From Bacteroidota bacterium (GTDB lineage: Bacteria > Bacteroidota > Bacteroidia > Cytophagales > Cyclobacteriaceae), in assembly GCA_018266395.1 (NCBI GenBank), contig JAFEAM010000026.1, positions 1 to 64,000 on the forward strand: a stretch of DNA of 64,000 nucleotides, in the 5' to 3' direction. This document shows, piece by piece, positions 1 through 64,000 of this stretch; the first letter of the stretch is position 1; each line of letters opens with the position of its first letter. Position numbers and translations under genes: made by a program. The notes below the pieces were generated by a model, which saw only the letters and a program-made list of their open reading frames with translations, made no database searches and was not told the origin of the DNA.

Positions 1-4
1 GCTT

Positions 5-182
5 GCCGCTAACGTGAGTGCATGAGCCGTAGCGGGGTTTGGGAGGACTTGGCAATAGAGCGAAGCGGAATGTCAAGGCCGACCTGCTGCGACTTTGTCC
101 CACATGATAAATTTAAATAATGAAACCGAAACCGCAACCCAACACTGAACCCCCGCTATGGATCATGCACATTGTTGGCGGC
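5..182 (-). repeat. attC-like cassette recombination site, copy 1
   Basis: An imperfect palindrome of about 178 bp bounded by GCCGCTAAC (AAC at 11-13) and GTTGGCGGC (GTT at 174-176). The arms pair through a ~19-nt stem (TGCATGAGCC then TAGCGGGG), with two mismatches in this copy. Between the AAC/GTT boxes and the stem are unpaired spacers of 5 nt on one arm and 4 nt on the other. The central ~110 bp forms the loop and holds a smaller stem, CTTGGCA against TGTCAAG. Near-identical copies lie at 667-844 and 1306-1484. The stop codon of the gene at 163-657 lies inside the right arm. The array probably continues left of the window, which cannot be seen. Confidence 0.75.
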
Positions 183-657
183 AGTTAATGTTCCCCAATT
201 TGAATTCATTGACAAAGTCCCTTTCCATTTTCTTTTTTTGAAAGTTGACTATTAAAATCGGACTGAACATTAAAAGTCCAAATGCGTTGAAAATTATTCT
301 CTCCACTGTCGGAAAAAATGTCGGGTTTTTCAGAATTGCCCAGTTGATTATCACAAGTGCTATGATCGGAAAAACTCTAAGCCAAATGTGTCCGAACCAA
401 ATTGGTTTGATTTTGTAATTTAATTCAGTTCCGTCTGCTGTTGAATTGTAAGTCCCCTCTATTATATAAGGTGTCGGCAATAAAGATGTGTTTTTAGTGA
501 GTTCAAAAGTCGTTGAGTCAAACTCCCCGAGGAATGGTTTTGAAGAGTTATTTATCGCTGTCACATAAAACGGTGTCCCCATTATTTTGGGGTCGCCTGT
601 CACAGTTAGTTCTCTTAGTCGAGCTTCAATATTGTCAATTGTCAACTGAGTCTTCAT
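163..657 (-). CDS. Cassette gene: hypothetical two-helix membrane protein
   Basis: A 164-residue protein of no family I recognise. Residues 1-85 are soluble and polar. Two hydrophobic segments follow, at about 90-108 (FPIIALVIINWAIL) and 120-138 (IFNAFGLLMFSPILIV), then a basic, charged tail. There is no signal peptide, so the N-terminal part is probably cytosolic or periplasmic and anchored by a helical hairpin. The last residues, CRQQCA, and the stop are encoded by the neighbouring palindrome. The start at 657 lies only about ten bases from the upstream palindrome, so the cassette is almost entirely coding. AT content is visibly higher than in the flanking chromosome, which fits mobile cargo. 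Function unknown. Confidence 0.6.
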   Translation of the reverse strand: MKTQLTIDNIEARLRELTVTGDPKIMGTPFYVTAINNSSKPFLGEFDSTTFELTKNTSLLPTPYIIEGTYNSTADGTELNYKIKPIWFGHIWLRVFPIIALVIINWAILKNPTFFPTVERIIFNAFGLLMFSPILIVNFQKKKMERDFVNEFKLGNINCRQQCA

Positions 658-666
658 ACATTAATT

Positions 667-844
667 GCCGCCAACGTGAGTGCATGAGCCGTAGCGGGGT
701 TTAGGAGGACTTGGCAATGGAGCGAAGCGGAATGCCAAGGCCGACCTGCTGCGACTTGTCCCACGTGATAAATTTAAATAGTGAAACCGAAACTACAACG
801 CTACACCGAACCCCCGCTATGGCTCATGCACATTGTTGGCTGCC
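667..844 (-). repeat. attC-like cassette recombination site, copy 2
   Basis: Second copy of the ~178-bp palindrome, with AAC at 673-675 and GTT at 835-837. The internal stem CTTGGCA/TGCCAAG is perfect here. The outermost bases differ between its two ends: GCCGCC on the left, GGCTGCC on the right. The left end therefore pairs with the right end of copy 1 and not with its own right end. That pattern is what arises if crossover occurs at G^TT and the following bases travel with the next cassette. Confidence 0.75.
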
Positions 845-1293
845 GTATTCTTTCTCGTCCTTTTTTTTGTAATCCTAAACTTCAAATACTTAGCTCTAAT
901 TTGCCCGTGTTTTGTGTTTAAATGTCCAAATCCGTTGTTATTTTCTTCGTAGATTCCCTTGGTCGTTACAATAGCGTCATATTTCCAATAGTTGTTGAAA
1001 AGTTTTCTCATTCTCCAGCTAACAAGGAAGCTTTTCCAAGAGTCGTAATAGTCGTCAAGATTTAAATATACGTCACCGTCCAGTCGGCAAGAATCCAAAC
1101 CTCGTGCACTCCAATATTCTTCAACTCCAGAATAAATCAATTTTGTCTTTATTAATTTGTCCCTGTTATTACTCAACTCGCAAAAGTCAACCGTCTTAGC
1201 TTTTTTAAGATTTCCATGTCCCACAGTACGAACGGGTATCAAAGAACACGATGTCAAAATGATGGTCAGTATACTTAAAATAGTTCTTGTCAT
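817..1293 (-). CDS. Cassette gene: hypothetical lipoprotein
   Basis: A 158-residue protein starting at 1293 (MTRTILSILTI). A longer reading frame runs upstream into the palindrome at 1306-1484, but those residues are repeat-derived and I discard them. Residues 1-16 form a short hydrophobic signal ending in a lipobox-like LTSC, so the product is probably a lipoprotein. The mature part is rich in Tyr, Trp, Asp and Lys and has a repeated-looking YDSW/YWKYD pattern but no domain I recognise. The C-terminus AANNVHEP and its stop are encoded by the adjacent palindrome, in a different frame from the other two cassette genes. Cargo of the integron-like array; function unknown. Confidence 0.55.
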   Translation of the reverse strand: MTRTILSILTIILTSCSLIPVRTVGHGNLKKAKTVDFCELSNNRDKLIKTKLIYSGVEEYWSARGLDSCRLDGDVYLNLDDYYDSWKSFLVSWRMRKLFNNYWKYDAIVTTKGIYEENNNGFGHLNTKHGQIRAKYLKFRITKKRTRKNTAANNVHEP

Positions 1294-1305
1294 GTCCCGG
1301 AATAT

Positions 1306-1484
1306 GGCAGCCAACGTGAGTGCATGAGCCGTAGCGGGGTTTAGGAGGACTTGGAAATGGAGCGAAGCGGAATGCCAAGGCCGACCTGCTGCGACTTGTC
1401 CCACGTGATAAATTTAATTAATGAAACCGAAACTATAACGCAACACTGAACCCCCGCTATGGCTCATGCACATTGTTGGCTGCC
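1306..1484 (-). repeat. attC-like cassette recombination site, copy 3
   Basis: Third copy, nearest the recombinase, with AAC at 1313-1315 and GTT at 1475-1477. The left end is GGCAGCC and the right end GGCTGCC. The internal stem has one mismatch (CTTGGAA). The spacing from AAC to GTT is 165 bp, against 165 and 166 bp in copies 2 and 1, so length is conserved while sequence drifts slightly. It follows the cassette gene at 1464-1805 on the reverse strand, the order expected of gene then attC. Confidence 0.75.
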
Positions 1485-1805
1485 GTTGCTTCTTTGTAGT
1501 CCCTCTTTTGCGATGTCGCGAGGTTTCTGTCGTCTCAATTTTATTTTAAGAAATTTTTCGTCCCTAATTTTTATTGTCCGGAAGCGGTGTCCATAAGCAC
1601 CGACAAAAATTGTCCTGTCATTTGTCGTGAGTGTTAACTCAAACTCTCCTTTTTCATTTGTCAACAATTCTTTGTCCGTCCCAAGTTCAGTTACTGTCGC
1701 GCCCGAAATTGGTCCCTTCCTGTCATAAACAACGCCTTTAATTGTCGTCTGTCCAAAGGATATCAAGCTAATCAGTAGTCCAAAAAATAATGTCAGAAAT
1801 TTCAT
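1464..1805 (-). CDS. Cassette gene: exported carboxypeptidase-regulatory-like domain protein
   Basis: A 113-residue protein starting MKFLTLFFGLLISL, a clear Sec signal ending near SFGQ (residue ~19). The mature part begins TTIKGVVYDRKGPISGATV and continues with TNEKGEFELTL, which is the pattern of the carboxypeptidase regulatory-like beta-sandwich found at the N-terminus of many Bacteroidota outer-membrane proteins. Here the domain stands alone. The C-terminus SNGSQQCA is supplied by the adjacent palindrome. It is the first cassette after the recombinase and so the most recently inserted if the array works like an integron. A longer frame starting upstream crosses the half-site at 1830 and is unlikely to be used. 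Confidence 0.65.
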   Translation of the reverse strand: MKFLTLFFGLLISLISFGQTTIKGVVYDRKGPISGATVTELGTDKELLTNEKGEFELTLTTNDRTIFVGAYGHRFRTIKIRDEKFLKIKLRRQKPRDIAKEGLQRSNGSQQCA

Positions 1806-1829
1806 GTTACAAAGTTGTCCCGAAGCAAT

Positions 1830-1906
1830 GGCAGCCAACAACTTTGTATCGGTATTGCTGATATAAACCTTTTGTGGTAATGTACAGCAATCCGCATAAT
1901 TGTCGT
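1830..1906 (-). other. Candidate attI-like primary insertion site
   Basis: GGCAGCCAAC at 1830-1839 is identical to the left end of copy 3 (1306-1315), but after the AAC the sequence departs completely and no palindrome follows. This is the junction expected where the first cassette joins the primary site. Between it and the recombinase stop codon lie ~67 bp containing an inverted repeat, ATTGCTG (1854-1860) and CAGCAAT (1885-1891), a possible recombinase-binding pair. The assignment rests on position and on the shared core. Confidence 0.5.
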
Positions 1907-3052
1907 CTAAAGGTCAATTTCCATATTTTCCAGCGGACTGACAATTCCGGAAAGATTTTTGGTAGAAACGTGAGTGTAGATTTCTGTGGTCTTCGGGGAG
2001 GTGTGCCCCAAGGCTGTCTGTATGTACCGCAAATCAATCCCTGCCTCGAGACTGTGGGTCGCAAAGGAATGTCGTAAGGTGTGCGGCGAAACGGCCTGCC
2101 GGATGCCGGCACGATCTGCACTGTGCTTGACGATGTTTTGCACACTCTTGGCACTGTAAGGTCCACCCCGCTGTCCCTCAAAAAGAAACTCCTCAGGTTT
2201 GTACTCCTTGATGTACCGGTCTATCAGCGCAATGGTCTTTGGCCCGAGAACGGTGTGCCGGTCCTTTTTCCCCTTGCCTTGTTTGACCAACAATAGGTTG
2301 CGCTCTCTTTTCAGGTCGATCAGACGCAAATCAATAAGCTCCGATAGCCGCAGTCCGCAGGAATATAGTGTGGTCAGAATGGTTCTGTGCTTCAAATTCT
2401 CGGTGTTCTGGATCATCGCCTGCACCTCTTCCTTGCTTAACACGGTGGGGAGCTTCTGCTCTTTCCTGGGCCTTTCAATATCGTAAAAGCGCTGAGGCAT
2501 ATTCAACACTTGCTCGTAGTAGAATTTAATAGCGTTGATCGCCTGGTTTTGCAGTGAAGCGGAACGTCCTATCTGGACCAAATGACGCGAGTAGGCGCGG
2601 ATATCCAATTCATCGATTTGGTTCAGCTCCTTTTCAGGGAAGTGATTAATGAACTCGGTGAACTGGGTGATGTAGGTTCTCGCTGTATTCAGACTGTAAC
2701 GCTTTGTCTCCAGCAAAGCGACGTATGCATCGGGACATGCTTTTCTCCCCGGTTTGGCAGGTATCTTCTTCAGCGTGGTCATATCCACAGGATCCGCATC
2801 GGGGCGGATGGGACGATTTCTGAAGAAATACTTTCCTTCCACCCACGCTACACCCCGGAAGGTGTTGAATAGCAATGTCAGGTTTTCACGACTGTTGATG
2901 AGGTGGTGCATGCGGTTCTCTTCCGACCAAGCGATCCCGGGCAGACGGTCTACCAGCGCCTGGATGACCTTGTTGGGATGGAATTGCAGCCCGATGTGGG
3001 CTTCCCCCGATATCATAAGATGACGCAGTGTGACCGGTGGTAAAGTAGTCAT
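1907..3052 (-). CDS. Tyrosine recombinase of the integron-like array
   Basis: A 381-residue site-specific recombinase. The C-terminal half carries the full catalytic set: Arg235 (SCGLRLSE), Lys260 in the beta-hairpin (GKGKKDR), His324 and Arg327 (PHTLRHSFATH), His350 (LGHTS) and the nucleophile Tyr359 (IYTHVS). A SAM-like core-binding domain spans about 105-190. Residues 1-~95 are an N-terminal region longer than in XerC/D or IntI. The tail after the tyrosine (SGIVSPLENM) resembles the IntI tail, but the ~35-residue insertion that marks canonical integron integrases between the lysine hairpin and the HxxR motif appears absent by eye. The gene reads towards the cassette array, in the same orientation as the cargo, as in integrons with an inverted integrase. 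It probably inserts and excises the cassettes. Confidence 0.85.
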   Translation of the reverse strand: MTTLPPVTLRHLMISGEAHIGLQFHPNKVIQALVDRLPGIAWSEENRMHHLINSRENLTLLFNTFRGVAWVEGKYFFRNRPIRPDADPVDMTTLKKIPAKPGRKACPDAYVALLETKRYSLNTARTYITQFTEFINHFPEKELNQIDELDIRAYSRHLVQIGRSASLQNQAINAIKFYYEQVLNMPQRFYDIERPRKEQKLPTVLSKEEVQAMIQNTENLKHRTILTTLYSCGLRLSELIDLRLIDLKRERNLLLVKQGKGKKDRHTVLGPKTIALIDRYIKEYKPEEFLFEGQRGGPYSAKSVQNIVKHSADRAGIRQAVSPHTLRHSFATHSLEAGIDLRYIQTALGHTSPKTTEIYTHVSTKNLSGIVSPLENMEIDL

Positions 3053-3173
3053 GTTTTCTGGTGGCCAATAATTGTTAATGAGCGCGAGTTGACCAATAGA
3101 TTAGCCGGAGCGAACCCTGAAGTAGCTGGCTAATGATGAGTTAGTATTAGTAACCACTGATAACACTGGATAT

Positions 3174-3602
3174 ATGGAAATCAAACAGGCAAAGTGCCCT
3201 GTCTGCGGGGGCGAGGTTCATGGTCGCACGGATAAACGGTTCTGCAGCGACAAGTGCCGGTCCTTGTCCAACGCCGGCAAACGCAACGATCGCGATGCGG
3301 TATTCAATCAGATGATACTCACTATCCGGAGAAACCGGTCCCTTCTTAGAAAACTGTGCAAAGGAAACCGGGTTATAGTAAGAAGAGAAGTACTGGATGC
3401 CTTGGATTTTGACGCGACTGCATTCACATCCATACACGTCAACAGCAAGAAGCAAACCTACTATTTCAATGGCGAGTATGGCATTCTTCCCATTTTCCGG
3501 GACGGCGCCGCCTGCGCCCTCATTGTCCATCGCGAATCCTTCGCCACCCCATACGACCCCTGGGACGAATCGGCCAATACCTCAATACAAGGTGCCACTT
3601 GA
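3174..3602 (+). CDS. Zinc-ribbon protein of unknown function
   Basis: A 142-residue protein. Residues 8-30 hold two cysteine pairs, CPVCGG and CSDKC, typical of a small treble-clef zinc ribbon like that of the DUF2256/DUF2116 group. The rest (SLSNAGKRNDRDAVFNQMI, then LRKLCKGNRVIVRREVLDALDF) is basic and mixed alpha/beta. It may bind nucleic acid or a protein partner, but nothing identifies a substrate. It is divergent from the recombinase gene and separated by ~120 bp holding the promoters of both; no palindrome of the cassette type flanks it, so I treat it as chromosomal rather than cargo. Confidence 0.65.
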   Translation: MEIKQAKCPVCGGEVHGRTDKRFCSDKCRSLSNAGKRNDRDAVFNQMILTIRRNRSLLRKLCKGNRVIVRREVLDALDFDATAFTSIHVNSKKQTYYFNGEYGILPIFRDGAACALIVHRESFATPYDPWDESANTSIQGAT

Positions 3603-3693
3603 AATTGCGTTAGTCTTGTTGGTTCTTGAAATCAACAAGGTGGAAGTCCATGGATTAGTCGAATCCTTGCATACGCACCGCTGTGCTAGTAAC

Positions 3694-4026
3694 TCAACTC
3701 AACAACTGCTTGATTTCATTTTCAAGATCAGGAAGATTTCTTGTAACGATTCCCCAAAGAATGTCTTCTGATACGGAATCATAACCATGAACGATTCTGT
3801 TTCTGGTATCGACAATCTTTCGGGTGTGGCTAATCTTGATTCCAGGATCAGCCTTGAGGATCCGACTCATTGCCTCTCCAATAATCTCGATGTTTCGTTC
3901 CACCGCCCTCCTGGTCCTTAAGTCCTTTTGAAAGTCCTTGAAGTTTTTTGTTTGGGGTATGAATGAATTAATTTCTGAGATTGCTTGCTCAATGTCCTTT
4001 AGCCACGTCTTGACTTCATTGTCCAT
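3694..4026 (-). CDS. hepT: HepT-like ribonuclease toxin (DUF86)
   Basis: A 110-residue all-alpha protein with the HEPN RNase motif R-x4-H-x-Y seen as RNRIVHGY at about residues 76-83. It is the usual length for HepT. In this family the HEPN dimer cleaves RNA and is silenced by its MntA partner, which adds AMP to the tyrosine of the motif. The partner gene lies immediately upstream and overlaps it by 11 bp, so the two are co-translated with the antitoxin first. Motif and arrangement both support the call. Confidence 0.85.
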   Translation of the reverse strand: MDNEVKTWLKDIEQAISEINSFIPQTKNFKDFQKDLRTRRAVERNIEIIGEAMSRILKADPGIKISHTRKIVDTRNRIVHGYDSVSEDILWGIVTRNLPDLENEIKQLLS

Positions 4027-4318
4027 AGATGAGAACTTTTGACTTGTCGATATTCTCCCTAAGGAATGGGTTCTTGATCGCTCTGTTTTCCAGAAGGTCT
4101 ATTGACCGGTTCAGGATGCGTTCAAGTTCAAATTTCAATTCAAAATAATTGTCGGTATATTCAATGGGGTCATCCGTTACAAAGTCGACCATCAAATCAA
4201 TGTCACTTTCCCTGGTAAATCTCGCTGTGTTAACAGAACCGAATGAATACAGGCTTTTGACTTTGTGATTCCTGCAAAGTCTCTGAATTTGATCTTTGTA
4301 TGTCTCAATCAAGCCCAT
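4016..4318 (-). CDS. mntA: MntA-like nucleotidyltransferase antitoxin
   Basis: A 100-residue minimal nucleotidyltransferase. The signature GS-x10-DxD is present as GSVNTARFTRESDID, followed by LMVDF and a helix-rich tail. Known MntA proteins use ATP to AMPylate HepT and so neutralise it. I place the start at 4318 (MGLIETYKDQ): the open frame continues upstream to 4567, but that stretch has no similarity to the family and runs through low-complexity intergenic repeats. It overlaps the toxin gene by 11 bp. Confidence 0.82.
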   Translation of the reverse strand: MGLIETYKDQIQRLCRNHKVKSLYSFGSVNTARFTRESDIDLMVDFVTDDPIEYTDNYFELKFELERILNRSIDLLENRAIKNPFLRENIDKSKVLIYGQ

Positions 4319-4505
4319 ACGCAAAATTAAGGATTTTCCGTGTCCCGATTCTTTGATCGCTGGCAATGGCGCGAGGAAAACAGTACGGTGAAGTCTGGTT
4401 TTCGCCTGGAGAACGACAATGCCGGGGTCTTCCAGGTAGCGGGTCCTTAATCGTCCCTGCCGGAGCTGATAACTATTTAGTAGTAGTGTCCAACCGTTTA
4501 CAAGG

Positions 4506-4549
4506 TTCCTGTAAGTCCACATAAGGTTCACATAAGGTATTTGTAAGGA
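4506..4549. repeat. Four tandem 11-bp units (CACATAAGGT type)
   Basis: Consecutive units TTCCTGTAAGT, CCACATAAGGT, TCACATAAGGT and ATTTGTAAGGA keep an exact 11-bp period, about one helical turn. They lie ~190 bp upstream of the MntA/HepT pair. A related set with the same period and a TATAAGGT core lies at 28942-28985 beside the second toxin-antitoxin pair. Regular protein-binding sites or simple repeat slippage would both fit. Confidence 0.6.
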
Positions 4550-4824
4550 TGTTTGCCGGATAAACAAGCTTGTTTACCGGATCTGTAAGGATGGTTGAGG
4601 GATGCGAAGCCCCAAAACCTGGGTCTGTTGAGATCTGAAATCTGAAATCCTGAGATTGAATGTAGAATGTTGAACAAGGAATTCTGAATGTCGAAGTGGC
4701 AGCAGACATATGAGGAAATTCCAGGTGAACGTATGGACAAGACTGAAAATCCTACGGATACTTCTGGACATCGACTAAAGTATGTGGCTCGGTTGAGATT
4801 TGAAATCTGACATCTTGAATCATT

Positions 4825-4998
4825 CCCGCAGAGTACCCTCAAGGGAGACCCTGCGACGAAACTATATCTTGCAGCAGTGCAAGGTTGTTGAGCGTCGCCC
4901 TTCTACAATTATGTTGTCCATGACAATTCGCCTCGTTTTATAACCAAATTTACCAGGAGTCTTCCCCGCAGAGTCTCCTTCAGGGACTCTGCGACGAA
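4825..4998. repeat. Two REP-like palindromes (CGCAGAGTC...GACTCTGCGACGAA)
   Basis: Elements at 4825-4860 and 4965-4998 share the form CCCGCAGAGT-CYCCTYMAGGGA-SYCTGCGACGAA, a stem of 8-9 bp with a second short stem CCT/AGG inside. Related elements occur at 6843-6978 on the other side of the serine hydrolase gene. They resemble bacterial REP elements. No REP transposase was seen in the window. Confidence 0.6.
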
Positions 4999-5057
4999 TT
5001 AAAATCTTATGTCGTAAAGTAAATCCGAATATAATTCAAACATAGAGAAATTTACAC

Positions 5058-6788
5058 CTACTGATGTTTGCTGAATTTCAGATTTCGTCCGCCCCAATTG
5101 CTTACCTTCATGCCATCAACCTTACCCTTGCTGTCGCGGACGAAGGTGACCTTCTCCATAAACCACATACTGCTATTAAAGATATCCGGGCCCTTGGGTA
5201 TGAGTTTGATGTCATCATGACGCTGGTGCTGCGCGGTCAGTGTGTCGTTTGCAACGATCATGGTGTATGCCGTCTGCAATTCGTCGCTGTAAAATGTTCC
5301 GCCGTAGTCTTGAAGACGTATCGATCCTTTGTCAAATGACGGTTCACTCTGCTCTTCCTTTTTCGGTTCTTGTTTCTTCGGAGGATCGTTCCCCAACTTG
5401 TCTCTAAGAAAACGGTTGGCAATGAGATAGCTGGTACCTCCTGCATTGAAAGAGGCCAGGTTGCTGAACACCGAGATTGAAAGATGTTGGTCCGGAAATC
5501 GCAACAAGAAGGTGCGATAACCTGCATCGCTTCCACTATGGCTGATGGTCTCTAATCCTTTGTATTGTCTGATCCAGTGACCAAACGCGTAATCAATCGT
5601 ATCACCTTTGTTCAACACAAACCGTTGGTTCATCATTTTCATTACGTGTTCATTGCCTACTGTCATCTTGTCAAAGTTGGTCGCCCAAAGTCCCAGGTCA
5701 TCAACTGTGGTAAAGAGGCTGGTGGCGCCGACGTTCGCATAGCTCAGGACGCTTTTCTTGAATCCTTTCGGTGTTACATGATAAGAGTAGGCGCGATTGG
5801 GCACGATCTTTTCGTGGTCATTGTAGAACAGGGTGTGGTCCATGTGAAGCGGCTTGAAAATGTTTTCCATCGTCCAGTCAGGGAATGACTGACCGCTCAC
5901 ACGACTGACGATCTCAGCCATCAATGTAAAGCCGGTATTACAATAGTGGTATTCATCACCAGGATTAAAATTCAGTTCACGCTGGCGGCTCACGACGCGC
6001 ATGATCTGGTTCTGGGTGATCACATCGTCCAGCCGCCAGCCGGCCAGCGCCAATAAGTTCCACTGATCGCGGAGACCGCTTGTGTGATGAACTAGGTGAT
6101 TGATAGTGATCGGCGTTCCGAAGTCGTGCATCTCAGGCAAATACTTCCTGATGTCATCATCCAGCGAAATCTTTCCTTGATCAACAAGCATCGCAATGGC
6201 GAATGAAGTGAATTGTTTAGATACGGAGGCAATGTGGAAAATTGTTTTGCTTGTAATGGGTATGTCATATTGGAGATCTGCATATCCGAAGCCGGAAGTG
6301 TAAACCAACTGACCGTCTTTGACGACAGACACCGCTGCCCCGGGTCGTTTGCCGGTGCCCGCAAGTACTTTCAACAGTTGATCAGTGGCCTGAACAGGAT
6401 CAGCAGGAATGGGGTCGACACTGTTGACCATAATTGTATAATTGCCCGGCTTATCCTCCAATGGAGCAACCACGATCTCGTACTCACCGGCAGTTTTGGT
6501 TTCAAAGTAGAATGGCTCTTCCCCCGTGGCTGGTCCGTCGAAGTGGAGCGTTTCCGGACCTCCCAATATGGTAATGGCCACATCCACAGTTTGCTGGTCT
6601 GCTTTGCCGGCAACAAATGCATTCTTGTCCAATTGAAGCCTGAATGTGTCAGCCTGGTGGACCTTCAACGTCCGCATCTGTAGGATCCCGGTCTTAAGGT
6701 CAGAATTTCCTTCGTCCAACAACGACACCTGCTTGCGAGAGCAGGTCATAGAACACAAGGCAAGAGCAATCGCAACTAAGGTTTTCAT
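5058..6788 (-). CDS. Exported beta-lactamase-fold serine hydrolase (lipoprotein)
   Basis: A 576-residue protein starting at 6788 (MKTLVAIALA), with signal and lipobox SMTC giving a mature Cys near residue 16; two earlier start codons would only lengthen the signal. Residues ~40-125 form a beta-rich domain resembling the pre-peptidase C-terminal type. From ~135 comes a class C beta-lactamase/D-aminopeptidase fold with SVSK (S188-K191), YCN (Y282) and HSG (H417), the three motifs of the active site. The family cleaves D-peptides, esters or peptidoglycan stems; the substrate here is unknown. It sits between two blocks of REP-like palindromes. It is one of three such hydrolases in the window (also 9139-10911 and 31484-32737). 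Confidence 0.85.
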   Translation of the reverse strand: MKTLVAIALALCSMTCSRKQVSLLDEGNSDLKTGILQMRTLKVHQADTFRLQLDKNAFVAGKADQQTVDVAITILGGPETLHFDGPATGEEPFYFETKTAGEYEIVVAPLEDKPGNYTIMVNSVDPIPADPVQATDQLLKVLAGTGKRPGAAVSVVKDGQLVYTSGFGYADLQYDIPITSKTIFHIASVSKQFTSFAIAMLVDQGKISLDDDIRKYLPEMHDFGTPITINHLVHHTSGLRDQWNLLALAGWRLDDVITQNQIMRVVSRQRELNFNPGDEYHYCNTGFTLMAEIVSRVSGQSFPDWTMENIFKPLHMDHTLFYNDHEKIVPNRAYSYHVTPKGFKKSVLSYANVGATSLFTTVDDLGLWATNFDKMTVGNEHVMKMMNQRFVLNKGDTIDYAFGHWIRQYKGLETISHSGSDAGYRTFLLRFPDQHLSISVFSNLASFNAGGTSYLIANRFLRDKLGNDPPKKQEPKKEEQSEPSFDKGSIRLQDYGGTFYSDELQTAYTMIVANDTLTAQHQRHDDIKLIPKGPDIFNSSMWFMEKVTFVRDSKGKVDGMKVSNWGGRNLKFSKHQ

Positions 6789-7118
6789 AAGCATGGATAG
6801 TTTGTCAAGATAGAGCATTCGTATTGCTTTCGCGAGGCAGACAGACTCTGCGACGAAATTTCTGCTTCCCCGCAGAGTCTCCTTCAGGGACTCTGCGATG
6901 ATAGATCCCGCGTCTTCAAGTTTTGCTCACCCAATTTGAATCCCCTCAGAGTCCCCTCACGGGAGACTCTGCGGCGAAGTTGAAGTGGGGTCTACCAAGG
7001 GCAAGAGGACACCCTCGAGTTAGGAAGGTTGCCGGATGTGAATCCCTTTGTAAGCAGCAAAACCTGGGTCGGTTGAAATCTGAAATCTGAAATTTGAAAT
7101 AGAAATCTCGAATTCTAA
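6789..7118. repeat. 330-bp gap with REP-like palindromes
   Basis: No gene is seen. It contains a half element at 6843-6857 (AGACTCTGCGACGAA), a full palindrome at 6868-6898 and a diverged one at 6942-6978 (CCCTCAGAGTC...GACTCTGCGGCGAA), then degenerate TGAAATCTGAAATC words at about 7076-7100. The elements match those on the far side of the neighbouring hydrolase gene. Confidence 0.55.
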
Positions 7119-7784
7119 TCAATTCCCCTCATAAGGGTCCTTGATCTTTCTGGCCTCATAGTGAATTTGGCTGAATCGCACCGTGCACTTCTCCCCTGTG
7201 GGGGACTGCGCAAGGAAGCCGGCTTTCAAACCTTTCGGGAAATCAAACTGCAGGTGTCGTACCAGCAACCAATTCTTTCCATCACCAGAGTAATACAAAG
7301 TGATGACGTTGTCCGCCTTTGCCATCTTGAAATAGACCTTATTAGAAGAGAGCTCAACAGAATTGCAGTCGTCAGAAACATCCCTCGTGACCACAGATAC
7401 TACCCGCCGTGCCCCGGTATAATCTTTCTCATAGCAGAACTTGATCCAATGCATACTGTCAGTCTTCAGCACAAGTGCTCCTCCATCCCATTTGTTTTCA
7501 AAAGGATGTTCTATTGCCGCAATCAGGATGAAGTTCTCATCCGCTTCAAAAAGTAGTTTGGGTGCATTATCAGTGTTGTACGTTACGTTGGGGTCGCGGA
7601 ACATATCTGTTTTTGCCCCGGCCGTAATAACCAAACCGTCAGTAGACGCACTGAATGAGACAGGTTTATTCTCCCAGTGAAGCGCCCGTGGTATTGATTG
7701 CAATTGCACCTGTCCCTGAACAGCACCTGCTATGCCTGCAACCAGTAAACCTGATAGTATGATGATCCTTCCGAAATCTGTCAT
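7119..7784 (-). CDS. Exported DUF1349 concanavalin-like protein
   Basis: A 221-residue protein from 7784 (MTDFGRIIILSGLL), with a signal peptide ending near VQGQ. The mature part is a beta-jelly roll of the DUF1349 type: AGAKTDMFRDPN, KWDGGALVL, WIKFCYEKD and LKAGFLAQSPTG are recognisable signature stretches. These domains resemble laminarinase/concanavalin folds and are often described as binding or acting on sugars, without a firm reaction. A longer start at 7811 runs into a TTCAACCTTCAACC intergenic repeat and is not preferred. It lies downstream of the amidohydrolase gene in the same direction. Confidence 0.75.
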   Translation of the reverse strand: MTDFGRIIILSGLLVAGIAGAVQGQVQLQSIPRALHWENKPVSFSASTDGLVITAGAKTDMFRDPNVTYNTDNAPKLLFEADENFILIAAIEHPFENKWDGGALVLKTDSMHWIKFCYEKDYTGARRVVSVVTRDVSDDCNSVELSSNKVYFKMAKADNVITLYYSGDGKNWLLVRHLQFDFPKGLKAGFLAQSPTGEKCTVRFSQIHYEARKIKDPYEGN

Positions 7785-7836
7785 AAAAGAATTTGAACCT
7801 TCAACCTTCAACCTTGAACTTTCAACCTTTCACCTC

Positions 7837-9108
7837 TCACCTTTCCTTAACCACCTTCCCTCCCTTCATTACAAACTTCACGCGCTTGAGCTCGGTGATG
7901 TCCTTGATCGGATCACCCTGCACAGCAATGAGATCGGCATATTTACCGGCTTCAATGGTACCCAGGTCTTTGGACTTGCCCAGGGCCTCGGCATTGACTT
8001 TTGTCCCGGCCATGATGGCTTGCATGGGGGTCATTCCCAGCCTTACAAGCTCTGAGAACTCGGTAGCGCCATAAAGCGGATCACCACCCAGCATGTCGGT
8101 GCCCACTCCCACTTTCACACCCGCCTTGATGGCCTTGCTGAGCATCGCTTCAACCTGGCCGCGGTACTTCTTGGTGATGGCAACTGCCTTGGTCAGCGCC
8201 TGGCTGTTTTCATGATAGTCCAGAAACCACTTGCCCACGCTCAACGTAGGTATCAGGTATGCATCGTTTTTGAGAAACAGCTGAATGCCTTCATCATCAA
8301 TAAAGGAGCCGTGCTCAATGGTGCGGGCTCCCGCCCTGATCGACATCTTGATCCCTTCAGCAGAATGCGCATGAGCCATCACCGGCACATCTCTCTTCCT
8401 GGCTTCTTCTACCGCCACTTCCAGTTCTTCTTTGCTGAAGTGCACATTGTTGGGATTGTCGCCTGCCGTCATGAAAGCGCCAGTCACGAGAAGCTTGATC
8501 CAGTCGCTGCCGTATTTGATTTCATTGCGTACGGCCTTGCGCATCTCTTCAGGTCCATCGACGATGAGACCATCCACTTTCACTCCATCCTGCTCGTAGG
8601 ACAGAAAATTGATATCCCCACCACCGCCGGTAACCGAGATCCAGTGTCCCGCGCCGAAGATGCGGGGACCATCGAACATTCCTTTATTGATGGCATCGCG
8701 GATGGCGAAGTGCGCATAGCCCACGTCGAGGTCTCCGGGCACACGGATGCTCGTCCATCCATTCATTAGCAGCGCCTGAACATACTTCAATCCCTGAAGC
8801 GCCTTGTCGGCAGAGGTTTTCTTCAAATGATAGATCTGGTAATCATCGCCGCCGTCGTTCAATGGGTGAAGGTGCATGTCAATCATTCCGGGCAGGATGG
8901 TGAAGCTACCCAGGTCAATCACTTTCGCTCCATTTGGAATGGTCTCCTTCCCGCCCACGGATACGATCCGTTCTCCTTCCACTACAATGACAGCATTCGG
9001 CACAACTTTGCCCGTACCATCGATCAGGTTCTTACAAACGATGGCGGTCTTCTGCGCCGTGACTAAATAAGAAGTGAGGAAGAAGCAAACAAGTACTACG
9101 TATTTCAT
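7837..9108 (-). CDS. Exported amidohydrolase (imidazolonepropionase/prolidase-like)
   Basis: A 423-residue metal-dependent amidohydrolase with a signal peptide (cleavage near VTAQ, residue 19). The TIM-barrel metal motifs are visible: DMHLHP (HxH at ~79-81) after LPGMI, a lysine-bearing strand (SDWIKLLVTGA), HAHS, EHGSF and GVGTDML, which supply the two histidines and the catalytic aspartate. The C-terminal GKYADLIAVQGDP is the usual return to the small beta-domain. Relatives hydrolyse dipeptides, hydantoin-like rings or organophosphates; exported forms in Bacteroidota often act on dipeptides. It is followed by the DUF1349 gene and preceded by a serine hydrolase, all on the same strand, perhaps one transcript. 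Confidence 0.85.
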   Translation of the reverse strand: MKYVVLVCFFLTSYLVTAQKTAIVCKNLIDGTGKVVPNAVIVVEGERIVSVGGKETIPNGAKVIDLGSFTILPGMIDMHLHPLNDGGDDYQIYHLKKTSADKALQGLKYVQALLMNGWTSIRVPGDLDVGYAHFAIRDAINKGMFDGPRIFGAGHWISVTGGGGDINFLSYEQDGVKVDGLIVDGPEEMRKAVRNEIKYGSDWIKLLVTGAFMTAGDNPNNVHFSKEELEVAVEEARKRDVPVMAHAHSAEGIKMSIRAGARTIEHGSFIDDEGIQLFLKNDAYLIPTLSVGKWFLDYHENSQALTKAVAITKKYRGQVEAMLSKAIKAGVKVGVGTDMLGGDPLYGATEFSELVRLGMTPMQAIMAGTKVNAEALGKSKDLGTIEAGKYADLIAVQGDPIKDITELKRVKFVMKGGKVVKER

Positions 9109-9138
9109 TGGTAATCAGTTAGAAATTGCCAGGAAGTA

Positions 9139-10911
9139 TTATTTGCGTTTGAATTCAAAGGTCTTTCCCTCATATGTAATCTTCATCCCCACCGCCTTAC
9201 CGTTTTCCATGACGAATTCCACCACCTGATCAGGAAATTCCTTGATGGTGAAGCGGGTTCCTCTTTGCGGAACCAGGTGCTGCGGCGGGGCCGTACTGAG
9301 TACAAGTATGTTTCCTTCCAGTTGTACTTCGGTTGTCGTGCCACTCAGCGTATAGGAGCCCGTGAGTGTCTTCAGGAAGTTTGGATCGGAAAGTCTTTCT
9401 TCCGCCATGCGGGTAAAGACCACCTCCTTCTCATCCAGGCTTATGCGCGCTTCCTGAATGTTTCCCTGCGCATCCATGGTGAAGATGAAGGAGAACTTTC
9501 CATTGATTTCGTCATCAATTGATACAAACCGGTCGTAATGATAGTGCGACAGCGGCATGGTGATGTTATTGTAGTTGAAAGAGAGATTGCCGCTCTCTTC
9601 CATAATCTTCAGCTTGCCATAGCCGGCATTCTCATAGGTACCGGCATAGTCAGAAATCTTATGTGATGGTTTGGTATCCGGCACACGGTCGGTGTCAGAC
9701 TTCTTTCTTGCCTGTCTTTCGGTCTTCTTGCCATCCAGGTAGTTCTTGAGGTTCCTGTCACTCCAGGGCGTTTCCGGCAATCCCAGGAGTTTGTCGTATA
9801 TGATATTGGCTACTATACCGGGCAGACCGCTGTAGTGAGCACCGTTAGAATAAACAATCACACCGATGCTGTCTGCCGGCATGATGGATATCTGTGAATA
9901 GATCCCGCCGATCGCGCCGCCATGCTGAACTCGGTAATGTCCCTTGTAAGCCAGTGAGGCACGGCCCATCCCGTAGATCGCATTCAGTGATTCAAAATAC
10001 TTGTCGGGAATGCCGGTATTGACAGTGGCGGGCCGCATGGTCTCTTTGATGATGTTCGCAGGGATAACCTGTTTGCCATTGTACTTGCCATTATATAGCT
10101 GCGCGATGACCCAGTGTGAAAGGTCATTGATGGAAGAGATGATCGCTCCGGCAGGCCCGAGTCCTTGTTGTTTGGTGTAGAAAGGATACGGGGCAAGGAT
10201 GGTGGTGTCTCTCTTTTCATAATAAGGTGTCATGAAGTCCGCCTGCTTCTGCATCTCCTCGGTTTCAAACATGGAGTGTGTCATCCCCAGCGGATCGAAG
10301 ATCCGTTCCTTCACGTTCTGCTCCCAGGTCTTGCCGGAAAGCTTTTCAACCACTGAACCAGAGGCTGCGTACATGAGGTTATTGTAGAGAAATCCCGATC
10401 GCAACGGAATACTGGGCTCAAGGTATTTGACCCTGTTAAACAGTTCCTGTCTTGTGAAATCTGACTTGTACCAGATGAAATCATGTCGGGAAATGCCGGT
10501 CCGATGCGAAAGCATGTCACGGATAGTAACATGGGCATTAAGCTCGTCGTTGTAGAACTCTATTTCAGGAACATATTTCTTCACCGGCTCATCCCACTGA
10601 ATCTTCCCTTCCTCAACCATGAATCCAACCGCAGTGGCCGTAAAGAGTTTGGTATTCGATGCAATCTGAAATAGCGTGTTGGCGGTAACCGGCTGCTTCT
10701 GTTCAAGGTTTCTGTAACCATATCCATGGGCAAAGACCAGTTTATCTTTAACTACAATCCCCACTCCCACACCGGGTACGTTCCAGTCTTTGAGAATCTT
10801 CTCCATGGTCTTGTCGAAGCCCTTGAGCTTCTGCTCCACATTTAAAGGCTGGGCCTGGACGAAGGAGTGAACAGAAAGCCCGGTAAGCAGGATAACAATA
10901 ATCAGTCTCAT
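9139..10911 (-). CDS. Exported beta-lactamase-fold serine hydrolase with C-terminal DUF3471-like part
   Basis: A 590-residue protein with a signal peptide ending near VQAQ (residue 21). The catalytic domain (30-~375) has SNTK (S85-K88), YNN (Y176) and HGG (H~333), the class C beta-lactamase motifs. Residues ~420-590 form two beta-barrel-like repeats, YAGTYENAGYGKL and LTGSYTLSGTTTEVQL, as in the lipocalin-like DUF3471 tail found on many periplasmic members. It may hydrolyse D-amino-acid peptides. It shares orientation with the amidohydrolase 30 bp downstream, suggesting an operon with roles in peptide breakdown. Confidence 0.85.
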   Translation of the reverse strand: MRLIIVILLTGLSVHSFVQAQPLNVEQKLKGFDKTMEKILKDWNVPGVGVGIVVKDKLVFAHGYGYRNLEQKQPVTANTLFQIASNTKLFTATAVGFMVEEGKIQWDEPVKKYVPEIEFYNDELNAHVTIRDMLSHRTGISRHDFIWYKSDFTRQELFNRVKYLEPSIPLRSGFLYNNLMYAASGSVVEKLSGKTWEQNVKERIFDPLGMTHSMFETEEMQKQADFMTPYYEKRDTTILAPYPFYTKQQGLGPAGAIISSINDLSHWVIAQLYNGKYNGKQVIPANIIKETMRPATVNTGIPDKYFESLNAIYGMGRASLAYKGHYRVQHGGAIGGIYSQISIMPADSIGVIVYSNGAHYSGLPGIVANIIYDKLLGLPETPWSDRNLKNYLDGKKTERQARKKSDTDRVPDTKPSHKISDYAGTYENAGYGKLKIMEESGNLSFNYNNITMPLSHYHYDRFVSIDDEINGKFSFIFTMDAQGNIQEARISLDEKEVVFTRMAEERLSDPNFLKTLTGSYTLSGTTTEVQLEGNILVLSTAPPQHLVPQRGTRFTIKEFPDQVVEFVMENGKAVGMKITYEGKTFEFKRK

Positions 10912-10954
10912 AGGATTCAGGTTAAGAGTTTGAAGTTAAACAAATGTTTGAACC

Positions 10955-11037
10955 CCCCGACGATAAATGTCGGGGTGAAGCTTGATCACCCGACGATAAC
11001 TGTCGGGTTGAACCTTGCCCCACGATAAGTATCGGGG
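10955..11037. repeat. Three successive CCCGACGATAA-TGTCGGG hairpins
   Basis: Palindromes at 10955-10975 (CCCCGAC/GTCGGGG), 10988-11008 (ACCCGAC/GTCGGGT) and 11018-11037 (CCCC-CGATA/TATCG-GGG) share a GATAANT loop and are separated by short TGAA-type spacers. A fourth, diverged copy lies near 52926-52946. They fill the gap between two divergent genes. No T-run follows them, so they are dispersed repeats rather than terminators. Confidence 0.65.
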
Positions 11038-11109
11038 TGAAATCTGACATCTGAAATCTGAAATCAAAGACATTTGAACATTCCCCCTCCCTTGCTACTT
11101 TGAGCCCCG

Positions 11110-12606
11110 ATGGATCAAAGCACTACCCGCACTCAGACTACAGGTCTCTCGCGTCAGATGGGTTTACTCGGACTAGCCTCAACCGGCATATGCAGCATGC
11201 TGGGTGCTTCGATCTATGTGGTGCCTTTCATGATTCAACGCAATGTTCCCGGGATAGGCCCTTATGTACTCCCCGCATTCACGTTTGCAGCCATCCCGGC
11301 CGTACTGGCAGCACTCGCCTATAGCATCCTCGCATCGGCGATGCCCAGGGCAGGCGGAAGTTATATCTATGCCAGCCGCGGAATTCATCCTTACATGGGA
11401 TTTATCGCCAGCTTCTCCCAGTGGTTCGGCCTATCTATCATCATCGGCGTGGTATCGTATGTGATTCCTCCGTTCGCACGCGACATTGCATCAGCATTGA
11501 ATTGGCCGGATCTGGCAACCGCCCTTGATAAGGGCACTATTCGCGTAGTGGTGTCGCTCTCTATTCTTTGGTTCTTTGTGTGGATTAACATCCGGGGCGT
11601 AACCGTTTACGAAAAGACGGTGGTGCCCCTCATGATACTCATGTTCATTCTCGGCGCCATTGTTATCATAGCTGGATATTCCCACACTTTCGACGACTTC
11701 GCCAAAGCACTGCAAAGCTCGCAGGGACGGACGGTGATACCGCAAGAGGGACAGTTTGATACGGGCATATTTCTATCAGCCGCAGCTATCCTGTTCAGTA
11801 GCTTCATCGGATTTGATTCCATCGCGCAGGCTGGTGGTGAAGCAAAAAATCCAGGTAGGAACCTGCCGCTGGCCATCGGTATTGCAGTAGTCTCAGTCGG
11901 ATCCTTCTATATGCTCTTCACCGGGGCAGTCTATCATACAATACCTTGGAACTACGTAGCCCAGGAAGCAGCAAGCCGGGATATCACGGCCCCCGGCATG
12001 ATGAGCATGCTGCTTTCGCCCGGGTGGACCATCGCCATCATTGCGGGCGCCGGCGTGGCGCTTACCAACGACCTGCCCGCCATGCTGTTATCTTGTTCTC
12101 GTCTGATGTTTGCCTGGGCCGAGGACGGCATCTTCCCGAAAACCATCACACAGGTAAACGAAAAATACAAGACCCCGCACGTGGCGATACTCCTTAGCGG
12201 GGTCATGGCCAGCATTGGCATTCTGGGTAGTCACTTCGCGGGGGACTTCTTTTTGGGCGTTGACATTATGGTCACTTCCATGCTAGTGAACTTCCTCTTA
12301 ATGTGTGCTTCTGTACTTTGGCTGCCAAAGCGCAACCCCGCCCTGGCATCGGAGATCAGGTTCATGAAGGACAGGCATCTTCAAAGGATCGTTGCCGGAA
12401 CCGGGGTTATCATACTCAGCGGTTTTCTTGTGATCCACATCGCCAAAGATCTGGGTGCTGCATCCAAGGCATGGTATTTTCACTCCACTACCATGTGGCT
12501 GATTGTGATGGCACTGGCCTCGGCCATCTACTGGCGTGAAACAAGAAGACTGAAGAAATCCGGAGTGGATATGAAGGCCCTGTTTTCCACCCTTCCACCT
12601 GAATAG
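11110..12606 (+). CDS. APC-superfamily amino acid permease
   Basis: A 498-residue integral membrane protein with about twelve hydrophobic segments and the APC opening pattern: GLLGLASTGICSMLGASIYV resembles the glycine-rich unwound first helix that binds the substrate. FSQWFGLSI, FIGFDSIAQAGGEAKNPGR and LLSCSRLMFAWAEDG are typical internal landmarks. Members import or exchange amino acids or amines; the substrate cannot be read from sequence. A TACTTTGAG box ending about ten bases before the ATG resembles a Bacteroidota -7 element and supports this start. The next gene begins 20 bp downstream, so the permease may feed the reductase/deaminase fusion. Confidence 0.85.
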   Translation: MDQSTTRTQTTGLSRQMGLLGLASTGICSMLGASIYVVPFMIQRNVPGIGPYVLPAFTFAAIPAVLAALAYSILASAMPRAGGSYIYASRGIHPYMGFIASFSQWFGLSIIIGVVSYVIPPFARDIASALNWPDLATALDKGTIRVVVSLSILWFFVWINIRGVTVYEKTVVPLMILMFILGAIVIIAGYSHTFDDFAKALQSSQGRTVIPQEGQFDTGIFLSAAAILFSSFIGFDSIAQAGGEAKNPGRNLPLAIGIAVVSVGSFYMLFTGAVYHTIPWNYVAQEAASRDITAPGMMSMLLSPGWTIAIIAGAGVALTNDLPAMLLSCSRLMFAWAEDGIFPKTITQVNEKYKTPHVAILLSGVMASIGILGSHFAGDFFLGVDIMVTSMLVNFLLMCASVLWLPKRNPALASEIRFMKDRHLQRIVAGTGVIILSGFLVIHIAKDLGAASKAWYFHSTTMWLIVMALASAIYWRETRRLKKSGVDMKALFSTLPPE

Positions 12607-12625
12607 CAATTGACTTGAGCAAATA

Positions 12626-14074
12626 ATGAAACCAGAACACATCAAACTTTCAGAACACCTTACTATTTCAAGAGTACTGACGGGGCTTTGGCAAATCGCC
12701 GACATGGAGCGCGACGGGAATAAACTTGACCTGGATGCGGCTGCAAAGAGTATGGCCGCTTATGGCGACCAGGGATTCACCACCTTTGATATGGCCGACC
12801 ATTATGGATCTGCAGAACTGATCGCAGGAATATACAGGAAGAAATATGCCGGCAAGCACGCTGTGCAACTGCTGACAAAGTGGGTGCCTACCCCTGGCCC
12901 TGTGACAAAAGAAGATGTGCGCAAGGCCGTGCAAAAGGCGCTTGACCGTTTGCAGGTGGAACGGATCGATCTGATGCAATTCCATGCATGGAACTATGCC
13001 GACCCACGCTGGCTGGATTGCCTCTTCTGGTTGCATGAGCTTTCCAAAGAAGGCCTCATCCAATGCCTGGGGCTTACCAATTTCGACACGGCGCACCTCA
13101 GAATTGTGAAGGCTTCCGGAATTCCGGTTGTATCCAACCAGATATGTTACTCACTTCTGGATCAGCGTGCCGCAGCAGAAATGGCAGGCTATTGCCAGAA
13201 GAACCATGTCAAGATACTTGCCTTTGGAACATTGGCTGGCGGGTTTCTGAGCGAGCGTTGGCTTGGAAAGCCAGAACCAGGACCAGATGCCCTGAAGACG
13301 TGGTCGCTGATGAAGTATAAACGCTTCATTGACAACGCAGGAGGATGGGAGAAATTCCAGGGTTTACTCAAGACATTGAAGAGTGTCGCGGACCGGAATG
13401 AAGTCTCGATCTCCAACGTAGCGAGTCGCTTCATTCTTGACTCTCCTGGTGTAGGAGGTGTCATCATTGGCGCCCGTCTTGGGCAAAGCGCTCACATCGA
13501 AGAGAATATTCAGTTGAGAAAGTTTAAGATTGATCCAAAAAGCAGAAAGGAAATCGAGTCAGCTTTGACACAACTTACACCAATCCCAGGCGATTGTGGC
13601 GATGAGTACCGCAAGCCTCCTTTCCTGACAGCCAGTGGCGATCTGAGCCATCACGTGGAAACTTTCCCCTCGCCTTATACGGTGAAGTCTTTGGGAAATG
13701 GTACGGACAGGGTTCTCAGCGGAACGGTGTGGGAAGACCTTGCAGGATTCAGCAGGGCTGTTCGACGCAACGGACGCATTCTGATTTCAGGAACAACAGC
13801 TACGCACGGAGATGCTGCCATTGGTGGCAACGATCCTGTTGCGCAGACGCATTTCATCATAGACAAGATTGAAGGCGCGCTTCAGTCGCTGGGGGCATCT
13901 ATTGAAAATGTCGTTAGAACCCGGATCTACGTCAGGAGCCTTACCGATTGGGAAGGCGTGGCACGCGCACACGGGCAGCGTTTCAAACATGTACAGCCTG
14001 CCAATACGATGGTGCGCGCACACCTGATCGGCGAAGAATACCTGGTGGAGATAGAAGCAGAGGCGATGGTCTAG
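12626..14074 (+). CDS. Aldo-keto reductase fused to a RidA/YjgF domain
   Basis: A 482-residue two-domain protein. Residues 1-~330 are an aldo-keto reductase with the catalytic tetrad Asp55, Tyr60 (MADHYGSAE), Lys85 (LLTKW) and His120 (MQFHAWNY), and a GVIIGAR cofactor strand. After a linker, residues ~355-482 form a RidA-like trimer domain (RNGRILISGTT, ENVVRTRIYV with the conserved Arg, VEIEAEAMV with the conserved Glu). RidA domains hydrolyse reactive imines and enamines to ketones, which an NAD(P)H reductase could then act on, so the fusion suggests coupled imine hydrolysis and carbonyl reduction. Both sets of key residues are intact. It lies 20 bp downstream of an amino acid permease. Confidence 0.85.
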   Translation: MKPEHIKLSEHLTISRVLTGLWQIADMERDGNKLDLDAAAKSMAAYGDQGFTTFDMADHYGSAELIAGIYRKKYAGKHAVQLLTKWVPTPGPVTKEDVRKAVQKALDRLQVERIDLMQFHAWNYADPRWLDCLFWLHELSKEGLIQCLGLTNFDTAHLRIVKASGIPVVSNQICYSLLDQRAAAEMAGYCQKNHVKILAFGTLAGGFLSERWLGKPEPGPDALKTWSLMKYKRFIDNAGGWEKFQGLLKTLKSVADRNEVSISNVASRFILDSPGVGGVIIGARLGQSAHIEENIQLRKFKIDPKSRKEIESALTQLTPIPGDCGDEYRKPPFLTASGDLSHHVETFPSPYTVKSLGNGTDRVLSGTVWEDLAGFSRAVRRNGRILISGTTATHGDAAIGGNDPVAQTHFIIDKIEGALQSLGASIENVVRTRIYVRSLTDWEGVARAHGQRFKHVQPANTMVRAHLIGEEYLVEIEAEAMV

Positions 14075-14076
14075 CC

Positions 14077-14460
14077 CTACTTCCCAGAATGGATGGCCAC
14101 GGCATTTCCTTCCGTGTCGATGAAGAATGCCATGTAACCGATGTCATCTGAGACTTTGGTCTTTGGCATCGTAACCCTTCCACCAGCCTTCTCAATTCTG
14201 CCAAGGGCATTGGACAGGTCTGGGTTTCCATTGAGGTAAATAATGGCGCCTTCTGCACTTGGTTTGTGCATGTTGCTTTTCACCAGTGCACCGGAAGCCT
14301 TCCCGTTGCCGGGCTCCTGCGGAAATACGGCCATCTCCATCCCCATCATGTTCGTCCGCTCCATCTTGATGTCAAAGATGGTCTCATAAAACTTTGTGGC
14401 TCGATTGATATCAGACACTGCAATTTCAAACCAGTTAAGACTGTTCTCTTTTGAAGTCAT
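14077..14460 (-). CDS. VOC-family (glyoxalase-like) protein
   Basis: A 127-residue single-chain vicinal-oxygen-chelate protein: WFEIAVSDINRATKFYETIF opens the first beta-alpha-beta module and GYMAFFIDTEGNAVAIHS closes the second. Members include dioxygenases, glyoxalases and binding proteins; this subgroup (with MMGMEMAVFP) is usually annotated only as VOC. It is convergent with the reductase fusion gene, with two bases between the stop codons. Confidence 0.8.
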   Translation of the reverse strand: MTSKENSLNWFEIAVSDINRATKFYETIFDIKMERTNMMGMEMAVFPQEPGNGKASGALVKSNMHKPSAEGAIIYLNGNPDLSNALGRIEKAGGRVTMPKTKVSDDIGYMAFFIDTEGNAVAIHSGK

Positions 14461-14499
14461 ATCATTTGTTGGTTTAGTTTGTGATGCACTTCATTGCCC

Positions 14500-14994
14500 T
14501 TAGATCGGGCTCTTCGAACACAATTCTCCTCCGCTACAACTCAGAGGCACAAATATCTCGGCGCGGATAAGCCATTGTCCACCCACCTTGTGCCACTTGG
14601 CATAATAGGAGCCGGTAAGTTTAATAGGCGACCCGTTTTCCGTCCAGGTTCCCTCCCAGTGACCGTTCTCGGCGGCCATATTCCATGGTTCAAAGACTTC
14701 GATCTTGTCGGTGTTACGGATGTAGACCACGTCAGGTTTCGCGTCAAATTCCTCTGTGAAGAACCGGATGTTCAAAGCCTTGCCTGTACGATGGGAATTG
14801 CGGGAACTGACAATGTTGTAATCGTCTGTCCAATACTCCGCCAGGGTCACCGTGTCATGAGCTGCAATCGCCTTGTTGTGTTCAGTTCTTGCTGCCCTGA
14901 TGCTGCGCTCATTTTCGTTCATCGAACCTGGGGCTTCCTGCCGGCAATTTAGAAGCACGAGCAGTGGCAATAGAAGTGGAATTTGCTTTAGCAT
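14500..14994 (-). CDS. DUF4440/NTF2-like lipoprotein
   Basis: A 164-residue protein with a lipoprotein signal (LLVLLNC, Cys ~17). The mature part is a cone-shaped alpha+beta fold of the SnoaL/NTF2 type, with the DUF4440-like opening (EHNKAIAAHDTVTLAEYWTDDY) and a final GGQWLIRAEIFVPL strand. Such exported proteins are of unknown activity. The C-terminal SCSGGELC has two extra cysteines. Divergent from the oxidase gene at 15043. Confidence 0.75.
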   Translation of the reverse strand: MLKQIPLLLPLLVLLNCRQEAPGSMNENERSIRAARTEHNKAIAAHDTVTLAEYWTDDYNIVSSRNSHRTGKALNIRFFTEEFDAKPDVVYIRNTDKIEVFEPWNMAAENGHWEGTWTENGSPIKLTGSYYAKWHKVGGQWLIRAEIFVPLSCSGGELCSKSPI

Positions 14995-15042
14995 GGTTAC
15001 TGAATTGTTACTTTCGCATGATAAGTTACTGATTCCTTCAAG

Positions 15043-16188
15043 ATGAACTTTGATTGCATTGTAGTGGGACTTGGTTCAATGGGCAGCGCAGCCTGTTATT
15101 ACCTGGCCAAAAGAGGATTCCGGGTGTTGGGTCTGGAACAATTCGAGGTCAGCCACACGGAAGGAAGCCACTCGGGTCAAAGCAGGATTATCCGTAAGGC
15201 CTACTATGAGCACCCGGATTATGTTCCTCTCCTGGAACGAGCATATGAAAACTGGAGTGAGATTGAAAAGGAAGCTGATGCGAAGATCTACCACCGCACC
15301 GGGCTTCTTTACCTTGGCCAGGCGGGCTCTGATGTGATGTCCGGCGTAAGAAGGTCCGCACAAGAGCATAAGGTCACGGTGGAAGAGTGGTCAAAGGCAG
15401 ATCTCAAAAAGCGGTATCCCGCCTTCGCTCCGGCTGCCGATTTTCAGATTCTCTTCGAACCCGATGCCGGGTTTGTCACTCCCGAGCGGGCGATCCTTTC
15501 CTATGTCCAGGCTGCTATGAACCATGGAGCGAGTGTTCATACCAACGAACGTGTCCTGTCGTGGGAACAGGGCGGACAAGATATCAGGGTTGTTACTTCA
15601 AGAAGCCAATACACCTCCAAAAGGTTGATATTCACTTCAGGTGCCTGGACATCCAAACTCATTCAGCTACCTGTAAATCTGAAGGTTACCCGTCAAACCG
15701 TTGCATGGATGAATCCCCTGAATCAGTCGGATTTCACATTGGGGAACTTCCCCTGCTGGTTCACAGAACTCCCCGGCCAGGGCAGCTTTTATGGCTTCCC
15801 CATATTGCCGGTGGGCAGATTCGGCGGCCCTGTAGGATTAAAGCTGGCCCATCATAAGGCCCAACTGGAAGTGGATGCCGACAAGGTAGACCGCAGCCTG
15901 GACCAGAACCACGTCGATGAACTGCGGACCTTTCTCCGGAACTATATCCCCGGCGGAGATGGCGATCCTCTGGCAGTCAGGACTTGTCTTTATACGTACA
16001 GCCCTGACGAGCATTTTATAGTGGATCACCTCCCTGGTACATCGGGCCAGGTGACAATGGCCTGTGGCTTCAGCGGGCATGGCTTCAAATTCGCCTCTGT
16101 CATCGGAGAGCTCCTCGCTGACCTCGCCATGGAAGGGAGAACAAAACTTCCCTATCACTTCCTCAAACTGGACCGGTTCAAGCCCTGA
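15043..16188 (+). CDS. FAD-dependent N-methyl amino acid oxidase (SolA/MSOX-like)
   Basis: A 381-residue flavoenzyme of the monomeric sarcosine oxidase / N-methyl-L-tryptophan oxidase family. The N-terminal Rossmann motif is GLGSMGSAACYYLAKRG, followed by EGSHSGQSRIIRKAYYEH, the segment that lines the flavin and substrate. The cysteine that carries covalent FAD in MSOX is matched by TCLYTYSPDEHFIVD, and GFSGHGFKFAS is the closing FAD motif. It demethylates an N-methyl amino acid with O2, releasing H2O2 and formaldehyde. There is no signal peptide, so it is cytosolic. It ends directly against the convergent peptidase gene. Confidence 0.87.
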   Translation: MNFDCIVVGLGSMGSAACYYLAKRGFRVLGLEQFEVSHTEGSHSGQSRIIRKAYYEHPDYVPLLERAYENWSEIEKEADAKIYHRTGLLYLGQAGSDVMSGVRRSAQEHKVTVEEWSKADLKKRYPAFAPAADFQILFEPDAGFVTPERAILSYVQAAMNHGASVHTNERVLSWEQGGQDIRVVTSRSQYTSKRLIFTSGAWTSKLIQLPVNLKVTRQTVAWMNPLNQSDFTLGNFPCWFTELPGQGSFYGFPILPVGRFGGPVGLKLAHHKAQLEVDADKVDRSLDQNHVDELRTFLRNYIPGGDGDPLAVRTCLYTYSPDEHFIVDHLPGTSGQVTMACGFSGHGFKFASVIGELLADLAMEGRTKLPYHFLKLDRFKP

Positions 16189-18282
16189 TTATTTCTTCAT
16201 AAACTTCCGGACAAAGAAGTCTGCCGTAGCATTGTACACGGCCACCGCATTGCTCCACCTCATCCAGTGGTGTGTGTCATCCACAATAACCATGGTTTCC
16301 ATGGACACTCCCTTTTTATCGAGCCTTCGCACCAGGTCGGTGCTTTGGTTGAAGCGCACATTCCTGTCATCATCGCCATGAATGATCAGCACGGGTGACG
16401 ACCATGTATCTACGTAAGCAATAGGTGACGACTCCCATGACACTTTGCGAGCGAGTTCAGCGTCAGGTGCTTGTTCGTAGTTGGTGGACAGTCCCATGGC
16501 ACGATCATGAACCCCATGTATGTCGACGCCGGCAGCAAAGATCTTTGAGTCTTTCCCGAGGGCCAACGCCGTGAGGAAGCCGCCGTAAGATCCACCATAG
16601 ACTCCTATGCGGGTTGGGTCAATATTTGGCTGTGAAGCAAGCCACTCGCCCGCTGCCTTGATGTCCAAATACTCCGAGGCTCCTGCAGTGCCGGCATGAG
16701 CCGGCTGGTGGAAGTCAAACCCATAGCCTATTCCCAGGCGGTAATTGACAGACAAGACCGTGAATCCCAGGCTGGCCAGGTATTGGTTGGATGCGTATGC
16801 GTTTGAGTAGTAATCCGAGTAGTGCCAGCCCAAAAGCATTTGCCTCGGCGGGCCGCCGTGGATATACACAATGGCAGGCTTCTTGGAAGTACCACTCGAA
16901 GGTTCAAACAGATCGGCATGAACAAGTACACCGTCGGATGCCTTGAAGGTCACCTTCCGTGGGGTGACAAGAGAGCGGACAGGAAAGGTGTTTGGAATTA
17001 AGGTCTCACCAATGAGTCTTAACGGTTGACTTGAGTTAATATTCCACACTGCAGGCAAAGGAGGGCGCGTTGCAGATGCTGAGATGCATACCATGGTGTT
17101 TCCGTCACCGGTCATGATGGGCGTCCACTCCAGCCCGCTTCCAGGGGTCATGACCTGTACGGCGGCCTTATCCACCGGAACTCTTACTGCATGCCGGCGA
17201 TCCAGGTCAAGTTTGTCGGGACCGGTGTTGGCGGAGAACAAGAGCCATTTCCCATCCCCGCTGAGGCTGATATGTTCTGCCATGAAGTCGCCAGGCGTGA
17301 GTAGCAACGGCACCCCACCTGCCGAAGGGATCGAATATAGATGAGGCCAGCCGTCATGATAAGACAGAAAGGCGATGCGCTCTCCCGCTGCCCAGTGAAG
17401 ATTGGTTGTGCCGTGTGTGGTGGGAAAAGAACCTCTTAACGTGGTCGGAGCTTTCCAGAGTTGTGTCCCCTTCCCTGTCTTGGTATCGGCAGTCCATATG
17501 GACCAGGGGCGGTGCCTGCGGGTCAGTATGGAATCAGGGCTTCCGCCGGTTCCGGGTAGGCGTACAAATGCGAGGCGCGTTCCATCAGGCGACCAACGAG
17601 GAGAAGTATCATGATTGAAAGAGGGAGCAATCCATTGTATCGGCGTCTCAGCATTGGTGAAGATTCCAATGAAAGTGTGATCATTCCTGCTGGCCGTGAA
17701 GGCAAGCCTGCTGCCATCCGGAGACCATTGAAGCGAGCCTGCACTGCCTCGTGTGGTGAAGAGATTCTTTGCCGCAGAAGAACCGTCGATAGGTGTGGTC
17801 CATACCTGGTTGTTCCTGATGAACGCCACTACATCACTTTTCGGTGATATGACAGGGTTATCACCTTCACCCAGGGACTTGACCTCACCTCCTGCGAATG
17901 GCACACTATAGACCTGGACTTTCAGTGGCTGTGCGTTGAAGGTAGTATTGATGGGAAGTTCATCGTCCCAGTTGGCGCTATGGTCGCCGCCACGGACAAA
18001 CACTACCCACTGGCCATTGGCAGATAGCGACAGGCTGGTAATTTCCTGCCCTTCATCCTTGTCGAAGGAAGTAAGCTTGCGAGGCTTAAATTCAGGTCCC
18101 TCAGCTACATAAACATTCCTCTTGCCCAGCTCGTCCAGTGCCCAGGCGATACGGGAGCCTGTGGCTGAAGCTGTCAGTTCAGTGGGAAACGGATACCCTT
18201 TGATCGCCTCGAAGGTAAAGGGTTGAGCTATCGCAGCCACTGCAAGGATTAGGGCATAGGCCAGCATCAGTACTTTCTTCAT
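16189..18282 (-). CDS. Exported S9-family prolyl oligopeptidase
   Basis: About 697 residues from 18282 (MKKVLMLAYALILAV), with a signal peptide ending near AIAQ. Residues ~20-400 are a beta-propeller with PD40-type blades (LQWSPDGSRLAFTA, PRWSPDGTRLAFVR). The C-terminal alpha/beta hydrolase holds the nucleophile GVYGGSYGGF, the acid in HGDDDRNV and the histidine in DDTHHW, the catalytic triad of dipeptidyl-peptidase IV / acylaminoacyl peptidase types. It probably removes short peptides in the periplasm. An alternative start at 18303 adds seven residues. It is divergent from the M24 peptidase gene, so the two may share a control region. Confidence 0.87.
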   Translation of the reverse strand: MKKVLMLAYALILAVAAIAQPFTFEAIKGYPFPTELTASATGSRIAWALDELGKRNVYVAEGPEFKPRKLTSFDKDEGQEITSLSLSANGQWVVFVRGGDHSANWDDELPINTTFNAQPLKVQVYSVPFAGGEVKSLGEGDNPVISPKSDVVAFIRNNQVWTTPIDGSSAAKNLFTTRGSAGSLQWSPDGSRLAFTASRNDHTFIGIFTNAETPIQWIAPSFNHDTSPRWSPDGTRLAFVRLPGTGGSPDSILTRRHRPWSIWTADTKTGKGTQLWKAPTTLRGSFPTTHGTTNLHWAAGERIAFLSYHDGWPHLYSIPSAGGVPLLLTPGDFMAEHISLSGDGKWLLFSANTGPDKLDLDRRHAVRVPVDKAAVQVMTPGSGLEWTPIMTGDGNTMVCISASATRPPLPAVWNINSSQPLRLIGETLIPNTFPVRSLVTPRKVTFKASDGVLVHADLFEPSSGTSKKPAIVYIHGGPPRQMLLGWHYSDYYSNAYASNQYLASLGFTVLSVNYRLGIGYGFDFHQPAHAGTAGASEYLDIKAAGEWLASQPNIDPTRIGVYGGSYGGFLTALALGKDSKIFAAGVDIHGVHDRAMGLSTNYEQAPDAELARKVSWESSPIAYVDTWSSPVLIIHGDDDRNVRFNQSTDLVRRLDKKGVSMETMVIVDDTHHWMRWSNAVAVYNATADFFVRKFMKK

Positions 18283-18413
18283 GGTCAGCAGTTTAGAATT
18301 CAAAAGATACTCTAATATGCAGGAACTTCATTTTGGCAGGCTTCCATTCGTGTAATTCCGTGTTGGCCGCCAGCCGCTAAATCATCAATTTCGAGAAAAT
18401 AAACCTGAATAAT

Positions 18414-19694
18414 ATGTCTATCAAGCGACGTGACTTTCTTCGTACCGGAACCTTAGCCGCTGGCGCTGCCGGGTTGGCGATAACGGGCTGTGCCCAGCCC
18501 AAGGAGGCCGATTCCAATGCAAAGAAATCGCCCATCGATGAACTCAAGTCCATGGTCGATGATGTGAAGCCCATTACCGTGGAAGAGCGCAAGAGCAGGA
18601 TCGAGAAGGCTGCAAAGCTGATGACAGAGAACAAGATACAAGCCATCTATCTCGACGGCGGAACCTCAATGGAGTATTTCACTGGCGTGAAGTGGGGTAA
18701 CAGCGAGCGGATGATGTCGGCGGTGATCTCATCAAAGGGAGATGTGAAATATGTGAGTCCTCACTTTGAAGAAGCCCGTGTAAGGGAACTGTTGACGATC
18801 GGTGATGATGTAAGGGTGTGGGAAGAACATGAGAGTCCATACAAAGTGGTGGCTCAGATCTTCAAGGACATGGGCATCCGTAATGGCAAGATTGGTATGG
18901 AAGAGCGCGTGCGCTTCTTTCTTTATGACGGTGTTCGCAAAGAGGCCTCTCACCTTGAATATGTAAGTGCAGATCCTGTCACCGTTCCATGCCGGCTCAT
19001 CAAGAGCCAGGCTGAATTGGCGCTTATGAAGCGGGCCAATGAAATCACCATCGCGTCATACAAAGCATCGGTGGCAATGTTGAAGGAAGGAATGACACAA
19101 GGTGAACTGGGCGGACTCATTTCACAGGCCCATCAGAAGATGGGTGTGAGAGGCGGCGCCATGGTGGCCTTTGGCGTACCTACCGCGTTTCCACATGGAA
19201 GTATAGTTCCTCAGACCTTGAAATCAGGCGATGTGGTATTGATAGACGGCGGCTGCAGCGTGCATGGATATGCATCCGATATCACAAGGACATTTGTGTT
19301 CGGTGAGCCAACCAAGCGTCAGCGTGAAGTATGGGAACTCGAGAAGAAAGCACAGGCTGCTGGATTTGCTGCAGCTAAATTGGGAGACCCTTGTGAGAAC
19401 GTGGACATCGCCGCAAGAAAGGTGATCACCGATGCAGGCTTTGGTCCGGGTTACAAGGTGCCGGGACTTCCCCACCGTACTGGTCACGGTATTGGAATGG
19501 ATGGCCATGAGTGGGGTAACATGGTGCTGGAGAACAAACTTCCTCTACAAGTGGGCATGTGCTTCAGTGTGGAGCCGATGATAGCGATCTATGGAGAATT
19601 CGGCATCCGGTTGGAAGACTGCGCCTACATGACGGAAGAGGGTGCAAAATGGTTTACAGAGCCAATGCCGTCATTGGAGCAGGTATTTGCGTAG
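18414..19694 (+). CDS. M24-family Xaa-Pro aminopeptidase, Tat-exported lipoprotein
   Basis: A 426-residue metallopeptidase. The N-terminus SIKRRDFLRTGTLAAGA is a twin-arginine signal and ends in ITGC, a lipobox, so the folded enzyme is probably exported by Tat and then lipidated. The creatinase N-domain spans ~60-195 and the pita-bread catalytic domain ~205-420. The five metal ligands are visible: the Asp pair (IDGGCSVHGYASDITR), His (PHRTGHGIG), Glu (FSVEPM) and Glu (IRLEDC). It removes N-terminal residues before proline, complementing the divergent S9 peptidase. Bacterial M24 enzymes are usually cytosolic; export here is inferred from the signal. Confidence 0.88.
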   Translation: MSIKRRDFLRTGTLAAGAAGLAITGCAQPKEADSNAKKSPIDELKSMVDDVKPITVEERKSRIEKAAKLMTENKIQAIYLDGGTSMEYFTGVKWGNSERMMSAVISSKGDVKYVSPHFEEARVRELLTIGDDVRVWEEHESPYKVVAQIFKDMGIRNGKIGMEERVRFFLYDGVRKEASHLEYVSADPVTVPCRLIKSQAELALMKRANEITIASYKASVAMLKEGMTQGELGGLISQAHQKMGVRGGAMVAFGVPTAFPHGSIVPQTLKSGDVVLIDGGCSVHGYASDITRTFVFGEPTKRQREVWELEKKAQAAGFAAAKLGDPCENVDIAARKVITDAGFGPGYKVPGLPHRTGHGIGMDGHEWGNMVLENKLPLQVGMCFSVEPMIAIYGEFGIRLEDCAYMTEEGAKWFTEPMPSLEQVFA

Positions 19695-19761
19695 GAAAAA
19701 TTTCAGATTTCAAGTTTCAGGTTTCAGGTTTCATTAGCCATCCAATTAAAGTTATTCTAAT

Positions 19762-21243
19762 ATGAAGAAGGGATTGTTATTCCTCATGATGATTGTCATG
19801 TTTGGTTCACTGTCGGCTCAGAAGACTAGGAAGCTGCCGGGGGACTCCACCATCACCACCAATTTTGAAGTAACGGTAAAAGGCAAGCGCTTTCCGTACA
19901 GCGCCACCACCGGAACACAACCGGTGTGGGATGAAGATGGTAAAGCCATAGCAGCACTGGAATACACTTACTACGAGCGTACCGACATCACGAACAAGTC
20001 AACACGCCCCCTTGTATTCTCCTTCAATGGCGGTCCGGGCTCTGCTTCAGTGTGGATGCACATCGCCTACACCGGTCCCCGAATTCTCGAGATTGATGCA
20101 GAAGGCTTTCCGATCCAGCCTTATGGGGTTAAAGAGAACCCCAACAGCATCCTGGATGTGGCGGACATCGTTTATGTGAATCCCGTGAATACAGGATATT
20201 CAAGGATTCTCATCAAAGACACGCCCAAGGATAAGTTCTTTGGCGTCAACGCCGATATCAAATATCTAGGCGAGTGGCTGAACAATTTTGTCACCCGCAA
20301 GAATCGCTGGCTGTCGCCGAAATATATCATTGGAGAAAGCTATGGAACCACGCGGGTCTCCGGACTGGCACTGGAACTGCAAAATGTACATTGGATGTAT
20401 CTCAATGGCGTGATTCTCGTCTCGCCTACCGATCTCGGCATTGAGCGCGGCGGACCCGTGGATGCAGCATTAAACCTTCCCTACTATGCAGCAGCCGCCT
20501 GGTATCACAAAGTCCTTCCCTCCGATCTGCAAGCAAAGGACCTGACAGATATGCTGCCCGAAGTGGAAGAGTTTACAATCAATGAGCTTCTCCCTGCATT
20601 GTCCCATGGTGGATTCCTGGCCGATGACAAAAAGAAGCAACTGGCCTCAAAGATGGCACGGTACTCCGGCATCTCCGATAAGGTCATCCTCCAGTATAAT
20701 CTCAATGTGCCTGCTCCCTTCTTCTGGAAAGAGTTGCTGCGAGAGAAGGGCGGCTATACCATCGGTCGTCTTGATTCCCGTTACAAAGGCATAGACCGTA
20801 CCGAAGCCGGCGTTTCTCCCGACTATAATGCCGAGCTCACCACGTGGCTTCATGCCTTCACTCCTGCCATCAATTACTACCTTCGTGAGGTGTTGCGCTA
20901 TAAGACCGACATCAAGTACAACATGTTTGGGCCTGTTCATCCCTGGAACCGTGATAACGACCATACCGGCGAAAACTTGCGCCAGGCTATGGCCATGAAC
21001 CCCTACATGCATGTCATGTTCCAGTCGGGGTACTTTGATGGCGCCACGCAATACTTCAACGCGAAGTACACCATGTGGCAGATCGACCCCAGTGGCAAAA
21101 TGAAAGACCGCTTCAGCTTCAAGGGCTATCGCAGCGGTCACATGATGTATCTGCGTGCCGAAGACCTTGTCACCAGCAACGACGACATCCGCGAGTTCAT
21201 TTTGAAGACCACGCCGAAGAAAGGGCAGGCGGCGAAGTATTAA
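19762..21243 (+). CDS. Exported S10 serine carboxypeptidase
   Basis: A 493-residue protein with a signal peptide (cleavage near LSAQ, residue 20). Hallmarks of the S10 family are FNGGPGSASVW (oxyanion hole), GESYGTTR (nucleophilic Ser), the acid region FQSGYFDGATQYF and the His in GYRSGHMMYL. It removes C-terminal residues from peptides at acidic or neutral pH. With the S9 and M24 peptidases just upstream it forms a group acting on the two ends of peptides. The 67-bp spacer from the M24 gene contains TTCAGGTTTCAGG repeat words. Confidence 0.87.
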   Translation: MKKGLLFLMMIVMFGSLSAQKTRKLPGDSTITTNFEVTVKGKRFPYSATTGTQPVWDEDGKAIAALEYTYYERTDITNKSTRPLVFSFNGGPGSASVWMHIAYTGPRILEIDAEGFPIQPYGVKENPNSILDVADIVYVNPVNTGYSRILIKDTPKDKFFGVNADIKYLGEWLNNFVTRKNRWLSPKYIIGESYGTTRVSGLALELQNVHWMYLNGVILVSPTDLGIERGGPVDAALNLPYYAAAAWYHKVLPSDLQAKDLTDMLPEVEEFTINELLPALSHGGFLADDKKKQLASKMARYSGISDKVILQYNLNVPAPFFWKELLREKGGYTIGRLDSRYKGIDRTEAGVSPDYNAELTTWLHAFTPAINYYLREVLRYKTDIKYNMFGPVHPWNRDNDHTGENLRQAMAMNPYMHVMFQSGYFDGATQYFNAKYTMWQIDPSGKMKDRFSFKGYRSGHMMYLRAEDLVTSNDDIREFILKTTPKKGQAAKY

Positions 21244-21631
21244 GGGAATGGGTTCTGGATGCTGGCTACTAGCTGCTGGCTTCTGGCGCGCGTCTGAGAC
21301 GCGTGCCGTGGATAAACCCCATGCTTACTCAAGGGAACCATTTGAATTTTGAATGTTGAACAGATGAATGTTGAATGCTGAAGCCCTCGATAATCACCAT
21401 TCACGAATCGGCAATCGTCATCTATTCTGGCGCGGCGTCTGAGACGCGTGCCGTGAGCCAAGCCTGGAGAAGACGTTATTCACTCATGCTTAATCAAGGG
21501 AACCATTGGAATTTTGAATATTGAACAGATGAATGTTGAATGTTGAAGTATTCGATAATCAGCTCAGCATTCATGAATCGGCAATCGTCATCTATTCCGC
21601 TATGCTGGCGCGGCGTTTTGCGACGCGTGCC
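21244..21631. repeat. Duplicated repeat unit with three GC palindromes
   Basis: No gene is seen in this 388-bp convergent gap. A palindrome GGCGCGGCGTCTGAGACGCGTGCC occurs at 21285-21307, 21429-21452 and, with a changed centre, at 21607-21631. The segments between copies are diverged duplicates: both contain CATGCTTA-TCAAGGGAACCAT, TTGAACAGATGAATGTTGAATG and GAATCGGCAATCGTCATCTATT. The third palindrome abuts the stop codon of the next gene. It begins with TACTAGCTGCTGGC words. Confidence 0.65.
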
Positions 21632-21988
21632 CTATTTACTTTGACCAAAGGTCAACAGGTTGTTATCCGGGTCCAGCAATGAAAACTCTCGCTGTCCCCA
21701 TGGTTTGTTTTGCAGGTGCCCTGCAGGATGGATTTCCACCTTATGATCCACCAAATGCTGGTATAGTCCGTCAATATCATTGGAACGGATGTAAACCTGG
21801 CCGTAGTTCTCCTTAGGATTGAGTCCCTTGAATTCAAAGAAGTGTAACTGGAACTTATCTTTTTCAACAATCAGGTATTCTGCAAAGTCGTCGCTTCCAA
21901 TGTATTCAAAGCCCAGCTTGTTGACATAGTAATCTTGCGTTAAGGACCGGTTACGCATGGGCAGCTTGGGGGCAATGGCGGTGAGCAT
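21632..21988 (-). CDS. Bleomycin-resistance-like VOC protein
   Basis: A 118-residue VOC protein of the Ble/Sh-ble subgroup: LPMRNRSLTQDYYVNKLGFEY, LQLHFFEF-like FQLHFFEFKGLNP and a closing WGQREFSLLDPDNNLLTFGQ are characteristic. Resistance members bind bleomycin as dimers in the cytosol; many chromosomal members have no known ligand, so drug binding is not claimed. The stop codon lies at the third GC palindrome. Three bases separate it from the next gene upstream, in a probable operon with the DUF2256 and reductase genes. Confidence 0.82.
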   Translation of the reverse strand: MLTAIAPKLPMRNRSLTQDYYVNKLGFEYIGSDDFAEYLIVEKDKFQLHFFEFKGLNPKENYGQVYIRSNDIDGLYQHLVDHKVEIHPAGHLQNKPWGQREFSLLDPDNNLLTFGQSK

Positions 21989-21990
21989 GG

Positions 21991-22224
21991 TTATTTTGGT
22001 TGAATATCGTCCAGTCTTTTGACGGCTTTATCTGGACCAAGATAATTCAGGTAGGAAAATTCCCAATGTTGTACTACTGCAGATTTGTTCTTTCCGCTAT
22101 TCCTCCGGCACCTATCGCTGCAGTATTTTACCTCATCCCAAACCTTTTCCCATTTCTTCCGCCATGTGAAGGGCCGTCCGCAAGTCGTACAGATCTTTTC
22201 TGGTAAATGGGATTTCTTGTGCAT
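21991..22224 (-). CDS. DUF2256 small zinc-ribbon protein
   Basis: A 77-residue basic protein with the DUF2256 core: KSHLPEKICTTCGRPFTWRKKW then VKYCSDRCRR. CxxC and CxxxC pairs form a zinc ribbon. Function is unknown; the family is often found beside cryptochrome/photolyase or reductase genes. The start overlaps the stop of the upstream reductase gene as TAATG, so translation is probably coupled. Confidence 0.85.
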   Translation of the reverse strand: MHKKSHLPEKICTTCGRPFTWRKKWEKVWDEVKYCSDRCRRNSGKNKSAVVQHWEFSYLNYLGPDKAVKRLDDIQPK

Positions 22225-22925
22225 TAGGATGCGCGTAAACTTGAGATTCCTCCGTCAGCGTGTATCACCTGTCCGGTGAGCCATCCCGATCTGGCGCTCA
22301 GGAGAAACGCGGCAAGCGATGCGACGTCTTCGGCTTGTCCTATCCTCTTGAGCGGATGACGTTGCGCGCTGGCCTCCCTCTTTTCAGGTGTGTTCAGTAA
22401 TGAAGCCGCCAATGGCGTATCAGTAACCGAGGGAGCGATGCAATTGACACGGATTTTCGGAGCCAATTCGGCAGCCAATGCACGTGTCAAACCTTCTATG
22501 GCACCCTTGGACGCGGAGACCATTGAATGGAAATTGAATCCCGTTTGTACGGCCACAGTGGAAAACATCACGATGGACGGTGTCGGCGAGTTCTTCATCT
22601 TAGGCAAGCTGGCCTGTATGGATCTAATTGCGCCGAGCACTTGGAGCTTATAATCAGCCATGAAATCTTCCGGCCTTAGGCGATGGAAGGGTTTGAGGGT
22701 CACTGCGTCAGGGCAATAGGCAAGGCCGTCAATTGTATCAGGCAGAAAGGAGAAGTCTGCCTCTTCATTGAGTACATCCAGATGACTATAGCCCGTTAAA
22801 CCTTCAGGTCCCTGGATGGAACCTTTGTTATAAGTTCCATATACATGATCCCCTTCTTGTGTCAGCTGCTGCGCCAATGCCCGGCCAATGCCGGACGACG
22901 CTCCGATGATAACAATGTTTCGCAT
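22224..22925 (-). CDS. Short-chain dehydrogenase/reductase
   Basis: A 233-residue SDR. The cofactor motif is GASSGIG at ~8-14, the catalytic serine lies in IVMFSTVAV, and a lysine follows in SASKGAIEGL. In the usual YxxxK position the sequence reads MVSASKGA, so the tyrosine appears to be replaced by serine or methionine. An NNAG-type motif is also altered (YCPDAVT). These changes suggest weakened or different catalysis. It is first in a tight run with the DUF2256 and VOC genes. Confidence 0.8.
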   Translation of the reverse strand: MRNIVIIGASSGIGRALAQQLTQEGDHVYGTYNKGSIQGPEGLTGYSHLDVLNEEADFSFLPDTIDGLAYCPDAVTLKPFHRLRPEDFMADYKLQVLGAIRSIQASLPKMKNSPTPSIVMFSTVAVQTGFNFHSMVSASKGAIEGLTRALAAELAPKIRVNCIAPSVTDTPLAASLLNTPEKREASAQRHPLKRIGQAEDVASLAAFLLSARSGWLTGQVIHADGGISSLRAS

Positions 22926-23018
22926 GTCCTACTAACCGGTGAGACACGAAATTGTTCGCCAAAAATAATGGCCTATGGGACGCCCTGAATATTGTCGCGG
23001 GGTGAAAATAATGGCGCC

Positions 23019-24539
23019 CTATCTTCTCCCAACCTCCCTCCTTATCACCTCATTCACATCAACCTTGGCACCATTGAATATATATACCCTTATCGTATCC
23101 TCCCTCGCGAACCGGCTGATCCTGCTGGAGGCGAGATAAACCGTGTCGAACATAGAATTCGCTCGCTCCAGTTCGCTGCGGGTCAGGTTACGCTCTTTCA
23201 CATGAATAATGGTTTCAATCCTCTTGTCGAGTTGAAACCAATCACGGTAGTCCGCACTGAAAGAGCCACAGTTGATATTCTTTATGCTAGAGTAATAATT
23301 AATCGCGCCTGCTTCGCCGTAGTTGTCGCAAAGAACCAAAACATGAGCTGAGTCGTTGAAAGTATGATAAACCTTGTCCACCGTTTGCGCCAACTCTTTC
23401 CATCCCAGCATATCCGCGTAATCCTGAGGAAGCGTGTGTTCCTTACCGTCCTCCCACCGCAGAAGCCCGATCCTCCTGAAACGCTCAGCGTGCTCAATGA
23501 TGTATTCTGGACTTTTGTCAAGGAATGCAATACTTGAGATTGGTATGAACAGCAACAGTGGCAGAGCCAACACGACCCCGCGCAGGTACTTTCGCCAGCC
23601 TTCTTGCAGAATGCTGCTGATATAGACAGACCCGAAGGCCAGATAAATCGGGTAAATCCCAACTGCATAATAATCCTTTGCGCGAAGGAACAGGAATATC
23701 CCCATTGTAAACAGCAATGACCAGATAAAAAACCGGTAGGATTGAAATGGTTTGTGGAATATCAACGCATACAATGCTGCAAAGATCACTATGATCGATC
23801 CGATGAAAAATAGGACCTGTGACTTGATGAATCCTATTCTGTCGACATTAACGAGCTGTTTGTTGGTAAGCTCATTCAGGTGGACCATTACTGGGAAATT
23901 GTTCCTGTACTGCCAGATCAGATTAGGTGCCACGATCATCAAAGCCACCAGAGCAGCCAGGTAAAGATCACGGCGAAGCAACATGCCTCTTTGCGGCGTC
24001 AACAAAATGGCTGGCAGTAATCCGGCAGCGAGAAAGACGATGTTGTATTTGTTAAGAAAGCCGATGGAGAAGACTATCGCGCCGGCGTAGATCCATTTGG
24101 GGTTCCCTGAGTTGATGTACCTGACCAGCAGATAGTAGAAGCCAGTCCAGCATAAAACGTCCAGTGAATTGGGTTGATAGAGAAGATTGAGTCTGAGTAC
24201 AACGGAAAACAGGATGCAGGTCGCACCAAGTACTTTTGCGTAGAGATCGCCTCCCAGTTCCCGTACAGCATCCCACACCACGATCATCGTGATGGCGCCA
24301 AACAAACCGGGAAAGAATTTTACCCAGAAAGCCGATCCTCCCATCCAGAATATAATGCTCGAAATCCAAGAAGTTACCGGAGGGACTGATTGGTAGCCCC
24401 ATGCCAGGTGATGGGCCTGATCAAGGTGCAGATACTCATCCCGGTGCAGATCATACATACTGCCAATCAGCATGTAGTGCAATAGAAATTTCAACACTAC
24501 AAATGCTGTCAATATGAGGTAGTCCTTCTTTATTACCAT
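23019..24539 (-). CDS. GT39/ArnT-like membrane glycosyltransferase
   Basis: A 506-residue protein with roughly ten hydrophobic segments followed by a soluble C-terminal part (~390-506). The first periplasmic loop contains YDLHRDEYLHLDQAHHLAWGY, matching the acidic-residue motif (DE) of GT-C enzymes of the PMT/ArnT group that use polyprenyl-phosphate sugars. The later VTSWISSIIFWMGGS and FFPGLFGAI also fit. It would transfer a sugar from a lipid carrier to lipid A, protein or another lipid outside the membrane; the acceptor is unknown. It is isolated, with its own 93-bp and 323-bp flanks. Confidence 0.8.
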   Translation of the reverse strand: MVIKKDYLILTAFVVLKFLLHYMLIGSMYDLHRDEYLHLDQAHHLAWGYQSVPPVTSWISSIIFWMGGSAFWVKFFPGLFGAITMIVVWDAVRELGGDLYAKVLGATCILFSVVLRLNLLYQPNSLDVLCWTGFYYLLVRYINSGNPKWIYAGAIVFSIGFLNKYNIVFLAAGLLPAILLTPQRGMLLRRDLYLAALVALMIVAPNLIWQYRNNFPVMVHLNELTNKQLVNVDRIGFIKSQVLFFIGSIIVIFAALYALIFHKPFQSYRFFIWSLLFTMGIFLFLRAKDYYAVGIYPIYLAFGSVYISSILQEGWRKYLRGVVLALPLLLFIPISSIAFLDKSPEYIIEHAERFRRIGLLRWEDGKEHTLPQDYADMLGWKELAQTVDKVYHTFNDSAHVLVLCDNYGEAGAINYYSSIKNINCGSFSADYRDWFQLDKRIETIIHVKERNLTRSELERANSMFDTVYLASSRISRFAREDTIRVYIFNGAKVDVNEVIRREVGRR

Positions 24540-24862
24540 CGTGTCGAGTTGATTAATCTAGAAAATGGTACTGGCCATTAGCTACTGGCTGCTGGCATTT
24601 CCAACTGCTATCCTTCTACCAAGGTTTAAACAACTCCAGTTATTGATAAATGGGATCATGCCCAACTTCTAAGCTTGCAAGCCAGTGCCTGTCGAATCTT
24701 TAGTATTGATCAGATGTATTTGAATAATGAAGGAAAGGGCACTCACCTCTCACCACTCACCACTTACCACTTACCACTCACCTCTTACCACTCACCTCTT
24801 ACCACTCACCACTCACCACTCCCTACTGGCTACTGGCAGCCAACTCTTCCGACGTCAGATCG
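24540..24862. repeat. 323-bp gap with CACTCACCACTTACC tandem repeat
   Basis: No gene is seen. About 24740-24826 is an imperfect pyrimidine-rich tandem array of CACYWCTYACCA units, strongly strand-asymmetric (almost no G on the forward strand). It is followed by TACTGGCTACTGGCAGCC words; similar words occur at ~24573-24600. The ends of the neighbouring genes are not affected. Confidence 0.6.
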
Positions 24863-25228
24863 CTATCCTTCCCGCAATATCTTCTCCATCTTACGCCCCT
24901 TGGCCAGTTCATCCACCAGCTTGTCCAGGTAACGTACCTTCTGGGTTAATGGGTTCTTGATTTCCTCTACGCGGTAGCCACAGATCACACCGGTTATGAG
25001 GTTAACCTTGGGGTTTAGTTTCGCTTGTGTGAAGAATCTATCAAAGGTTACCTTCTCATCCATGAGTTTTTGCAGTGTCTTCTTGTCATAGCCGGTCAGC
25101 CACTCGATGACCTGATGCAATTCTTCTTTGGTTCTCCCCTTCTTCTCCACCTTTGCCAGGTAATGAGGGTAAACGGACGCTAAGGTCATGCCTGCAATCC
25201 GTGCGTCATGATTATCGGTGTTGTTCAT
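24863..25228 (-). CDS. DUF2200 family protein
   Basis: A 121-residue cytosolic protein closely matching DUF2200: MTLASVYPHYLAKVEKKGRTK, the central VIEWLTGYD, FFTQAKLNPKVNLITGVICG and the closing RYLDKLVDELAKGRKMEKILR. Function is unknown. The start overlaps the end of the upstream OsmC gene by 17 bp, suggesting co-expression. Confidence 0.88.
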   Translation of the reverse strand: MNNTDNHDARIAGMTLASVYPHYLAKVEKKGRTKEELHQVIEWLTGYDKKTLQKLMDEKVTFDRFFTQAKLNPKVNLITGVICGYRVEEIKNPLTQKVRYLDKLVDELAKGRKMEKILREG

Positions 25229-25631
25229 TTTTCGTTTGGGTTAGTGTAATATTCGCACCCTTTCTCAGGGTACCGTGTATCTCCGCAATTTTATCCACAT
25301 GATGGATCAAGTCCTGGATATCCTCAGGCGAATCAGTTGATATGACATTTACGCTATACTGAAAATTTGTTCCGGGTTCACCCTCAGCTCCGAAGTCAGC
25401 CGTTACAGTTACTTCAACGCCGGAAACTTTCAAGTTCCTTTTTGGGGCCTCCCTGTAAATGTCATTGCAGAAGCAGGTTGCGATCGAAAGCAGCAGTAAT
25501 TCAGCCCCATTAACAGAGGACCCAAGTCCTGCGCTTTTAGGTGCAATAGTGATTTGCTTCAGCGAACCATCCGTTTGGACTGTCGTTTTGTGCACCTCAA
25601 ATTCGCTTACGAGGTTGGCAGAGACTTTCAT
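25212..25631 (-). CDS. OsmC-family protein
   Basis: A 139-residue OsmC/Ohr-fold protein. GSSVNGAELLLLSIATCFCND carries the helix with the first active cysteine; the second cysteine lies two residues later rather than in the far position used by Ohr, which favours the general OsmC-like group over a classical organic hydroperoxide reductase. VSGVEVTVTADFG and RKGANITLTQ are typical strands. It may be a peroxidase or a binding protein. It overlaps the DUF2200 gene. Confidence 0.82.
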   Translation of the reverse strand: MKVSANLVSEFEVHKTTVQTDGSLKQITIAPKSAGLGSSVNGAELLLLSIATCFCNDIYREAPKRNLKVSGVEVTVTADFGAEGEPGTNFQYSVNVISTDSPEDIQDLIHHVDKIAEIHGTLRKGANITLTQTKNEQHR

Positions 25632-25654
25632 AGAAATGAATATAGAATGATAGT

Positions 25655-26305
25655 TTATTCCTCCTTTTTGTTCGCGACATTCATAAGGATTGCCTCCATT
25701 ACTTCGAACTCGTCCGCAGTTCCAAACCCAAAGGTATTCTTATCCGTCCCTGCAATTATAATTTGGTCACAGTCAAAACATATTTTCGCAAACCCAGTAG
25801 CCTTACTTCCATTTCTGAATATGAGAATGTCCCTGAACTTTGGTAAGCAGGCGGTGACTCGTTTGTCTTCTGGAACGAACCCTTCGCAAAACAGTTTGCC
25901 AATCGAGTTGAATGAGGTCTGGTTGACCTGATATCTGGAATAGCCCAATGCTTCAATGTTCGAAAGCTTTACAGAATCGGAAATCGTCATTGAGCTATCG
26001 GAAAACAATATGAAGGCCAAACTTAAGCCCCTTCCAGTCAGGGCAAAATCACCCAAATAGCCTGCCTGTAGGCGGGAAATTGAGTCCTTACTGATATTAA
26101 CATGGAAGTACTCGAGACGGTCGGACGTAAAAAAGGGCCGACAGTCTGAAGTTCCTTGATTCATTGAATTAAGTCCGGATTTTTTCTGGCACGCTAGAAG
26201 AATCAATACAAGAATCACAATGGATGTTCTCGTAATTGCATTATTGAAACCGCAAATGTTATGGTCTCTATAGCAGATCAAACGAAAGATCAACCTCTTT
26301 CTCAC
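25655..26305 (-). CDS. Hypothetical lipoprotein
   Basis: A 216-residue protein with a GTG start at 26305, whose GTGA overlaps the stop of the upstream FAH-family gene. A ~28-residue polar N-terminus precedes the hydrophobic stretch TSIVILVLILLAC, which ends as a lipobox, so the real start may lie further in. The mature part shows no family I know; ICFDCDQIII has a CxxC-like pair. The composition is more AT-rich than the FAH gene. Probably an exported protein peculiar to this lineage. Confidence 0.5.
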   Translation of the reverse strand: MRKRLIFRLICYRDHNICGFNNAITRTSIVILVLILLACQKKSGLNSMNQGTSDCRPFFTSDRLEYFHVNISKDSISRLQAGYLGDFALTGRGLSLAFILFSDSSMTISDSVKLSNIEALGYSRYQVNQTSFNSIGKLFCEGFVPEDKRVTACLPKFRDILIFRNGSKATGFAKICFDCDQIIIAGTDKNTFGFGTADEFEVMEAILMNVANKKEE

Positions 26306-27213
26306 TGTACTACCACTTGTCTTTGTTCCCCAAGTTTTTCAATACCCAATTCCACCACATCCCCTGCCTTGAGAAATACCGGTGGCTTCCTTCCCATGCC
26401 CACTCCTGACGGCGTCCCTGTTGTGATTACATCGCCGGGTAGCAACGTCATGTAGTGGCTGACGTAACTTACCAGGAAAGCCGCTTTGAAGATCATGTCG
26501 TTGGTGTTGGATTCCTGCATGACGGTGCCGTTGACTTTTAACCAAAGTTTCAGGTTCTGCACATCGCCCACATCGGCAGGTTTAACGATCCATGGACCGA
26601 GCGGTGCGAAGGTATCGGCACTCTTGCCTTTATCCCACTGGGAGCTCTGCTGCTGGAAGGCACGCTCACTGTAATCATTCATGATGCTATATCCGGCGAT
26701 ATAATTCACAGCCTCTTGTTCGGATACGTAGGAAGCTTTCTTGCCGATGATGATGGCGAGTTCGCACTCCCAATCCAGCTTGGTGGAGTTTTTTGGGATG
26801 ATCACATTATCATTGGGCCCACAGAGCGCGGTGGTCGCCTTCATAAAGATGACAGGCTCCGTTGGAATAGGTGCCCCCGATTCCTTCGCATGTTTGGCAT
26901 AGTTCAGTCCGATGGCCACGATCTTCGAGGGCCGGGCCACGCAAGAGGCGATCCTCGCTCCCGCGGGCACCTCGGGACATTTGGCGGCATTAGCCGTCAG
27001 CCATTCTTCGAGCCGCGCCATACCATTGGTAGCAAAGAATGCCTCGTTGTAGTCCTCTTTGAAACCCGAGACATCCAGTCGTTTGCCCGAGGAAAGGATT
27101 ACGCCAGGTTTTTCACTGCCGGCATTGCCAAAACGAAAGAGCTTAGTCTGGGCATTTGAGTCCATGCATGCAGCAAAGACCAAAAGCAGGAAAAGGGCAA
27201 GCTTTGTCTTCAT
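26302..27213 (-). CDS. Exported fumarylacetoacetate hydrolase-family protein
   Basis: A 303-residue protein with a signal (MKTKLALFLLLVFAAC, lipobox-like Cys16) ahead of a complete FAH catalytic domain. Metal ligands are visible in DWECELAIIIGK (two Glu) and MNDYSER (Asp); GLNYAKHAKESG and DVITTGTPSGVG are core motifs. Cytosolic relatives cleave acylpyruvates or 2-keto-3-deoxy sugar acids in catabolism. Export of this fold is unusual, and the substrate is unknown. It overlaps the lipoprotein gene downstream by four bases. Confidence 0.82.
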   Translation of the reverse strand: MKTKLALFLLLVFAACMDSNAQTKLFRFGNAGSEKPGVILSSGKRLDVSGFKEDYNEAFFATNGMARLEEWLTANAAKCPEVPAGARIASCVARPSKIVAIGLNYAKHAKESGAPIPTEPVIFMKATTALCGPNDNVIIPKNSTKLDWECELAIIIGKKASYVSEQEAVNYIAGYSIMNDYSERAFQQQSSQWDKGKSADTFAPLGPWIVKPADVGDVQNLKLWLKVNGTVMQESNTNDMIFKAAFLVSYVSHYMTLLPGDVITTGTPSGVGMGRKPPVFLKAGDVVELGIEKLGEQRQVVVQ

Positions 27214-27272
27214 TCAATTCATGTTTGAGTTCTATTCGACTTGATGAGTATCAAATTTAGTGTTAGAGGAAG

Positions 27273-27626
27273 TCATTTCTTCTTTGTGCCCAAACTGATT
27301 TGTTTCTTTATAGAGAGTCGGCTTTTTACAAGATTATAGGACTCCGTAATACGCTGGTTCCATTTTGTCTTATTCCAAACGCTGACGTCTTCAACCAGCA
27401 CCCATTTATGCCGGGCAGCATAGGGAGCAGGTATGATTCCGGGCGAACTTGATATCACCTCAAATTCCTCATCGGGAACCTTAACTGAAACTTTCAGCGG
27501 GTTGTCAGGGACGACGACGCAGAACATCTTGCCGCCCACCATAAAGCAAAGGTCACTCCCCCATTTTATTTCTTCAGTGACGGATGGAAGTCCCCTGCAG
27601 ATCTCACAAATCGAATCAATATTCAT
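27273..27626 (-). CDS. MmcQ/YjbR family DNA-binding-fold protein
   Basis: A 117-residue protein of the MmcQ/YjbR group: ICRGLPSVTEEIKWGSDLCFMVGGKMFCVV and PAPYAARHKWVLVEDVS are diagnostic. The fold resembles CyaY/YjbR and is described as DNA-binding-like, but its role is not known. Standalone gene, cytosolic. Confidence 0.82.
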   Translation of the reverse strand: MNIDSICEICRGLPSVTEEIKWGSDLCFMVGGKMFCVVVPDNPLKVSVKVPDEEFEVISSSPGIIPAPYAARHKWVLVEDVSVWNKTKWNQRITESYNLVKSRLSIKKQISLGTKKK

Positions 27627-27766
27627 GAATACCAGGAAGATGAATTTTTCAGCTTGCTCAAAGGCACTTACTCAGTGTTTCATTGGTAAAGCTAACCGGC
27701 CAAATCAATTCGACTCAAAACAATTAAGGATTGTCACCTCCAAATCACATGGCCTGTTGTTGTCTC

Positions 27767-28303
27767 CTAATCTGACAGTAGCTTCGTCAAAATACCTTGA
27801 AATGCCCGTCCACCCTGCGGAACTGGATTTTTGTTTTGATCCAAAGTAGTTGGCATTCCAATTTCAACATTTCTTACGATTCCGTTTTTATCAAGGATAA
27901 CATTAACAGGATACGCTTTCATACCCAGTTTATCTGTGAAGCCTTTGGCATCGGTGATTTGAGTAAAGTCAAACCTATGCTTCACGAGAAACTTGGAGAC
28001 CTTTCCCTTCGGATCATATGTGATCGCTATGAAATTCACTGAGTCAACGAATCTGCTTTTCAGACTATTGAGCACCGGCATTTCCTCAATGCACGGCTTG
28101 CAGGCTGTGAACCAAAAATTGATCAGCGTGGGCTTCCCTTTCAGGTTGTTAATACCTATTCTTTGATTGTCCATTGTCCGCAATCCGGAGAGCGGAAATT
28201 CCTTGTTAAGGTATTTCTCGGGAGTAAATGGCTCAGGCTGGCCATAGGTAATGCCTGCCAGAACAAGTCCAAATAAGAAAAGAGCAATTGGTTTTACATT
28301 CAT
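27767..28303 (-). CDS. Exported TlpA-like thioredoxin
   Basis: A 178-residue protein with a signal ending near TYGQ (residue ~22) and a thioredoxin fold of the TlpA/ResA type. The active site is TACKPC (CxxC), and the cis-proline strand is AYPVNVILDKNG. Such proteins reduce disulfides in periplasmic or c-type cytochrome substrates. It is followed at 20 bp by the DUF2975 gene upstream in the same direction, so the two may share a transcript. Confidence 0.85.
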   Translation of the reverse strand: MNVKPIALFLFGLVLAGITYGQPEPFTPEKYLNKEFPLSGLRTMDNQRIGINNLKGKPTLINFWFTACKPCIEEMPVLNSLKSRFVDSVNFIAITYDPKGKVSKFLVKHRFDFTQITDAKGFTDKLGMKAYPVNVILDKNGIVRNVEIGMPTTLDQNKNPVPQGGRAFQGILTKLLSD

Positions 28304-28323
28304 TTCGCCAACGGTAGTATAGT

Positions 28324-28803
28324 TTAAGTTGTCAAGTCATTCCCAGACTTCATTTCCATACCGATCTGAAGCCTCCTCTCAAATCTTGCCGAAACTCCTG
28401 CCGTTACCATAGAAAGGAAAGTAGTCACGATGCAAAGGGCAAGAAAACCCGTGGGGTCGTCATCATTATTATGGAACAACTTGATATACAGTCCGGCTCC
28501 CACGATCAAAACAGCAAAGATGATTGCACAGTACTTTATGCTATTTAAAGCTTCGACTGAACCTGATGAGTATAGTTTACCCTGCCCCGTGAGTGCCAGC
28601 AATTTGAACGCCTTAAACAGGCCAACAAAAAAAGCGATTGATGCAGCGTATCCGTACAAAATGAACGGATCAGAGTAGATGCTGAAGAGATCCAGGTTTG
28701 TGGCTCTTCCCTCTGTTAAGGGAAGTCGGATCAACATGACAAGTACCACAATGCCTATGAGCACGATCACAGCCTGAAAGGATAGGGTTAAGGTTCTTCT
28801 CAT
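28324..28803 (-). CDS. DUF2975 membrane protein
   Basis: A 159-residue protein with four hydrophobic segments and the DUF2975 pattern DPFILYGYAASIAFFVGLFK, EALNSIKYCAIIF and SARFERRLQIGMEMKSGNDLT. Members are four-helix membrane proteins of unknown role, often paired with a small XRE regulator. None is adjacent here except the antitoxin at 29147, in another direction of context. Confidence 0.78.
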   Translation of the reverse strand: MRRTLTLSFQAVIVLIGIVVLVMLIRLPLTEGRATNLDLFSIYSDPFILYGYAASIAFFVGLFKAFKLLALTGQGKLYSSGSVEALNSIKYCAIIFAVLIVGAGLYIKLFHNNDDDPTGFLALCIVTTFLSMVTAGVSARFERRLQIGMEMKSGNDLTT

Positions 28804-29146
28804 GACGACTTGTCAATTGTTGGTTCTAGCGGGGATTGCTTGGCTAATCCTCCATTTTGATCCAAAGATGTCAACCAGGGCGTGCCCTGGTGGTTAGTTA
28901 ATCGTTATGCCGTTGTCGTCCCATTGCAATGCCTTATAAATCACTATAAGGTCTCTATAAGGTCACTATAAGGTCACTATAAGGGTGCCTCTGTTTGGCT
29001 TCAGGCGGCTGGCTAGTGGTCACACGGGTTCAATTGACCCGTTTGTGAAGAAGTGTGAGCCAGGAGCTTGAGGCTAGTGCCCAATAGCCAGTACTAGAAG
29101 CTCATACCTAATGGCCACCGATTAGCTACCTATTTCGGCCAAAATA
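28804..29146. repeat. 343-bp gap with palindrome and four 11-bp tandem units
   Basis: No gene is seen. ACCAGGGC/GCCCTGGT at 28874-28891 is a perfect 8-bp stem with a two-base loop. At 28942-28985 four units CACTATAAGGT, CTCTATAAGGT, CACTATAAGGT and CACTATAAGGG keep an exact 11-bp period, like the set at 4506-4549. A second stem ACGGGT/ACCCGT lies near 29023-29042. The remainder is GCTAGTGGC-type words. Confidence 0.65.
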
Positions 29147-29470
29147 TCAGGCTAGTTTAACAAAGCTATCCTCAATTTTTACATTAAAGCTTATATCTGC
29201 CTTTAGCGCCTTGAATACCCGAATTACAGTGTCAATGGTAGCACTGTTAGCACTGCTCTCAAGCTTGGATATTTGAGCTTTTTGCACTCCAACCAGTTTG
29301 CCCAATTCCTCTTGTGTCAATTTACGTTCTTGTCTTGCAGCTTTTATCATTTTTCCAAGAACGTCCATACGTAATTCATATTCGTACTCATCTCTCTCCC
29401 TGCTCCCAACTTTGCCGATGTACTTATCTTTCATCTCGGCCAGTGTTCGTATTTTAATTTTCTTCGCCAT
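29147..29470 (-). CDS. XRE-family antitoxin (HigA-type)
   Basis: A 107-residue protein with a helix-turn-helix of the XRE/Cro type at ~45-95: RQERKLTQEELGKLVGVQKAQISKLES, whose recognition helix reads QKAQISKLE. It follows the toxin gene by 12 bp, the order (toxin first) seen in higBA pairs. It would bind and neutralise the toxin and repress the operon from its own upstream region. Confidence 0.82.
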   Translation of the reverse strand: MAKKIKIRTLAEMKDKYIGKVGSRERDEYEYELRMDVLGKMIKAARQERKLTQEELGKLVGVQKAQISKLESSANSATIDTVIRVFKALKADISFNVKIEDSFVKLA

Positions 29471-29482
29471 AGTGATTTTATA

Positions 29483-29821
29483 TTAGTCTTTATTCCTGAA
29501 ATAAAGTTCTCTGATTCTCATTGCCCTGTCAATTTCATTTTCAGGTACCCTGTCGACCTTCTTTACAAACCCATGCGTCGCTATTACCAACGTCTCCTGT
29601 TTGTTTGTCTTATCCCAAAAGGCCAAAAGCCTGACTTGTAGCCCCTCGTACCTAACCCTGAACTCCCAAATCTCTTTCGTCAGCTTCTTGAAAAGCCTTG
29701 GGTCATTTGTCTGCTCCGCCAGGTCAATGTTGTAAAGTATTTTCTTGACCGTTTTTGGCTTTAGGGTAGCAATAAATTCTTCAGCTTCTTCCAAAAATCG
29801 GGCCTCAAAATACCTCATCAA
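29483..29821 (-). CDS. RelE/HigB-type toxin
   Basis: A 112-residue RelE/ParE-superfamily protein of the phage Gp49/HigB branch: FLEEAEEFIATLKPKTVKKIL, KKLTKEIWEFRVRYEGLQVRLLAFW and TLVIATHGFVKK are typical. Relatives cut mRNA on the ribosome. It sits immediately before the XRE antitoxin gene, and the pair reads as a complete type II module. Conserved basic residues for RNA cleavage are present, but activity cannot be judged from sequence. Confidence 0.82.
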   Translation of the reverse strand: MMRYFEARFLEEAEEFIATLKPKTVKKILYNIDLAEQTNDPRLFKKLTKEIWEFRVRYEGLQVRLLAFWDKTNKQETLVIATHGFVKKVDRVPENEIDRAMRIRELYFRNKD

Positions 29822-29956
29822 GTGTTCTATTCAACGAGGCGAAGCTAGCAAAAGTTTCCAATTATAGAAACTAGGTATATACACGGCTTTTGTTGAACTG
29901 AGACCGTTAACAATAGGCTGGATTATAAACCAATCTGAAATTTCCAGCAGGCACCC

Positions 29957-31375
29957 CTACAGCCACGGTTTCGCCGCCTTCTTAATCTTCTCCCATCCCT
30001 CCTTCACCGTTTCTTTGCTCGCATAAAGCTGTCCTGCGGCAAACCGGATGGCGTATTTGTTGCCCAATTTGGTTTGCGTGAGCAAAATGCTGCCGCTGCT
30101 ATTCAAGTCCTGGAGGATTTTGGAGTTGATCTCCTCAAGTTTCTTCTCATCGCTTACACCAGCCGGCCTGACGCGGAAACAGACTAGATTGAGAGGCACA
30201 GGAGCAAGCACTTCAAAACCAGGAGTGCTCTCAATTTCCTTCTTCAGCCATTGACCGTAGTCAATGTGATTGCGGATAATATCTTGCATCCCCGTGATGC
30301 CATAGCTCCTCATCACAAACCACAGTTTCAGTGCACGGAAGCGCCTGCCAAGTGGAATACCCCAGTCCCGGTAATTGTTGACGAGTTTGTCCTCAGGCGT
30401 CTTCAGGTACTCGGGAAGAATGCTGAAAGTGTTGAGCAACGCCTGCTTGTCTTTGACAAAATAGGCGGAGCAATCAAAGTTGGTGAACATCCACTTGTGC
30501 GGATTGAATACAAAACTGTCGGCAGTATCCACCCCTTTGCCCATCCAGCGCATTTCTGGCAACAACAAAGCCGTACCTGCATAGGATGCATCAATGTGAT
30601 GCCAGCAGTTGTACTTCTTGCAAATTCGACCGATTTCTTCAACAGGATCGATGGCCGTCGAGCTCGTACTACCGATGGTAGACACTACACACAGTGGTTT
30701 GTATCCTGCTGCCACGTCACGCTGAATGGCCTCTTCGAGGTTGTCTGCCTTCATCGCAAAGGCATCGTCGACTTCAATCTTCACAAGGTTTTGAATTCCG
30801 ATGCCGGCAATCTTCGCATCTTTATCCACGGAAGAGTGAGCCTGGGTGGAGCAGTATATCCTGAATTTCTCGTTGCCGGAAAATCCGGATTGATTCACGG
30901 CATAATTGGAATAATGCTCACGGGCCGTAAGCATGGCCACTAGTGTCGATGATGAACTGCTGTCCTGGATGACTCCAGTAAAATGTGCCGGCAATCCAAG
31001 GGCTTCACGCAACCATTCCATCATACGTTCTTCCAACTCTTCAGCAGCTGGTGAAGTCAGCCATATCATGCACTGAGCGCCCATGGTGGCGGTGAGCATT
31101 TCTGCCAACACCGACGGAGGACTGGATGCCGCGGGGAAGTAGGCAAAGAATTGCGGGTGCTGCCAGTGCGTCATGCCCGGCACGATAATATTTTTGAAGT
31201 CGTCGAATATGCTCTGAAAACTCTCGCCGGTAGCAGGCGGGTGCATAGGCAGTTGCTTCTTGATATCACCCGGCCTGATGGATGGTTTTACCGGCAGGTC
31301 CTTCATGTTCTCCAGGTAGTCCGCCATCCAGTCGACAAGTTGATGGCCGTATTTTCTGAATTCGGAGTTGTCCAT
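29957..31375 (-). CDS. Aromatic-L-amino-acid decarboxylase (PLP)
   Basis: A 472-residue group II decarboxylase similar to DOPA/tryptophan decarboxylases. The PLP lysine lies in FNPHKWMFTNFDCSAY at ~300, the Asp that pairs with the pyridine nitrogen in HIDASYAG, and the ring-stacking His in STQAHSSVDK. The N-terminus (EFRKYGHQLVDWMADYLENM and GMTHWQHPQFFAYFPA) matches the animal/plant and bacterial aromatic subgroup, with the substrate-pocket segment intact. It converts Trp, Phe, Tyr or DOPA to amines and CO2 in the cytosol. No amine exporter or oxidase gene is adjacent, so the fate of the product is unknown. Confidence 0.9.
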   Translation of the reverse strand: MDNSEFRKYGHQLVDWMADYLENMKDLPVKPSIRPGDIKKQLPMHPPATGESFQSIFDDFKNIIVPGMTHWQHPQFFAYFPAASSPPSVLAEMLTATMGAQCMIWLTSPAAEELEERMMEWLREALGLPAHFTGVIQDSSSSSTLVAMLTAREHYSNYAVNQSGFSGNEKFRIYCSTQAHSSVDKDAKIAGIGIQNLVKIEVDDAFAMKADNLEEAIQRDVAAGYKPLCVVSTIGSTSSTAIDPVEEIGRICKKYNCWHHIDASYAGTALLLPEMRWMGKGVDTADSFVFNPHKWMFTNFDCSAYFVKDKQALLNTFSILPEYLKTPEDKLVNNYRDWGIPLGRRFRALKLWFVMRSYGITGMQDIIRNHIDYGQWLKKEIESTPGFEVLAPVPLNLVCFRVRPAGVSDEKKLEEINSKILQDLNSSGSILLTQTKLGNKYAIRFAAGQLYASKETVKEGWEKIKKAAKPWL

Positions 31376-31483
31376 TTTAAATAATTTCAGATTTCAGGCA
31401 ATTTCAGGCTTCAGATCAAATTTCAGATTTCATAATTCATTGTTCCAACTTCCAGCACTCGTCACTACTGGTTCTTCAGTTCT

Positions 31484-32737
31484 TCACTCCTTCCTCGCTT
31501 CGAGCACCTTCCCGATAAAGCCGTCAATACCGTCGGTTGAAATCCATCTAGCCACAACGACGAGGTCGTGCTCAGGATCAACGTAGATGATGTTGCTTCC
31601 ATTGCCGATGTGCACGAAAGCGGAGGCTGGTGCAGATGGGTACAATTTCTTGTCGGTATTGAGAAACCAGTTCATGAAACCATAAGTGGGTTCGGCTGGC
31701 GTTGGCGTCCTGGCCATCTTCACCCAGTTTTCCGAGATGAGCTGGCGATCTTTCCATTTTCCGTTACGCTGTGTCAGCAAACCAAACCTGGCCATGTCAC
31801 GCGCAGATATAATCAATCCACCACCCCAATGACCGCCACCACTTACAGATTGCATGATTTGCCCGTCGATGATGACAAATGAGTTTTCATAGCCATACCA
31901 TCTCCAGGTGTTCGATGCACCTATTGGATCCATGATGTTTTCCTTCAGCACTTGCGGCAGAGGCCTTCTCCAGACTGTTAACGCTGCCAACGCCATCACA
32001 TTGACTCTCACATCGTTGTATTCAAATACTGCTCCCGGCTTCTGGCGTGGACGATTCATCCATTGGTCAGGTTTCGGGTCAGGACGGTCTGCCCACTCAG
32101 GCTTTCCCCACAAGGTGCCTTCCCAATCGCTGGTCTGTCGAAGCAGATGGTCCCAGGTGATGGTCCTGTTGTGCGGTGTTTCAAAAGGTGTGATCCAGTC
32201 TGATTGCCCCATCTGATCAGCCTTGTTGCCGGTCTCCACAGGCATATATGGTAAAACGGGTGGTACGTATCTCCAGACGGTGTCGCTAACACTGGCGATC
32301 ATTCCTTTATCAACAGCAATCCCAACAACAGTAGACAAAAAGCTCTTAGTGACACTGTGCGTCATGTCTACCCGCCATGGGTCACCCCATTCGGCTATGA
32401 TATATCCGCCCTTCAGGATCATGCCCGTCGCATCCCCTCGTGGTTTGAATGGACCGATGCCATCACCAAAAGGTTCCTTGCCAAAAGTGCGATAGTGATT
32501 GACTTCCATGTCCCTTGGATTCTTGGTTTCCACGGAGATGCCATACTCGATGGCCGCCTTCAGTTTGGCAGGATCAAAGCCAGCCTCTTCCGGCTTCAAA
32601 TGTTTCCAGTCATTACCCTGACCTGGATAATAGATTTCGGGTTGCCTGGACTTCGACTTCTGTGCCGGCACCTCAGTTCCAACATGCAGTATGATGACTG
32701 CCAAAAGCAGTCGAACTGTCGCTTTCACTTTCAACAT
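31484..32737 (-). CDS. Exported serine hydrolase (class C beta-lactamase fold)
   Basis: A 417-residue protein with a signal peptide ending near VPAQ. Active-site motifs are SVTK (S128-K131), YNDVRVN (Y~245) and HIGNGSNI (H~388). The sequence EEAGFDPAKLKAAIEYG near the N-terminus is typical of the esterase-like branch rather than of true beta-lactamases. It has no C-terminal extra domain, unlike the two other members in the window. Substrate unknown. Confidence 0.83.
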   Translation of the reverse strand: MLKVKATVRLLLAVIILHVGTEVPAQKSKSRQPEIYYPGQGNDWKHLKPEEAGFDPAKLKAAIEYGISVETKNPRDMEVNHYRTFGKEPFGDGIGPFKPRGDATGMILKGGYIIAEWGDPWRVDMTHSVTKSFLSTVVGIAVDKGMIASVSDTVWRYVPPVLPYMPVETGNKADQMGQSDWITPFETPHNRTITWDHLLRQTSDWEGTLWGKPEWADRPDPKPDQWMNRPRQKPGAVFEYNDVRVNVMALAALTVWRRPLPQVLKENIMDPIGASNTWRWYGYENSFVIIDGQIMQSVSGGGHWGGGLIISARDMARFGLLTQRNGKWKDRQLISENWVKMARTPTPAEPTYGFMNWFLNTDKKLYPSAPASAFVHIGNGSNIIYVDPEHDLVVVARWISTDGIDGFIGKVLEARKE

Positions 32738-32770
32738 TATCTATGATTCAGTTTATTCTATCTCTTTATT

Positions 32771-33934
32771 CTATCTCTCACCCGCAGCTTGCCCCAATTC
32801 GCCGTTTGTCACCCATATAGTGCCGCCGGCCGTAATGGTGGCATTGGTGATGAAGCATATCCTGACAAAATCTCCCCTGACCTCACCTCCGAGTTCCTCA
32901 TTGTCACCTACCGAAATCCTCAATACACCAGAACCGTAGCCGTAATGGGGTATCCACGATCCATCATTAGGCGCTTTCAGTAGCGGGTTAAAACCAACTG
33001 CTATCTCCCTGAAAAAGAATCGATTATTGTAGAATTTACTCATAATCGCTTTAACTGAATCTAAACCCTCATTTGCCGTGATTTCAGTGGCAAGCCCATC
33101 CTTGATGGATATCTTGAGACCCTTCACCTCAGTGGCTCCCCACTTCCCGTCCGGGAACGTGATGACTCCGTTCACAGTAGATTCTATTGGGGCCACCCTC
33201 ACTGCGCCAGCTGGTATTTCAACCTCCCTGTCAATAAGGTTCCTTGCCTGTAGGGTTCGGTCAAATGAAGCGTCCCCATCCTGCCTGGTGACAGGGCGGT
33301 CGTTAACTCTGAATTTCAGGTCTGTTCCTTCCGGGGTTGTGATAATCACTTCTCCCTTCCGCAGATCGTGCTCAAAGTCGGACTGTATGGCAGCGAGACT
33401 TTCATAGTCGGTTTCCAGTACAGCTTTTTCATAGACACCATTCATGGCTGGCGTCAGGGGTATTGGGTTTGACGATGTATCAAATGCGCCCGTCCAGTGA
33501 AAGTGTATGGTCCTTCCCGCTCCTTGACGCAGTGCGTCTTGTAACATAGCATAAAGTGTGTGCTGTGGAGTGGCGCCAGGCAACATGATTCCAAGTGTTA
33601 CTTTATCTAATAGCATGTGAGATTTGAAATCTGGCTTATTCATAATTGCCCTGATAGTGTCAGTCTTCCATGACTCCGGCCAGTTCAGGGAATCCACGCT
33701 CACGGTTCCCACATAAGTTGCTCCTGTATCCTTGATTTTCGTTGCCAGCACATCTATCAAAGGATCGAAGTCACCTGGCACACTCAGCATGATGACCCTG
33801 TCCGTCTCTGAAATCTGTCCCTGTTTCACAATACGGTCGGCAAGCGCCTCCCAGTGCAGAGCGAGATGACTGGCGTTCTCCTTATTAGGCGAGCATGCTG
33901 CAGCGAACAAGAGTATCAAAAAGGACTTTTTCAT
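32771..33934 (-). CDS. M29-like aminopeptidase lipoprotein
   Basis: A 387-residue protein with a lipoprotein signal (LILLFAAAC). The body resembles the M29 (aminopeptidase T/PepS) fold: DREVEIPAGAVRVAPIESTVNGVITF matches the segment that supplies a metal-binding glutamate, and FREIAVGFNPLL with the GSGVLRISVGDNEELGG stretch corresponds to the C-terminal metal site. Usual M29 enzymes are cytosolic; this one appears exported. The overall match is weaker than for the other peptidases, so loss of activity is possible. Confidence 0.68.
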   Translation of the reverse strand: MKKSFLILLFAAACSPNKENASHLALHWEALADRIVKQGQISETDRVIMLSVPGDFDPLIDVLATKIKDTGATYVGTVSVDSLNWPESWKTDTIRAIMNKPDFKSHMLLDKVTLGIMLPGATPQHTLYAMLQDALRQGAGRTIHFHWTGAFDTSSNPIPLTPAMNGVYEKAVLETDYESLAAIQSDFEHDLRKGEVIITTPEGTDLKFRVNDRPVTRQDGDASFDRTLQARNLIDREVEIPAGAVRVAPIESTVNGVITFPDGKWGATEVKGLKISIKDGLATEITANEGLDSVKAIMSKFYNNRFFFREIAVGFNPLLKAPNDGSWIPHYGYGSGVLRISVGDNEELGGEVRGDFVRICFITNATITAGGTIWVTNGELGQAAGER

Positions 33935-34098
33935 CGGATTTATTTTCCTGCTATCACCATTTGTAGCCGTCTGATGCGCGGGTTTGCAATGACCTGAATA
34001 TCTGACGTCACCAATGTAATCATTCGCAAAATAAGTATAGCAATTATTGGTCGTTCTGGATACTTTTAGAACTAAGGCTTAAGCACAATTTATTCCAT

Positions 34099-37000
34099 AT
34101 GAGACTTCTTCGTATTACACTTTTGATGGGTGTCTTTATCATGCTCACCCATGCAGGACAGACTCAATCTTTTGATCCTTCCCTCTTTAATTCCATGAAG
34201 TGGCGCATGATAGGTCCTTTCCGCGCGGGGCGCACAGTGGGTGCCGTTGGCGTGGCCCAAGAACCGAATGTATTCTACATGGGCGTGAACCACGGAGGAG
34301 TCTGGAAGACCAATGATTATGGCAGAACATGGAAACCTATTTTCGATGATCAGCCGACCGGCTCTGTCGGCGATGTGGCGGTGGCTCCCTCCAATCCCAA
34401 TGTCATCTATGTTGCTTCTGGTGAAGGAATCCAGCGTCCTGATTTGTCCATCGGCGATGGCATCTACAAATCTACTGATGGTGGTAAGACATGGGTGAAC
34501 ACAGGCATCCGCGATGGTCAACAGATTGGAGGACTCGCTGTTGATCCGGTCAACGAAAACAAAGTCTTCGCCGCAGTACTTGGACATCCATATGGGGCTA
34601 ATACTGAGCGTGGCGTATTCAGAACAAAGGACGGAGGCAAGACATGGGAGAAGGTTTTGTATGTAGATGAGAATACAGGAGCGGCACAGGTGACGATCGA
34701 TCCAAAAAATTCAGATGTTGTCTATGCCGACCTGTGGGCAGCGCGTCAGGGGCCATGGGAAAACGGCGCGTGGCAAGGACCAGGAAGCGGGCTGTTCAAG
34801 TCAACAGATGGCGGCACCACCTGGAAGAAGCTGACCAAAGGTCTTCCGACTTTCGAGCAGGGACTCGGCCGCATCGGATTCTGCATCGCACCCAGTGACC
34901 CTAACCGGCTCTACGCAACTGTGGATTCCGGAAACATGGGCGGCCTTTACCGCAGTGATGATGCAGGTGAATCATGGTACCGTACCACAGCCGACCCTCG
35001 CATATGGAGCCGCGGCAGCGACTTCGCTGAAGTAAAAGTCGACCCCTTCAAACCCGATGTGGTTTACAGTGCCAACGTGGTGGTGTGGAAGTCGACAGAT
35101 GGCGGTAAGACATGGACCGGCATCAAGGGCGCCCCGGGCGGCGACGACTATCACAGGATCTGGATCAATCCCAATAATTCAAATGTCATCTTGCTTGGCC
35201 TCGATCAGGGTGCCACCATTTCTGTGAACGGCGGTGAAACCTGGAGTTCATGGTACAACCAACCGACAGCGCAGTTTTATCACGTAAGCACCGACAATGC
35301 ATTTCCTTATAATGTCTATGGTGGCCAGCAGGAAAGCGGCTCTGCAATGGTAGCCAGCAGAAGCAACGACGGACAGATCACGGAGTGGCATCCGGTAGGT
35401 GTTGAAGAATATGGCTACGTGGCAGCCGACCCGCTCGATCCCAACATCATCTATGGCGGAAAGATTACACGCTATGACAAGCGCACCGGTCAGGTGCAAA
35501 ACATTTCGCCCGAAGCCGTAAGAACAGGCAAGTACAGGTTTATCCGCACTGCTCCCGTGCTGTTCTCTCCTATCGATCCCCATACCCTTTATTTTTCAGG
35601 CAATGTGATTTTCAAAACAACCAATGGAGGCAATTTATGGGAAGTCATCAGTCCCGACCTGACCAGGGAAGCATGGGATGTTCCTGAAAACATCGGAGTT
35701 TACAAGAATCCGAATATGAAGACCATGCCCAGGCGTGGTGTAGTCTATACCATTGCACCTTCCTATAAAGATATCAACACCATTTGGGCCGGCACTGACG
35801 ACGGTTATATCCAGGTCACCAATGATGGAGGGAAGACATGGAGAAACGTGACGCCGCCTGCCATCACTTCGTGGATGAAAGTAAGCATTATGGAGGCGAG
35901 TCACACAGATGTCAATACTGCGTATGCAGCTGTCAACGCCATCCGCCTCGACGACATGAAACCTCACATCTTCCGCACACACGATGGCGGCAAGACCTGG
36001 CAGGAGATCGTGAAAGGTCTTCCCGACTCACCGATCAACACCGTCAAGGAGGACCCCATGCGTCCGGGTCTGCTCTTCGCCGGATCAGAAAAGTCTGTGC
36101 ATGTTTCCTTTGACGATGGCGAAAACTGGCAATCTCTTAAGCTGAACATGCCGGCCACATCCATACGCGATCTGGTGATCAAGGATGATGACCTGGTGAT
36201 CGGAACACACGGTCGTTCTTTCTGGATTCTCGATGACATCACACCACTGAGGCAGGTCAATGCCAGCGTAGCAGCTTCAGCCTTCACGCTCTACAAGCCG
36301 CAGTCGGCCTGGAGGGTAAGATGGAACATGTGGCCCGACACGCCGCTGCCTCCGGAAGAACCGGCTGGACAGAATCCTCCCGACGGCGCTGTTATCAACT
36401 ATTACCTCAAGTCGGATGCAAAGAATGTCACACTTGAAATTCTGGACAATGCTGGCACCGTGTTGAGAAAATATTCCAACCAGGATCAGCCCTATGCCAT
36501 TCCGGAAGTGAACATTCCACTCTACTGGATTCGCCCACAGCAGATTCTCTCTGCCAAGTCAGGGTCTCACCGTTTCCTTTGGGACATCCGCTTAACACCT
36601 CTCGATGTTGAGCCGTCTTACCCGATCTCTGCAACGTATATGAATACAGCGCCGGAAGCAACAGCGCCGTGGGTAATGCCCGGGACTTATCAGGTGAAAC
36701 TGACGGTTGATGGCACCGTGCAGACACAATCCCTTACCGTACGGATGGACCCTCGGGTCACCACCGGAGCGGCTGATCTCCAGATGCAATACGACCTCGC
36801 AGTAAAATGCTACAATGCCCGTAAGAGCGTATCAGCGGCATCAAAAGAAATCCAATCTATCAGGAGCCAGATCGGAGAGCGTAAAGCTTCAGCTAAAGGC
36901 GCCGTGATCAAGTCACTCGATGATGCAGATCAACAATTGCAGAAGCTTGCAAGATTCAGCTGGGGCAGTTCCGATCCTACGCTGGGTTGGCTCGACTTCT

Positions 37001-37188
37001 CTCTCGCATCCCTGTTCTCTACAATTGAGGATGCCGACCTGCCTCCGACATCTCAGGCGAAAGCGGCAGTCGGTCAGCTCGATGCTGAATACAACCGTCT
37101 CATGCCCACGTGGAAGCAGTGGAAGGAAAAAAGCCTGCCGGCGTTGAATGCGCAGTTAAAGAAGTCAGGGCTCAAAGCAATCCAATAA
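34099..37188 (+). CDS. Exported Asp-box (BNR/VPS10-like) propeller protein
   Basis: A 1029-residue protein with a signal peptide (cleavage near GQTQ, residue ~23). Residues ~35-730 contain about eleven Asp-box repeats of the S/T-x-D-x-G-x-T-W type (STDGGKTW, TKDGGKTWEKV, STDGGTTWKK, TNDGGKTWRN, THDGGKTWQE), forming sortilin/sialidase-like beta-propellers. The later part has an Ig-like region (~780-890) and a helical tail (RKSVSAASKEIQSIRS). Members are often labelled glycosyl hydrolases without proof, and no sialidase Arg/FRIP motif is visible, so binding or scaffolding is as likely. The stop overlaps the next start as TAATG. Confidence 0.85.
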   Translation: MRLLRITLLMGVFIMLTHAGQTQSFDPSLFNSMKWRMIGPFRAGRTVGAVGVAQEPNVFYMGVNHGGVWKTNDYGRTWKPIFDDQPTGSVGDVAVAPSNPNVIYVASGEGIQRPDLSIGDGIYKSTDGGKTWVNTGIRDGQQIGGLAVDPVNENKVFAAVLGHPYGANTERGVFRTKDGGKTWEKVLYVDENTGAAQVTIDPKNSDVVYADLWAARQGPWENGAWQGPGSGLFKSTDGGTTWKKLTKGLPTFEQGLGRIGFCIAPSDPNRLYATVDSGNMGGLYRSDDAGESWYRTTADPRIWSRGSDFAEVKVDPFKPDVVYSANVVVWKSTDGGKTWTGIKGAPGGDDYHRIWINPNNSNVILLGLDQGATISVNGGETWSSWYNQPTAQFYHVSTDNAFPYNVYGGQQESGSAMVASRSNDGQITEWHPVGVEEYGYVAADPLDPNIIYGGKITRYDKRTGQVQNISPEAVRTGKYRFIRTAPVLFSPIDPHTLYFSGNVIFKTTNGGNLWEVISPDLTREAWDVPENIGVYKNPNMKTMPRRGVVYTIAPSYKDINTIWAGTDDGYIQVTNDGGKTWRNVTPPAITSWMKVSIMEASHTDVNTAYAAVNAIRLDDMKPHIFRTHDGGKTWQEIVKGLPDSPINTVKEDPMRPGLLFAGSEKSVHVSFDDGENWQSLKLNMPATSIRDLVIKDDDLVIGTHGRSFWILDDITPLRQVNASVAASAFTLYKPQSAWRVRWNMWPDTPLPPEEPAGQNPPDGAVINYYLKSDAKNVTLEILDNAGTVLRKYSNQDQPYAIPEVNIPLYWIRPQQILSAKSGSHRFLWDIRLTPLDVEPSYPISATYMNTAPEATAPWVMPGTYQVKLTVDGTVQTQSLTVRMDPRVTTGAADLQMQYDLAVKCYNARKSVSAASKEIQSIRSQIGERKASAKGAVIKSLDDADQQLQKLARFSWGSSDPTLGWLDFSLASLFSTIEDADLPPTSQAKAAVGQLDAEYNRLMPTWKQWKEKSLPALNAQLKKSGLKAIQ

Positions 37189-37940
37189 TGGAACAGCGAC
37201 TCAAAGACAAGGTGGCGCTGATCACTGGAGCAAGCAAGGGAATTGGAGAATCCATTGCCGTATTGTTTGCGTCCCAGGGTGCCAAGGTCGTTATCAATTC
37301 CAGGAAGCCTGCGGATATAGAATCCGTTGCTGACAGGATTCGGCAATCCGGAGGTCAGTGCACTGCGTTACCCGCCAATGCAGGCGATGTGCAGGCCTGC
37401 CGGCAACTTGTAGACGATACTGTTAAAGCTTATGGCGGACTGCATATATTGGTGAACAACGCGGCCGCCAATCCTTCATTCGGCCCGGTAGTGCAGACAG
37501 AAGAGTGGGCCTATGACAAGATTATGGGTGTGAATGTAAAAGCACCTTTTGAATTGTGCAGGGCCGCCTATCCTCACCTAAAGAAAAATGGCGGCTCCGT
37601 TATCAACATGAGTTCCATTGCAGGCCACACTCCTGATCCGGGCCTCGGCATCTATTCAGTTTCGAAGGCTGCTCTCAACATGCTCACGCGGGTGCTTGCC
37701 AAAGAATGGGGTCCAGATAATATCAGGGTGAATGCTATTTGTCCGGGTCTCATTAAGACGAAGTTCTCTCAGGCGCTTTGGCAGGATGAAAACATATTAA
37801 AGAAGTTTATGAAAATGGTCCCGATGGGACGCATGGGCACGCCGGAAGAAATCGCCAGCCTCGCGCTGTTCCTTGCATCAGATGACTCAGCCTATTGTAC
37901 CGGAGGGTTGTATTATGCTGATGGAGGAACGACTGTGTAG
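37188..37940 (+). CDS. Short-chain dehydrogenase/reductase (DHRS4-like)
   Basis: A 250-residue SDR starting at 37188 (MEQRLKDKVALITGA); its ATG overlaps the preceding stop. Motifs: TGASKGIG, NNAAANP, the catalytic Ser (INMSSIAG), Tyr and Lys (YSVSK), and the C-terminal GGLYYADGGT. It closely resembles peroxisomal-type reductases that act on 3-hydroxyacyl or carbonyl groups. With the following dehydrogenase and kinase it may belong to a hydroxyacyl-CoA route. Confidence 0.88.
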   Translation: MEQRLKDKVALITGASKGIGESIAVLFASQGAKVVINSRKPADIESVADRIRQSGGQCTALPANAGDVQACRQLVDDTVKAYGGLHILVNNAAANPSFGPVVQTEEWAYDKIMGVNVKAPFELCRAAYPHLKKNGGSVINMSSIAGHTPDPGLGIYSVSKAALNMLTRVLAKEWGPDNIRVNAICPGLIKTKFSQALWQDENILKKFMKMVPMGRMGTPEEIASLALFLASDDSAYCTGGLYYADGGTTV

Positions 37941-38007
37941 AATGTTGAATGTCGAATGCTCAATGATGAAGTAATTACGAGTCAGTAATCACGAATCTGA
38001 AATTCTC

Positions 38008-39237
38008 ATGGAAAAAGTATTTAGCACCGAACGACTGGAGAAGATTCTCCCCCAGGTGAAGAGTTTCATAAAAGAAGATGTTCTACCGCTGGAGGCTGGT
38101 CATTACAAGAGATCGCCGGAGGAGACCTACAAGCTCCTTGACGAAAAGCGTGAGAAGGTAAAAAAGCTTGGGCTCTGGGGATTGCATGTGCCCAAAGATG
38201 AGGGCGGCATGGGACTTACACTTTGCGAATTCGGCCAGATCAGTGAAGCGCTGGCACGTGCACCCTTCTATGGTCACTACACATTCAATTGCCAGGCACC
38301 GGATATTGGTAATATGGAGCTGCTTAGCAAGTTTGGAACAAAAGCACAGAAGGACACATTTCTTCATCCCATGCTCGAAGGCAGGATCAGGAGTTGCTTT
38401 GCTATGACTGAACCCGAGTTTGCGGGCTCCAATCCAACGCGTTTGGCAACAACTGCCGTAAAAGATGGAAGTCATTATGTGCTCAATGGCCATAAATGGT
38501 TCACCTCAAGCGCAGAGGGGGCAACATTTGCCATCGTAATGGCAGTCACCAATCCCGATGAAGTGCCACACAAGCGCGCGAGCATGATCCTCATGCCGCT
38601 TGACACGCCCGGTTACAAACATATCCGCAAGATCCCCATCTTCGGAGAAACAGGCGGCGGTTGGGCCAGCCATTCTGAAATCAGGCTGGAGAACTGCAGC
38701 GTACCCGTCACTAACCTGATCGGCGAGGAAGGGATGGGATTCAGACTTGCGCAAGAGCGTCTTGGCCCCGGAAGGATCCATCATTGCATGCGGTGGATCG
38801 GTATCGCCGAAAAGGCCTTCGATCTGATGTGCCGCTATGCTACACTCAGAGAGATTGAAGAAGAGGTGGTGCTCGGTGAGAAGCAGTTCATACAGGGATT
38901 TATCGCAGAAAGCAGAGTTGAAATAGACGCAGCACGTTTACTGGTACTGCGCACTGCGGCCAAGATTGACCGTGAAGGTGCGCCAGCGGCACGATATGAC
39001 ATTGCAGGCATCAAATTCCATACTGCCAACATGATGCTCAAAGTGCTCGACCGTGCCATACAGGTTCATGGTGGTCTTGGTCTTACAGATGGCACGATGC
39101 TGGCGACGATCTATCAACATGAACGCGGAGCAAGAATCTGGGACGGCGCCGATGAAGTACACAAACAAAGTCTTGCACGTGGCATCTTAAAACAATACGG
39201 CCTGGATATCAAAAAGAAGAACTCCTCCCGCTCGTGA
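38008..39237 (+). CDS. Acyl-CoA dehydrogenase, ACAD10/11-like
   Basis: A 409-residue FAD acyl-CoA dehydrogenase. Features include GGMGLTLCEFGQISEALARAP, CFAMTEPEFAGSNP, GHKWFTSSAEG and the subgroup mark ERLGPGRIHHCMRWIGIAEKA, which is characteristic of the ACAD10/11 branch. HGGLGLTDGTMLATIY and GADEVHKQSLAR close the FAD domain. In the characterised branch, an adjacent kinase phosphorylates a 4-hydroxyacyl-CoA and the dehydrogenase fold removes phosphate to give an enoyl-CoA. The next gene is such a kinase, overlapping by four bases (GTGA). Confidence 0.87.
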   Translation: MEKVFSTERLEKILPQVKSFIKEDVLPLEAGHYKRSPEETYKLLDEKREKVKKLGLWGLHVPKDEGGMGLTLCEFGQISEALARAPFYGHYTFNCQAPDIGNMELLSKFGTKAQKDTFLHPMLEGRIRSCFAMTEPEFAGSNPTRLATTAVKDGSHYVLNGHKWFTSSAEGATFAIVMAVTNPDEVPHKRASMILMPLDTPGYKHIRKIPIFGETGGGWASHSEIRLENCSVPVTNLIGEEGMGFRLAQERLGPGRIHHCMRWIGIAEKAFDLMCRYATLREIEEEVVLGEKQFIQGFIAESRVEIDAARLLVLRTAAKIDREGAPAARYDIAGIKFHTANMMLKVLDRAIQVHGGLGLTDGTMLATIYQHERGARIWDGADEVHKQSLARGILKQYGLDIKKKNSSRS

Positions 39238-40295
39238 GTGCCTTTTCTGAAGATCAGCCCGCGGCAGTGCGAACAGGTGAGGAAATCAACCTTACTGCAC
39301 TTAATGATTGGCTTGAGAAAAATGAGATTCCAGTTGACCCCATTCAAAGTCAGCAGCAATTTCCAGGCGGCTATTCCAATCTAACATACCTTCTCTCCTC
39401 TTCAAAGGGAGAATTTATTCTGAGGCGACCACCGTACGGTGCCGCCATCAAGTCGGCGCACGATATGGGCCGGGAATTCAAGGTCATATCGTTGTTGCGG
39501 CCTCACTACAAGCAGGTGCCCAGGCCCGTGACTTACTGCGAAGATTCTGAAATTATCGGAGCCCCCTTCTATATCATGGAGCGCCTCCATGGCATTATAC
39601 TTCGACCCAATTCACCTGGATTGCAGTCCATGCCTCCAACCCAAATGAAGGAGATCTCCGAGGCTTTAGTCGATAACCTGGTTCGGTTGCATCAACTGGA
39701 TATTCATTCCACAGGACTTGATCAACTGGGCAAGCCTGAAGGATATATCCGCCGACAGGTGGAAGGATGGACGAAGCGCTACCAGGCTGCCGAGACCGAC
39801 CGGATTCCGCAGATGAATGAGCTCATCGAATGGCTGGCATCGAACATACCGGCCGAGGAAGCGCCTTCTTTTCTGCATAATGATTACAAGTACGACAACG
39901 TGGTGCTCAACCCTGACAAGCTTACAGAAATTGTCGGCGTCCTCGACTGGGAGATGTCGACCGTAGGCGATCCACGCATGGACCTTGGCGCCAGTCTCGC
40001 CTATTGGGTAGAGGCCCATGAGGGCAACCTCGCCAGGGTATTCAACATTTCATGGCTTCCAGGGAATCTCACACGGAGGGAAGTTGTGGTGCGGTATGAA
40101 CAGCAATCAGGGAATACCATCAAGAATATCGAGTTCTTCTACGCGTTTGGATTGTTCAAAAACGCCGTGATCGCCCAGCAGATCTATGCACGCTGGAAGC
40201 AGGGACATAGCAAGGATGCGCGGTTCGGAAGTCTTATTCATGTGATCAGAGACCTTGCTGTTCGTGGAATAAAGGCAATTGATAATGGAGTGTAG
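39234..40295 (+). CDS. APH-family phosphotransferase (ACAD10/LvaA-like)
   Basis: A 353-residue kinase-fold protein of the aminoglycoside phosphotransferase superfamily. A GTG start at 39234 overlaps the dehydrogenase stop. Visible motifs are QFPGGYSNLTYLL (P-loop-like), FILRRPP (Lys/Arg strand), FLHNDYKYDNVVLNP (catalytic HxDxxxxN) and GVLDWEMSTVGDPRMDLG (metal Asp). This is the subgroup joined to ACAD10/11 in animals and present as LvaA in bacteria, acting on hydroxyacyl-CoA rather than on antibiotics. Drug resistance is not suggested. Confidence 0.86.
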   Translation: MSAFSEDQPAAVRTGEEINLTALNDWLEKNEIPVDPIQSQQQFPGGYSNLTYLLSSSKGEFILRRPPYGAAIKSAHDMGREFKVISLLRPHYKQVPRPVTYCEDSEIIGAPFYIMERLHGIILRPNSPGLQSMPPTQMKEISEALVDNLVRLHQLDIHSTGLDQLGKPEGYIRRQVEGWTKRYQAAETDRIPQMNELIEWLASNIPAEEAPSFLHNDYKYDNVVLNPDKLTEIVGVLDWEMSTVGDPRMDLGASLAYWVEAHEGNLARVFNISWLPGNLTRREVVVRYEQQSGNTIKNIEFFYAFGLFKNAVIAQQIYARWKQGHSKDARFGSLIHVIRDLAVRGIKAIDNGV

Positions 40296-40463
40296 AATGT
40301 TGAATCTCCAATTTCCAATGTTGAAGTGTGCTAAAGAAGGCCGTCAAAGATTTAGACCAGGTTCCCTGACACAGCGGACTAGCTTGAACCTGGAACTTTG
40401 AACCTCAAACAAAAGAAGATTTGAAGTTTATATCTAGTCAGTATCATAAATAAGGAATCTCCA

Positions 40464-41297
40464 ATGACCTATCTTCTCTCACAACAGTACCCCCGCAAGC
40501 GCGCCTTTGTTACAGGCGCAGCGTCGGGATTGGGAAAAGCGCTGTGCACAGAACTGGCCGCCGATGGCTGGACGCTCGGGATTGCTGATATGAATCAGGA
40601 GAACCTGATGGCGGCGTCGGCAGAATTTCAGAAGCTTGGCGCCAGCACCTTGCCATTTCACCTTGATGTGTCCAACCGCGAGGCCTACAGCGAGGTGGCA
40701 AAGGATTTCCTGGCAAAGGCCGGAGGTATCGATCTGTTGTTTAACAACGCCGGTGTTGGCGACGGAGGATTATTTGAGGAATACTCGCTGGACAACTGGG
40801 AGTGGATGGTCCGAGTCAACCAGATGAGTGTCGTGTACGGATGCCACCATTTCATTCCTGCTTTCAAGAAACAGAAGTCAGGACACATTCTGAATACCGC
40901 CAGCTTTGCTGCCATTTCCTGTGCGCCAACCATGGGTGCCTACAATATGACCAAGGCGGCGGTTGTCGCCATCAGCGAGACGCTCTACGGGGAGCTGATG
41001 GACCACAATGTGCGTGTCAGTGTCATACAGCCCTCCTATTTCAAGACCAATATTGCAGAAAGTGTGCGGGGCGGCGAGTTGGTAAAGAAGACTACCCAAT
41101 TCTTCCTCGATCGCTCGGGACTTGAGCCACGCCCTGTAGCGCAGGAGATTCTGCACAGGGCCGGCAAGGGAGAACTTTACATCATTCTGCCTGAAGGTGC
41201 ACGCAAGATGTGGCGGCTCAAACGTCTTGCACCCACATGGTTCCGCAGAAAAGTTAAAGAAAAATTCATGGAGGCCGCCCGCAGGGCCAGAAGATGA
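40464..41297 (+). CDS. Short-chain dehydrogenase/reductase
   Basis: A 277-residue SDR with TGAASGLG, LFNNAGVGD, the Ser in LNTASFAAI, and YNMTK as the Tyr-Lys pair. A longer C-terminus (RKMWRLKRLAPTWFRRKVKEKF) is basic and amphipathic, possibly membrane-associated, as in some lipid-acting reductases. Its stop overlaps the thioesterase start as ATGA. It probably continues the acyl-CoA group of genes, after a 168-bp spacer of repeat words. Confidence 0.85.
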   Translation: MTYLLSQQYPRKRAFVTGAASGLGKALCTELAADGWTLGIADMNQENLMAASAEFQKLGASTLPFHLDVSNREAYSEVAKDFLAKAGGIDLLFNNAGVGDGGLFEEYSLDNWEWMVRVNQMSVVYGCHHFIPAFKKQKSGHILNTASFAAISCAPTMGAYNMTKAAVVAISETLYGELMDHNVRVSVIQPSYFKTNIAESVRGGELVKKTTQFFLDRSGLEPRPVAQEILHRAGKGELYIILPEGARKMWRLKRLAPTWFRRKVKEKFMEAARRARR

Positions 41298-41710
41298 AAG
41301 GCATTCCCACAGACCGTTTTGTATTCCGCCTGGACATTGAGGTCCAGCCTGTACACATTGACGCACTGGGGCACGTTAACAATGTGGTGTATCTGCAATG
41401 GGTTCAGGATGCTTCAGATGCCCACTGGAAAACCGTGGACCCTGCGTTGCAGGCAGCCTGCAAATGGGTAGTTCTAAGACATGAAATTGATTATAAGTCT
41501 TCTGCCTTGCCCGGAGATCAACTCGAAGCACTTACCTGGGTAGATTCTGCAGCCGGGGGCGTTCGGTCGACCAGGCATGTTTGGATACTGCGAAAGCACA
41601 CGCAGCAGGTATTGGTTATGGCATCCACCACGTGGTGTCTTCTGGACCCGTCAACTGACCGGCCCAGGCGCATCGTACCTGAAATTGATAGAGCTCTTGG
41701 ATTAAAATAG
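41294..41710 (+). CDS. Hotdog-fold acyl-CoA thioesterase (4HBT)
   Basis: A 138-residue single hotdog protein: VQPVHIDALGHVNNVVYLQWVQDA contains the catalytic Asp and HVNN of the 4-hydroxybenzoyl-CoA thioesterase / FadM group. It releases CoA from an acyl chain. It overlaps the reductase by four bases, so the pair is translationally coupled. Within the cluster it could drain excess acyl-CoA intermediates. Confidence 0.84.
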   Translation: MKGIPTDRFVFRLDIEVQPVHIDALGHVNNVVYLQWVQDASDAHWKTVDPALQAACKWVVLRHEIDYKSSALPGDQLEALTWVDSAAGGVRSTRHVWILRKHTQQVLVMASTTWCLLDPSTDRPRRIVPEIDRALGLK

Positions 41711-41830
41711 GGATTGAATTCCTTCTTCCAGCAACTGCCTGGACCTGCGTTCATCTCTCAAATAGAGGTAGAGTATTCCGCGGGCAATCTGAAACGCCAG
41801 AAAGGAAACCACAGCAAAAAATACCGTCAT
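41702..41830 (-). CDS. Possible 42-residue membrane protein
   Basis: A short frame reading MTVFFAVVSFLAFQIARGI, then LYLYLRDERRSRQLLEEG, ending in LF. One hydrophobic helix (residues 2-24) is followed by a charged amphipathic tail, a credible small membrane protein. It converges on the thioesterase stop codon, overlapping by nine bases. No homologue is known to me, and its translation is unproven. Confidence 0.4.
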   Translation of the reverse strand: MTVFFAVVSFLAFQIARGILYLYLRDERRSRQLLEEGIQSLF

Positions 41831-41996
41831 GGCTATACTGTTTTGATTAAGGGGAAGTGAAATTATGATAGATATAGCAAATAACCTAATTATCAGCCAA
41901 TTAAAATACGCTATATTAACTGATACTTAGGGCATAAGAGCTACTGGCTTCTAGCTATTTGCTGCTGGCTCTAGTGCCATAAAACATCGTAAACCG

Positions 41997-42506
41997 ATGG
42001 ACCTCAGAAAGACCATTCTTAAGAACTATTCCCGTTCTACGCGCGATGCGGTGGTTTCTTGGGTTGGCAAGAGCCCCGACCGGTTCGGCGAGCTGGTTCA
42101 GGTGTTCCTGGACGGCCCCTACCGCATTACCCAACGGGCTTCCTGGCCCCTTTCGGTCTGCGTGGAGCAACACCCTACCCTGGTGGCTCCCCACCTTAAG
42201 CGGCTTGTATCCCTGTTGGGCAAGCCTGACCTCCCGGTGGCTGTGAAACGAAACATTGTCCGACTGCTCCAGTTTGTTGAAATCCCCAAATCCTTACACG
42301 GACAGATAGCCAAAGTCTGCTTCCGTTTTCTGATGGACAGCAAGGAAACCATAGCGGTCCGGGTTTTTTCGATGACGGTGCTCGCCGGTATATCCCGTAC
42401 CAATGGAGACCTGATGAGAGAACTGAAGCTGGTCGTGGAAGACCAACTCCCTTATGCCACCGCAGGCTTCAGAAGCAGGGCCCGGAAACTGATGAAGCTG
42501 AATTGA
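41997..42506 (+). CDS. Hypothetical helical (HEAT-like) protein
   Basis: A 169-residue cytosolic protein composed of repeated amphipathic helix pairs (SPDRFGELVQVFLDGPYRI, PTLVAPHLKRLVSLLGKP, AVKRNIVRLLQFVEIPKSL), resembling HEAT/armadillo-type repeats. No catalytic motif is seen. It probably mediates protein contacts. It is preceded by GCTACTGGCTTCTAGC intergenic words and followed at 64 bp by the DUF3667 gene. Confidence 0.6.
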   Translation: MDLRKTILKNYSRSTRDAVVSWVGKSPDRFGELVQVFLDGPYRITQRASWPLSVCVEQHPTLVAPHLKRLVSLLGKPDLPVAVKRNIVRLLQFVEIPKSLHGQIAKVCFRFLMDSKETIAVRVFSMTVLAGISRTNGDLMRELKLVVEDQLPYATAGFRSRARKLMKLN

Positions 42507-42559
42507 CTATCAGTTGTGGTCATCAATAATCACCAAACCGGCAATAGGCAATCCCGCTT

Positions 42560-42567
42560 ACCTTTGC
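42560..42567 (+). promoter_or_regulatory. TAnnTTTG -7 box before the DUF3667 gene
   Basis: TACCTTTG matches the Bacteroidota -7 consensus and ends three bases before a GTG codon (TACCTTTGCGCC-GTG). This implies a nearly leaderless transcript and decides the GTG at 42571 over an ATG at 42514, which lies upstream of the box. Confidence 0.55.
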
Positions 42568-42570
42568 GCC

Positions 42571-43413
42571 GTGAATTCTGAACCAGCCCCCACTCCGGCG
42601 CTACCCACTCAAACGTGCAAGAACTGCGGGAACCAGTTCACCGGCTACTACTGCAACCTGTGTGGAGAAAAGGTTCTTCTTCCCCAGGATAAGTCGTTCA
42701 AGACCTTTTTGTCCAGCATCGTTATCGCCATCACTTTTGCCGACAGCAAATTCATAAGGACGCTTTGGCTCATGATCAAAAATCCGGGCTTCATCTCAAG
42801 GGAAGTCGCAGATGGACGGCGCGTGAAATACCTGCGGCCCCTTTCTGTGTTCTTTGTCCTGAACTTGATCTATTTCCTTTTCCGAACCATTCAACTCTTC
42901 AGTGCCTCCCTCAAGACACAGCTGAACTCACTCCATGGTAAGTATGCAGCAAATGCTGTTGCCCTGAAAATGCGGGCACTGGAGATCCATGACATCCAGT
43001 CGTTTTCACTGATCTATGACCAGAAGACCAATGGTTTGGCGAAGATGCTGGTCATCGTTTTCGTGGTGCTGTCTTCCCTTCCCCTTAATGCACTTTATCG
43101 CTCCAGGAACAGGTACTTCACTGACCATGTAGGATTCGCTGTGGAACTGGTGTGCTTTAACCTGGTCATCAACGCATTGCTGCTGACCTTGATTGTAAGC
43201 GTGTTTGGTTTGGGCGGCCACCTGGACGAGAATATTCTGACCGGGATATTCATTGCAACCAATTCCTACTTCCTCCTTCGCGCCAGCCATACATTTTACA
43301 TGCAAAGTGGGCTTATGTTGCTGATCAAGACAGTGTTGATGCTGGGCGTCCTGAAAGTATCGCTGGAGATCTACCGCGTGATACTCTTCTACGTGACCCT
43401 TTGGTCGTTATAA
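42571..43413 (+). CDS. DUF3667 membrane protein with N-terminal zinc ribbon
   Basis: A 280-residue protein (GTG start). Residues ~16-35 hold CKNCGNQFTGYYCNLCGEK, a zinc ribbon with two CxxC pairs, then a cytosolic linker with GFISREVADGRRVKYLRPLSVFFVLNLIYF, the DUF3667 core. Four to five transmembrane segments follow. Function is unknown; members are widespread in Bacteroidota. The -7 box just upstream supports the chosen start. Confidence 0.85.
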   Translation: MNSEPAPTPALPTQTCKNCGNQFTGYYCNLCGEKVLLPQDKSFKTFLSSIVIAITFADSKFIRTLWLMIKNPGFISREVADGRRVKYLRPLSVFFVLNLIYFLFRTIQLFSASLKTQLNSLHGKYAANAVALKMRALEIHDIQSFSLIYDQKTNGLAKMLVIVFVVLSSLPLNALYRSRNRYFTDHVGFAVELVCFNLVINALLLTLIVSVFGLGGHLDENILTGIFIATNSYFLLRASHTFYMQSGLMLLIKTVLMLGVLKVSLEIYRVILFYVTLWSL

Positions 43414-43424
43414 CACCACTCTTC

Positions 43425-43442
43425 TTGACGGCCATCCGTCAA
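43425..43442. promoter_or_regulatory. TTGACGG/CCGTCAA palindrome
   Basis: A perfect 7-bp inverted repeat with a four-base loop between the DUF3667 stop and the response regulator start (30 bp before its ATG). There is no following T-run, so it may be an operator or an mRNA-end structure. Confidence 0.4.
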
Positions 43443-43471
43443 ATTGATAAATTTGATCCTGTACAATCTCC

Positions 43472-43885
43472 ATGAACACACCGAAACTGGTTTTTATCGT
43501 TGAAGACAATCCTGCCCACCAAAAAATGCTGCAGGTTCACTTTGAGCAGATGCTGGGCAACTACCAGGTGAAAACATTTGACAATCCGGATGCCATGATG
43601 GCCGAACTCGATACAAAGCCCTTTGCCATCGTCCTTGATCATTATTTCCCCAATGGCAAGACCGGCATGGAATACCTCAGGCAGATCAAGAGGAAGCACC
43701 GCTCCATTCCGGTTATCTATTACACTACTGCCACGGACGAAAAGATCCGCGAGGAGGCTAAGAGTGCGGGCGTGGATGATTACATCGTAAAAGATGAGGC
43801 TTCTCTTGTAAGGCTTCGCACTGCGCTTGATCAGATCGTCGAAGCCTCTTCCAAAAAAGGTTTCTTTAAGAGACTATTTGGCTAA
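43472..43885 (+). CDS. Single-domain response regulator
   Basis: A 137-residue receiver domain: acidic pair VEDN at ~10-13, phosphoacceptor Asp in AIVLDHYFPNG (~54), Thr in IYYTTATD and Lys in DYIVKDEAS. There is no output domain; it ends in a basic SSKKGFFKRLFG tail. It converges on the histidine kinase gene, their stops overlapping by four bases, and is its likely partner. It may act by protein contact rather than on DNA. Confidence 0.88.
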   Translation: MNTPKLVFIVEDNPAHQKMLQVHFEQMLGNYQVKTFDNPDAMMAELDTKPFAIVLDHYFPNGKTGMEYLRQIKRKHRSIPVIYYTTATDEKIREEAKSAGVDDYIVKDEASLVRLRTALDQIVEASSKKGFFKRLFG

Positions 43886-45855
43886 GTCTCGATGGGGACT
43901 TCAAAGGTGAACATACTTCCCTTTCCTTCTATGCTTTCCGCCATGAGCGCGCCACCAGCTTTTTGCAGGTAGTCGCGGCAAAGAGACAGTCCCAGTCCTG
44001 TCCCCGTTTCCATCGCAGTGCCCGATGAGCTGCTTGAGCGGGTGGCGGTGAATACTGACTGAAGTGTTTCGCTGCTCATCCCGACTCCATTGTCCTTCAC
44101 GTGTACCGTAAGTTTCCTGGGCTGGATTTCGGCCATGATTTCGATCTTTCCCCCTTCTCCCGTAAACTTGATTGCGTTGGAAAGAAGGTTGCGGATTACA
44201 AGATCAAGGATATTGGGATCAGTCTTGATTTCCTGTTCAGTAGCCAGGTTATGAGTGATCACCAGCTTCTTCTCCTGCTCCAGGCTTTGGAAAAGGTGTA
44301 TGTTCTTTTCAACCAGCTGCTTCAGATCAAAGTACTCCAGGTGAAGCTTGATCCCTTTCATTTGGCTTGAGGTCCAGTAAAGAATATTCTCCACCAGGAT
44401 GCTTGTTGCATTCAAGTCGCGTTCCAGCCTGGAACTGATCTTGTGAAATTCGTCTTTGTTAACCGCACCCTGATTGAAAAGCTTGACGATCCCCTTCAAT
44501 GCCAGCAAAGGACTTTTGATGTCGTGTGACATTACCGACAACAGTTTATCCTTGACTGCATTGGCACGGGTAAGTTCGGAGGTACGGGTGGTGACTACCT
44601 TTTCGAGATCCTGATTGATCACCTCGAGACTGCGGTAAGAGCGGGCATAATGTTCTGCCAACAGATATACCTGGAAAACGAGGAAGACGAGGACACCTAT
44701 CTCAACCAGGTAAGTGAAATGAATGAAGTTGAGGTGCAACAAGGGCGAATTCTTCAGAATCTCCATCATGATGAACGGAAAGGCGGCAAGTACACCCAGC
44801 AAAATGGTTCGAGCATCGTTATTGCCATGCCTCCATGCAGCAGCAATGGAATAGACAGCATAAATGAAACCCAGTACCAACCCGGCATGACTTACATCGA
44901 GCAGCAGTCCGTAGATGTTGAGGTTGGTGCTCACAACAAAGACCATCAGCAGCCCAGTGATCCCGAGAAAGACCCAAATCGGCCACTTTGGAGCATGCTT
45001 TTCAAACAGGTGATAGATATAAAGTGGGAAAAGCGCAACGATCAGGTATACACCTCCGAACTCTACTTTCTTCCAGAAGTCCCATGACACTGATGGAAAC
45101 AGTTCAGGCAGCAGGAACGATCCACCATGGGTGATCATGGCCCTCAGCGCCACACCAAGACAGATCAGCGCCAGCCAAAGATGGGGCTTGCCGCGCTGAT
45201 AGAGAAAGTAAAGAATAAGCTGGTAGAAGAACATGGCCACGAGACTGCCCGCAAAGAAATTCTCGATCCCATTGCTTTCACTGATGTCGGCCAGTATGGA
45301 TGTTGTCTGTCGAAGTTCCGGGACAATGAAGCCACCTTCCGTCCCGGAATAGTTGGCCACCTGCAAAATGAGTTGAATCTTATCCACACCATCCGGAACG
45401 GCTACAAGAGCGCCCGAGAGATCGGGGCGGTATCCTTCGGGGTCTCGGCTCACGATGCCCCTCTCTGCTCCCAGTTGACCATTAATCCAGATCTTACCTG
45501 CTGAATTGATCGCAGGAAACAGAATGGATAGTCCCTTGTGTCCTTGAGGCAAAATGACGGTGGTCATATAGGTCCCCACACCCAAGGCCGGATGCCTGTC
45601 ATCCCTGTTCCACCTTCCGGCATTGACTTCTTCAAAGGTTGGCGGCAGGGAATCTGCTGGTGTCAGCAGTTGGTCCCAATAAAGGTGCCATGGCCCAGTG
45701 AGTCTTATCCCTGCATCGGCATTGAGTTTAGTTGCATCGATGACAGGTGGTTGTCCTTGCGTCACATGCGAGACAAGAATAAAGAGAACCAGCAGCCATG
45801 ATGAGACAGATCCCCGCTTGCGGATGGCGGGAACGGTAGGAAGTACAGGTTTCAA
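43882..45855 (-). CDS. 7TMR-DISM sensor histidine kinase
   Basis: A 657-residue protein: signal peptide (~1-34), periplasmic jelly-roll sensor (~36-185, with VGTYMTTVILPQ and NSAGKIWINGQ), seven transmembrane helices (~200-402), a coiled coil (~405-432), then a HisKA domain with phospho-His444 (SVMSHDIKSPLLALKG) and an HATPase_c domain (NLLSNAIKFTGEGG, DNGVGM, GTGLGLSLC). The extracellular domain of this class binds carbohydrate-like ligands; the ligand here is unknown. Intact kinase motifs suggest full activity. The single-domain regulator converging on it is the probable target. Confidence 0.9.
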   Translation of the reverse strand: MKPVLPTVPAIRKRGSVSSWLLVLFILVSHVTQGQPPVIDATKLNADAGIRLTGPWHLYWDQLLTPADSLPPTFEEVNAGRWNRDDRHPALGVGTYMTTVILPQGHKGLSILFPAINSAGKIWINGQLGAERGIVSRDPEGYRPDLSGALVAVPDGVDKIQLILQVANYSGTEGGFIVPELRQTTSILADISESNGIENFFAGSLVAMFFYQLILYFLYQRGKPHLWLALICLGVALRAMITHGGSFLLPELFPSVSWDFWKKVEFGGVYLIVALFPLYIYHLFEKHAPKWPIWVFLGITGLLMVFVVSTNLNIYGLLLDVSHAGLVLGFIYAVYSIAAAWRHGNNDARTILLGVLAAFPFIMMEILKNSPLLHLNFIHFTYLVEIGVLVFLVFQVYLLAEHYARSYRSLEVINQDLEKVVTTRTSELTRANAVKDKLLSVMSHDIKSPLLALKGIVKLFNQGAVNKDEFHKISSRLERDLNATSILVENILYWTSSQMKGIKLHLEYFDLKQLVEKNIHLFQSLEQEKKLVITHNLATEQEIKTDPNILDLVIRNLLSNAIKFTGEGGKIEIMAEIQPRKLTVHVKDNGVGMSSETLQSVFTATRSSSSSGTAMETGTGLGLSLCRDYLQKAGGALMAESIEGKGSMFTFEVPIET

Positions 45856-45866
45856 TTGGGTAGTAA

Positions 45867-46463
45867 CTATCGGACCGTTCTGGCGAGGTTTTCAATCAGC
45901 TCATCCACCTGGCTAAGATCTTCCTGAGGAACCAGACGCCTGTATTCCGTGAGCACCGCGATGGCTGCATCCACTTCCTTGTTCATGGCCAACGTCAGTC
46001 CAAGGTTGAAGTAACTGTTGGGAAATTCAGGTTCGATCTCGATCGACATCTGGTAGTGAACCTTGGCCAGTGGCAGGTTGCCCACTTCCGCATAAAGGTT
46101 GGCCAGGTTATAATGAGATTCAAAGTGCCGGGGATCTTCCTTGAGGGAAAGGGTAAAACAATCGATGGCCTTCGCAAAGTGATGTTTCCTGGATTCCAGA
46201 ATTCCAAGGTTACAGTAGGCATCCGCCACACTGTCTCCCTCCTTGATGGCCTGTCTATAAAGATTGGCAGCCTTTTCATCTCCTTGCTCATCCAACAGGA
46301 GGGCTTCTTCGAAGGTGGTAAGTTGATTGAGCTTGACTACTTTGGCGCCGCCAAACAGATTGAGCTGTCCATGGCGTGGCGGCTTTTGTTCCCTCCGCTT
46401 GCTGACGGGTTTGAATCCAAACTTCTCCGGAGGCTGAACCGGGAACTTTACCACTTTCGCCAT
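45867..46463 (-). CDS. TPR-repeat protein
   Basis: A 198-residue cytosolic protein with at least three tetratricopeptide repeats from ~60 (ADAYCNLGILESRKHHFAKAI, FESHYNLANLYAEVGNLPLAK, PNSYFNLGLTLAMNKEVDAAI). A basic Pro-rich N-terminus (RREQKPPRHGQLNLFGGA) precedes them. It likely mediates protein contacts. A TAAATTTG box just before the ATG supports the start. The N-terminus VVKFPVQPPEKFG is frequent in such proteins that lie near regulators. Confidence 0.82.
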   Translation of the reverse strand: MAKVVKFPVQPPEKFGFKPVSKRREQKPPRHGQLNLFGGAKVVKLNQLTTFEEALLLDEQGDEKAANLYRQAIKEGDSVADAYCNLGILESRKHHFAKAIDCFTLSLKEDPRHFESHYNLANLYAEVGNLPLAKVHYQMSIEIEPEFPNSYFNLGLTLAMNKEVDAAIAVLTEYRRLVPQEDLSQVDELIENLARTVR

Positions 46464-46464
46464 A

Positions 46465-46488
46465 CCACAAATTTAGGGGAATTTGTGG
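46465..46488 (-). promoter_or_regulatory. Palindromic promoter with -7 box for the TPR gene
   Basis: CCACAAATT/AATTTGTGG forms a perfect 9-bp inverted repeat with a six-base loop, two bases from the start codon. On the reverse strand it contains TAAATTTG (46475-46468), a Bacteroidota -7 box, so transcription would begin at or near the ATG. The palindrome overlapping the box may be an operator. Confidence 0.5.
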
Positions 46489-46512
46489 TCGTTACCAGCA
46501 AGCCGAATTGAA

Positions 46513-47364
46513 TTAGCTTGCCTTGCGCTTCTTCGTTTCCTTCGTTGTCTTTTTGGATTCCTTGGCCGCGGCACCCTTGGCCTTCTCCATAGGTTTCTTG
46601 GCCTTCTCGATACTTGCCTTCAGGGCTGTCATGATGTCAACAACCGGAGCCTCTTCTTCCTGAACGGTGACCACTTCCTTACCCTCAATCTTCGCCTGGA
46701 TCATGCTCCGCAAAGCATCCTGGTAGTTGTCTTTCATCTCAATGTCCACAAACTGCTTGGACATGCTGTCGACCAGCATCTTCGCCATCTTTATCTGCTC
46801 CTTATCAACCTGCACATCTTCAAGTAATTGTGGCACTTCACTTATCTTCTTTACCTCATTGGGATAGCGGAGCTTGTACATGAGGATGCCATTCTTCTCC
46901 GGCGACAACAACACCACAGTTTCACGATCGCGCAACACCACCCGTCCCACTCCAACCTTACCGGATTCCTTAAGTGTCTTGGCCAGCAGAGCGTACGTCT
47001 TGGCAGCGACGTCACCATCAGGGCCGATATAATATGGGGCATCGAACAAGGTGGGATGGACTTCATTTGCCATCACGAATCCCTCTATGTCAATTACGCG
47101 CGTGCTCTTCAGCCTGACCTTCGAGAAATCTTCTTCGTCTATGATGACGAACTGCCCCGGCTCGTACTGATAACCACGAACAATATCTTCCTGTTTCAGC
47201 ACCTGCCCCGTCACTTTGTCCTTCTTCTCATAACTTACCTGGTTATGCCCTTCCTTTGACAAAAGATTAAAGCTGATGGTCTGACCTGCATCAATGGCGT
47301 TATACACCCTGATGGGGATGGTGACCAACGAGAACCGAATGTGACCCTTCCAGATGGCTCGCAT
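46513..47364 (-). CDS. ku: Ku protein (non-homologous end joining)
   Basis: A 283-residue bacterial Ku: MRAIWKGHIRFSLVTIPIRVYNA at the start, QEDIVRGYQYEPGQFVIIDEEDF and LFDAPYYIGPDG within the core ring, a helical segment (MAKMLVDSMSKQF), and a Lys/Glu-rich tail (~240-283) with AKKPMEKAKGAAAKESKK. Ku homodimers load on DNA ends and recruit LigD. No ligD gene lies in the window. The basic tail is of the kind that helps DNA bridging. Confidence 0.93.
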   Translation of the reverse strand: MRAIWKGHIRFSLVTIPIRVYNAIDAGQTISFNLLSKEGHNQVSYEKKDKVTGQVLKQEDIVRGYQYEPGQFVIIDEEDFSKVRLKSTRVIDIEGFVMANEVHPTLFDAPYYIGPDGDVAAKTYALLAKTLKESGKVGVGRVVLRDRETVVLLSPEKNGILMYKLRYPNEVKKISEVPQLLEDVQVDKEQIKMAKMLVDSMSKQFVDIEMKDNYQDALRSMIQAKIEGKEVVTVQEEEAPVVDIMTALKASIEKAKKPMEKAKGAAAKESKKTTKETKKRKAS

Positions 47365-47428
47365 ATAGATTAGATTAAAAAATTAATCAAAGCCTGCTAA
47401 ACTATTGATAATGAATCAATTTTCAAAA

Positions 47429-50191
47429 TCATAAGTCGGCAATGCATCTGAATCCTACCGTTGAGTTACGCTCAAATCCTGGCGAAACTCGCAGCAGGTA
47501 CTGCCGGTAATGAAGCTCTCTTGGGCCTCCCTGTACATACCACCAACTGGAAGAAGGTTTGAAGTAACTTCCACCCTTCATCATGATGTACCGGTAGCTA
47601 CCATTTTCATAAACATCGTTAGTCAGCTGCCACACGCATCCAACCAGGTCCTGAAGTCCAAACGGATTCGCGCCCCTGGGATAGTTCCCTACTGCATACG
47701 GTTTCCCGCCTCCCAGGTTACAGTTGCGTTTATCAATTCCTTCCAGTGCCGAAACGGTCAGGTTTTCTGTGACCCACTGTTCCTTGCGCTTCACTGGCGT
47801 GGGTTGAGGCCAGGGCCATTCATTCATCTTCTCAGTCTGTGCGGCATATTGCCATTCGCGCTCGGTAGGCAACCTTTTTCCGGCCCAGGATGCATAAGCT
47901 TTCGCGTCTTCCAGTGAGATGTAGACTACGGGATATCGCTCCTGCCCTGCCGGTATCTTACCATTCTTCCAATGCTTTAGGAAATTGGTTGTGTCTGATG
48001 GGTGATATCCAGCCTTGTCCAGAAAGAGTTTGAAATCACTATTGGTCACGGGGAACTTATCCATGAGAAATGACGGCATGTCGGAAGCCTCCTGGCTGTC
48101 ATGAGGATAAGGAATGGTTCCTTCTCCATGCGTCGTCTTCATGGTAAATCGCCCTGAAGGAATACGAACCATTCCTGCAGGCACTTGCTTTACCGGTGAG
48201 GTCTTCTTAACCACGGACACCAACCTTGCTTCTCCTGGTTTGACCATGAGAACATTCTCATCCAGCAGCGTTGCCCCCTCCATCAGCTGCACTACAATCT
48301 TCCCCTCATACCGATCCCATTCTTTCCAGATATCCACGCTATGTTTTCCAGCCTTCAGTTCTAGCGGCTTGCGGCTGTAGTCAGGAAGGCCGGCCCATAT
48401 CCTGATGGTGGATCCTTCACGGGAATCCACGTCGAGAAACGTGTCTTTCATCGAGGTGGACAGAAGCAATGGCAACTCGGCGATGCAGGTGACTGCACCT
48501 TCATTATTGGTTCCCAGATCCGAGATATTGAAGGCATCTATATTGCTCTTGACAAATGATTTCCCATCATGCTGGACGAGCGACAAGGGTTCATGATGCC
48601 ATAAGTCCACCCAATGATGATCTTTCCGGTCTATTGCCTCAAAGAGTTCCCCCCGATAACCGGCAGGGTTCAGGGAGAATGCGGTGTACAATGTCTTCCT
48701 GCCTGCGGGCCAACGGTTCACCCAGATGCTGTCGGGTTTCGATTCTGTCAGGGGTACATAGTCCTTGCTCAGGAAGTTGTCAGAATTCTCTCTGAGGATC
48801 ATAGTTGTTCTGCCGAGGAATTTGTACTGCTCATCCTCATACTCAGGGTGACCCGGCATAAACTGATTGATCTCGGTGCCGTAGCCATTGAAGAAGGCAG
48901 TAGCATATTCCCTGCGGATGGGCTCTTTGAATACCAGCGTCACCCTGAAAATGGCAAAGTCAGGCCTGATCAGTTTATTCAGGTTCAATAAGGGAGGATA
49001 AACAAGTGCATCGTGCACCCGTCCTGAAACAATGCCAGGCATGTCTTTTGGCACAGCCATCCCCTCACTGTACATGATCACGCCAGGCTTCACCTGGTCT
49101 GCTGCCTGCTGAAGTTCACGTGAAGATTCGCCTTTGGTGTCGAGCACGACGCCATCAGCAGAGGTTTCCTTTATCAGATAAGCAAGTCCCTGAAGGTGCC
49201 CCTCCTTCCGGGTACTTTCGTCCCATGGGTTGTAAGCAATAAAGAACTTCGCACCGTATTTCCTGAGTGTATCCGCCTGAGCACGCAGCGCAGGCATTCC
49301 TCCGGGAAGATCTCTGTACATATCAAATTGATTGCGTTCATCGAGACCAAGTGTAGGCCAGGTCGGCCACAGACAAATCACATCATCGCCACCATAGAGC
49401 GACTTTCCGTGCTGAACAAACCTCTTCCAATTGAACTGACCTGTGACAGCATCATAATAGTCCTTATCCCATGCAGCCATGAGGTGCATGACATAAGCCT
49501 TCCTGATCCACTTCAAGTCGGGGCGCTCATACATGCTGTTGTCAAATGTCTCGAGATCGTAAAGCATGCGATCCTGGAAGCAGATCCTGATTCCCTCCTG
49601 CCAGCTACCAGAATAGGTCTCAGCAAACAGCCAATAGTTGACACTGCCTCCCGGAGCCAGAATAGTCTCAAACCGTTTCCTGGTCCCTTTGGTGATGCTG
49701 CTTTCATCCCTGCGGGTCAGCCCAAAGGCGTTGCCACCATCAGCCAGCGCGACCGCTGCATACCCAAGTTCCCACGCATTATCCGGAACGATCACGTTTA
49801 CCGGAATTCTTCCCGGCCTGAACAAATGTGTTCTTGACAGCCGGTGTTTTCCTTTGCCTGTCATATACACGTCGCCTGGGCCCGGTGCAAAAGGAACAAT
49901 ATTGTGCAACCTGATAGTATCCCTGGAAGTATTCCTGAAGACTGCAACACCCGCTGCCCGTTTATCTTTCGATGCCTCCCATGCTACCATAACAGCAGAG
50001 TTTTTGACCGAACTGGTCCAGTCTTCATTTACCATGAAGGACACTAAAGGCCTGTTGACGACATAGTTCTTCCCCCCCGACTGCATGGATGTAATCATTC
50101 CGTCCTTGACGGTCAGGGTTTGTGCGGCAACAAGTGTCGAAGCGAGGCATGCAGCCAGCAGAATGAATGATTTGGAGGTCACTTTACTCAC
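47429..50191 (-). CDS. Glycosidase-like protein fused to FGE-sulfatase domain
   Basis: A 920-residue exported protein (signal ending near VAAQ). Residues ~30-215 are beta-rich; ~220-480 look like a TIM-barrel glycosidase region (GDDVICLWPTWPTLG, FFIAYNPWDEST, ADGVVLDTKGESS, VIMYSEGMA). A beta-sandwich follows (~500-680), then ~690-920 is an FGE-sulfatase domain (MVRIPSGRFTMKTTHG, FLMDKFPVTNSDF, RLPTEREWQYAAQ, GVKGGSY-like MMKGGSYF and VGFRCI). The two cysteines used by formylglycine-generating enzymes are not evident, so this last domain may bind rather than convert. Substrate probably a polysaccharide. Confidence 0.78.
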   Translation of the reverse strand: MSKVTSKSFILLAACLASTLVAAQTLTVKDGMITSMQSGGKNYVVNRPLVSFMVNEDWTSSVKNSAVMVAWEASKDKRAAGVAVFRNTSRDTIRLHNIVPFAPGPGDVYMTGKGKHRLSRTHLFRPGRIPVNVIVPDNAWELGYAAVALADGGNAFGLTRRDESSITKGTRKRFETILAPGGSVNYWLFAETYSGSWQEGIRICFQDRMLYDLETFDNSMYERPDLKWIRKAYVMHLMAAWDKDYYDAVTGQFNWKRFVQHGKSLYGGDDVICLWPTWPTLGLDERNQFDMYRDLPGGMPALRAQADTLRKYGAKFFIAYNPWDESTRKEGHLQGLAYLIKETSADGVVLDTKGESSRELQQAADQVKPGVIMYSEGMAVPKDMPGIVSGRVHDALVYPPLLNLNKLIRPDFAIFRVTLVFKEPIRREYATAFFNGYGTEINQFMPGHPEYEDEQYKFLGRTTMILRENSDNFLSKDYVPLTESKPDSIWVNRWPAGRKTLYTAFSLNPAGYRGELFEAIDRKDHHWVDLWHHEPLSLVQHDGKSFVKSNIDAFNISDLGTNNEGAVTCIAELPLLLSTSMKDTFLDVDSREGSTIRIWAGLPDYSRKPLELKAGKHSVDIWKEWDRYEGKIVVQLMEGATLLDENVLMVKPGEARLVSVVKKTSPVKQVPAGMVRIPSGRFTMKTTHGEGTIPYPHDSQEASDMPSFLMDKFPVTNSDFKLFLDKAGYHPSDTTNFLKHWKNGKIPAGQERYPVVYISLEDAKAYASWAGKRLPTEREWQYAAQTEKMNEWPWPQPTPVKRKEQWVTENLTVSALEGIDKRNCNLGGGKPYAVGNYPRGANPFGLQDLVGCVWQLTNDVYENGSYRYIMMKGGSYFKPSSSWWYVQGGPRELHYRQYLLRVSPGFERNSTVGFRCIADL

Positions 50192-50267
50192 GATTGAATG
50201 GATTTAACTTAGGATAATTGGGTTCAATAATATAAACAATTGGCTATTTTCGTCGTTCATCAAATCA

Positions 50268-50477
50268 ATGAAGCCCTTCTTCATCGTATTTGCGCTTTTC
50301 CTGATGGCCTCCTGCAGCGCCACGGACCGCACCTATCATACCATGAAGGTGGTCAAACCGCGGTATCATCACACCTGGTACAAGGATAGCAAATGGCATA
50401 ACAAAATACAGGTGGGCAGGATTCGCGTGAGGCTGTTTGAAAGGCAGGGTGTGAAGTCTGTTAAGATGAAGGGGTAG
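50268..50477 (+). CDS. Small basic lipoprotein
   Basis: A 69-residue protein with a lipoprotein signal (VFALFLMASC, Cys16) and a very basic mature part rich in His, Tyr, Lys and Arg (KPRYHHTWYKDSKWHNK). It may bind anionic surface polymers or peptidoglycan. No family is recognised. Its stop is two bases from the convergent TetR gene stop. Confidence 0.55.
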   Translation: MKPFFIVFALFLMASCSATDRTYHTMKVVKPRYHHTWYKDSKWHNKIQVGRIRVRLFERQGVKSVKMKG

Positions 50478-50479
50478 CC

Positions 50480-51109
50480 TTACTGAAGTCCTTTCAATAA
50501 CGATTCAACATTTCTTCTCATAAAAATCCGCAGCGGACTGATCTGATTGATCTGTGCTGTTAGCACTGATCCGTAGAAGATGGTGATCAAAAGGTTTGTG
50601 AGATCGCGTGTGGAGGCAGTCTTGGTGATCTCCTTACGGAAGATGGCTTCAAGGGCAAACTTCTCAAAGAGCTGATCCATTGACAGGATGTCCAGGTTCT
50701 GGATGTCTGCCTCGCCAGGATAAAGCAGTCGCTTCTCTTCGGCTTTGACAGGAAAGGGCTTAACCGGCCTCTTCGGGTTGGCCAGGTAAGCCACAAGGCT
50801 CAGGATGATTCCGGGATGTGTCTCCATATCCTCAGAAAGCTTGTCAAACAGGTAATAGACTCCCTGCAGTCCTTCCCTTGGTTTGTCTTTCAGTTCGACC
50901 ACACGGCGCAGACACCAGATTCGCAGATAATAGGCAAGAATATCTTCCTTGGTGGGAAAATACTTGAAGAGTGTCACCTTCGATATCTTAACTTTCGCGC
51001 AAATGTCCTCTACATACAGATCATCATAGGGTTTCTTTCCTATTAGTTTGAGGGTTTGGTCCAGAACGGCCAGCTTGAGGCGAGCAGCTTTTTCTTTTCG
51101 AAGGCTCAT
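50480..51109 (-). CDS. TetR-family transcriptional regulator
   Basis: A 209-residue regulator starting at 51109 (MSLRKEKAARLKLAV). The N-terminal DNA-binding helices read YVEDICAKVKISKVTLFKYFPTKEDILAYY at ~35-64; the C-terminal part is an all-helical ligand/dimer domain. A longer frame upstream overlaps the divergent gamma-glutamyltransferase start and is rejected. It may control that gene and itself from the 53-bp shared gap. Confidence 0.84.
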   Translation of the reverse strand: MSLRKEKAARLKLAVLDQTLKLIGKKPYDDLYVEDICAKVKISKVTLFKYFPTKEDILAYYLRIWCLRRVVELKDKPREGLQGVYYLFDKLSEDMETHPGIILSLVAYLANPKRPVKPFPVKAEEKRLLYPGEADIQNLDILSMDQLFEKFALEAIFRKEITKTASTRDLTNLLITIFYGSVLTAQINQISPLRIFMRRNVESLLKGLQ

Positions 51110-51162
51110 GTTACTTTGCGTGTAAATAATAGAATTACAGTTAAATACCAAAAAGAATCTCC
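51110..51162. promoter_or_regulatory. Shared TetR/GGT control region
   Basis: The 53-bp divergent gap contains GTTACTTTGCGTGTAAAT (51110-51127): a TTAC/GTAA inverted repeat overlapping a TACTTTG box directed towards the gamma-glutamyltransferase gene. A TetR dimer bound there would block both promoters. Operator identity is inferred. Confidence 0.4.
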
Positions 51163-52848
51163 ATGAAGCGTCTTCTAATTCTGCTGTTGCCCATCCTGAT
51201 ACTTTCCTGCAAGACCAAACATGAACCGGCTGTCGGCCTGATCGCCGACTCGGCGATGGTTTCATCCTCTCATCCGCTCGCTTCGCAGGTGGGTGTGGAC
51301 ATCATGAAGAAGGGAGGCAATGCAGTGGATGCCGCAATCGCCGTCCAGTTTGCGTTAGCGGTAACACACCCTGCTGCCGGGAATATCGGCGGCGGAGGAT
51401 TCATGGTTGTGAGGATGAAGGATGGTACTTCTGCCGCTCTCGACTTCCGCGAGAAAGCCCCAGCAGCAGCCACGACGAACATGTACCTGGATAAGGACGG
51501 AAATGTCGTGCAGGGACTCAGCACGGCTGGGCACCTCGCTTCAGGCGTTCCCGGTTCTGTGGATGGCATGGTGGAAGCTCACACCAAATTCGGCACCCTG
51601 CCCTGGGAACAACTGGTTCAGCCTGCCATTGATATCGCGCAGAATGGCTATCCCATCACCGAACGGGAAGCCAAGTGGCTCAACGAAGTACAGAAAGATC
51701 TGATTCAATACAATACTGTGAAGCCGGAGTGGCTTATCCGCGAAAACTGGAAACCCGGCGATACCATCCGGTGGATTGACCTGGGCCACACACTCGAACG
51801 CATCCGTGACAACGGCCGGGCCGGGTTCTACGAAGGCAAGACTGCAGATGATATAGTAGCAGAAATGAAGAGAGGCAAGGGCCTTATCACTGCCGAAGAT
51901 CTGAAGAACTACAAATCGACCTGGCGCGAACCTGTGACCGGCACTTACAAAGACCTTAAGATCATCTCTATGCCTCCCTCTTCAAGCGGTGGCGTTTGTG
52001 TGATCCAGCTTCTTAAGAGCGTGGAGCCCTATCCGCTTAAGGATTGGGGTTTCAATTCTCCAAAGACTATCCACGCTATGGTGGAAGCAGAACGCCGCGT
52101 CTATGCTGACCGCAGCAAGTACCTCGGCGATCCCGACTTCTACAAAGTACCGATCGCTGAACTCACCAATGAACAATACCTCACGCAAAGGATGGCCTCC
52201 TTTGATCCCGACAAGGCCACCCCATCTGACAGCATTCGTCCCGGTAAGGTGCCAGGCTACGAATCTGAGGAAACCACGCACTTCTCTGTTGTTGATCCCA
52301 AAGGAAATGCAGTGGCCATCACCACAACCATTAACCTATGGTTCGGCAACAAAGTTGTTGTGGCAGGTTCAGGTTTCTTCCTGAATGACGAAATGGACGA
52401 CTTCAGCTCCAAGCCGGGAGTGCCCAACATATTTGGTGTCCTGGGCGGCGAAGCCAACAAAATCGAACCGAACAAACGCATGCTGAGCGCCATGTCGCCC
52501 ACTATCGTGGAAAAGGAAGGAAAACTATTGATGGTAGTGGGCTCACCCGGCGGCAGCACTATTATTACTACAGTATTCCAGATCATTCTCAATGTCGCAG
52601 AACATGGAATGGGCATGCAGGAAGCAGTCAACTCAAAGAGAATCCACAGTCAGTGGATGCCGGATGTGGTGGTGGAAGAGAAAGGAGCACTCTCCAAAAA
52701 GGATTCCCTCAAACTGGTTGGGATGGGTCACAAGATTACCGAACGCCCCGCCATTGGCCGTGTCAATTCGATTTTAGTTAGAAAAGACGGTAAACTTGAA
52801 GGCGGTGCTGATGGGTTGAGAGGAGATGATAATGCGAAGGGGTACTAG
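51163..52848 (+). CDS. ggt: Gamma-glutamyltransferase
   Basis: A 561-residue Ntn hydrolase with a lipoprotein signal (ILSC at ~16). The autocleavage Thr371 begins ETTHFSVVDPKGNAVAIT; GNIGGGGFMVVR, LDFREKAPAAA and SSSGGVCVIQLL are core motifs, and VGSPGGSTIITTV holds the oxyanion glycines. It cleaves the gamma-glutamyl bond of glutathione and related peptides in the periplasm, or transfers the group to amino acids. Divergent TetR gene likely regulates it. Confidence 0.92.
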   Translation: MKRLLILLLPILILSCKTKHEPAVGLIADSAMVSSSHPLASQVGVDIMKKGGNAVDAAIAVQFALAVTHPAAGNIGGGGFMVVRMKDGTSAALDFREKAPAAATTNMYLDKDGNVVQGLSTAGHLASGVPGSVDGMVEAHTKFGTLPWEQLVQPAIDIAQNGYPITEREAKWLNEVQKDLIQYNTVKPEWLIRENWKPGDTIRWIDLGHTLERIRDNGRAGFYEGKTADDIVAEMKRGKGLITAEDLKNYKSTWREPVTGTYKDLKIISMPPSSSGGVCVIQLLKSVEPYPLKDWGFNSPKTIHAMVEAERRVYADRSKYLGDPDFYKVPIAELTNEQYLTQRMASFDPDKATPSDSIRPGKVPGYESEETTHFSVVDPKGNAVAITTTINLWFGNKVVVAGSGFFLNDEMDDFSSKPGVPNIFGVLGGEANKIEPNKRMLSAMSPTIVEKEGKLLMVVGSPGGSTIITTVFQIILNVAEHGMGMQEAVNSKRIHSQWMPDVVVEEKGALSKKDSLKLVGMGHKITERPAIGRVNSILVRKDGKLEGGADGLRGDDNAKGY

Positions 52849-52980
52849 ACGATTTCATATTTCAAGTTTCAGAATTCAAATTTCCCTACGAGGGATGTCG
52901 GCAACCTTGAACTTTGAACCTTGAACCCTGACGATAAATGTCGAGGCTCACTTCCTTAGCCTGAAATCTGAGATTTGAAA
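52849..52980. repeat. 132-bp gap of degenerate word repeats
   Basis: Contains TTTCAAGTTTCAGAATTCAAA, AACCTTGAACTTTGAACC and a diverged CCCTGACGATAAATGTCGAGG hairpin (52926-52946), then CTGAAATCTGAGATTTGAAATT. Three of the recurring intergenic repeat families occur together here, between two convergent genes. Confidence 0.55.
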
Positions 52981-54570
52981 TTAATTTTTAACAATCGTAA
53001 ACTCCACTCTCCTATTAAGCCTTCTGGTTTCTTCAGTGTCGTTGGCCGCGATGGGCTTGCTGCCGCCGAAACCTTTGCCCGTGATGCGTTTGGCATTGAT
53101 GCCCTTGGAAACGAGATAGGCCTTGACTGTTTCTACCCGCTTCTGGGATAGTTTCTGATTCTGCTGGGGATTGCCGCGGTTGTCGGTATGGCCTGAGAGC
53201 AGAATCTCAACCTTGGGATTGACCTGGAGGAAAGAGACTACAAGATCAAGCTCGTCGTGAGACTCGGTAAGCAAGTTAGCAGTGCTCTGCTGGAAGAGTA
53301 CGCTTTTGAGGTTGACGGTCGCCCCCACCTCGATGGGCTGAAGCTTGAAGTTCATCTCAAGCGCCTTCAGCTCATAGGTTCTTACATCCAGCTTTTCAAA
53401 GTTGCCTACAAAGCCACTGGCCTCTACCCGTAACGAGTACTCATTGACCGACGGAATCCGGATGGAGTATTTTCCGTCAGGGCCGGCCACCACGGTGTAA
53501 GTGGAATCGGAATGAAAGCTAAGGGTGGCACGCAGCGGTTGGCCTTTGCGCGTATCAGTGACCTTGCCAAACACCGTGAAGATCTTTTCATCGCCGGTGA
53601 TGGGTTTGTCGCGCTTGATCTCCACCATCTTCACCAGCGTGTCGGGAAGCTGATTGAAGAGTGAATCTTTCAGATCGTCTGGCGGGCGGTAGAACTTGAT
53701 ATCTCCATATCCGTCGCTGTCGTGTGTGCTGGTAAACAGTGCAAAACGCTGAGCCGGGTAAGTACGATAAAACAGTTCCTTGCTTTCCGTGTTCACGCTC
53801 GCCCCCATGTTGACAGGCTCAGACCAGTTCTGCCACGTATCGTCGAGCCTTTCAGAATAGTAGATATCAAAACTCCCGTACCCCTTCCTGCCGTTTGACG
53901 CAAAGAAAAGAAACTTCCCATCTGCGCTCAGTGATGGTGACAGCTCCTGGAGCGGAGTATTTATCTTCCTCCCGAGGTTCTTCGGCTCTGACCATTGACC
54001 GTCCCGTAACAGGCAGACGTAAATATCTTCCACACCAACCGTGCTGTAGGAATCGGCGGAGAACACCAGAGCTTCAACAGTGGTGGACAGGAAGCCGTCG
54101 GATTCTTTGCTTCGATTGAGGAAATACGGAATGTGAATATTTTCAGGAGTCGACCATCCATCTGCAGTCTTCATTGAGATGGCAATGCCCTGTGTGCCCG
54201 CTGCTGCAGTCGTGCCCTTTTGATAATGGCTCATGAGGAACATGCGCTCGCCATCATGAGAAAACCCGGCCACAGCATTGTAACCTTCGTTATTGATGGC
54301 CTTCCCGCCGTGCAACGGCAGAGACCACTCCTCGCCTGTCCACACGGAATACCAGATATCTCCCAAATCCCTGATGCCACCGACATTGTCAGGATGGTTG
54401 GCCACGGTCCAATAAAGCACCTTGCCGTCGGGGCTGATAACGGGCGCGCGCTCATCTTTCCCTGAATTGATAAGGCGGAAGGACTTCTGACTGACGGGCT
54501 GTGCCCTGAGGATTGTACCTCCCGAAATCAACAGGAGGCAAAAAAAGGTATACTTCAAACGCATGGACAT
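52981..54570 (-). CDS. OmpA-family protein with PD40 propeller
   Basis: About 529 residues from 54570 (MSMRLKYTFFCLLLI), with a signal ending near RAQ. Residues ~30-290 contain PD40-type blades (APVISPDGKVLYWTVA, LSPSLSADGKFLFFAS). A carboxypeptidase-regulatory-like domain follows (~335-405; GKVTDTRKGQPLRATLSFHS), and the C-terminus is an OmpA peptidoglycan-binding domain (VEILLSGHTDNRG, LSQKRVETVKAYL, GFGGSKPIAANDTEE). It probably anchors to the cell wall from the outer membrane. This three-part design is common in Bacteroidota. Confidence 0.87.
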   Translation of the reverse strand: MSMRLKYTFFCLLLISGGTILRAQPVSQKSFRLINSGKDERAPVISPDGKVLYWTVANHPDNVGGIRDLGDIWYSVWTGEEWSLPLHGGKAINNEGYNAVAGFSHDGERMFLMSHYQKGTTAAAGTQGIAISMKTADGWSTPENIHIPYFLNRSKESDGFLSTTVEALVFSADSYSTVGVEDIYVCLLRDGQWSEPKNLGRKINTPLQELSPSLSADGKFLFFASNGRKGYGSFDIYYSERLDDTWQNWSEPVNMGASVNTESKELFYRTYPAQRFALFTSTHDSDGYGDIKFYRPPDDLKDSLFNQLPDTLVKMVEIKRDKPITGDEKIFTVFGKVTDTRKGQPLRATLSFHSDSTYTVVAGPDGKYSIRIPSVNEYSLRVEASGFVGNFEKLDVRTYELKALEMNFKLQPIEVGATVNLKSVLFQQSTANLLTESHDELDLVVSFLQVNPKVEILLSGHTDNRGNPQQNQKLSQKRVETVKAYLVSKGINAKRITGKGFGGSKPIAANDTEETRRLNRRVEFTIVKN

Positions 54571-54584
54571 GGCAAAGTTAACAC

Positions 54585-55169
54585 TTACCTGCTGACCCAG
54601 ATATTTCCTTTCAGCACGAATCTCCAAGGGAGCAATGCATCTTCACCGGCATAGTCAATTCCAATCCTGGGTCCCATTAAAATCTGTTTCGTGGCGACAG
54701 GTGCCCCTTCTTCAATCCAGACACTCTTCGACTGCAGGCTTGCGCCATTCATGCGAAGGTCTATGCCCATAGCTTTGGCAAGCTTTCCAGGACCGGAGGT
54801 TAACCTGCTTTCTGTCCGCGCTTTTAGTCGCCGCATCATGGTCGACCGCCCTTCCACCGGCTCGAGCGCCCTTATCAATACCGCATCAGGAACATCTGTG
54901 ACATTGGTGACAACATTGAACATATGATGTATCCCATAACAGAGGTAAACGTAAGAACGCCCGCCTTCCGAATACATCTGCTCATTTCGTTTGGTGCGAC
55001 GGTAGCCAAAGGCATGTGATCCTCTCTCCTTGGGCGAATAGGCTTCCGTTTCTACGATCATGCCTGCAGTGACCCGTCCATTCAACTGAGTGAAGAGATA
55101 TTTTCCGAGCAGCCCCTTCGCTACTGTCACTACGTCGTCTTGACGGAAGAATTCTTTAGGCGTCTTCAA
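54585..55169 (-). CDS. Alkyladenine (3-methyladenine) DNA glycosylase
   Basis: A 194-residue protein of the AAG/MPG fold: VTAGMIVETEAYSPKERGSHA carries the catalytic Glu and its surroundings, RRTKRNEQMYSEGGRSYVYLCYGIH the DNA-contacting tyrosines, and LTSGPGKLAKAMGI the closing motif. It excises alkylated purines such as 3-methyladenine and hypoxanthine. The OmpA gene lies 15 bp downstream, an unrelated neighbour. Confidence 0.9.
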   Translation of the reverse strand: MKTPKEFFRQDDVVTVAKGLLGKYLFTQLNGRVTAGMIVETEAYSPKERGSHAFGYRRTKRNEQMYSEGGRSYVYLCYGIHHMFNVVTNVTDVPDAVLIRALEPVEGRSTMMRRLKARTESRLTSGPGKLAKAMGIDLRMNGASLQSKSVWIEEGAPVATKQILMGPRIGIDYAGEDALLPWRFVLKGNIWVSR

Positions 55170-55315
55170 ATGTTAATGAATTGTAAAACCGGCAAATCTG
55201 CTTCAAATAACGGGCCGAATTGCCTCTGTCTCTTAATATCATCGTGATTGGCTATTGTGGGCTCATCCAAACGTGCCTAATTTAGGCCCCGCTTAAAACA
55301 AACCAAATCAAGCAC

Positions 55316-56161
55316 ATGAAAAAGCTATTTATCCTCTTTCTTATCGCCGGCTTCGCCGCGCAGGCACAGGTAATTACGCCTGCCCCCAGCCCTGGCGCCT
55401 CGGTGACCACTGTGGTGGGTCTTACTGATGTGAAAGTTGAATATTCCCGCCCGAAAGCTAAAGGACGCAAGATCTTCGGACAGGGCACGGAATACCTCGT
55501 TCAATACGGACAAATCTGGCGTACAGGCGCCAACGCCGGAACGAAAGTAACCTTCGGCGATGATGTTAAAGTCGGCACTTCCGACGTTCCCAAGGGCACC
55601 TACCTCCTGCTTACCATCCCCGGCGCCACTGAGTGGACCGTCATCTTCTATAAGGATGCAAGCATCGGTGGTGATATGACCGCCTACAAACAAGCCAACG
55701 ATCAGGCACGCGTTATGGTGAAGGCCGACAAACTCACCGAAAAGGTGGAGACTTTCACGATTGAAATTTCCGACCTGGCAGAGAACAGCAAAACCGCCAA
55801 CATCCAGCTCGCATGGGAAAATACTTCTGTAAAAATTCCCGTCACGGTAGACTTCGATTCCAAGGTCATGAAGTCCATCGAGGCCAACACCAAAGTGAAT
55901 CCCAACAATCTCTTTGCCGCAGGCGTGTACTATTTCGAAAATGGCAAAGACCAGAAGCAAGCCCTCGAGTGGGTAAGCAAGGCTGCTGATGCCAATCCTG
56001 ATTTCTACTGGATGTCCTATCAGAAGGCAAGGATCCAGAAGGCCATGGGCGACAAGGCTGGTGCAACAACGAGCGCCAACGCTTCCAAGGCTGCCGCATC
56101 AAAGGCCGGCAACCAGGATTATGTGAAGCTGAACGACGAGCTGCTGAAAGGCCTCAAGTAA
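55316..56161 (+). CDS. Exported DUF2911 protein
   Basis: A 281-residue protein with a signal (FAAQAQ, cleavage ~19). The DUF2911 core is clear: DVKVEYSRPKAKGRKIFG, YGQIWRTGANAGTKVTF and GTYLLLTIPGATEWTVIFYKD. The C-terminal ~195-281 has TPR-like helices (FENGKDQKQALEWVSKAADA). Function unknown; common in Bacteroidota. A hairpin terminator follows 26 bp after the stop. Confidence 0.87.
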   Translation: MKKLFILFLIAGFAAQAQVITPAPSPGASVTTVVGLTDVKVEYSRPKAKGRKIFGQGTEYLVQYGQIWRTGANAGTKVTFGDDVKVGTSDVPKGTYLLLTIPGATEWTVIFYKDASIGGDMTAYKQANDQARVMVKADKLTEKVETFTIEISDLAENSKTANIQLAWENTSVKIPVTVDFDSKVMKSIEANTKVNPNNLFAAGVYYFENGKDQKQALEWVSKAADANPDFYWMSYQKARIQKAMGDKAGATTSANASKAAASKAGNQDYVKLNDELLKGLK

Positions 56162-56186
56162 CATTATCCGCTTTCGCGGAATATGG

Positions 56187-56218
56187 GCGTCCTGCTAAAC
56201 GGCGGGACGCTTTTTTTT
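56187..56218. terminator. Rho-independent terminator after the DUF2911 gene
   Basis: GCGTCCTGC-taaac-GGCGGGACGC forms a GC-rich stem directly followed by eight T residues on the forward strand. The stop of the convergent symporter gene lies inside the stem, so it serves the DUF2911 transcript; the opposite side lacks a T-run. Confidence 0.75.
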
Positions 56219-57895
56219 GTCCCCAATGAACTGGAAGACAGTCGCCAGCACTATCACAGCCACACAACCGATGATATTGTAGAGCAGGAAGGCCACCTTG
56301 GTAAAGAAGTAGAGGTACAGAATAATCAACTCTGCGAAGATCGCTCCCCAAAAGACGGCGTTGGACCGAAGGTATTTCAGATAGAAAGCCGAGAGGAATA
56401 TCCCCAGGATAGTTCCATACCAGAGTGATCCTACAATGTTCACAAACTGAATCAGGTTCTCGGCCTGGTTGGCCAATGATGCGAACACAATCGCGAAGAC
56501 ACACCAACCTATCGTCATCCAGCGCGAGGCGGTTACATAATGAGCATCGCTGAGGCCAGGCCGCATGGATCGACGGTAAATATCAACCGTGGTGGTCGAC
56601 GCCAGCGCATTCAACTCTGACGCCATCGACGACATTGCCGCTGAAAATACGACTGCAAGAAGCAAACCGATCAGGCCGTGCGGCAGATAAGACATCACAA
56701 AGTGAATAAAGACATAATCTTTGTCCATGGGGTTCTGACCTGGCAGCTCTTTCTGCACCAATTCCTTCATGTCATTTCTCAATTCATTCTCCTTCTGCTG
56801 AGCCTGCTTCAGCGATTCCTTTTGAGTCTGAATGGCAGCAGCATCTTTCCCCTGTATGGCCTGCATCAACCCTTCTGCTGCTGTCCTCCTTTCGAGGAAA
56901 ATACCATCATATTGCGCTTCCAGCTCTTTCACCTTTGCTTCCGCCCCGGCCATTACCACTTTCTCCCTCAGCGACACATTGTGAATCAACGGCGGCTGGT
57001 AGAATTGATAAAAGACGAAGATCATCAACCCGATATAGAGGATGATGAACTGCATGGGAATCTTGAGTATGCCGTTGAATATGAGCCCGAGCCTGCTTTC
57101 TGTTATCGAGCTTCCGGAAAGGTATCTGCCGACTTGCGATTGATCGGCGCCGAAATAAGACAGGAAAAGGAAAAGGCCGCCTATAAGTCCTGACCAGATG
57201 TTGTAACGGTCTTCCAAATTGAATGAAAGGTTGATCAGGTTGAGCTTGCCGGTCTCACCTGCAAATCTGAAAGCATCCGTGAACGACACGCTCCCCGGCA
57301 GCTTCCAGAAAGCAATCAACCCAGTCAGGACCATACCGGTCATGATGATGGTGAGCTGATACTTCTGCGTGACGCTTACAGCCTTCGTGCCCCCTGAAAC
57401 GACGTAGATCATCACAAGTGACCCTATCAGCACAGTCGTCCAGTTGATATTCCATCCCAGGATAGTGGAAAGAATGAGTGAAGGTGCATAGATCGTTATC
57501 CCGACAGAGACCCCTCGCAACATCAGGAAATAGAATGCTGCCAGCGAGCGTGTCTTCAGATCAAATCGCGTCTCCAGGTATTCGTAAGCTGTGAAGACTT
57601 TAAGTTTGTGATAGAGCGGAACTGCTGTTACCGACAGGATGATCATCGCAAGCGGCAGACCGAAATAGAACTGCAGAAAACGCATCCCGTCTTCGTACCC
57701 CTGGCCTGTTGTGGAAAGAAACGTGATGGCGCTGGCCTGTGTGGCCATGATGGATAGGCAGACTGTCCACCACGGCAAGCTCTTGCTTCCCAGCAGGTAT
57801 GCTTCCATGTTCCCGGCTCCACGTGTCTTCATCACACCATACAATACGATGGTGCCCAATGTGCCGAAGAGAACAATCCAATCGACGGTGTTCAT
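56195..57895 (-). CDS. SSS-family sodium:solute symporter
   Basis: A 566-residue membrane protein with about thirteen transmembrane segments and the LeuT-like SSS pattern: WTVCLSIMATQASAITFLS at helix 1, FSAAMSSMASELNALASTT and SRWMTIGWCVFAIVF near helix 8-9, where sodium-binding Ser/Thr lie. A charged insertion of ~60 residues (KVKELEAQYDGIFLERRTAAEG) lies between helices, unusual in length and predicted helical. It would import a sugar, amino acid or carboxylate with Na+. It is last in an operon after the PIG-L protein and a 41-residue membrane protein. Confidence 0.87.
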   Translation of the reverse strand: MNTVDWIVLFGTLGTIVLYGVMKTRGAGNMEAYLLGSKSLPWWTVCLSIMATQASAITFLSTTGQGYEDGMRFLQFYFGLPLAMIILSVTAVPLYHKLKVFTAYEYLETRFDLKTRSLAAFYFLMLRGVSVGITIYAPSLILSTILGWNINWTTVLIGSLVMIYVVSGGTKAVSVTQKYQLTIIMTGMVLTGLIAFWKLPGSVSFTDAFRFAGETGKLNLINLSFNLEDRYNIWSGLIGGLFLFLSYFGADQSQVGRYLSGSSITESRLGLIFNGILKIPMQFIILYIGLMIFVFYQFYQPPLIHNVSLREKVVMAGAEAKVKELEAQYDGIFLERRTAAEGLMQAIQGKDAAAIQTQKESLKQAQQKENELRNDMKELVQKELPGQNPMDKDYVFIHFVMSYLPHGLIGLLLAVVFSAAMSSMASELNALASTTTVDIYRRSMRPGLSDAHYVTASRWMTIGWCVFAIVFASLANQAENLIQFVNIVGSLWYGTILGIFLSAFYLKYLRSNAVFWGAIFAELIILYLYFFTKVAFLLYNIIGCVAVIVLATVFQFIGDKKKRPAV

Positions 57896-58021
57896 CTAGT
57901 AAGAGAAAGTGATCCAGCAATAGATGATCAACTGCACAACCATGATCAGCAGTACGGTCCAGTACCAACCTGCCCAGGTCCGGAAGACGGGCGGCTTTTC
58001 TGTCTCCTGATCCCCGCTCAT
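57896..58021 (-). CDS. 41-residue membrane protein between PIG-L and symporter genes
   Basis: Reads MSGDQETEKPPVFRTWAGWY then WTVLLIMVVQLIIYCWIT, ending FSY. One transmembrane helix (~21-38) follows a short acidic, proline-containing N-terminus; the aromatic WAGWYW at the membrane edge is typical of an accessory subunit. The start overlaps the upstream stop (ATGA) and the stop TAG directly precedes the symporter ATG, so it is firmly embedded in the operon. Small companions of SSS transporters are known in other bacteria; the role here is inferred. Confidence 0.75.
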   Translation of the reverse strand: MSGDQETEKPPVFRTWAGWYWTVLLIMVVQLIIYCWITFSY

Positions 58022-60528
58022 TTCTTCGTTTTTACTTTCTGGTTTTGCGGTTTATCGGACTTGCCCAGGCTGGTCATATTGGCGAACAGTTTATATGCAC
58101 CTGCCACACCTTCTGGCAGTTCCCGGAAGAAAGACAGTCCTGTATAAACGTAGTGGCCGTTCCCGTATTTCGCCACGAGCAGGCTTCCGTTCTTTGGAGA
58201 TTCGCCCATGTCATTAATGGACAACAATGCTTCATAGGCAGGATCCCATTTGTCAGGGAAATACAAACCTCTTTCCTGCACCCAACCTTCAAAATCTTTC
58301 TCAGTGATCTTATTGGGATAATTCAGCAGAGGATGATCAGGCTTCAAAAAACGTACTTCACTGTTTTCCTCCGTCACACGGTCCCTCGAAACATTCAACG
58401 GATAAGGTGAGAACTTGTCCTTGTCGATTTCAAAGTCGTTGGCCGTATTGTATTGCACGATCATGGTTCCGCCGTCTTTGACAAACTGGAGGAGGTCGGG
58501 CATATAATGACGAATCCTTTCGTTGGTGTTGAGTGCACGCACACCGAGCACCACCGCATCGACCTTCCTGAGATTCACAGGGGTCACTTCCTCGTCTTTC
58601 ATTTCCCAGACCTCATAACCCATGTCCCGCAAGGCCTGAGGTACTTCATCACCTGCTCCGCGAATGTATCCTATCACTTGTCCCAGTTTCTTCACATCCA
58701 GTCTGACACCTGTGGACTTTGAGACGGGCAGCAGCGTTTGGAAGGGAATATGGTCATATGCAATGGTCTGCACGGCATGGTGAAAGTTCTTTCCGTCGAA
58801 CACGCCTTCCGCCATCAGGTCGTACGATCCTTCCAGGGGTGAGGGCTGCACCGTAAAGTCCACTTTCCTTTCATCACCACGCTTCTGAAGCATGACAGCC
58901 GCCTCTGCCGGCTCTGATTTCCATCCTTCCGGCAACTTCAGTCTCACAGTACCGGATAATGACCTTGATGAGGATGATTTCACCAACAGACTGATGGTTC
59001 GGGGAGAATTGTCCTTGAAGATGTAAACCTTCTGTGCCCAGTTCACAAACACGGGCGGCACAATCTCGAATGGCCTCGACAACTCGCCCTTCACTGGATC
59101 AGTCCACTTGTAGACCAGCGGCGCTGCCATCATAATGCGCTCTCCCATCACGTCGATGACATAGTGGATTTCAATAGCGGGACCATTCTCAGGTTTACCG
59201 ATCATGGATGGGTAGCGAACTTTGAACAATCCCTGCGAATGCTCTTCACGCAACCAATAGGGATCAGAATATTGTTTTGCCGTGAGTGGCTTTCTTGTCT
59301 TAAGATTGAACAACTTGTTATTGGTTAATTGCAGGCTCATGGTTGTATCCATCGATAATTCATGCGCTACAATCTCCAGCAGTCTGATGGGTGCACCCGA
59401 CCGGTTCACCACTTCATATGTGCTGGTAACGGGATCTCCGGGCGTTACCCAGGGCTGATCGGCCGTCACTTCAAAAAAGAATCCGGCACAATCTGCAATA
59501 AGCTGGGTGACTTCCTTCATTTTCCTCTCCTTCCACACTGAAGCAGGCAGTGCATCGATCTGGCGTCGTATGGCAATCAGGTTGGGGATGGAAGCTTCCG
59601 GCTTTTCAGGATTAAACTCCTTCAACGCCTTGTCGACCAATGGCTGAACCTTTTCACCGCCGGGCAGACGTGTCCACGTGGTATTGATTCCTTCAAACAA
59701 GTCCTTGTCAGCCTTCTCACCTTTGGCCATCTCGAAGAATTCAGGCGAGTCACCTCTTCTGCCCGACGAACCAAAGCCCTGACTCTTATGCTGGGAACGG
59801 CTTTCTGCTGCAATCTCTGAGTAGGATTTTCCCAGCAGTGCGTTGTAAGTGCCCATGTTGACGGTGACCACACCTGGAGTGTTCTCACTCAGGTCCGGAT
59901 TCCACCATCTGCCAATGTTCGTGAGCAGCCTCTTTGCCTGCCAGGTATCAAGACCTCTCATCCGGTCAGGCTGAAAGTCCTCACGGGCTGCTGCATCAAA
60001 AGCTTCCTGTGCGAGCACCGCGGAAGCTGTATGCTGTCCATGGCCAGCACGCTCGTCAGGCGGGAAGCGGGTCAGGATAATATCGGGTTGGAACATGCGG
60101 TACACTCTCACTACGTCGGACAGAATCGTATCCTTGCCCCACAACTTGAAAGTCTCGGCTGCACTTTTGGAAAATCCGAAGTCATTGGCACGGGTAAAGA
60201 ACTGTTGCCCTCCATCAATTCTCCTTGCAGCCAGCAGCTCCTGGGTGCGGATGAGACCCAGTAGATCCCTGATCTCCGGTCCAATCAGGTTTTGGCCTCC
60301 GTCACCTCTGGTCATGGAGAGATAGGCTGTAGCGGCAAGCTTGTCGTTGGCCATGTAGGTAATGGCGCGGGTGTTCTCGTCGTCGGGATGGGCCGCCACG
60401 TAGAGCACTGACGCCAGCACGTTCAACTTCCTGATCTTCAACTGTATTCTGGCTGCATCAGGTTGGCCTTGGGCCAGCACGCCAGACACCACCGTAGCAA
60501 AAAGGATAACTATAGAAATACTGCGCAT
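58018..60528 (-). CDS. Exported PIG-L deacetylase-family protein with large C-terminal part
   Basis: About 836 residues from 60528 (MRSISIVILFATV), with a signal ending near VLAQ; an earlier TTG start adds ten residues. The PIG-L/LmbE zinc site is AHPDDE (46-51) with GHGQH at ~160. It is preceded by few residues and followed by a helical segment to ~330 and an NEW3-like/Ig region (~340-620), then a ThuA/GATase-like fold (~630-800; DAVVLGVRALNTNE, GGTMIVQYNT). PIG-L enzymes deacetylate N-acetyl sugars. The size suggests action on a surface glycan, with the downstream symporter taking up the product. Confidence 0.82.
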   Translation of the reverse strand: MRSISIVILFATVVSGVLAQGQPDAARIQLKIRKLNVLASVLYVAAHPDDENTRAITYMANDKLAATAYLSMTRGDGGQNLIGPEIRDLLGLIRTQELLAARRIDGGQQFFTRANDFGFSKSAAETFKLWGKDTILSDVVRVYRMFQPDIILTRFPPDERAGHGQHTASAVLAQEAFDAAAREDFQPDRMRGLDTWQAKRLLTNIGRWWNPDLSENTPGVVTVNMGTYNALLGKSYSEIAAESRSQHKSQGFGSSGRRGDSPEFFEMAKGEKADKDLFEGINTTWTRLPGGEKVQPLVDKALKEFNPEKPEASIPNLIAIRRQIDALPASVWKERKMKEVTQLIADCAGFFFEVTADQPWVTPGDPVTSTYEVVNRSGAPIRLLEIVAHELSMDTTMSLQLTNNKLFNLKTRKPLTAKQYSDPYWLREEHSQGLFKVRYPSMIGKPENGPAIEIHYVIDVMGERIMMAAPLVYKWTDPVKGELSRPFEIVPPVFVNWAQKVYIFKDNSPRTISLLVKSSSSRSLSGTVRLKLPEGWKSEPAEAAVMLQKRGDERKVDFTVQPSPLEGSYDLMAEGVFDGKNFHHAVQTIAYDHIPFQTLLPVSKSTGVRLDVKKLGQVIGYIRGAGDEVPQALRDMGYEVWEMKDEEVTPVNLRKVDAVVLGVRALNTNERIRHYMPDLLQFVKDGGTMIVQYNTANDFEIDKDKFSPYPLNVSRDRVTEENSEVRFLKPDHPLLNYPNKITEKDFEGWVQERGLYFPDKWDPAYEALLSINDMGESPKNGSLLVAKYGNGHYVYTGLSFFRELPEGVAGAYKLFANMTSLGKSDKPQNQKVKTKK

Positions 60529-60683
60529 AAGGATAAAATCAGGGTCACGAAGGTACAAGAATGAGTCTCATTATAAACAGCCGTTACATGCAAGTTGAAT
60601 GTCCTTGTGTTGGCCGGCCAATGAACCTGAAGATGGCCCACGAGGTGCAGGTAATTCACTTAAATGGAGTTGAGTATGCCTAC

Positions 60684-61154
60684 TCAAAACTTGCCTCTTT
60701 TTTCGTCGTTGACAAGAAAGGTGCCATCATCAGTCACCAGTATGTGCACCTGGCTTAATTCGTCTTTCTTGTTGTTAAGAAAGTAAAGGAAAAACTCATA
60801 GGGAGTCACCCGGTCTTTCAGGTCATCAACATAGCCGAGCGTAAGCCGGTAACTCTCACCGGCCACCGCCTTCTTCGTCAGCACGACGTTTCCTTTGTTG
60901 TTGATACCTCTGATTCTTACCTCACCGTCCCTGAGTTTGATTACTTTGAGATGGAGTATCAGGAACGGCAATGGTCCACCCTGATTCGAATTTTTTCTTT
61001 CAACTTTGGTATCGGCAAATTCGATAGTCGTCTGATCTGCAGGAGGCTTCTCTTTCAGCTGCAGATCCACCTCAATGTGAAACTCATCATTCGGTTTGTA
61101 CGGCACATTCGTTTGCCATACCAGCAGCCATATCACCCAAAAAAGGGAATGCAT
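60684..61154 (-). CDS. Hypothetical exported protein
   Basis: A 156-residue protein with a hydrophobic N-terminus (SLFWVIWLLVW) that may serve as a signal or anchor. The rest is beta-rich: FHIEVDLQLKEKPP, HLKVIKLRDGEVRIRG and ESYRLTLGYVDDLKD. No family is recognised. A forward frame overlapping its end (60561-60758) is not favoured. It lies downstream of the small lipoprotein gene in the same direction. Confidence 0.6.
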   Translation of the reverse strand: MHSLFWVIWLLVWQTNVPYKPNDEFHIEVDLQLKEKPPADQTTIEFADTKVERKNSNQGGPLPFLILHLKVIKLRDGEVRIRGINNKGNVVLTKKAVAGESYRLTLGYVDDLKDRVTPYEFFLYFLNNKKDELSQVHILVTDDGTFLVNDEKRGKF

Positions 61155-61198
61155 GTGAGGAATTTGTTTTGGTTAAGTTAGTGAAGGCGTAGAAACTT

Positions 61199-61627
61199 TC
61201 AGGGACGGCCGATGGAAATATTGCTCAGCGTCTTGATATCACTCAATCCGGGATAAGAATATTCCGCTGAGACCACATCAATTCGCTTAAAATCACCTGA
61301 AACTGTTCCAGTGGTAAACTGTATATAATAGGGATACACGGCCTTGGGGTCGTTGGCATTGATCCGGATGGAGCCAATGACTGGAAGGTTTACGCCCGAG
61401 ATTATGCCCGCCGCCAGGTAAGTAACTCCATCCTTGGTGTAGGTGTAGCTCGAGATGTCCAGCGAGCCAGATGTGTTCTTCACCAGCGTGAAGGTTACAG
61501 ACACCTTGCCGTCGGGTGTGGTATACTTCCAGTTGCCTTCGGCAGAAGTCGGGCCTGAGCTGCTTTTGCTGCATGACGATGCCAGCAAGGTGGCGAGGAT
61601 GGCGAACAGGGAAAGGTATTTTCTCAT
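61199..61627 (-). CDS. Small exported lipoprotein
   Basis: A 142-residue protein with a lipoprotein signal (FAILATLLASSC) starting at 61627; another ATG two codons earlier is possible. The mature domain is Ser/Thr/Tyr rich (SAEGNWKYTTPDGKVSVTF, SSYTYTKDGVTYL) and looks like a lipocalin-like beta-barrel, common in Bacteroidota. Function unknown. Confidence 0.7.
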   Translation of the reverse strand: MRKYLSLFAILATLLASSCSKSSSGPTSAEGNWKYTTPDGKVSVTFTLVKNTSGSLDISSYTYTKDGVTYLAAGIISGVNLPVIGSIRINANDPKAVYPYYIQFTTGTVSGDFKRIDVVSAEYSYPGLSDIKTLSNISIGRP

Positions 61628-61757
61628 AACCATTGCGCTTTACGCCCCGAAGATACGAAAGAACGTCCCTTGACTTGCAGCTCAACCGGAAGTCTTGTCA
61701 GCAGTCTGCTCATTCAATCTTGTACCGCATCTCAATTTTCTTCTACCTTTCCGCTTT

Positions 61758-63062
61758 ATGACCATGACGAAATTTAATATCGCCACCATTTGTGTACTCG
61801 CGGCACTGTCTGTGCCCGCACATTCCCAGGCTAACAAGGCTTCCAGGCAAAACAGCCAGCAGGAAATCATTGATCTGCAGAAGAAAAAACCTGTTGCCCA
61901 GGCACTGAGCCTGCTGGAGGTCAACGCAAATAGGTGTACTGCCGATCTGATCCGGCTTACAGAAGTACCCGCTCCTCCTTTCGGCGAACATAAGCGAGGC
62001 GAACTTTTCAGGGAAATGCTTATCGCAGAGGGTGCCCAAGATGTCACCATCGACTCCATCGGCAATGTCCTATATCTTAGAAAAGGCAGAAACGGAAAGA
62101 AGACAGTCGTGCTGGACGCACACCTGGATACGGTCTTTCCTGTTGAGACAGACGTCAAAGTCAAACATCACGGCGACACGCTGCTTGCCCCCGGTATAAT
62201 CGATGACACCAGGGGCCTGGCCGTGCTCCTTCAGATCGTGAGGGTACTCAACCAGTCGAACATTGTCACCGACAATAATATTCTCTTTGTGGCGAGCGTG
62301 GGCGAAGAAGGTCCGGGCGATTTGCGCGGCGTGCGCTACCTGTTGCAGCACCGCACTGTCGACAGCTGGATATCTCTGGACGCAGGTGAAGGAGGTTTCG
62401 GCGGCATCACTAACGGAGCACTGGGTTCAGTTCGCTACAAAGTGACAGTCAAAGGTCCTGGTGGACATTCATGGGGCGCCTTCGGCACCGGCAATACCCA
62501 TCATGCGCTGGCGCGCGCCATCGACTATTTCACCCGCGAAGCCACTCAGTACACTTCGCAACCCGGTCCAAAGACCAGCTTCAACGTAGGCGTGATCGGC
62601 GGCGGCACTTCTGTCAATTCAATCCCCTTTGAGTCATGGATGGAAGTGGACATGCGTTCAGAAGATGCCAGTCGACTTGCTGACATCGACAAGATCTTTC
62701 AGAACAGTATCCGCAAGGGTGTTGATGACTATAACATGACACTTGCCAAGGGGCCTCACCTTACTGTTCAATTCAAGCGCACTGGCTATCGTCCTTCAGG
62801 GGCCACAGCTGCGGATCATCCGCTCGTCACACACACGGGATATGTTATCTCTTATTTTGGTGAGAAGCCTGAAATGGGCATCAACTCCACCAATTCCAAC
62901 ATCCCCATTTCCAGAGGCATACCCGCCGTTACCATTGGAATGGGAGGCAAAGGCGGGCACCCTCATTCACTCGCCGAATGGTGGATGCCTGATGCTAATG
63001 CTACTGCGGCAGAGAAGATGGTGCTGGTATTGGTGTTGCTGGAGGCAGGAGCGGGCAATTAG
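61758..63062 (+). CDS. Exported M20-family peptidase
   Basis: A 434-residue metallopeptidase from 61758 (MTMTKFNIATIC), with a signal ending near AHSQ. Metal ligands and catalytic residues are seen in VLDAHLDTVFP (His, Asp), GIIDDTRGLA (Asp), ASVGEEGPGDLRG (Glu-Glu) and SWISLDAGEGG; a lid dimer domain (VTVKGPGGHSW) lies in the middle, and GGKGGHPHSLAEWW carries the last His. It probably cleaves dipeptides or acyl amino acids. A TACCTTTC box six bases before the ATG supports the start over one at 61695. Confidence 0.87.
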   Translation: MTMTKFNIATICVLAALSVPAHSQANKASRQNSQQEIIDLQKKKPVAQALSLLEVNANRCTADLIRLTEVPAPPFGEHKRGELFREMLIAEGAQDVTIDSIGNVLYLRKGRNGKKTVVLDAHLDTVFPVETDVKVKHHGDTLLAPGIIDDTRGLAVLLQIVRVLNQSNIVTDNNILFVASVGEEGPGDLRGVRYLLQHRTVDSWISLDAGEGGFGGITNGALGSVRYKVTVKGPGGHSWGAFGTGNTHHALARAIDYFTREATQYTSQPGPKTSFNVGVIGGGTSVNSIPFESWMEVDMRSEDASRLADIDKIFQNSIRKGVDDYNMTLAKGPHLTVQFKRTGYRPSGATAADHPLVTHTGYVISYFGEKPEMGINSTNSNIPISRGIPAVTIGMGGKGGHPHSLAEWWMPDANATAAEKMVLVLVLLEAGAGN

Positions 63063-63451
63063 CTAAAACTAGCTACTGGCTACTAGCTAGGTACTGGATG
63101 TCGGATACCGTATACAACCTTTGAAATCAAATCTCGCCACTTCAGGGCAAGTACTGCTGGCATCAACGCGAACCCGGTTTGCAGTTTGGTCTTGTCTCCT
63201 TCGGAAAGGAACGAGTCGCGTGCATTGTGGAATCCGTTCGGATTTCCATTTATAAGCCCTGAAGGGGCGCAGTTTATTCAGCGGTGCGCAACGCGCACTG
63301 CTGAATCCCAGTGTGTATCGCGGAGCCCTGTATGGGCGGAGTTTGGCCGCAGTTGATCTCTATGGAGTCCATCTCTAGACATAAAATTATCGGCTAAGCA
63401 ACATATTCTGTTATCAGTGTGCCTTTGATCTGAACAGCCAGCACCTGCTCC
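63063..63451. other. 389-bp gap with hairpins and word repeats
   Basis: No gene is seen. It begins with GCTACTGGCTACTAGC words. A strong hairpin CAGCGGTGCGC/GCGCACTGCTG (63279-63303, one mismatch, three-base loop) follows a smaller GCCCTGAAGGGGC stem (63255-63267), and a related GAGCCCTGTATGGGC lies at ~63322-63336. None has a T-run. Confidence 0.5.
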
Positions 63452-64000
63452 TCACCAATACGCCGCATAGATCGCCACCAGTATTCCCAAAATCACTAGC
63501 GATGAAATGACAAAAGGCATTCCGACCTTGAAGTAACTGCGTTCGATCTTCAAAAGGCGGTCGTGTTGGATGGCAGAAGCTGGGGACAACAGACTCATGA
63601 GAATCATCAGCGCGATGAGGATGAAGAATGCAAGCGTCATCCGGTCCATAAAAGGTAAATCAGGAAACCAACCGCCACTCCAGGAGGGCAGAAACTTCAG
63701 GAATGCAGACAAAGGAACAGTGAGCAATGCCGCCATCAGTGAAGCAGCCGATGTCGTGCGCTTCCAGAAGAAGCCAAGCAGGAATATCCCCAACACACCT
63801 GGGGAAATGAACCCGACATACTCCTGAACGAACTGGTATGCCTGGTCGAGGTTTTGCAATGCCGGTGCTACAAGTGCAGCCAATCCCAGCGAAACGACTA
63901 CAGTCCAACGACCTGTAAACACAAGGTTCTTCTCCGAGGCTTCTTTGTTCAGGTATTTCTTGTAGATATCCAGCGCGAAGATGGTGGAGATGCTGTTGGC
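63452..64000 (-). CDS. SSS-family sodium:solute symporter, C-terminal part
   Basis: Partial: the gene runs off the right edge, and 182 codons are visible. The frame reads ANSISTIFALDIYKKYL at the window edge, the conserved SSS segment after helix 8, and continues through FTGRWTVVVSLGLAAL and FISPGVLGIFLLGFFWKRTT to a C-terminal helix ending IYAAYW. It resembles the sodium/glucose (SGLT) branch by this segment. A frame beginning at 63922 is only an internal GTG. Start and upstream half are not visible. Confidence 0.85.
   Translation of the reverse strand, partial: ANSISTIFALDIYKKYLNKEASEKNLVFTGRWTVVVSLGLAALVAPALQNLDQAYQFVQEYVGFISPGVLGIFLLGFFWKRTTSAASLMAALLTVPLSAFLKFLPSWSGGWFPDLPFMDRMTLAFFILIALMILMSLLSPASAIQHDRLLKIERSYFKVGMPFVISSLVILGILVAIYAAYW

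What the first reader, a model, noticed from the sequence alone, without database searches (positions are those of the whole stretch)
1..3052. Integron-like cassette array with a non-canonical recombinase
Three single-gene cassettes, each followed by a ~178-bp palindrome, lie in one orientation next to a complete tyrosine recombinase. The palindromes copy the plan of attC sites (AAC/GTT boxes, unequal spacers, long stem, large loop), but the core is GTTRGCKGC rather than GTTRRRY, and the recombinase does not look like canonical IntI. This may be a cassette-capture system of Bacteroidota that standard integron finders would miss.
Basis: partly seen in the sequence, partly recalled or inferred. 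Interest (0 to 1): 0.85.

Follow-up and report, generated by a model that had tools for sequence, protein, structure and literature searches.

The report
Integron-like gene capture in Bacteroidota
The start of this window is the end of a gene-collecting array that is built like an integron but sits beside a different kind of recombinase; the same pairing recurs across Bacteroidota, and the antibiotic-resistance gene tet(X) is packaged as one of its cassettes.

Summary
Three single-gene cassettes, each ending in a hairpin site (AAC..GTT, 165-166 bp), follow a complete tyrosine recombinase in the same direction and run off the contig end. The site covaries as a DNA hairpin. The two ends of one cassette are complementary to each other (all six tested bases in 65 of 90 cassettes, against 5 of 120 within one site and 2.4% shuffled; second set 31 of 50), as in integron cassettes. 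The recombinase family lacks the IntI-specific insertion and groups beside IntI, apart from XerC/XerD. In 80 loci fetched by recombinase alone, all 86 model hits (in 33 loci) lie downstream on the recombinase strand. Cassettes move as units: tet(X)/tet(X2) is one, with homology ending at the site's GTT in 12 of 12 listed records that reach it. A 2026 paper showed homology-free insertion of such a unit in Riemerella without naming an enzyme (PMC13148043). Activity of this recombinase is inferred, not shown. I call it integron-like, not a canonical integron.

The parts
1907..3052 (-). tyrosine recombinase, 381 aa; catalytic R235 K260 H324 R327 H350 Y359; about 100 aa N-terminal extension; no IntI insertion; C-terminal tail SGIVSPLE
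1837..1906 (-). attI-like stretch between recombinase stop and first cassette; first GTT at 1839-1837 (GTTGGCTGCC)
   Evidence: sequence; by analogy with attI-like palindromes in related loci. The window's own palindrome here is weak
1316..1839 (-). cassette 1 (ends GTTGGCTGCC / GGCAGCCAAC complementary)
   Evidence: I8
1464..1805 (-). cassette 1 gene, 113 aa, CarboxypepD_reg-like domain
1313..1477 (-). attC-like hairpin site 1
676..1315 (-). cassette 2
   Evidence: I14
817..1293 (-). cassette 2 gene, 158 aa from the ATG at 1293; no Pfam family for its first 142 residues
673..837 (-). attC-like hairpin site 2
14..675 (-). cassette 3
   Evidence: I10
163..657 (-). cassette 3 gene, 164 aa, no Pfam family
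11..176 (-). attC-like hairpin site 3; the next cassette (GTTAGCGGCAAG..) is cut by the contig end

Best explanation
A gene-cassette capture platform that works like an integron. Shown: single-gene cassettes in tandem, each ending in an attC-like DNA hairpin; each cassette's two ends match each other; arrays lie beside a recombinase of a family distinct from IntI and run away from it; cassettes occur as units in different contexts with homology ending at GTT. Inferred: the recombinase excises cassettes as circles at GTT and inserts them at an attI-like site beside its own gene (or at another cassette's site); the hairpin is recognised as a folded single strand, probably the bottom strand, because the conserved A.C mismatches of the top strand become G.T pairs on the bottom strand.
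For: Hairpin covariation: 95.6% of cells paired (shuffled 72.5%), 153 two-sided against 1 one-sided change in 31 sites; 92.1%, 447 two-sided against 17 one-sided in 84 sites from many families (aligned by the model, so biased towards it). Own-end complementarity 65/90, same site 5/120, shuffled 2.4%; 31/50, 2/69, 2.0% in 21 other loci; the model spans AAC to GTT only, so these outer bases were not used to find the sites. Of 87 intervals with an ORF of at least 60 aa, 80 have the longest on the cassette strand; in those under 1.5 kb start codon median 33 nt after GTT, stop 17 nt before AAC. Position: 86 of 86 R1 hits in 33 of 80 loci are downstream on the recombinase strand; a stem scan without training gives 40 downstream in 347 kb, 2 upstream in 704 kb, some of the 40 perhaps chance; in a phylum sample 20 recombinases have downstream-same and 5 upstream-opposite sites, 0 the other two layouts. 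R1 sites and recombinase co-occur over 198 genomes (both/site only/recombinase only/neither 52/28/17/101, p 4e-13); sites and canonical IntI do not (17/63/40/78). Best Foldseek match of the model is the integron integrase-attC complex 2a3v (E 2.7e-18). Inverted repeat before the first GTT in 30 of 44 testable loci against 7.3% of shuffles. Unit mobility. Bottom strand more stable for the arms in 78 of 90, for the whole site in 62 of 90. PMC13148043 (section 11 read): homology-independent insertion of a gene with 27 bp 5' and 140 bp attC-like 3' flank in Riemerella anatipestifer.
Confidence: 0.87

Rival explanations
1. Cassette platform as above, but the recombinase works on double-stranded sites (ordinary site-specific recombination); the palindrome only reflects two inverted binding sites.
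For: attI-like sites look like ordinary double-stranded inverted core sites; the enzyme lacks the insertion that IntI uses on folded attC.
Against: Sites are long hairpins with 13 of 15 outer-stem pairs changing on both sides, a conserved mismatch at one stem position (73 of 90) and unequal spacers; a plain recombinase dimer site needs about 30 bp (recalled).
Confidence: 0.2
2. Arrays of sites moved in trans by canonical IntI; the adjacent recombinase is incidental.
For: Site-only clusters exist: C9, C37, C42, C44 of the own genome and two Riemerella plasmids. 17 of 80 genomes with R1 hits also hold IntI.
Against: No IntI over cut-off in 39 relatives; sites and IntI are not positively associated over 198 genomes; 2 of 19 IntI genes given to one search had a listed site within 40 kb, against 25 of 83 of the new recombinase (only 150 listed sites used; the 19 are 17 genomes with R1 hits plus G132 and the below-cut-off G206).
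Confidence: 0.05
3. Interspersed palindromic repeats (REP- or MITE-like), terminators or structured RNA, unrelated to cassette capture.
For: Sites are repetitive and sit just after genes.
Against: No Rfam family at gathering score in the window and none at the sites of four array loci at E 0.1 (its one match, sroD at E 0.026, lies elsewhere); near absence of one-sided changes; fixed orientation beside one recombinase family; own-end complementarity of the DNA between sites.
Confidence: 0.03
4. A relic: arrays were assembled in the past and the recombinase is now idle.
For: No reads or strains of one species were compared; some recombinase hits carry a stop.
Against: Catalytic residues kept in 137-141 of 141; a 99% identical cassette piece (221 nt) in a genome of the window's genus and one of another class (L022/L219); tet(X) cassette copies 3 mismatches apart in 1324 nt in different contexts.
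Confidence: 0.08

Closest known systems
Canonical integrons (IntI, attI, attC)
   Same: recombinase next to an array of single-gene cassettes, hairpin sites with AAC/GTT, complementarity of a cassette's two ends, start and stop codons close to the ends, attI-like site beside the recombinase, bottom strand more stable; C-terminal [SN]P[LVMI] tail in 108 of 141 and in 10 of 10 IntI, 0 of 28 XerC/XerD
   Different: recombinase lacks the IntI insertion (58 residues against 100), is a separate group, mostly carries a ~100 aa N-terminal extension; array lies 3' of the gene on the same strand in 20 of 25 while canonical intI is usually divergent (recalled); GTTRRRY in 6 of 118; a conserved mismatch where attC has bulged bases
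XerC/XerD and archaeal XerA (NF040815)
   Same: fold and catalytic core; NF040815 score 220.8, cut-off 220
   Different: not the host's Xer: the own genome also has a XerD over cut-off and a second, XerC-like protein (the XerC label is mine: second TIGR02225 hit, not scored with the XerC model); Xer rows separate at 100/100; tail HPR-like in Xer
Homology-independent resistance-gene insertion in Riemerella anatipestifer (aph(3')-IVb; lnu(H) and blaRATA as cited there), PMC13148043
   Same: unit of 27 bp + gene + 140 bp attC-like 3' region, inserted without homology; fits cassette geometry here (start ~33 nt after GTT; 17 nt plus a ~123-nt site)
   Different: no recombinase, attI or array family identified there; one gene in one species
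xerD-tet(X3)-res-orf1-ISVsa3 of Acinetobacter plasmids (PMC7494873 one passage, PMC7473080 passages)
   Same: the 'xerD' is a shortened relative of this recombinase (50% over residues 143-379), with an attI-like palindrome and a cassette-start motif before tet(X3)
   Different: only the first arm of a site is seen after tet(X3); carried with an IS91-like element

Membership tests
canonical integron | IntI integrase over the TIGR02249 cut-off (265 bits) | tested here: not met
   209.1 bits in two stretches; 0 of 39 relatives over cut-off
canonical integron | IntI-specific additional domain | tested here: not met
   median 58, maximum 63 residues between K box and HxLRH in 141 recombinases against 100 in 10 IntI; IntI4 alignment 31 against 74 residues. 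[quoted passage not shown]
canonical integron | attC outer boxes RYYYAAC / GTTRRRY (recalled) | tested here: not met
   GTTRRRY in 6 of 118; AAC/GTT in 120 of 122, but the model was trained on AAC..GTT
canonical integron | extrahelical bases that mark the strand | tested here: inconclusive
   ungapped arms with A.C at position 18 in 73 of 90; bulges were not modelled
canonical integron | tandem single-gene cassettes in one orientation whose two ends are complementary | tested here: met
canonical integron | attI next to the integrase gene | tested here: inconclusive
   inverted repeat before a cassette-type GTT in 30 of 44 testable of 80 loci; weak in the window itself
canonical integron | site-specific cassette excision and insertion by the integrase | not testable with these tools
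   no experiment here; Riemerella insertion data without an enzyme
canonical integron | Pc promoter driving the array | not tested
   -
XerC/XerD chromosome dimer resolution | scores over TIGR02224/TIGR02225 and groups with host Xer | tested here: not met
   195.7 of 335.15 and 205.2 of 329.6 bits; separate in the tree at 100/100
NF040815 (XerA-like 'recombinase/integron integrase') | curated cut-off 220 bits | tested here: met
   220.8 bits, barely; a broad name, not a function test
Rfam structured RNA | match of the sites to any of 4227 families | tested here: not met
   0 at gathering score in the window; at E 0.1 one match in four array loci, sroD, away from the sites and below its gathering score

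The most novel reading that the evidence does not exclude
A second class of integron, phylum-wide in Bacteroidota, run by a sister family of IntI that recombines folded single-stranded sites without the IntI insertion and tells the strands apart by conserved A.C / G.T mismatches; it is the capture engine behind Bacteroidota resistance cassettes such as tet(X), and so the missing enzyme for the homology-free insertions seen in Riemerella.
Probability: 0.65. Interest if true: 0.93.

Novelty: new variant of a known kind. Interest (0 to 1): 0.88.

Why it matters
Canonical IntI is rare in the window's class (over cut-off in 1 of 49 sampled genomes of the same class or nearer, against 56 of 149 of other classes), while these sites occur in 29 and the recombinase in 32 of the same 49. 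A phylum-wide integron-like platform with its own recombinase would be a large unread store of mobile genes (cassette proteins include restriction, toxin and other defence families), a natural test of what the IntI insertion is for, and a concrete lead on two open questions: authors asked whether 'XerD' moves tet(X) (PMC7473080) and how Riemerella inserts resistance genes without homology (PMC13148043). Surveillance tools could look for these sites.

Tried and rejected
Canonical IntI arrays: rejected. RNA or Rfam family: none at the sites. A wider covariance model failed calibration, so R1, built from 16 short sites of the window's genus, was used throughout; its E-values are rough. My first hand-written pairing of alignment A2 was one column off; corrected. 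A genome-by-genome test inside the genus gave no association. The fold of the N-terminal extension was not searched alone; VIA-align rows barely cover residues 1-100, so nothing is claimed about it. Phages: the tet(X) site has no match. Literature: searches (open-licence PMC only; listings seen) found no description of this recombinase-site pairing; the nearest is PMC13148043. The paper on blaRATA is not held. Integron integrases in the Bacteroidetes/Chlorobi group are known (PMC2426708, PMC9668308, passages). IntegronFinder could not be run. The tree holds only IntI, XerC-like, XerD and this family, with IntI from other classes of the phylum, so 'sister of IntI' is relative to these.
Full report
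What is there. The window starts at base 1 of contig C18 of a 4.43 Mb, 56-contig genome. Reading the minus strand from 3052: a 381-aa tyrosine recombinase (to 1907), 67 nt, then GTTGGCTGCC.. and three units of gene plus hairpin; the contig ends at the start of the fourth. Hairpins (AAC to GTT) are 1477-1313, 837-673 and 176-11; a stem scan finds only these three in 64 kb and none in three shuffles. More sites lie on five other contigs of the same genome, 22 full hits besides the window's three, one set (C19) beside a second recombinase 50% identical over residues 106-380.

The site. In 31 long sites from the genus the stem pairs in 95.6% of cells (shuffled 72.5%), with 153 changes on both sides and one on one side only. 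RNA helices drift through G-U; this one hardly does, which points to selection on DNA palindromy. 84 sites from many families give 92.1%, 447 two-sided and 17 one-sided changes (aligned by the model, so biased towards it). The arms are asymmetric: spacers 3-4 and 4-5 nt in most, and an A.C mismatch at position 18 in 73 of 90 sites; of 171 stem mismatches 95 are A.C and 2 are C.A. On the other strand these become G.T, and arm hairpins are more stable there in 78 of 90 (whole site 62 of 90, 2 equal, Wilcoxon p 7e-6; shuffled 36 of 83). Canonical attC uses bulged bases for strand choice (PMC2727003, passages); here mismatches may do so (inference).

The cassette. If the unit between two GTT is a mobile circle, its own two ends should match each other. 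Over 90 intervals under 4 kb the six bases after GTT are all complementary to the six before the next AAC in 65; within one site, where the two sides belong to different cassettes, in 5 of 120; after shuffling partners 2.4%. A second set, 21 of the loci fetched by recombinase alone, gives 31 of 50, 2 of 69 and 2.0%. The model spans AAC to GTT, so these outer bases played no part in finding the sites. 80 of 90 intervals have their longest ORF of at least 60 aa on the cassette strand, 7 on the other, 3 have none; in 57 of those under 1.5 kb with a gene on the cassette strand, the start codon is a median 33 nt after GTT and the stop 17 nt before AAC. 81 cassette proteins match 74 Pfam families; of the 25 printed, 7 match two members and 18 one, among them a restriction enzyme, DNA methylase, Shedu, GmrSD and PemK; GajB and SduA models appear in PADLOC.

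The link to the recombinase. The genome-contig scan with the recombinase kept 80 of 552 loci; by my reading 78 titles are Bacteroidota, one says Rhodobacteraceae and one 'bacterium'. Model R1, trained on 16 sites of the window's genus, finds 86 sites in 33 of these loci, all on the recombinase strand and all downstream; with at least 5 kb of downstream DNA 23 of 31 loci have one, but 12 of 39 with at least 3 kb have none. The untrained stem scan gives 40 sites downstream in 347 kb and 2 upstream in 704 kb; 17 of 80 contigs end within 400 bp downstream and 0 within 400 bp upstream, as expected if an array of repeats breaks the assembly. In 198 genomes of the phylum R1 hits 80, the recombinase 69 at E 1e-45, canonical IntI over cut-off 57. 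Of 49 genomes of the same class or nearer, 29 have sites, 32 the recombinase and 1 IntI; of 149 others 51, 37 and 56. Sites and recombinase go together (52/28/17/101, p 4e-13), sites and IntI do not (17/63/40/78, p 0.057 in the negative direction); inside the genus, however, palindrome DNA and recombinase show no association (22/13/16/6). Where a listed site lies within 40 kb of a recombinase (25 of 83), 20 are downstream-same and 5 upstream-opposite, none otherwise; the five have short open frames (246-319 aa). In both layouts the array runs away from the recombinase. One genome (G278) has sites from 0.65 kb after the recombinase match to the contig end 76 kb on, with model gaps of up to about 16 kb.

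The recombinase. TIGR02249 scores 209 (cut-off 265) in two stretches. Between the K box and HxLRH there are 58 residues (141 relatives, maximum 63), against 100 in ten IntI, 63 in the XerC-like and 66 in the XerD rows; the IntI4 alignment shows the same gap. Catalytic residues are kept in 137-141 of 141; the tail [SN]P[LVMI] occurs in 108 of 141, in 10 of 10 IntI and in 0 of 28 Xer. A tree of 78 rows splits Xer from IntI plus this family at 100/100; this family is one group at 93/90. The AlphaFold model (pLDDT 87.4) matches the integron integrase-attC complex 2a3v best in Foldseek; VIA-align ranks XerA 5hxy first, 2a3v second.

attI. Of 80 loci, 44 have a GTT of cassette-start type 25-120 nt after the stop; 30 of these have an inverted repeat (arms up to 11 nt) ending mostly 5-7 nt before it, against 7.3% of shuffles. 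Four contigs end 43-52 nt after the stop, that is about at this GTT. In the window the repeat is weak.

Mobility. Some shared segments between arrays start at GTT: a 99.1% identical 221-nt piece in G001 (window's genus) and G154 (another class), 85.5% over 685 nt between G278 and G023, a duplicated cassette on C19, a tandem duplicate in G148; others do not follow cassette limits, such as a 1.24-kb repeat in G152 (40 of 50 rows printed). The strongest case came from the plasmid search: tet(X) in an Empedobacter plasmid and tet(X2) in a Bacteroides fragilis plasmid are the same cassette, 3 mismatches in the first 1324 nt from GTT, own ends GTTATGTGCC / GGCACATAAC in the first (one base differs in the second), hairpin sites at R1 E 1.2e-5 and 8e-5, different flanks. 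With 100 nt of flank as query, homology ends at 1430-1434 (site GTT at 1428-1430) in all 12 records H72-H83; it starts at 99-101 (first GTT at 101) in three of them, eight share the left flank, one starts inside. These records need not be independent. 27 further listed rows, mostly tet(X4) of enterobacteria, match only 135-1307 and reach neither end (40 of 298 records listed). Two Riemerella plasmids hold five and two such sites in one orientation among resistance genes, with no recombinase relative found on them. A Chryseobacterium plasmid has the recombinase, annotated 'site-specific tyrosine recombinase/integron integrase', with four sites downstream; a Persicobacter one has one site, a Rufibacter one none. 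In Acinetobacter a shortened relative of the recombinase, an attI-like palindrome and GTTATGTGCCAT precede tet(X3), and only a first site arm follows. I describe this and propose no change.

Literature. A 2026 study found that aph(3')-IVb enters the Riemerella chromosome without homology, always with 27 bp before and 140 bp after the gene, and noted an attC-like fold; it named no enzyme (PMC13148043, section 11 read). The geometry is that of the cassettes here. I found no paper that names the recombinase family (searches listed under Tried and rejected).

Verdict. It works like an integron (high confidence from anatomy and comparison); it is not a member of the canonical family by the tests that define it; catalysis by this recombinase, single-strand recognition and the role of the mismatches are inferred.

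Noticed in passing
L256 5052-7160; L260 157-1486; L261 3719-5337; L262; L263: tet(X)-type genes lie in cassettes of this system on Bacteroidota plasmids; in the Acinetobacter tet(X3) plasmid a shortened recombinase and attI-like palindrome precede it and only a first site arm follows.
   Followed up: partly
L260 1481-1482 and L261 5332-5333: The two tet(X) cassette copies differ in two spacer letters just before the site's C-GTT, as if the exchange point lay a few bases before GTT.
   Followed up: no
L222, L223; G141, G274, G102: A short recombinase form (246-319 aa open frames) has its array upstream in the opposite direction, like canonical intI (recalled).
   Followed up: partly
L222 (cassettes at minus-strand 5277, 12802, 14258): Three different cassettes share their first ~127 nt after GTT almost exactly.
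   Followed up: no
L075, L084, L090, L116: Contigs end 43-52 nt after the recombinase stop, about at the attI-like GTT, as if the first cassette varied in the sequenced population.
   Followed up: no
L207-L211 (G278:C1:3225539-3301449): A 76-kb run of such sites from the recombinase to the contig end, with gaps.
   Followed up: partly
window 3694-4026 and 4016-4567: HepT-like RNase (PF01934) with a nucleotidyltransferase-like ORF (by eye): a HepT/MntA-type toxin-antitoxin pair just beyond the recombinase.
   Followed up: no
L142: A locus titled Rhodobacteraceae MAG carries a 41% identical recombinase with an attI-like palindrome; transfer or a binning error.
   Followed up: no
window 1907-3052, residues 1-100 of the protein: Extra N-terminal alpha/beta domain of unknown role in the long recombinase form.
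   Followed up: no
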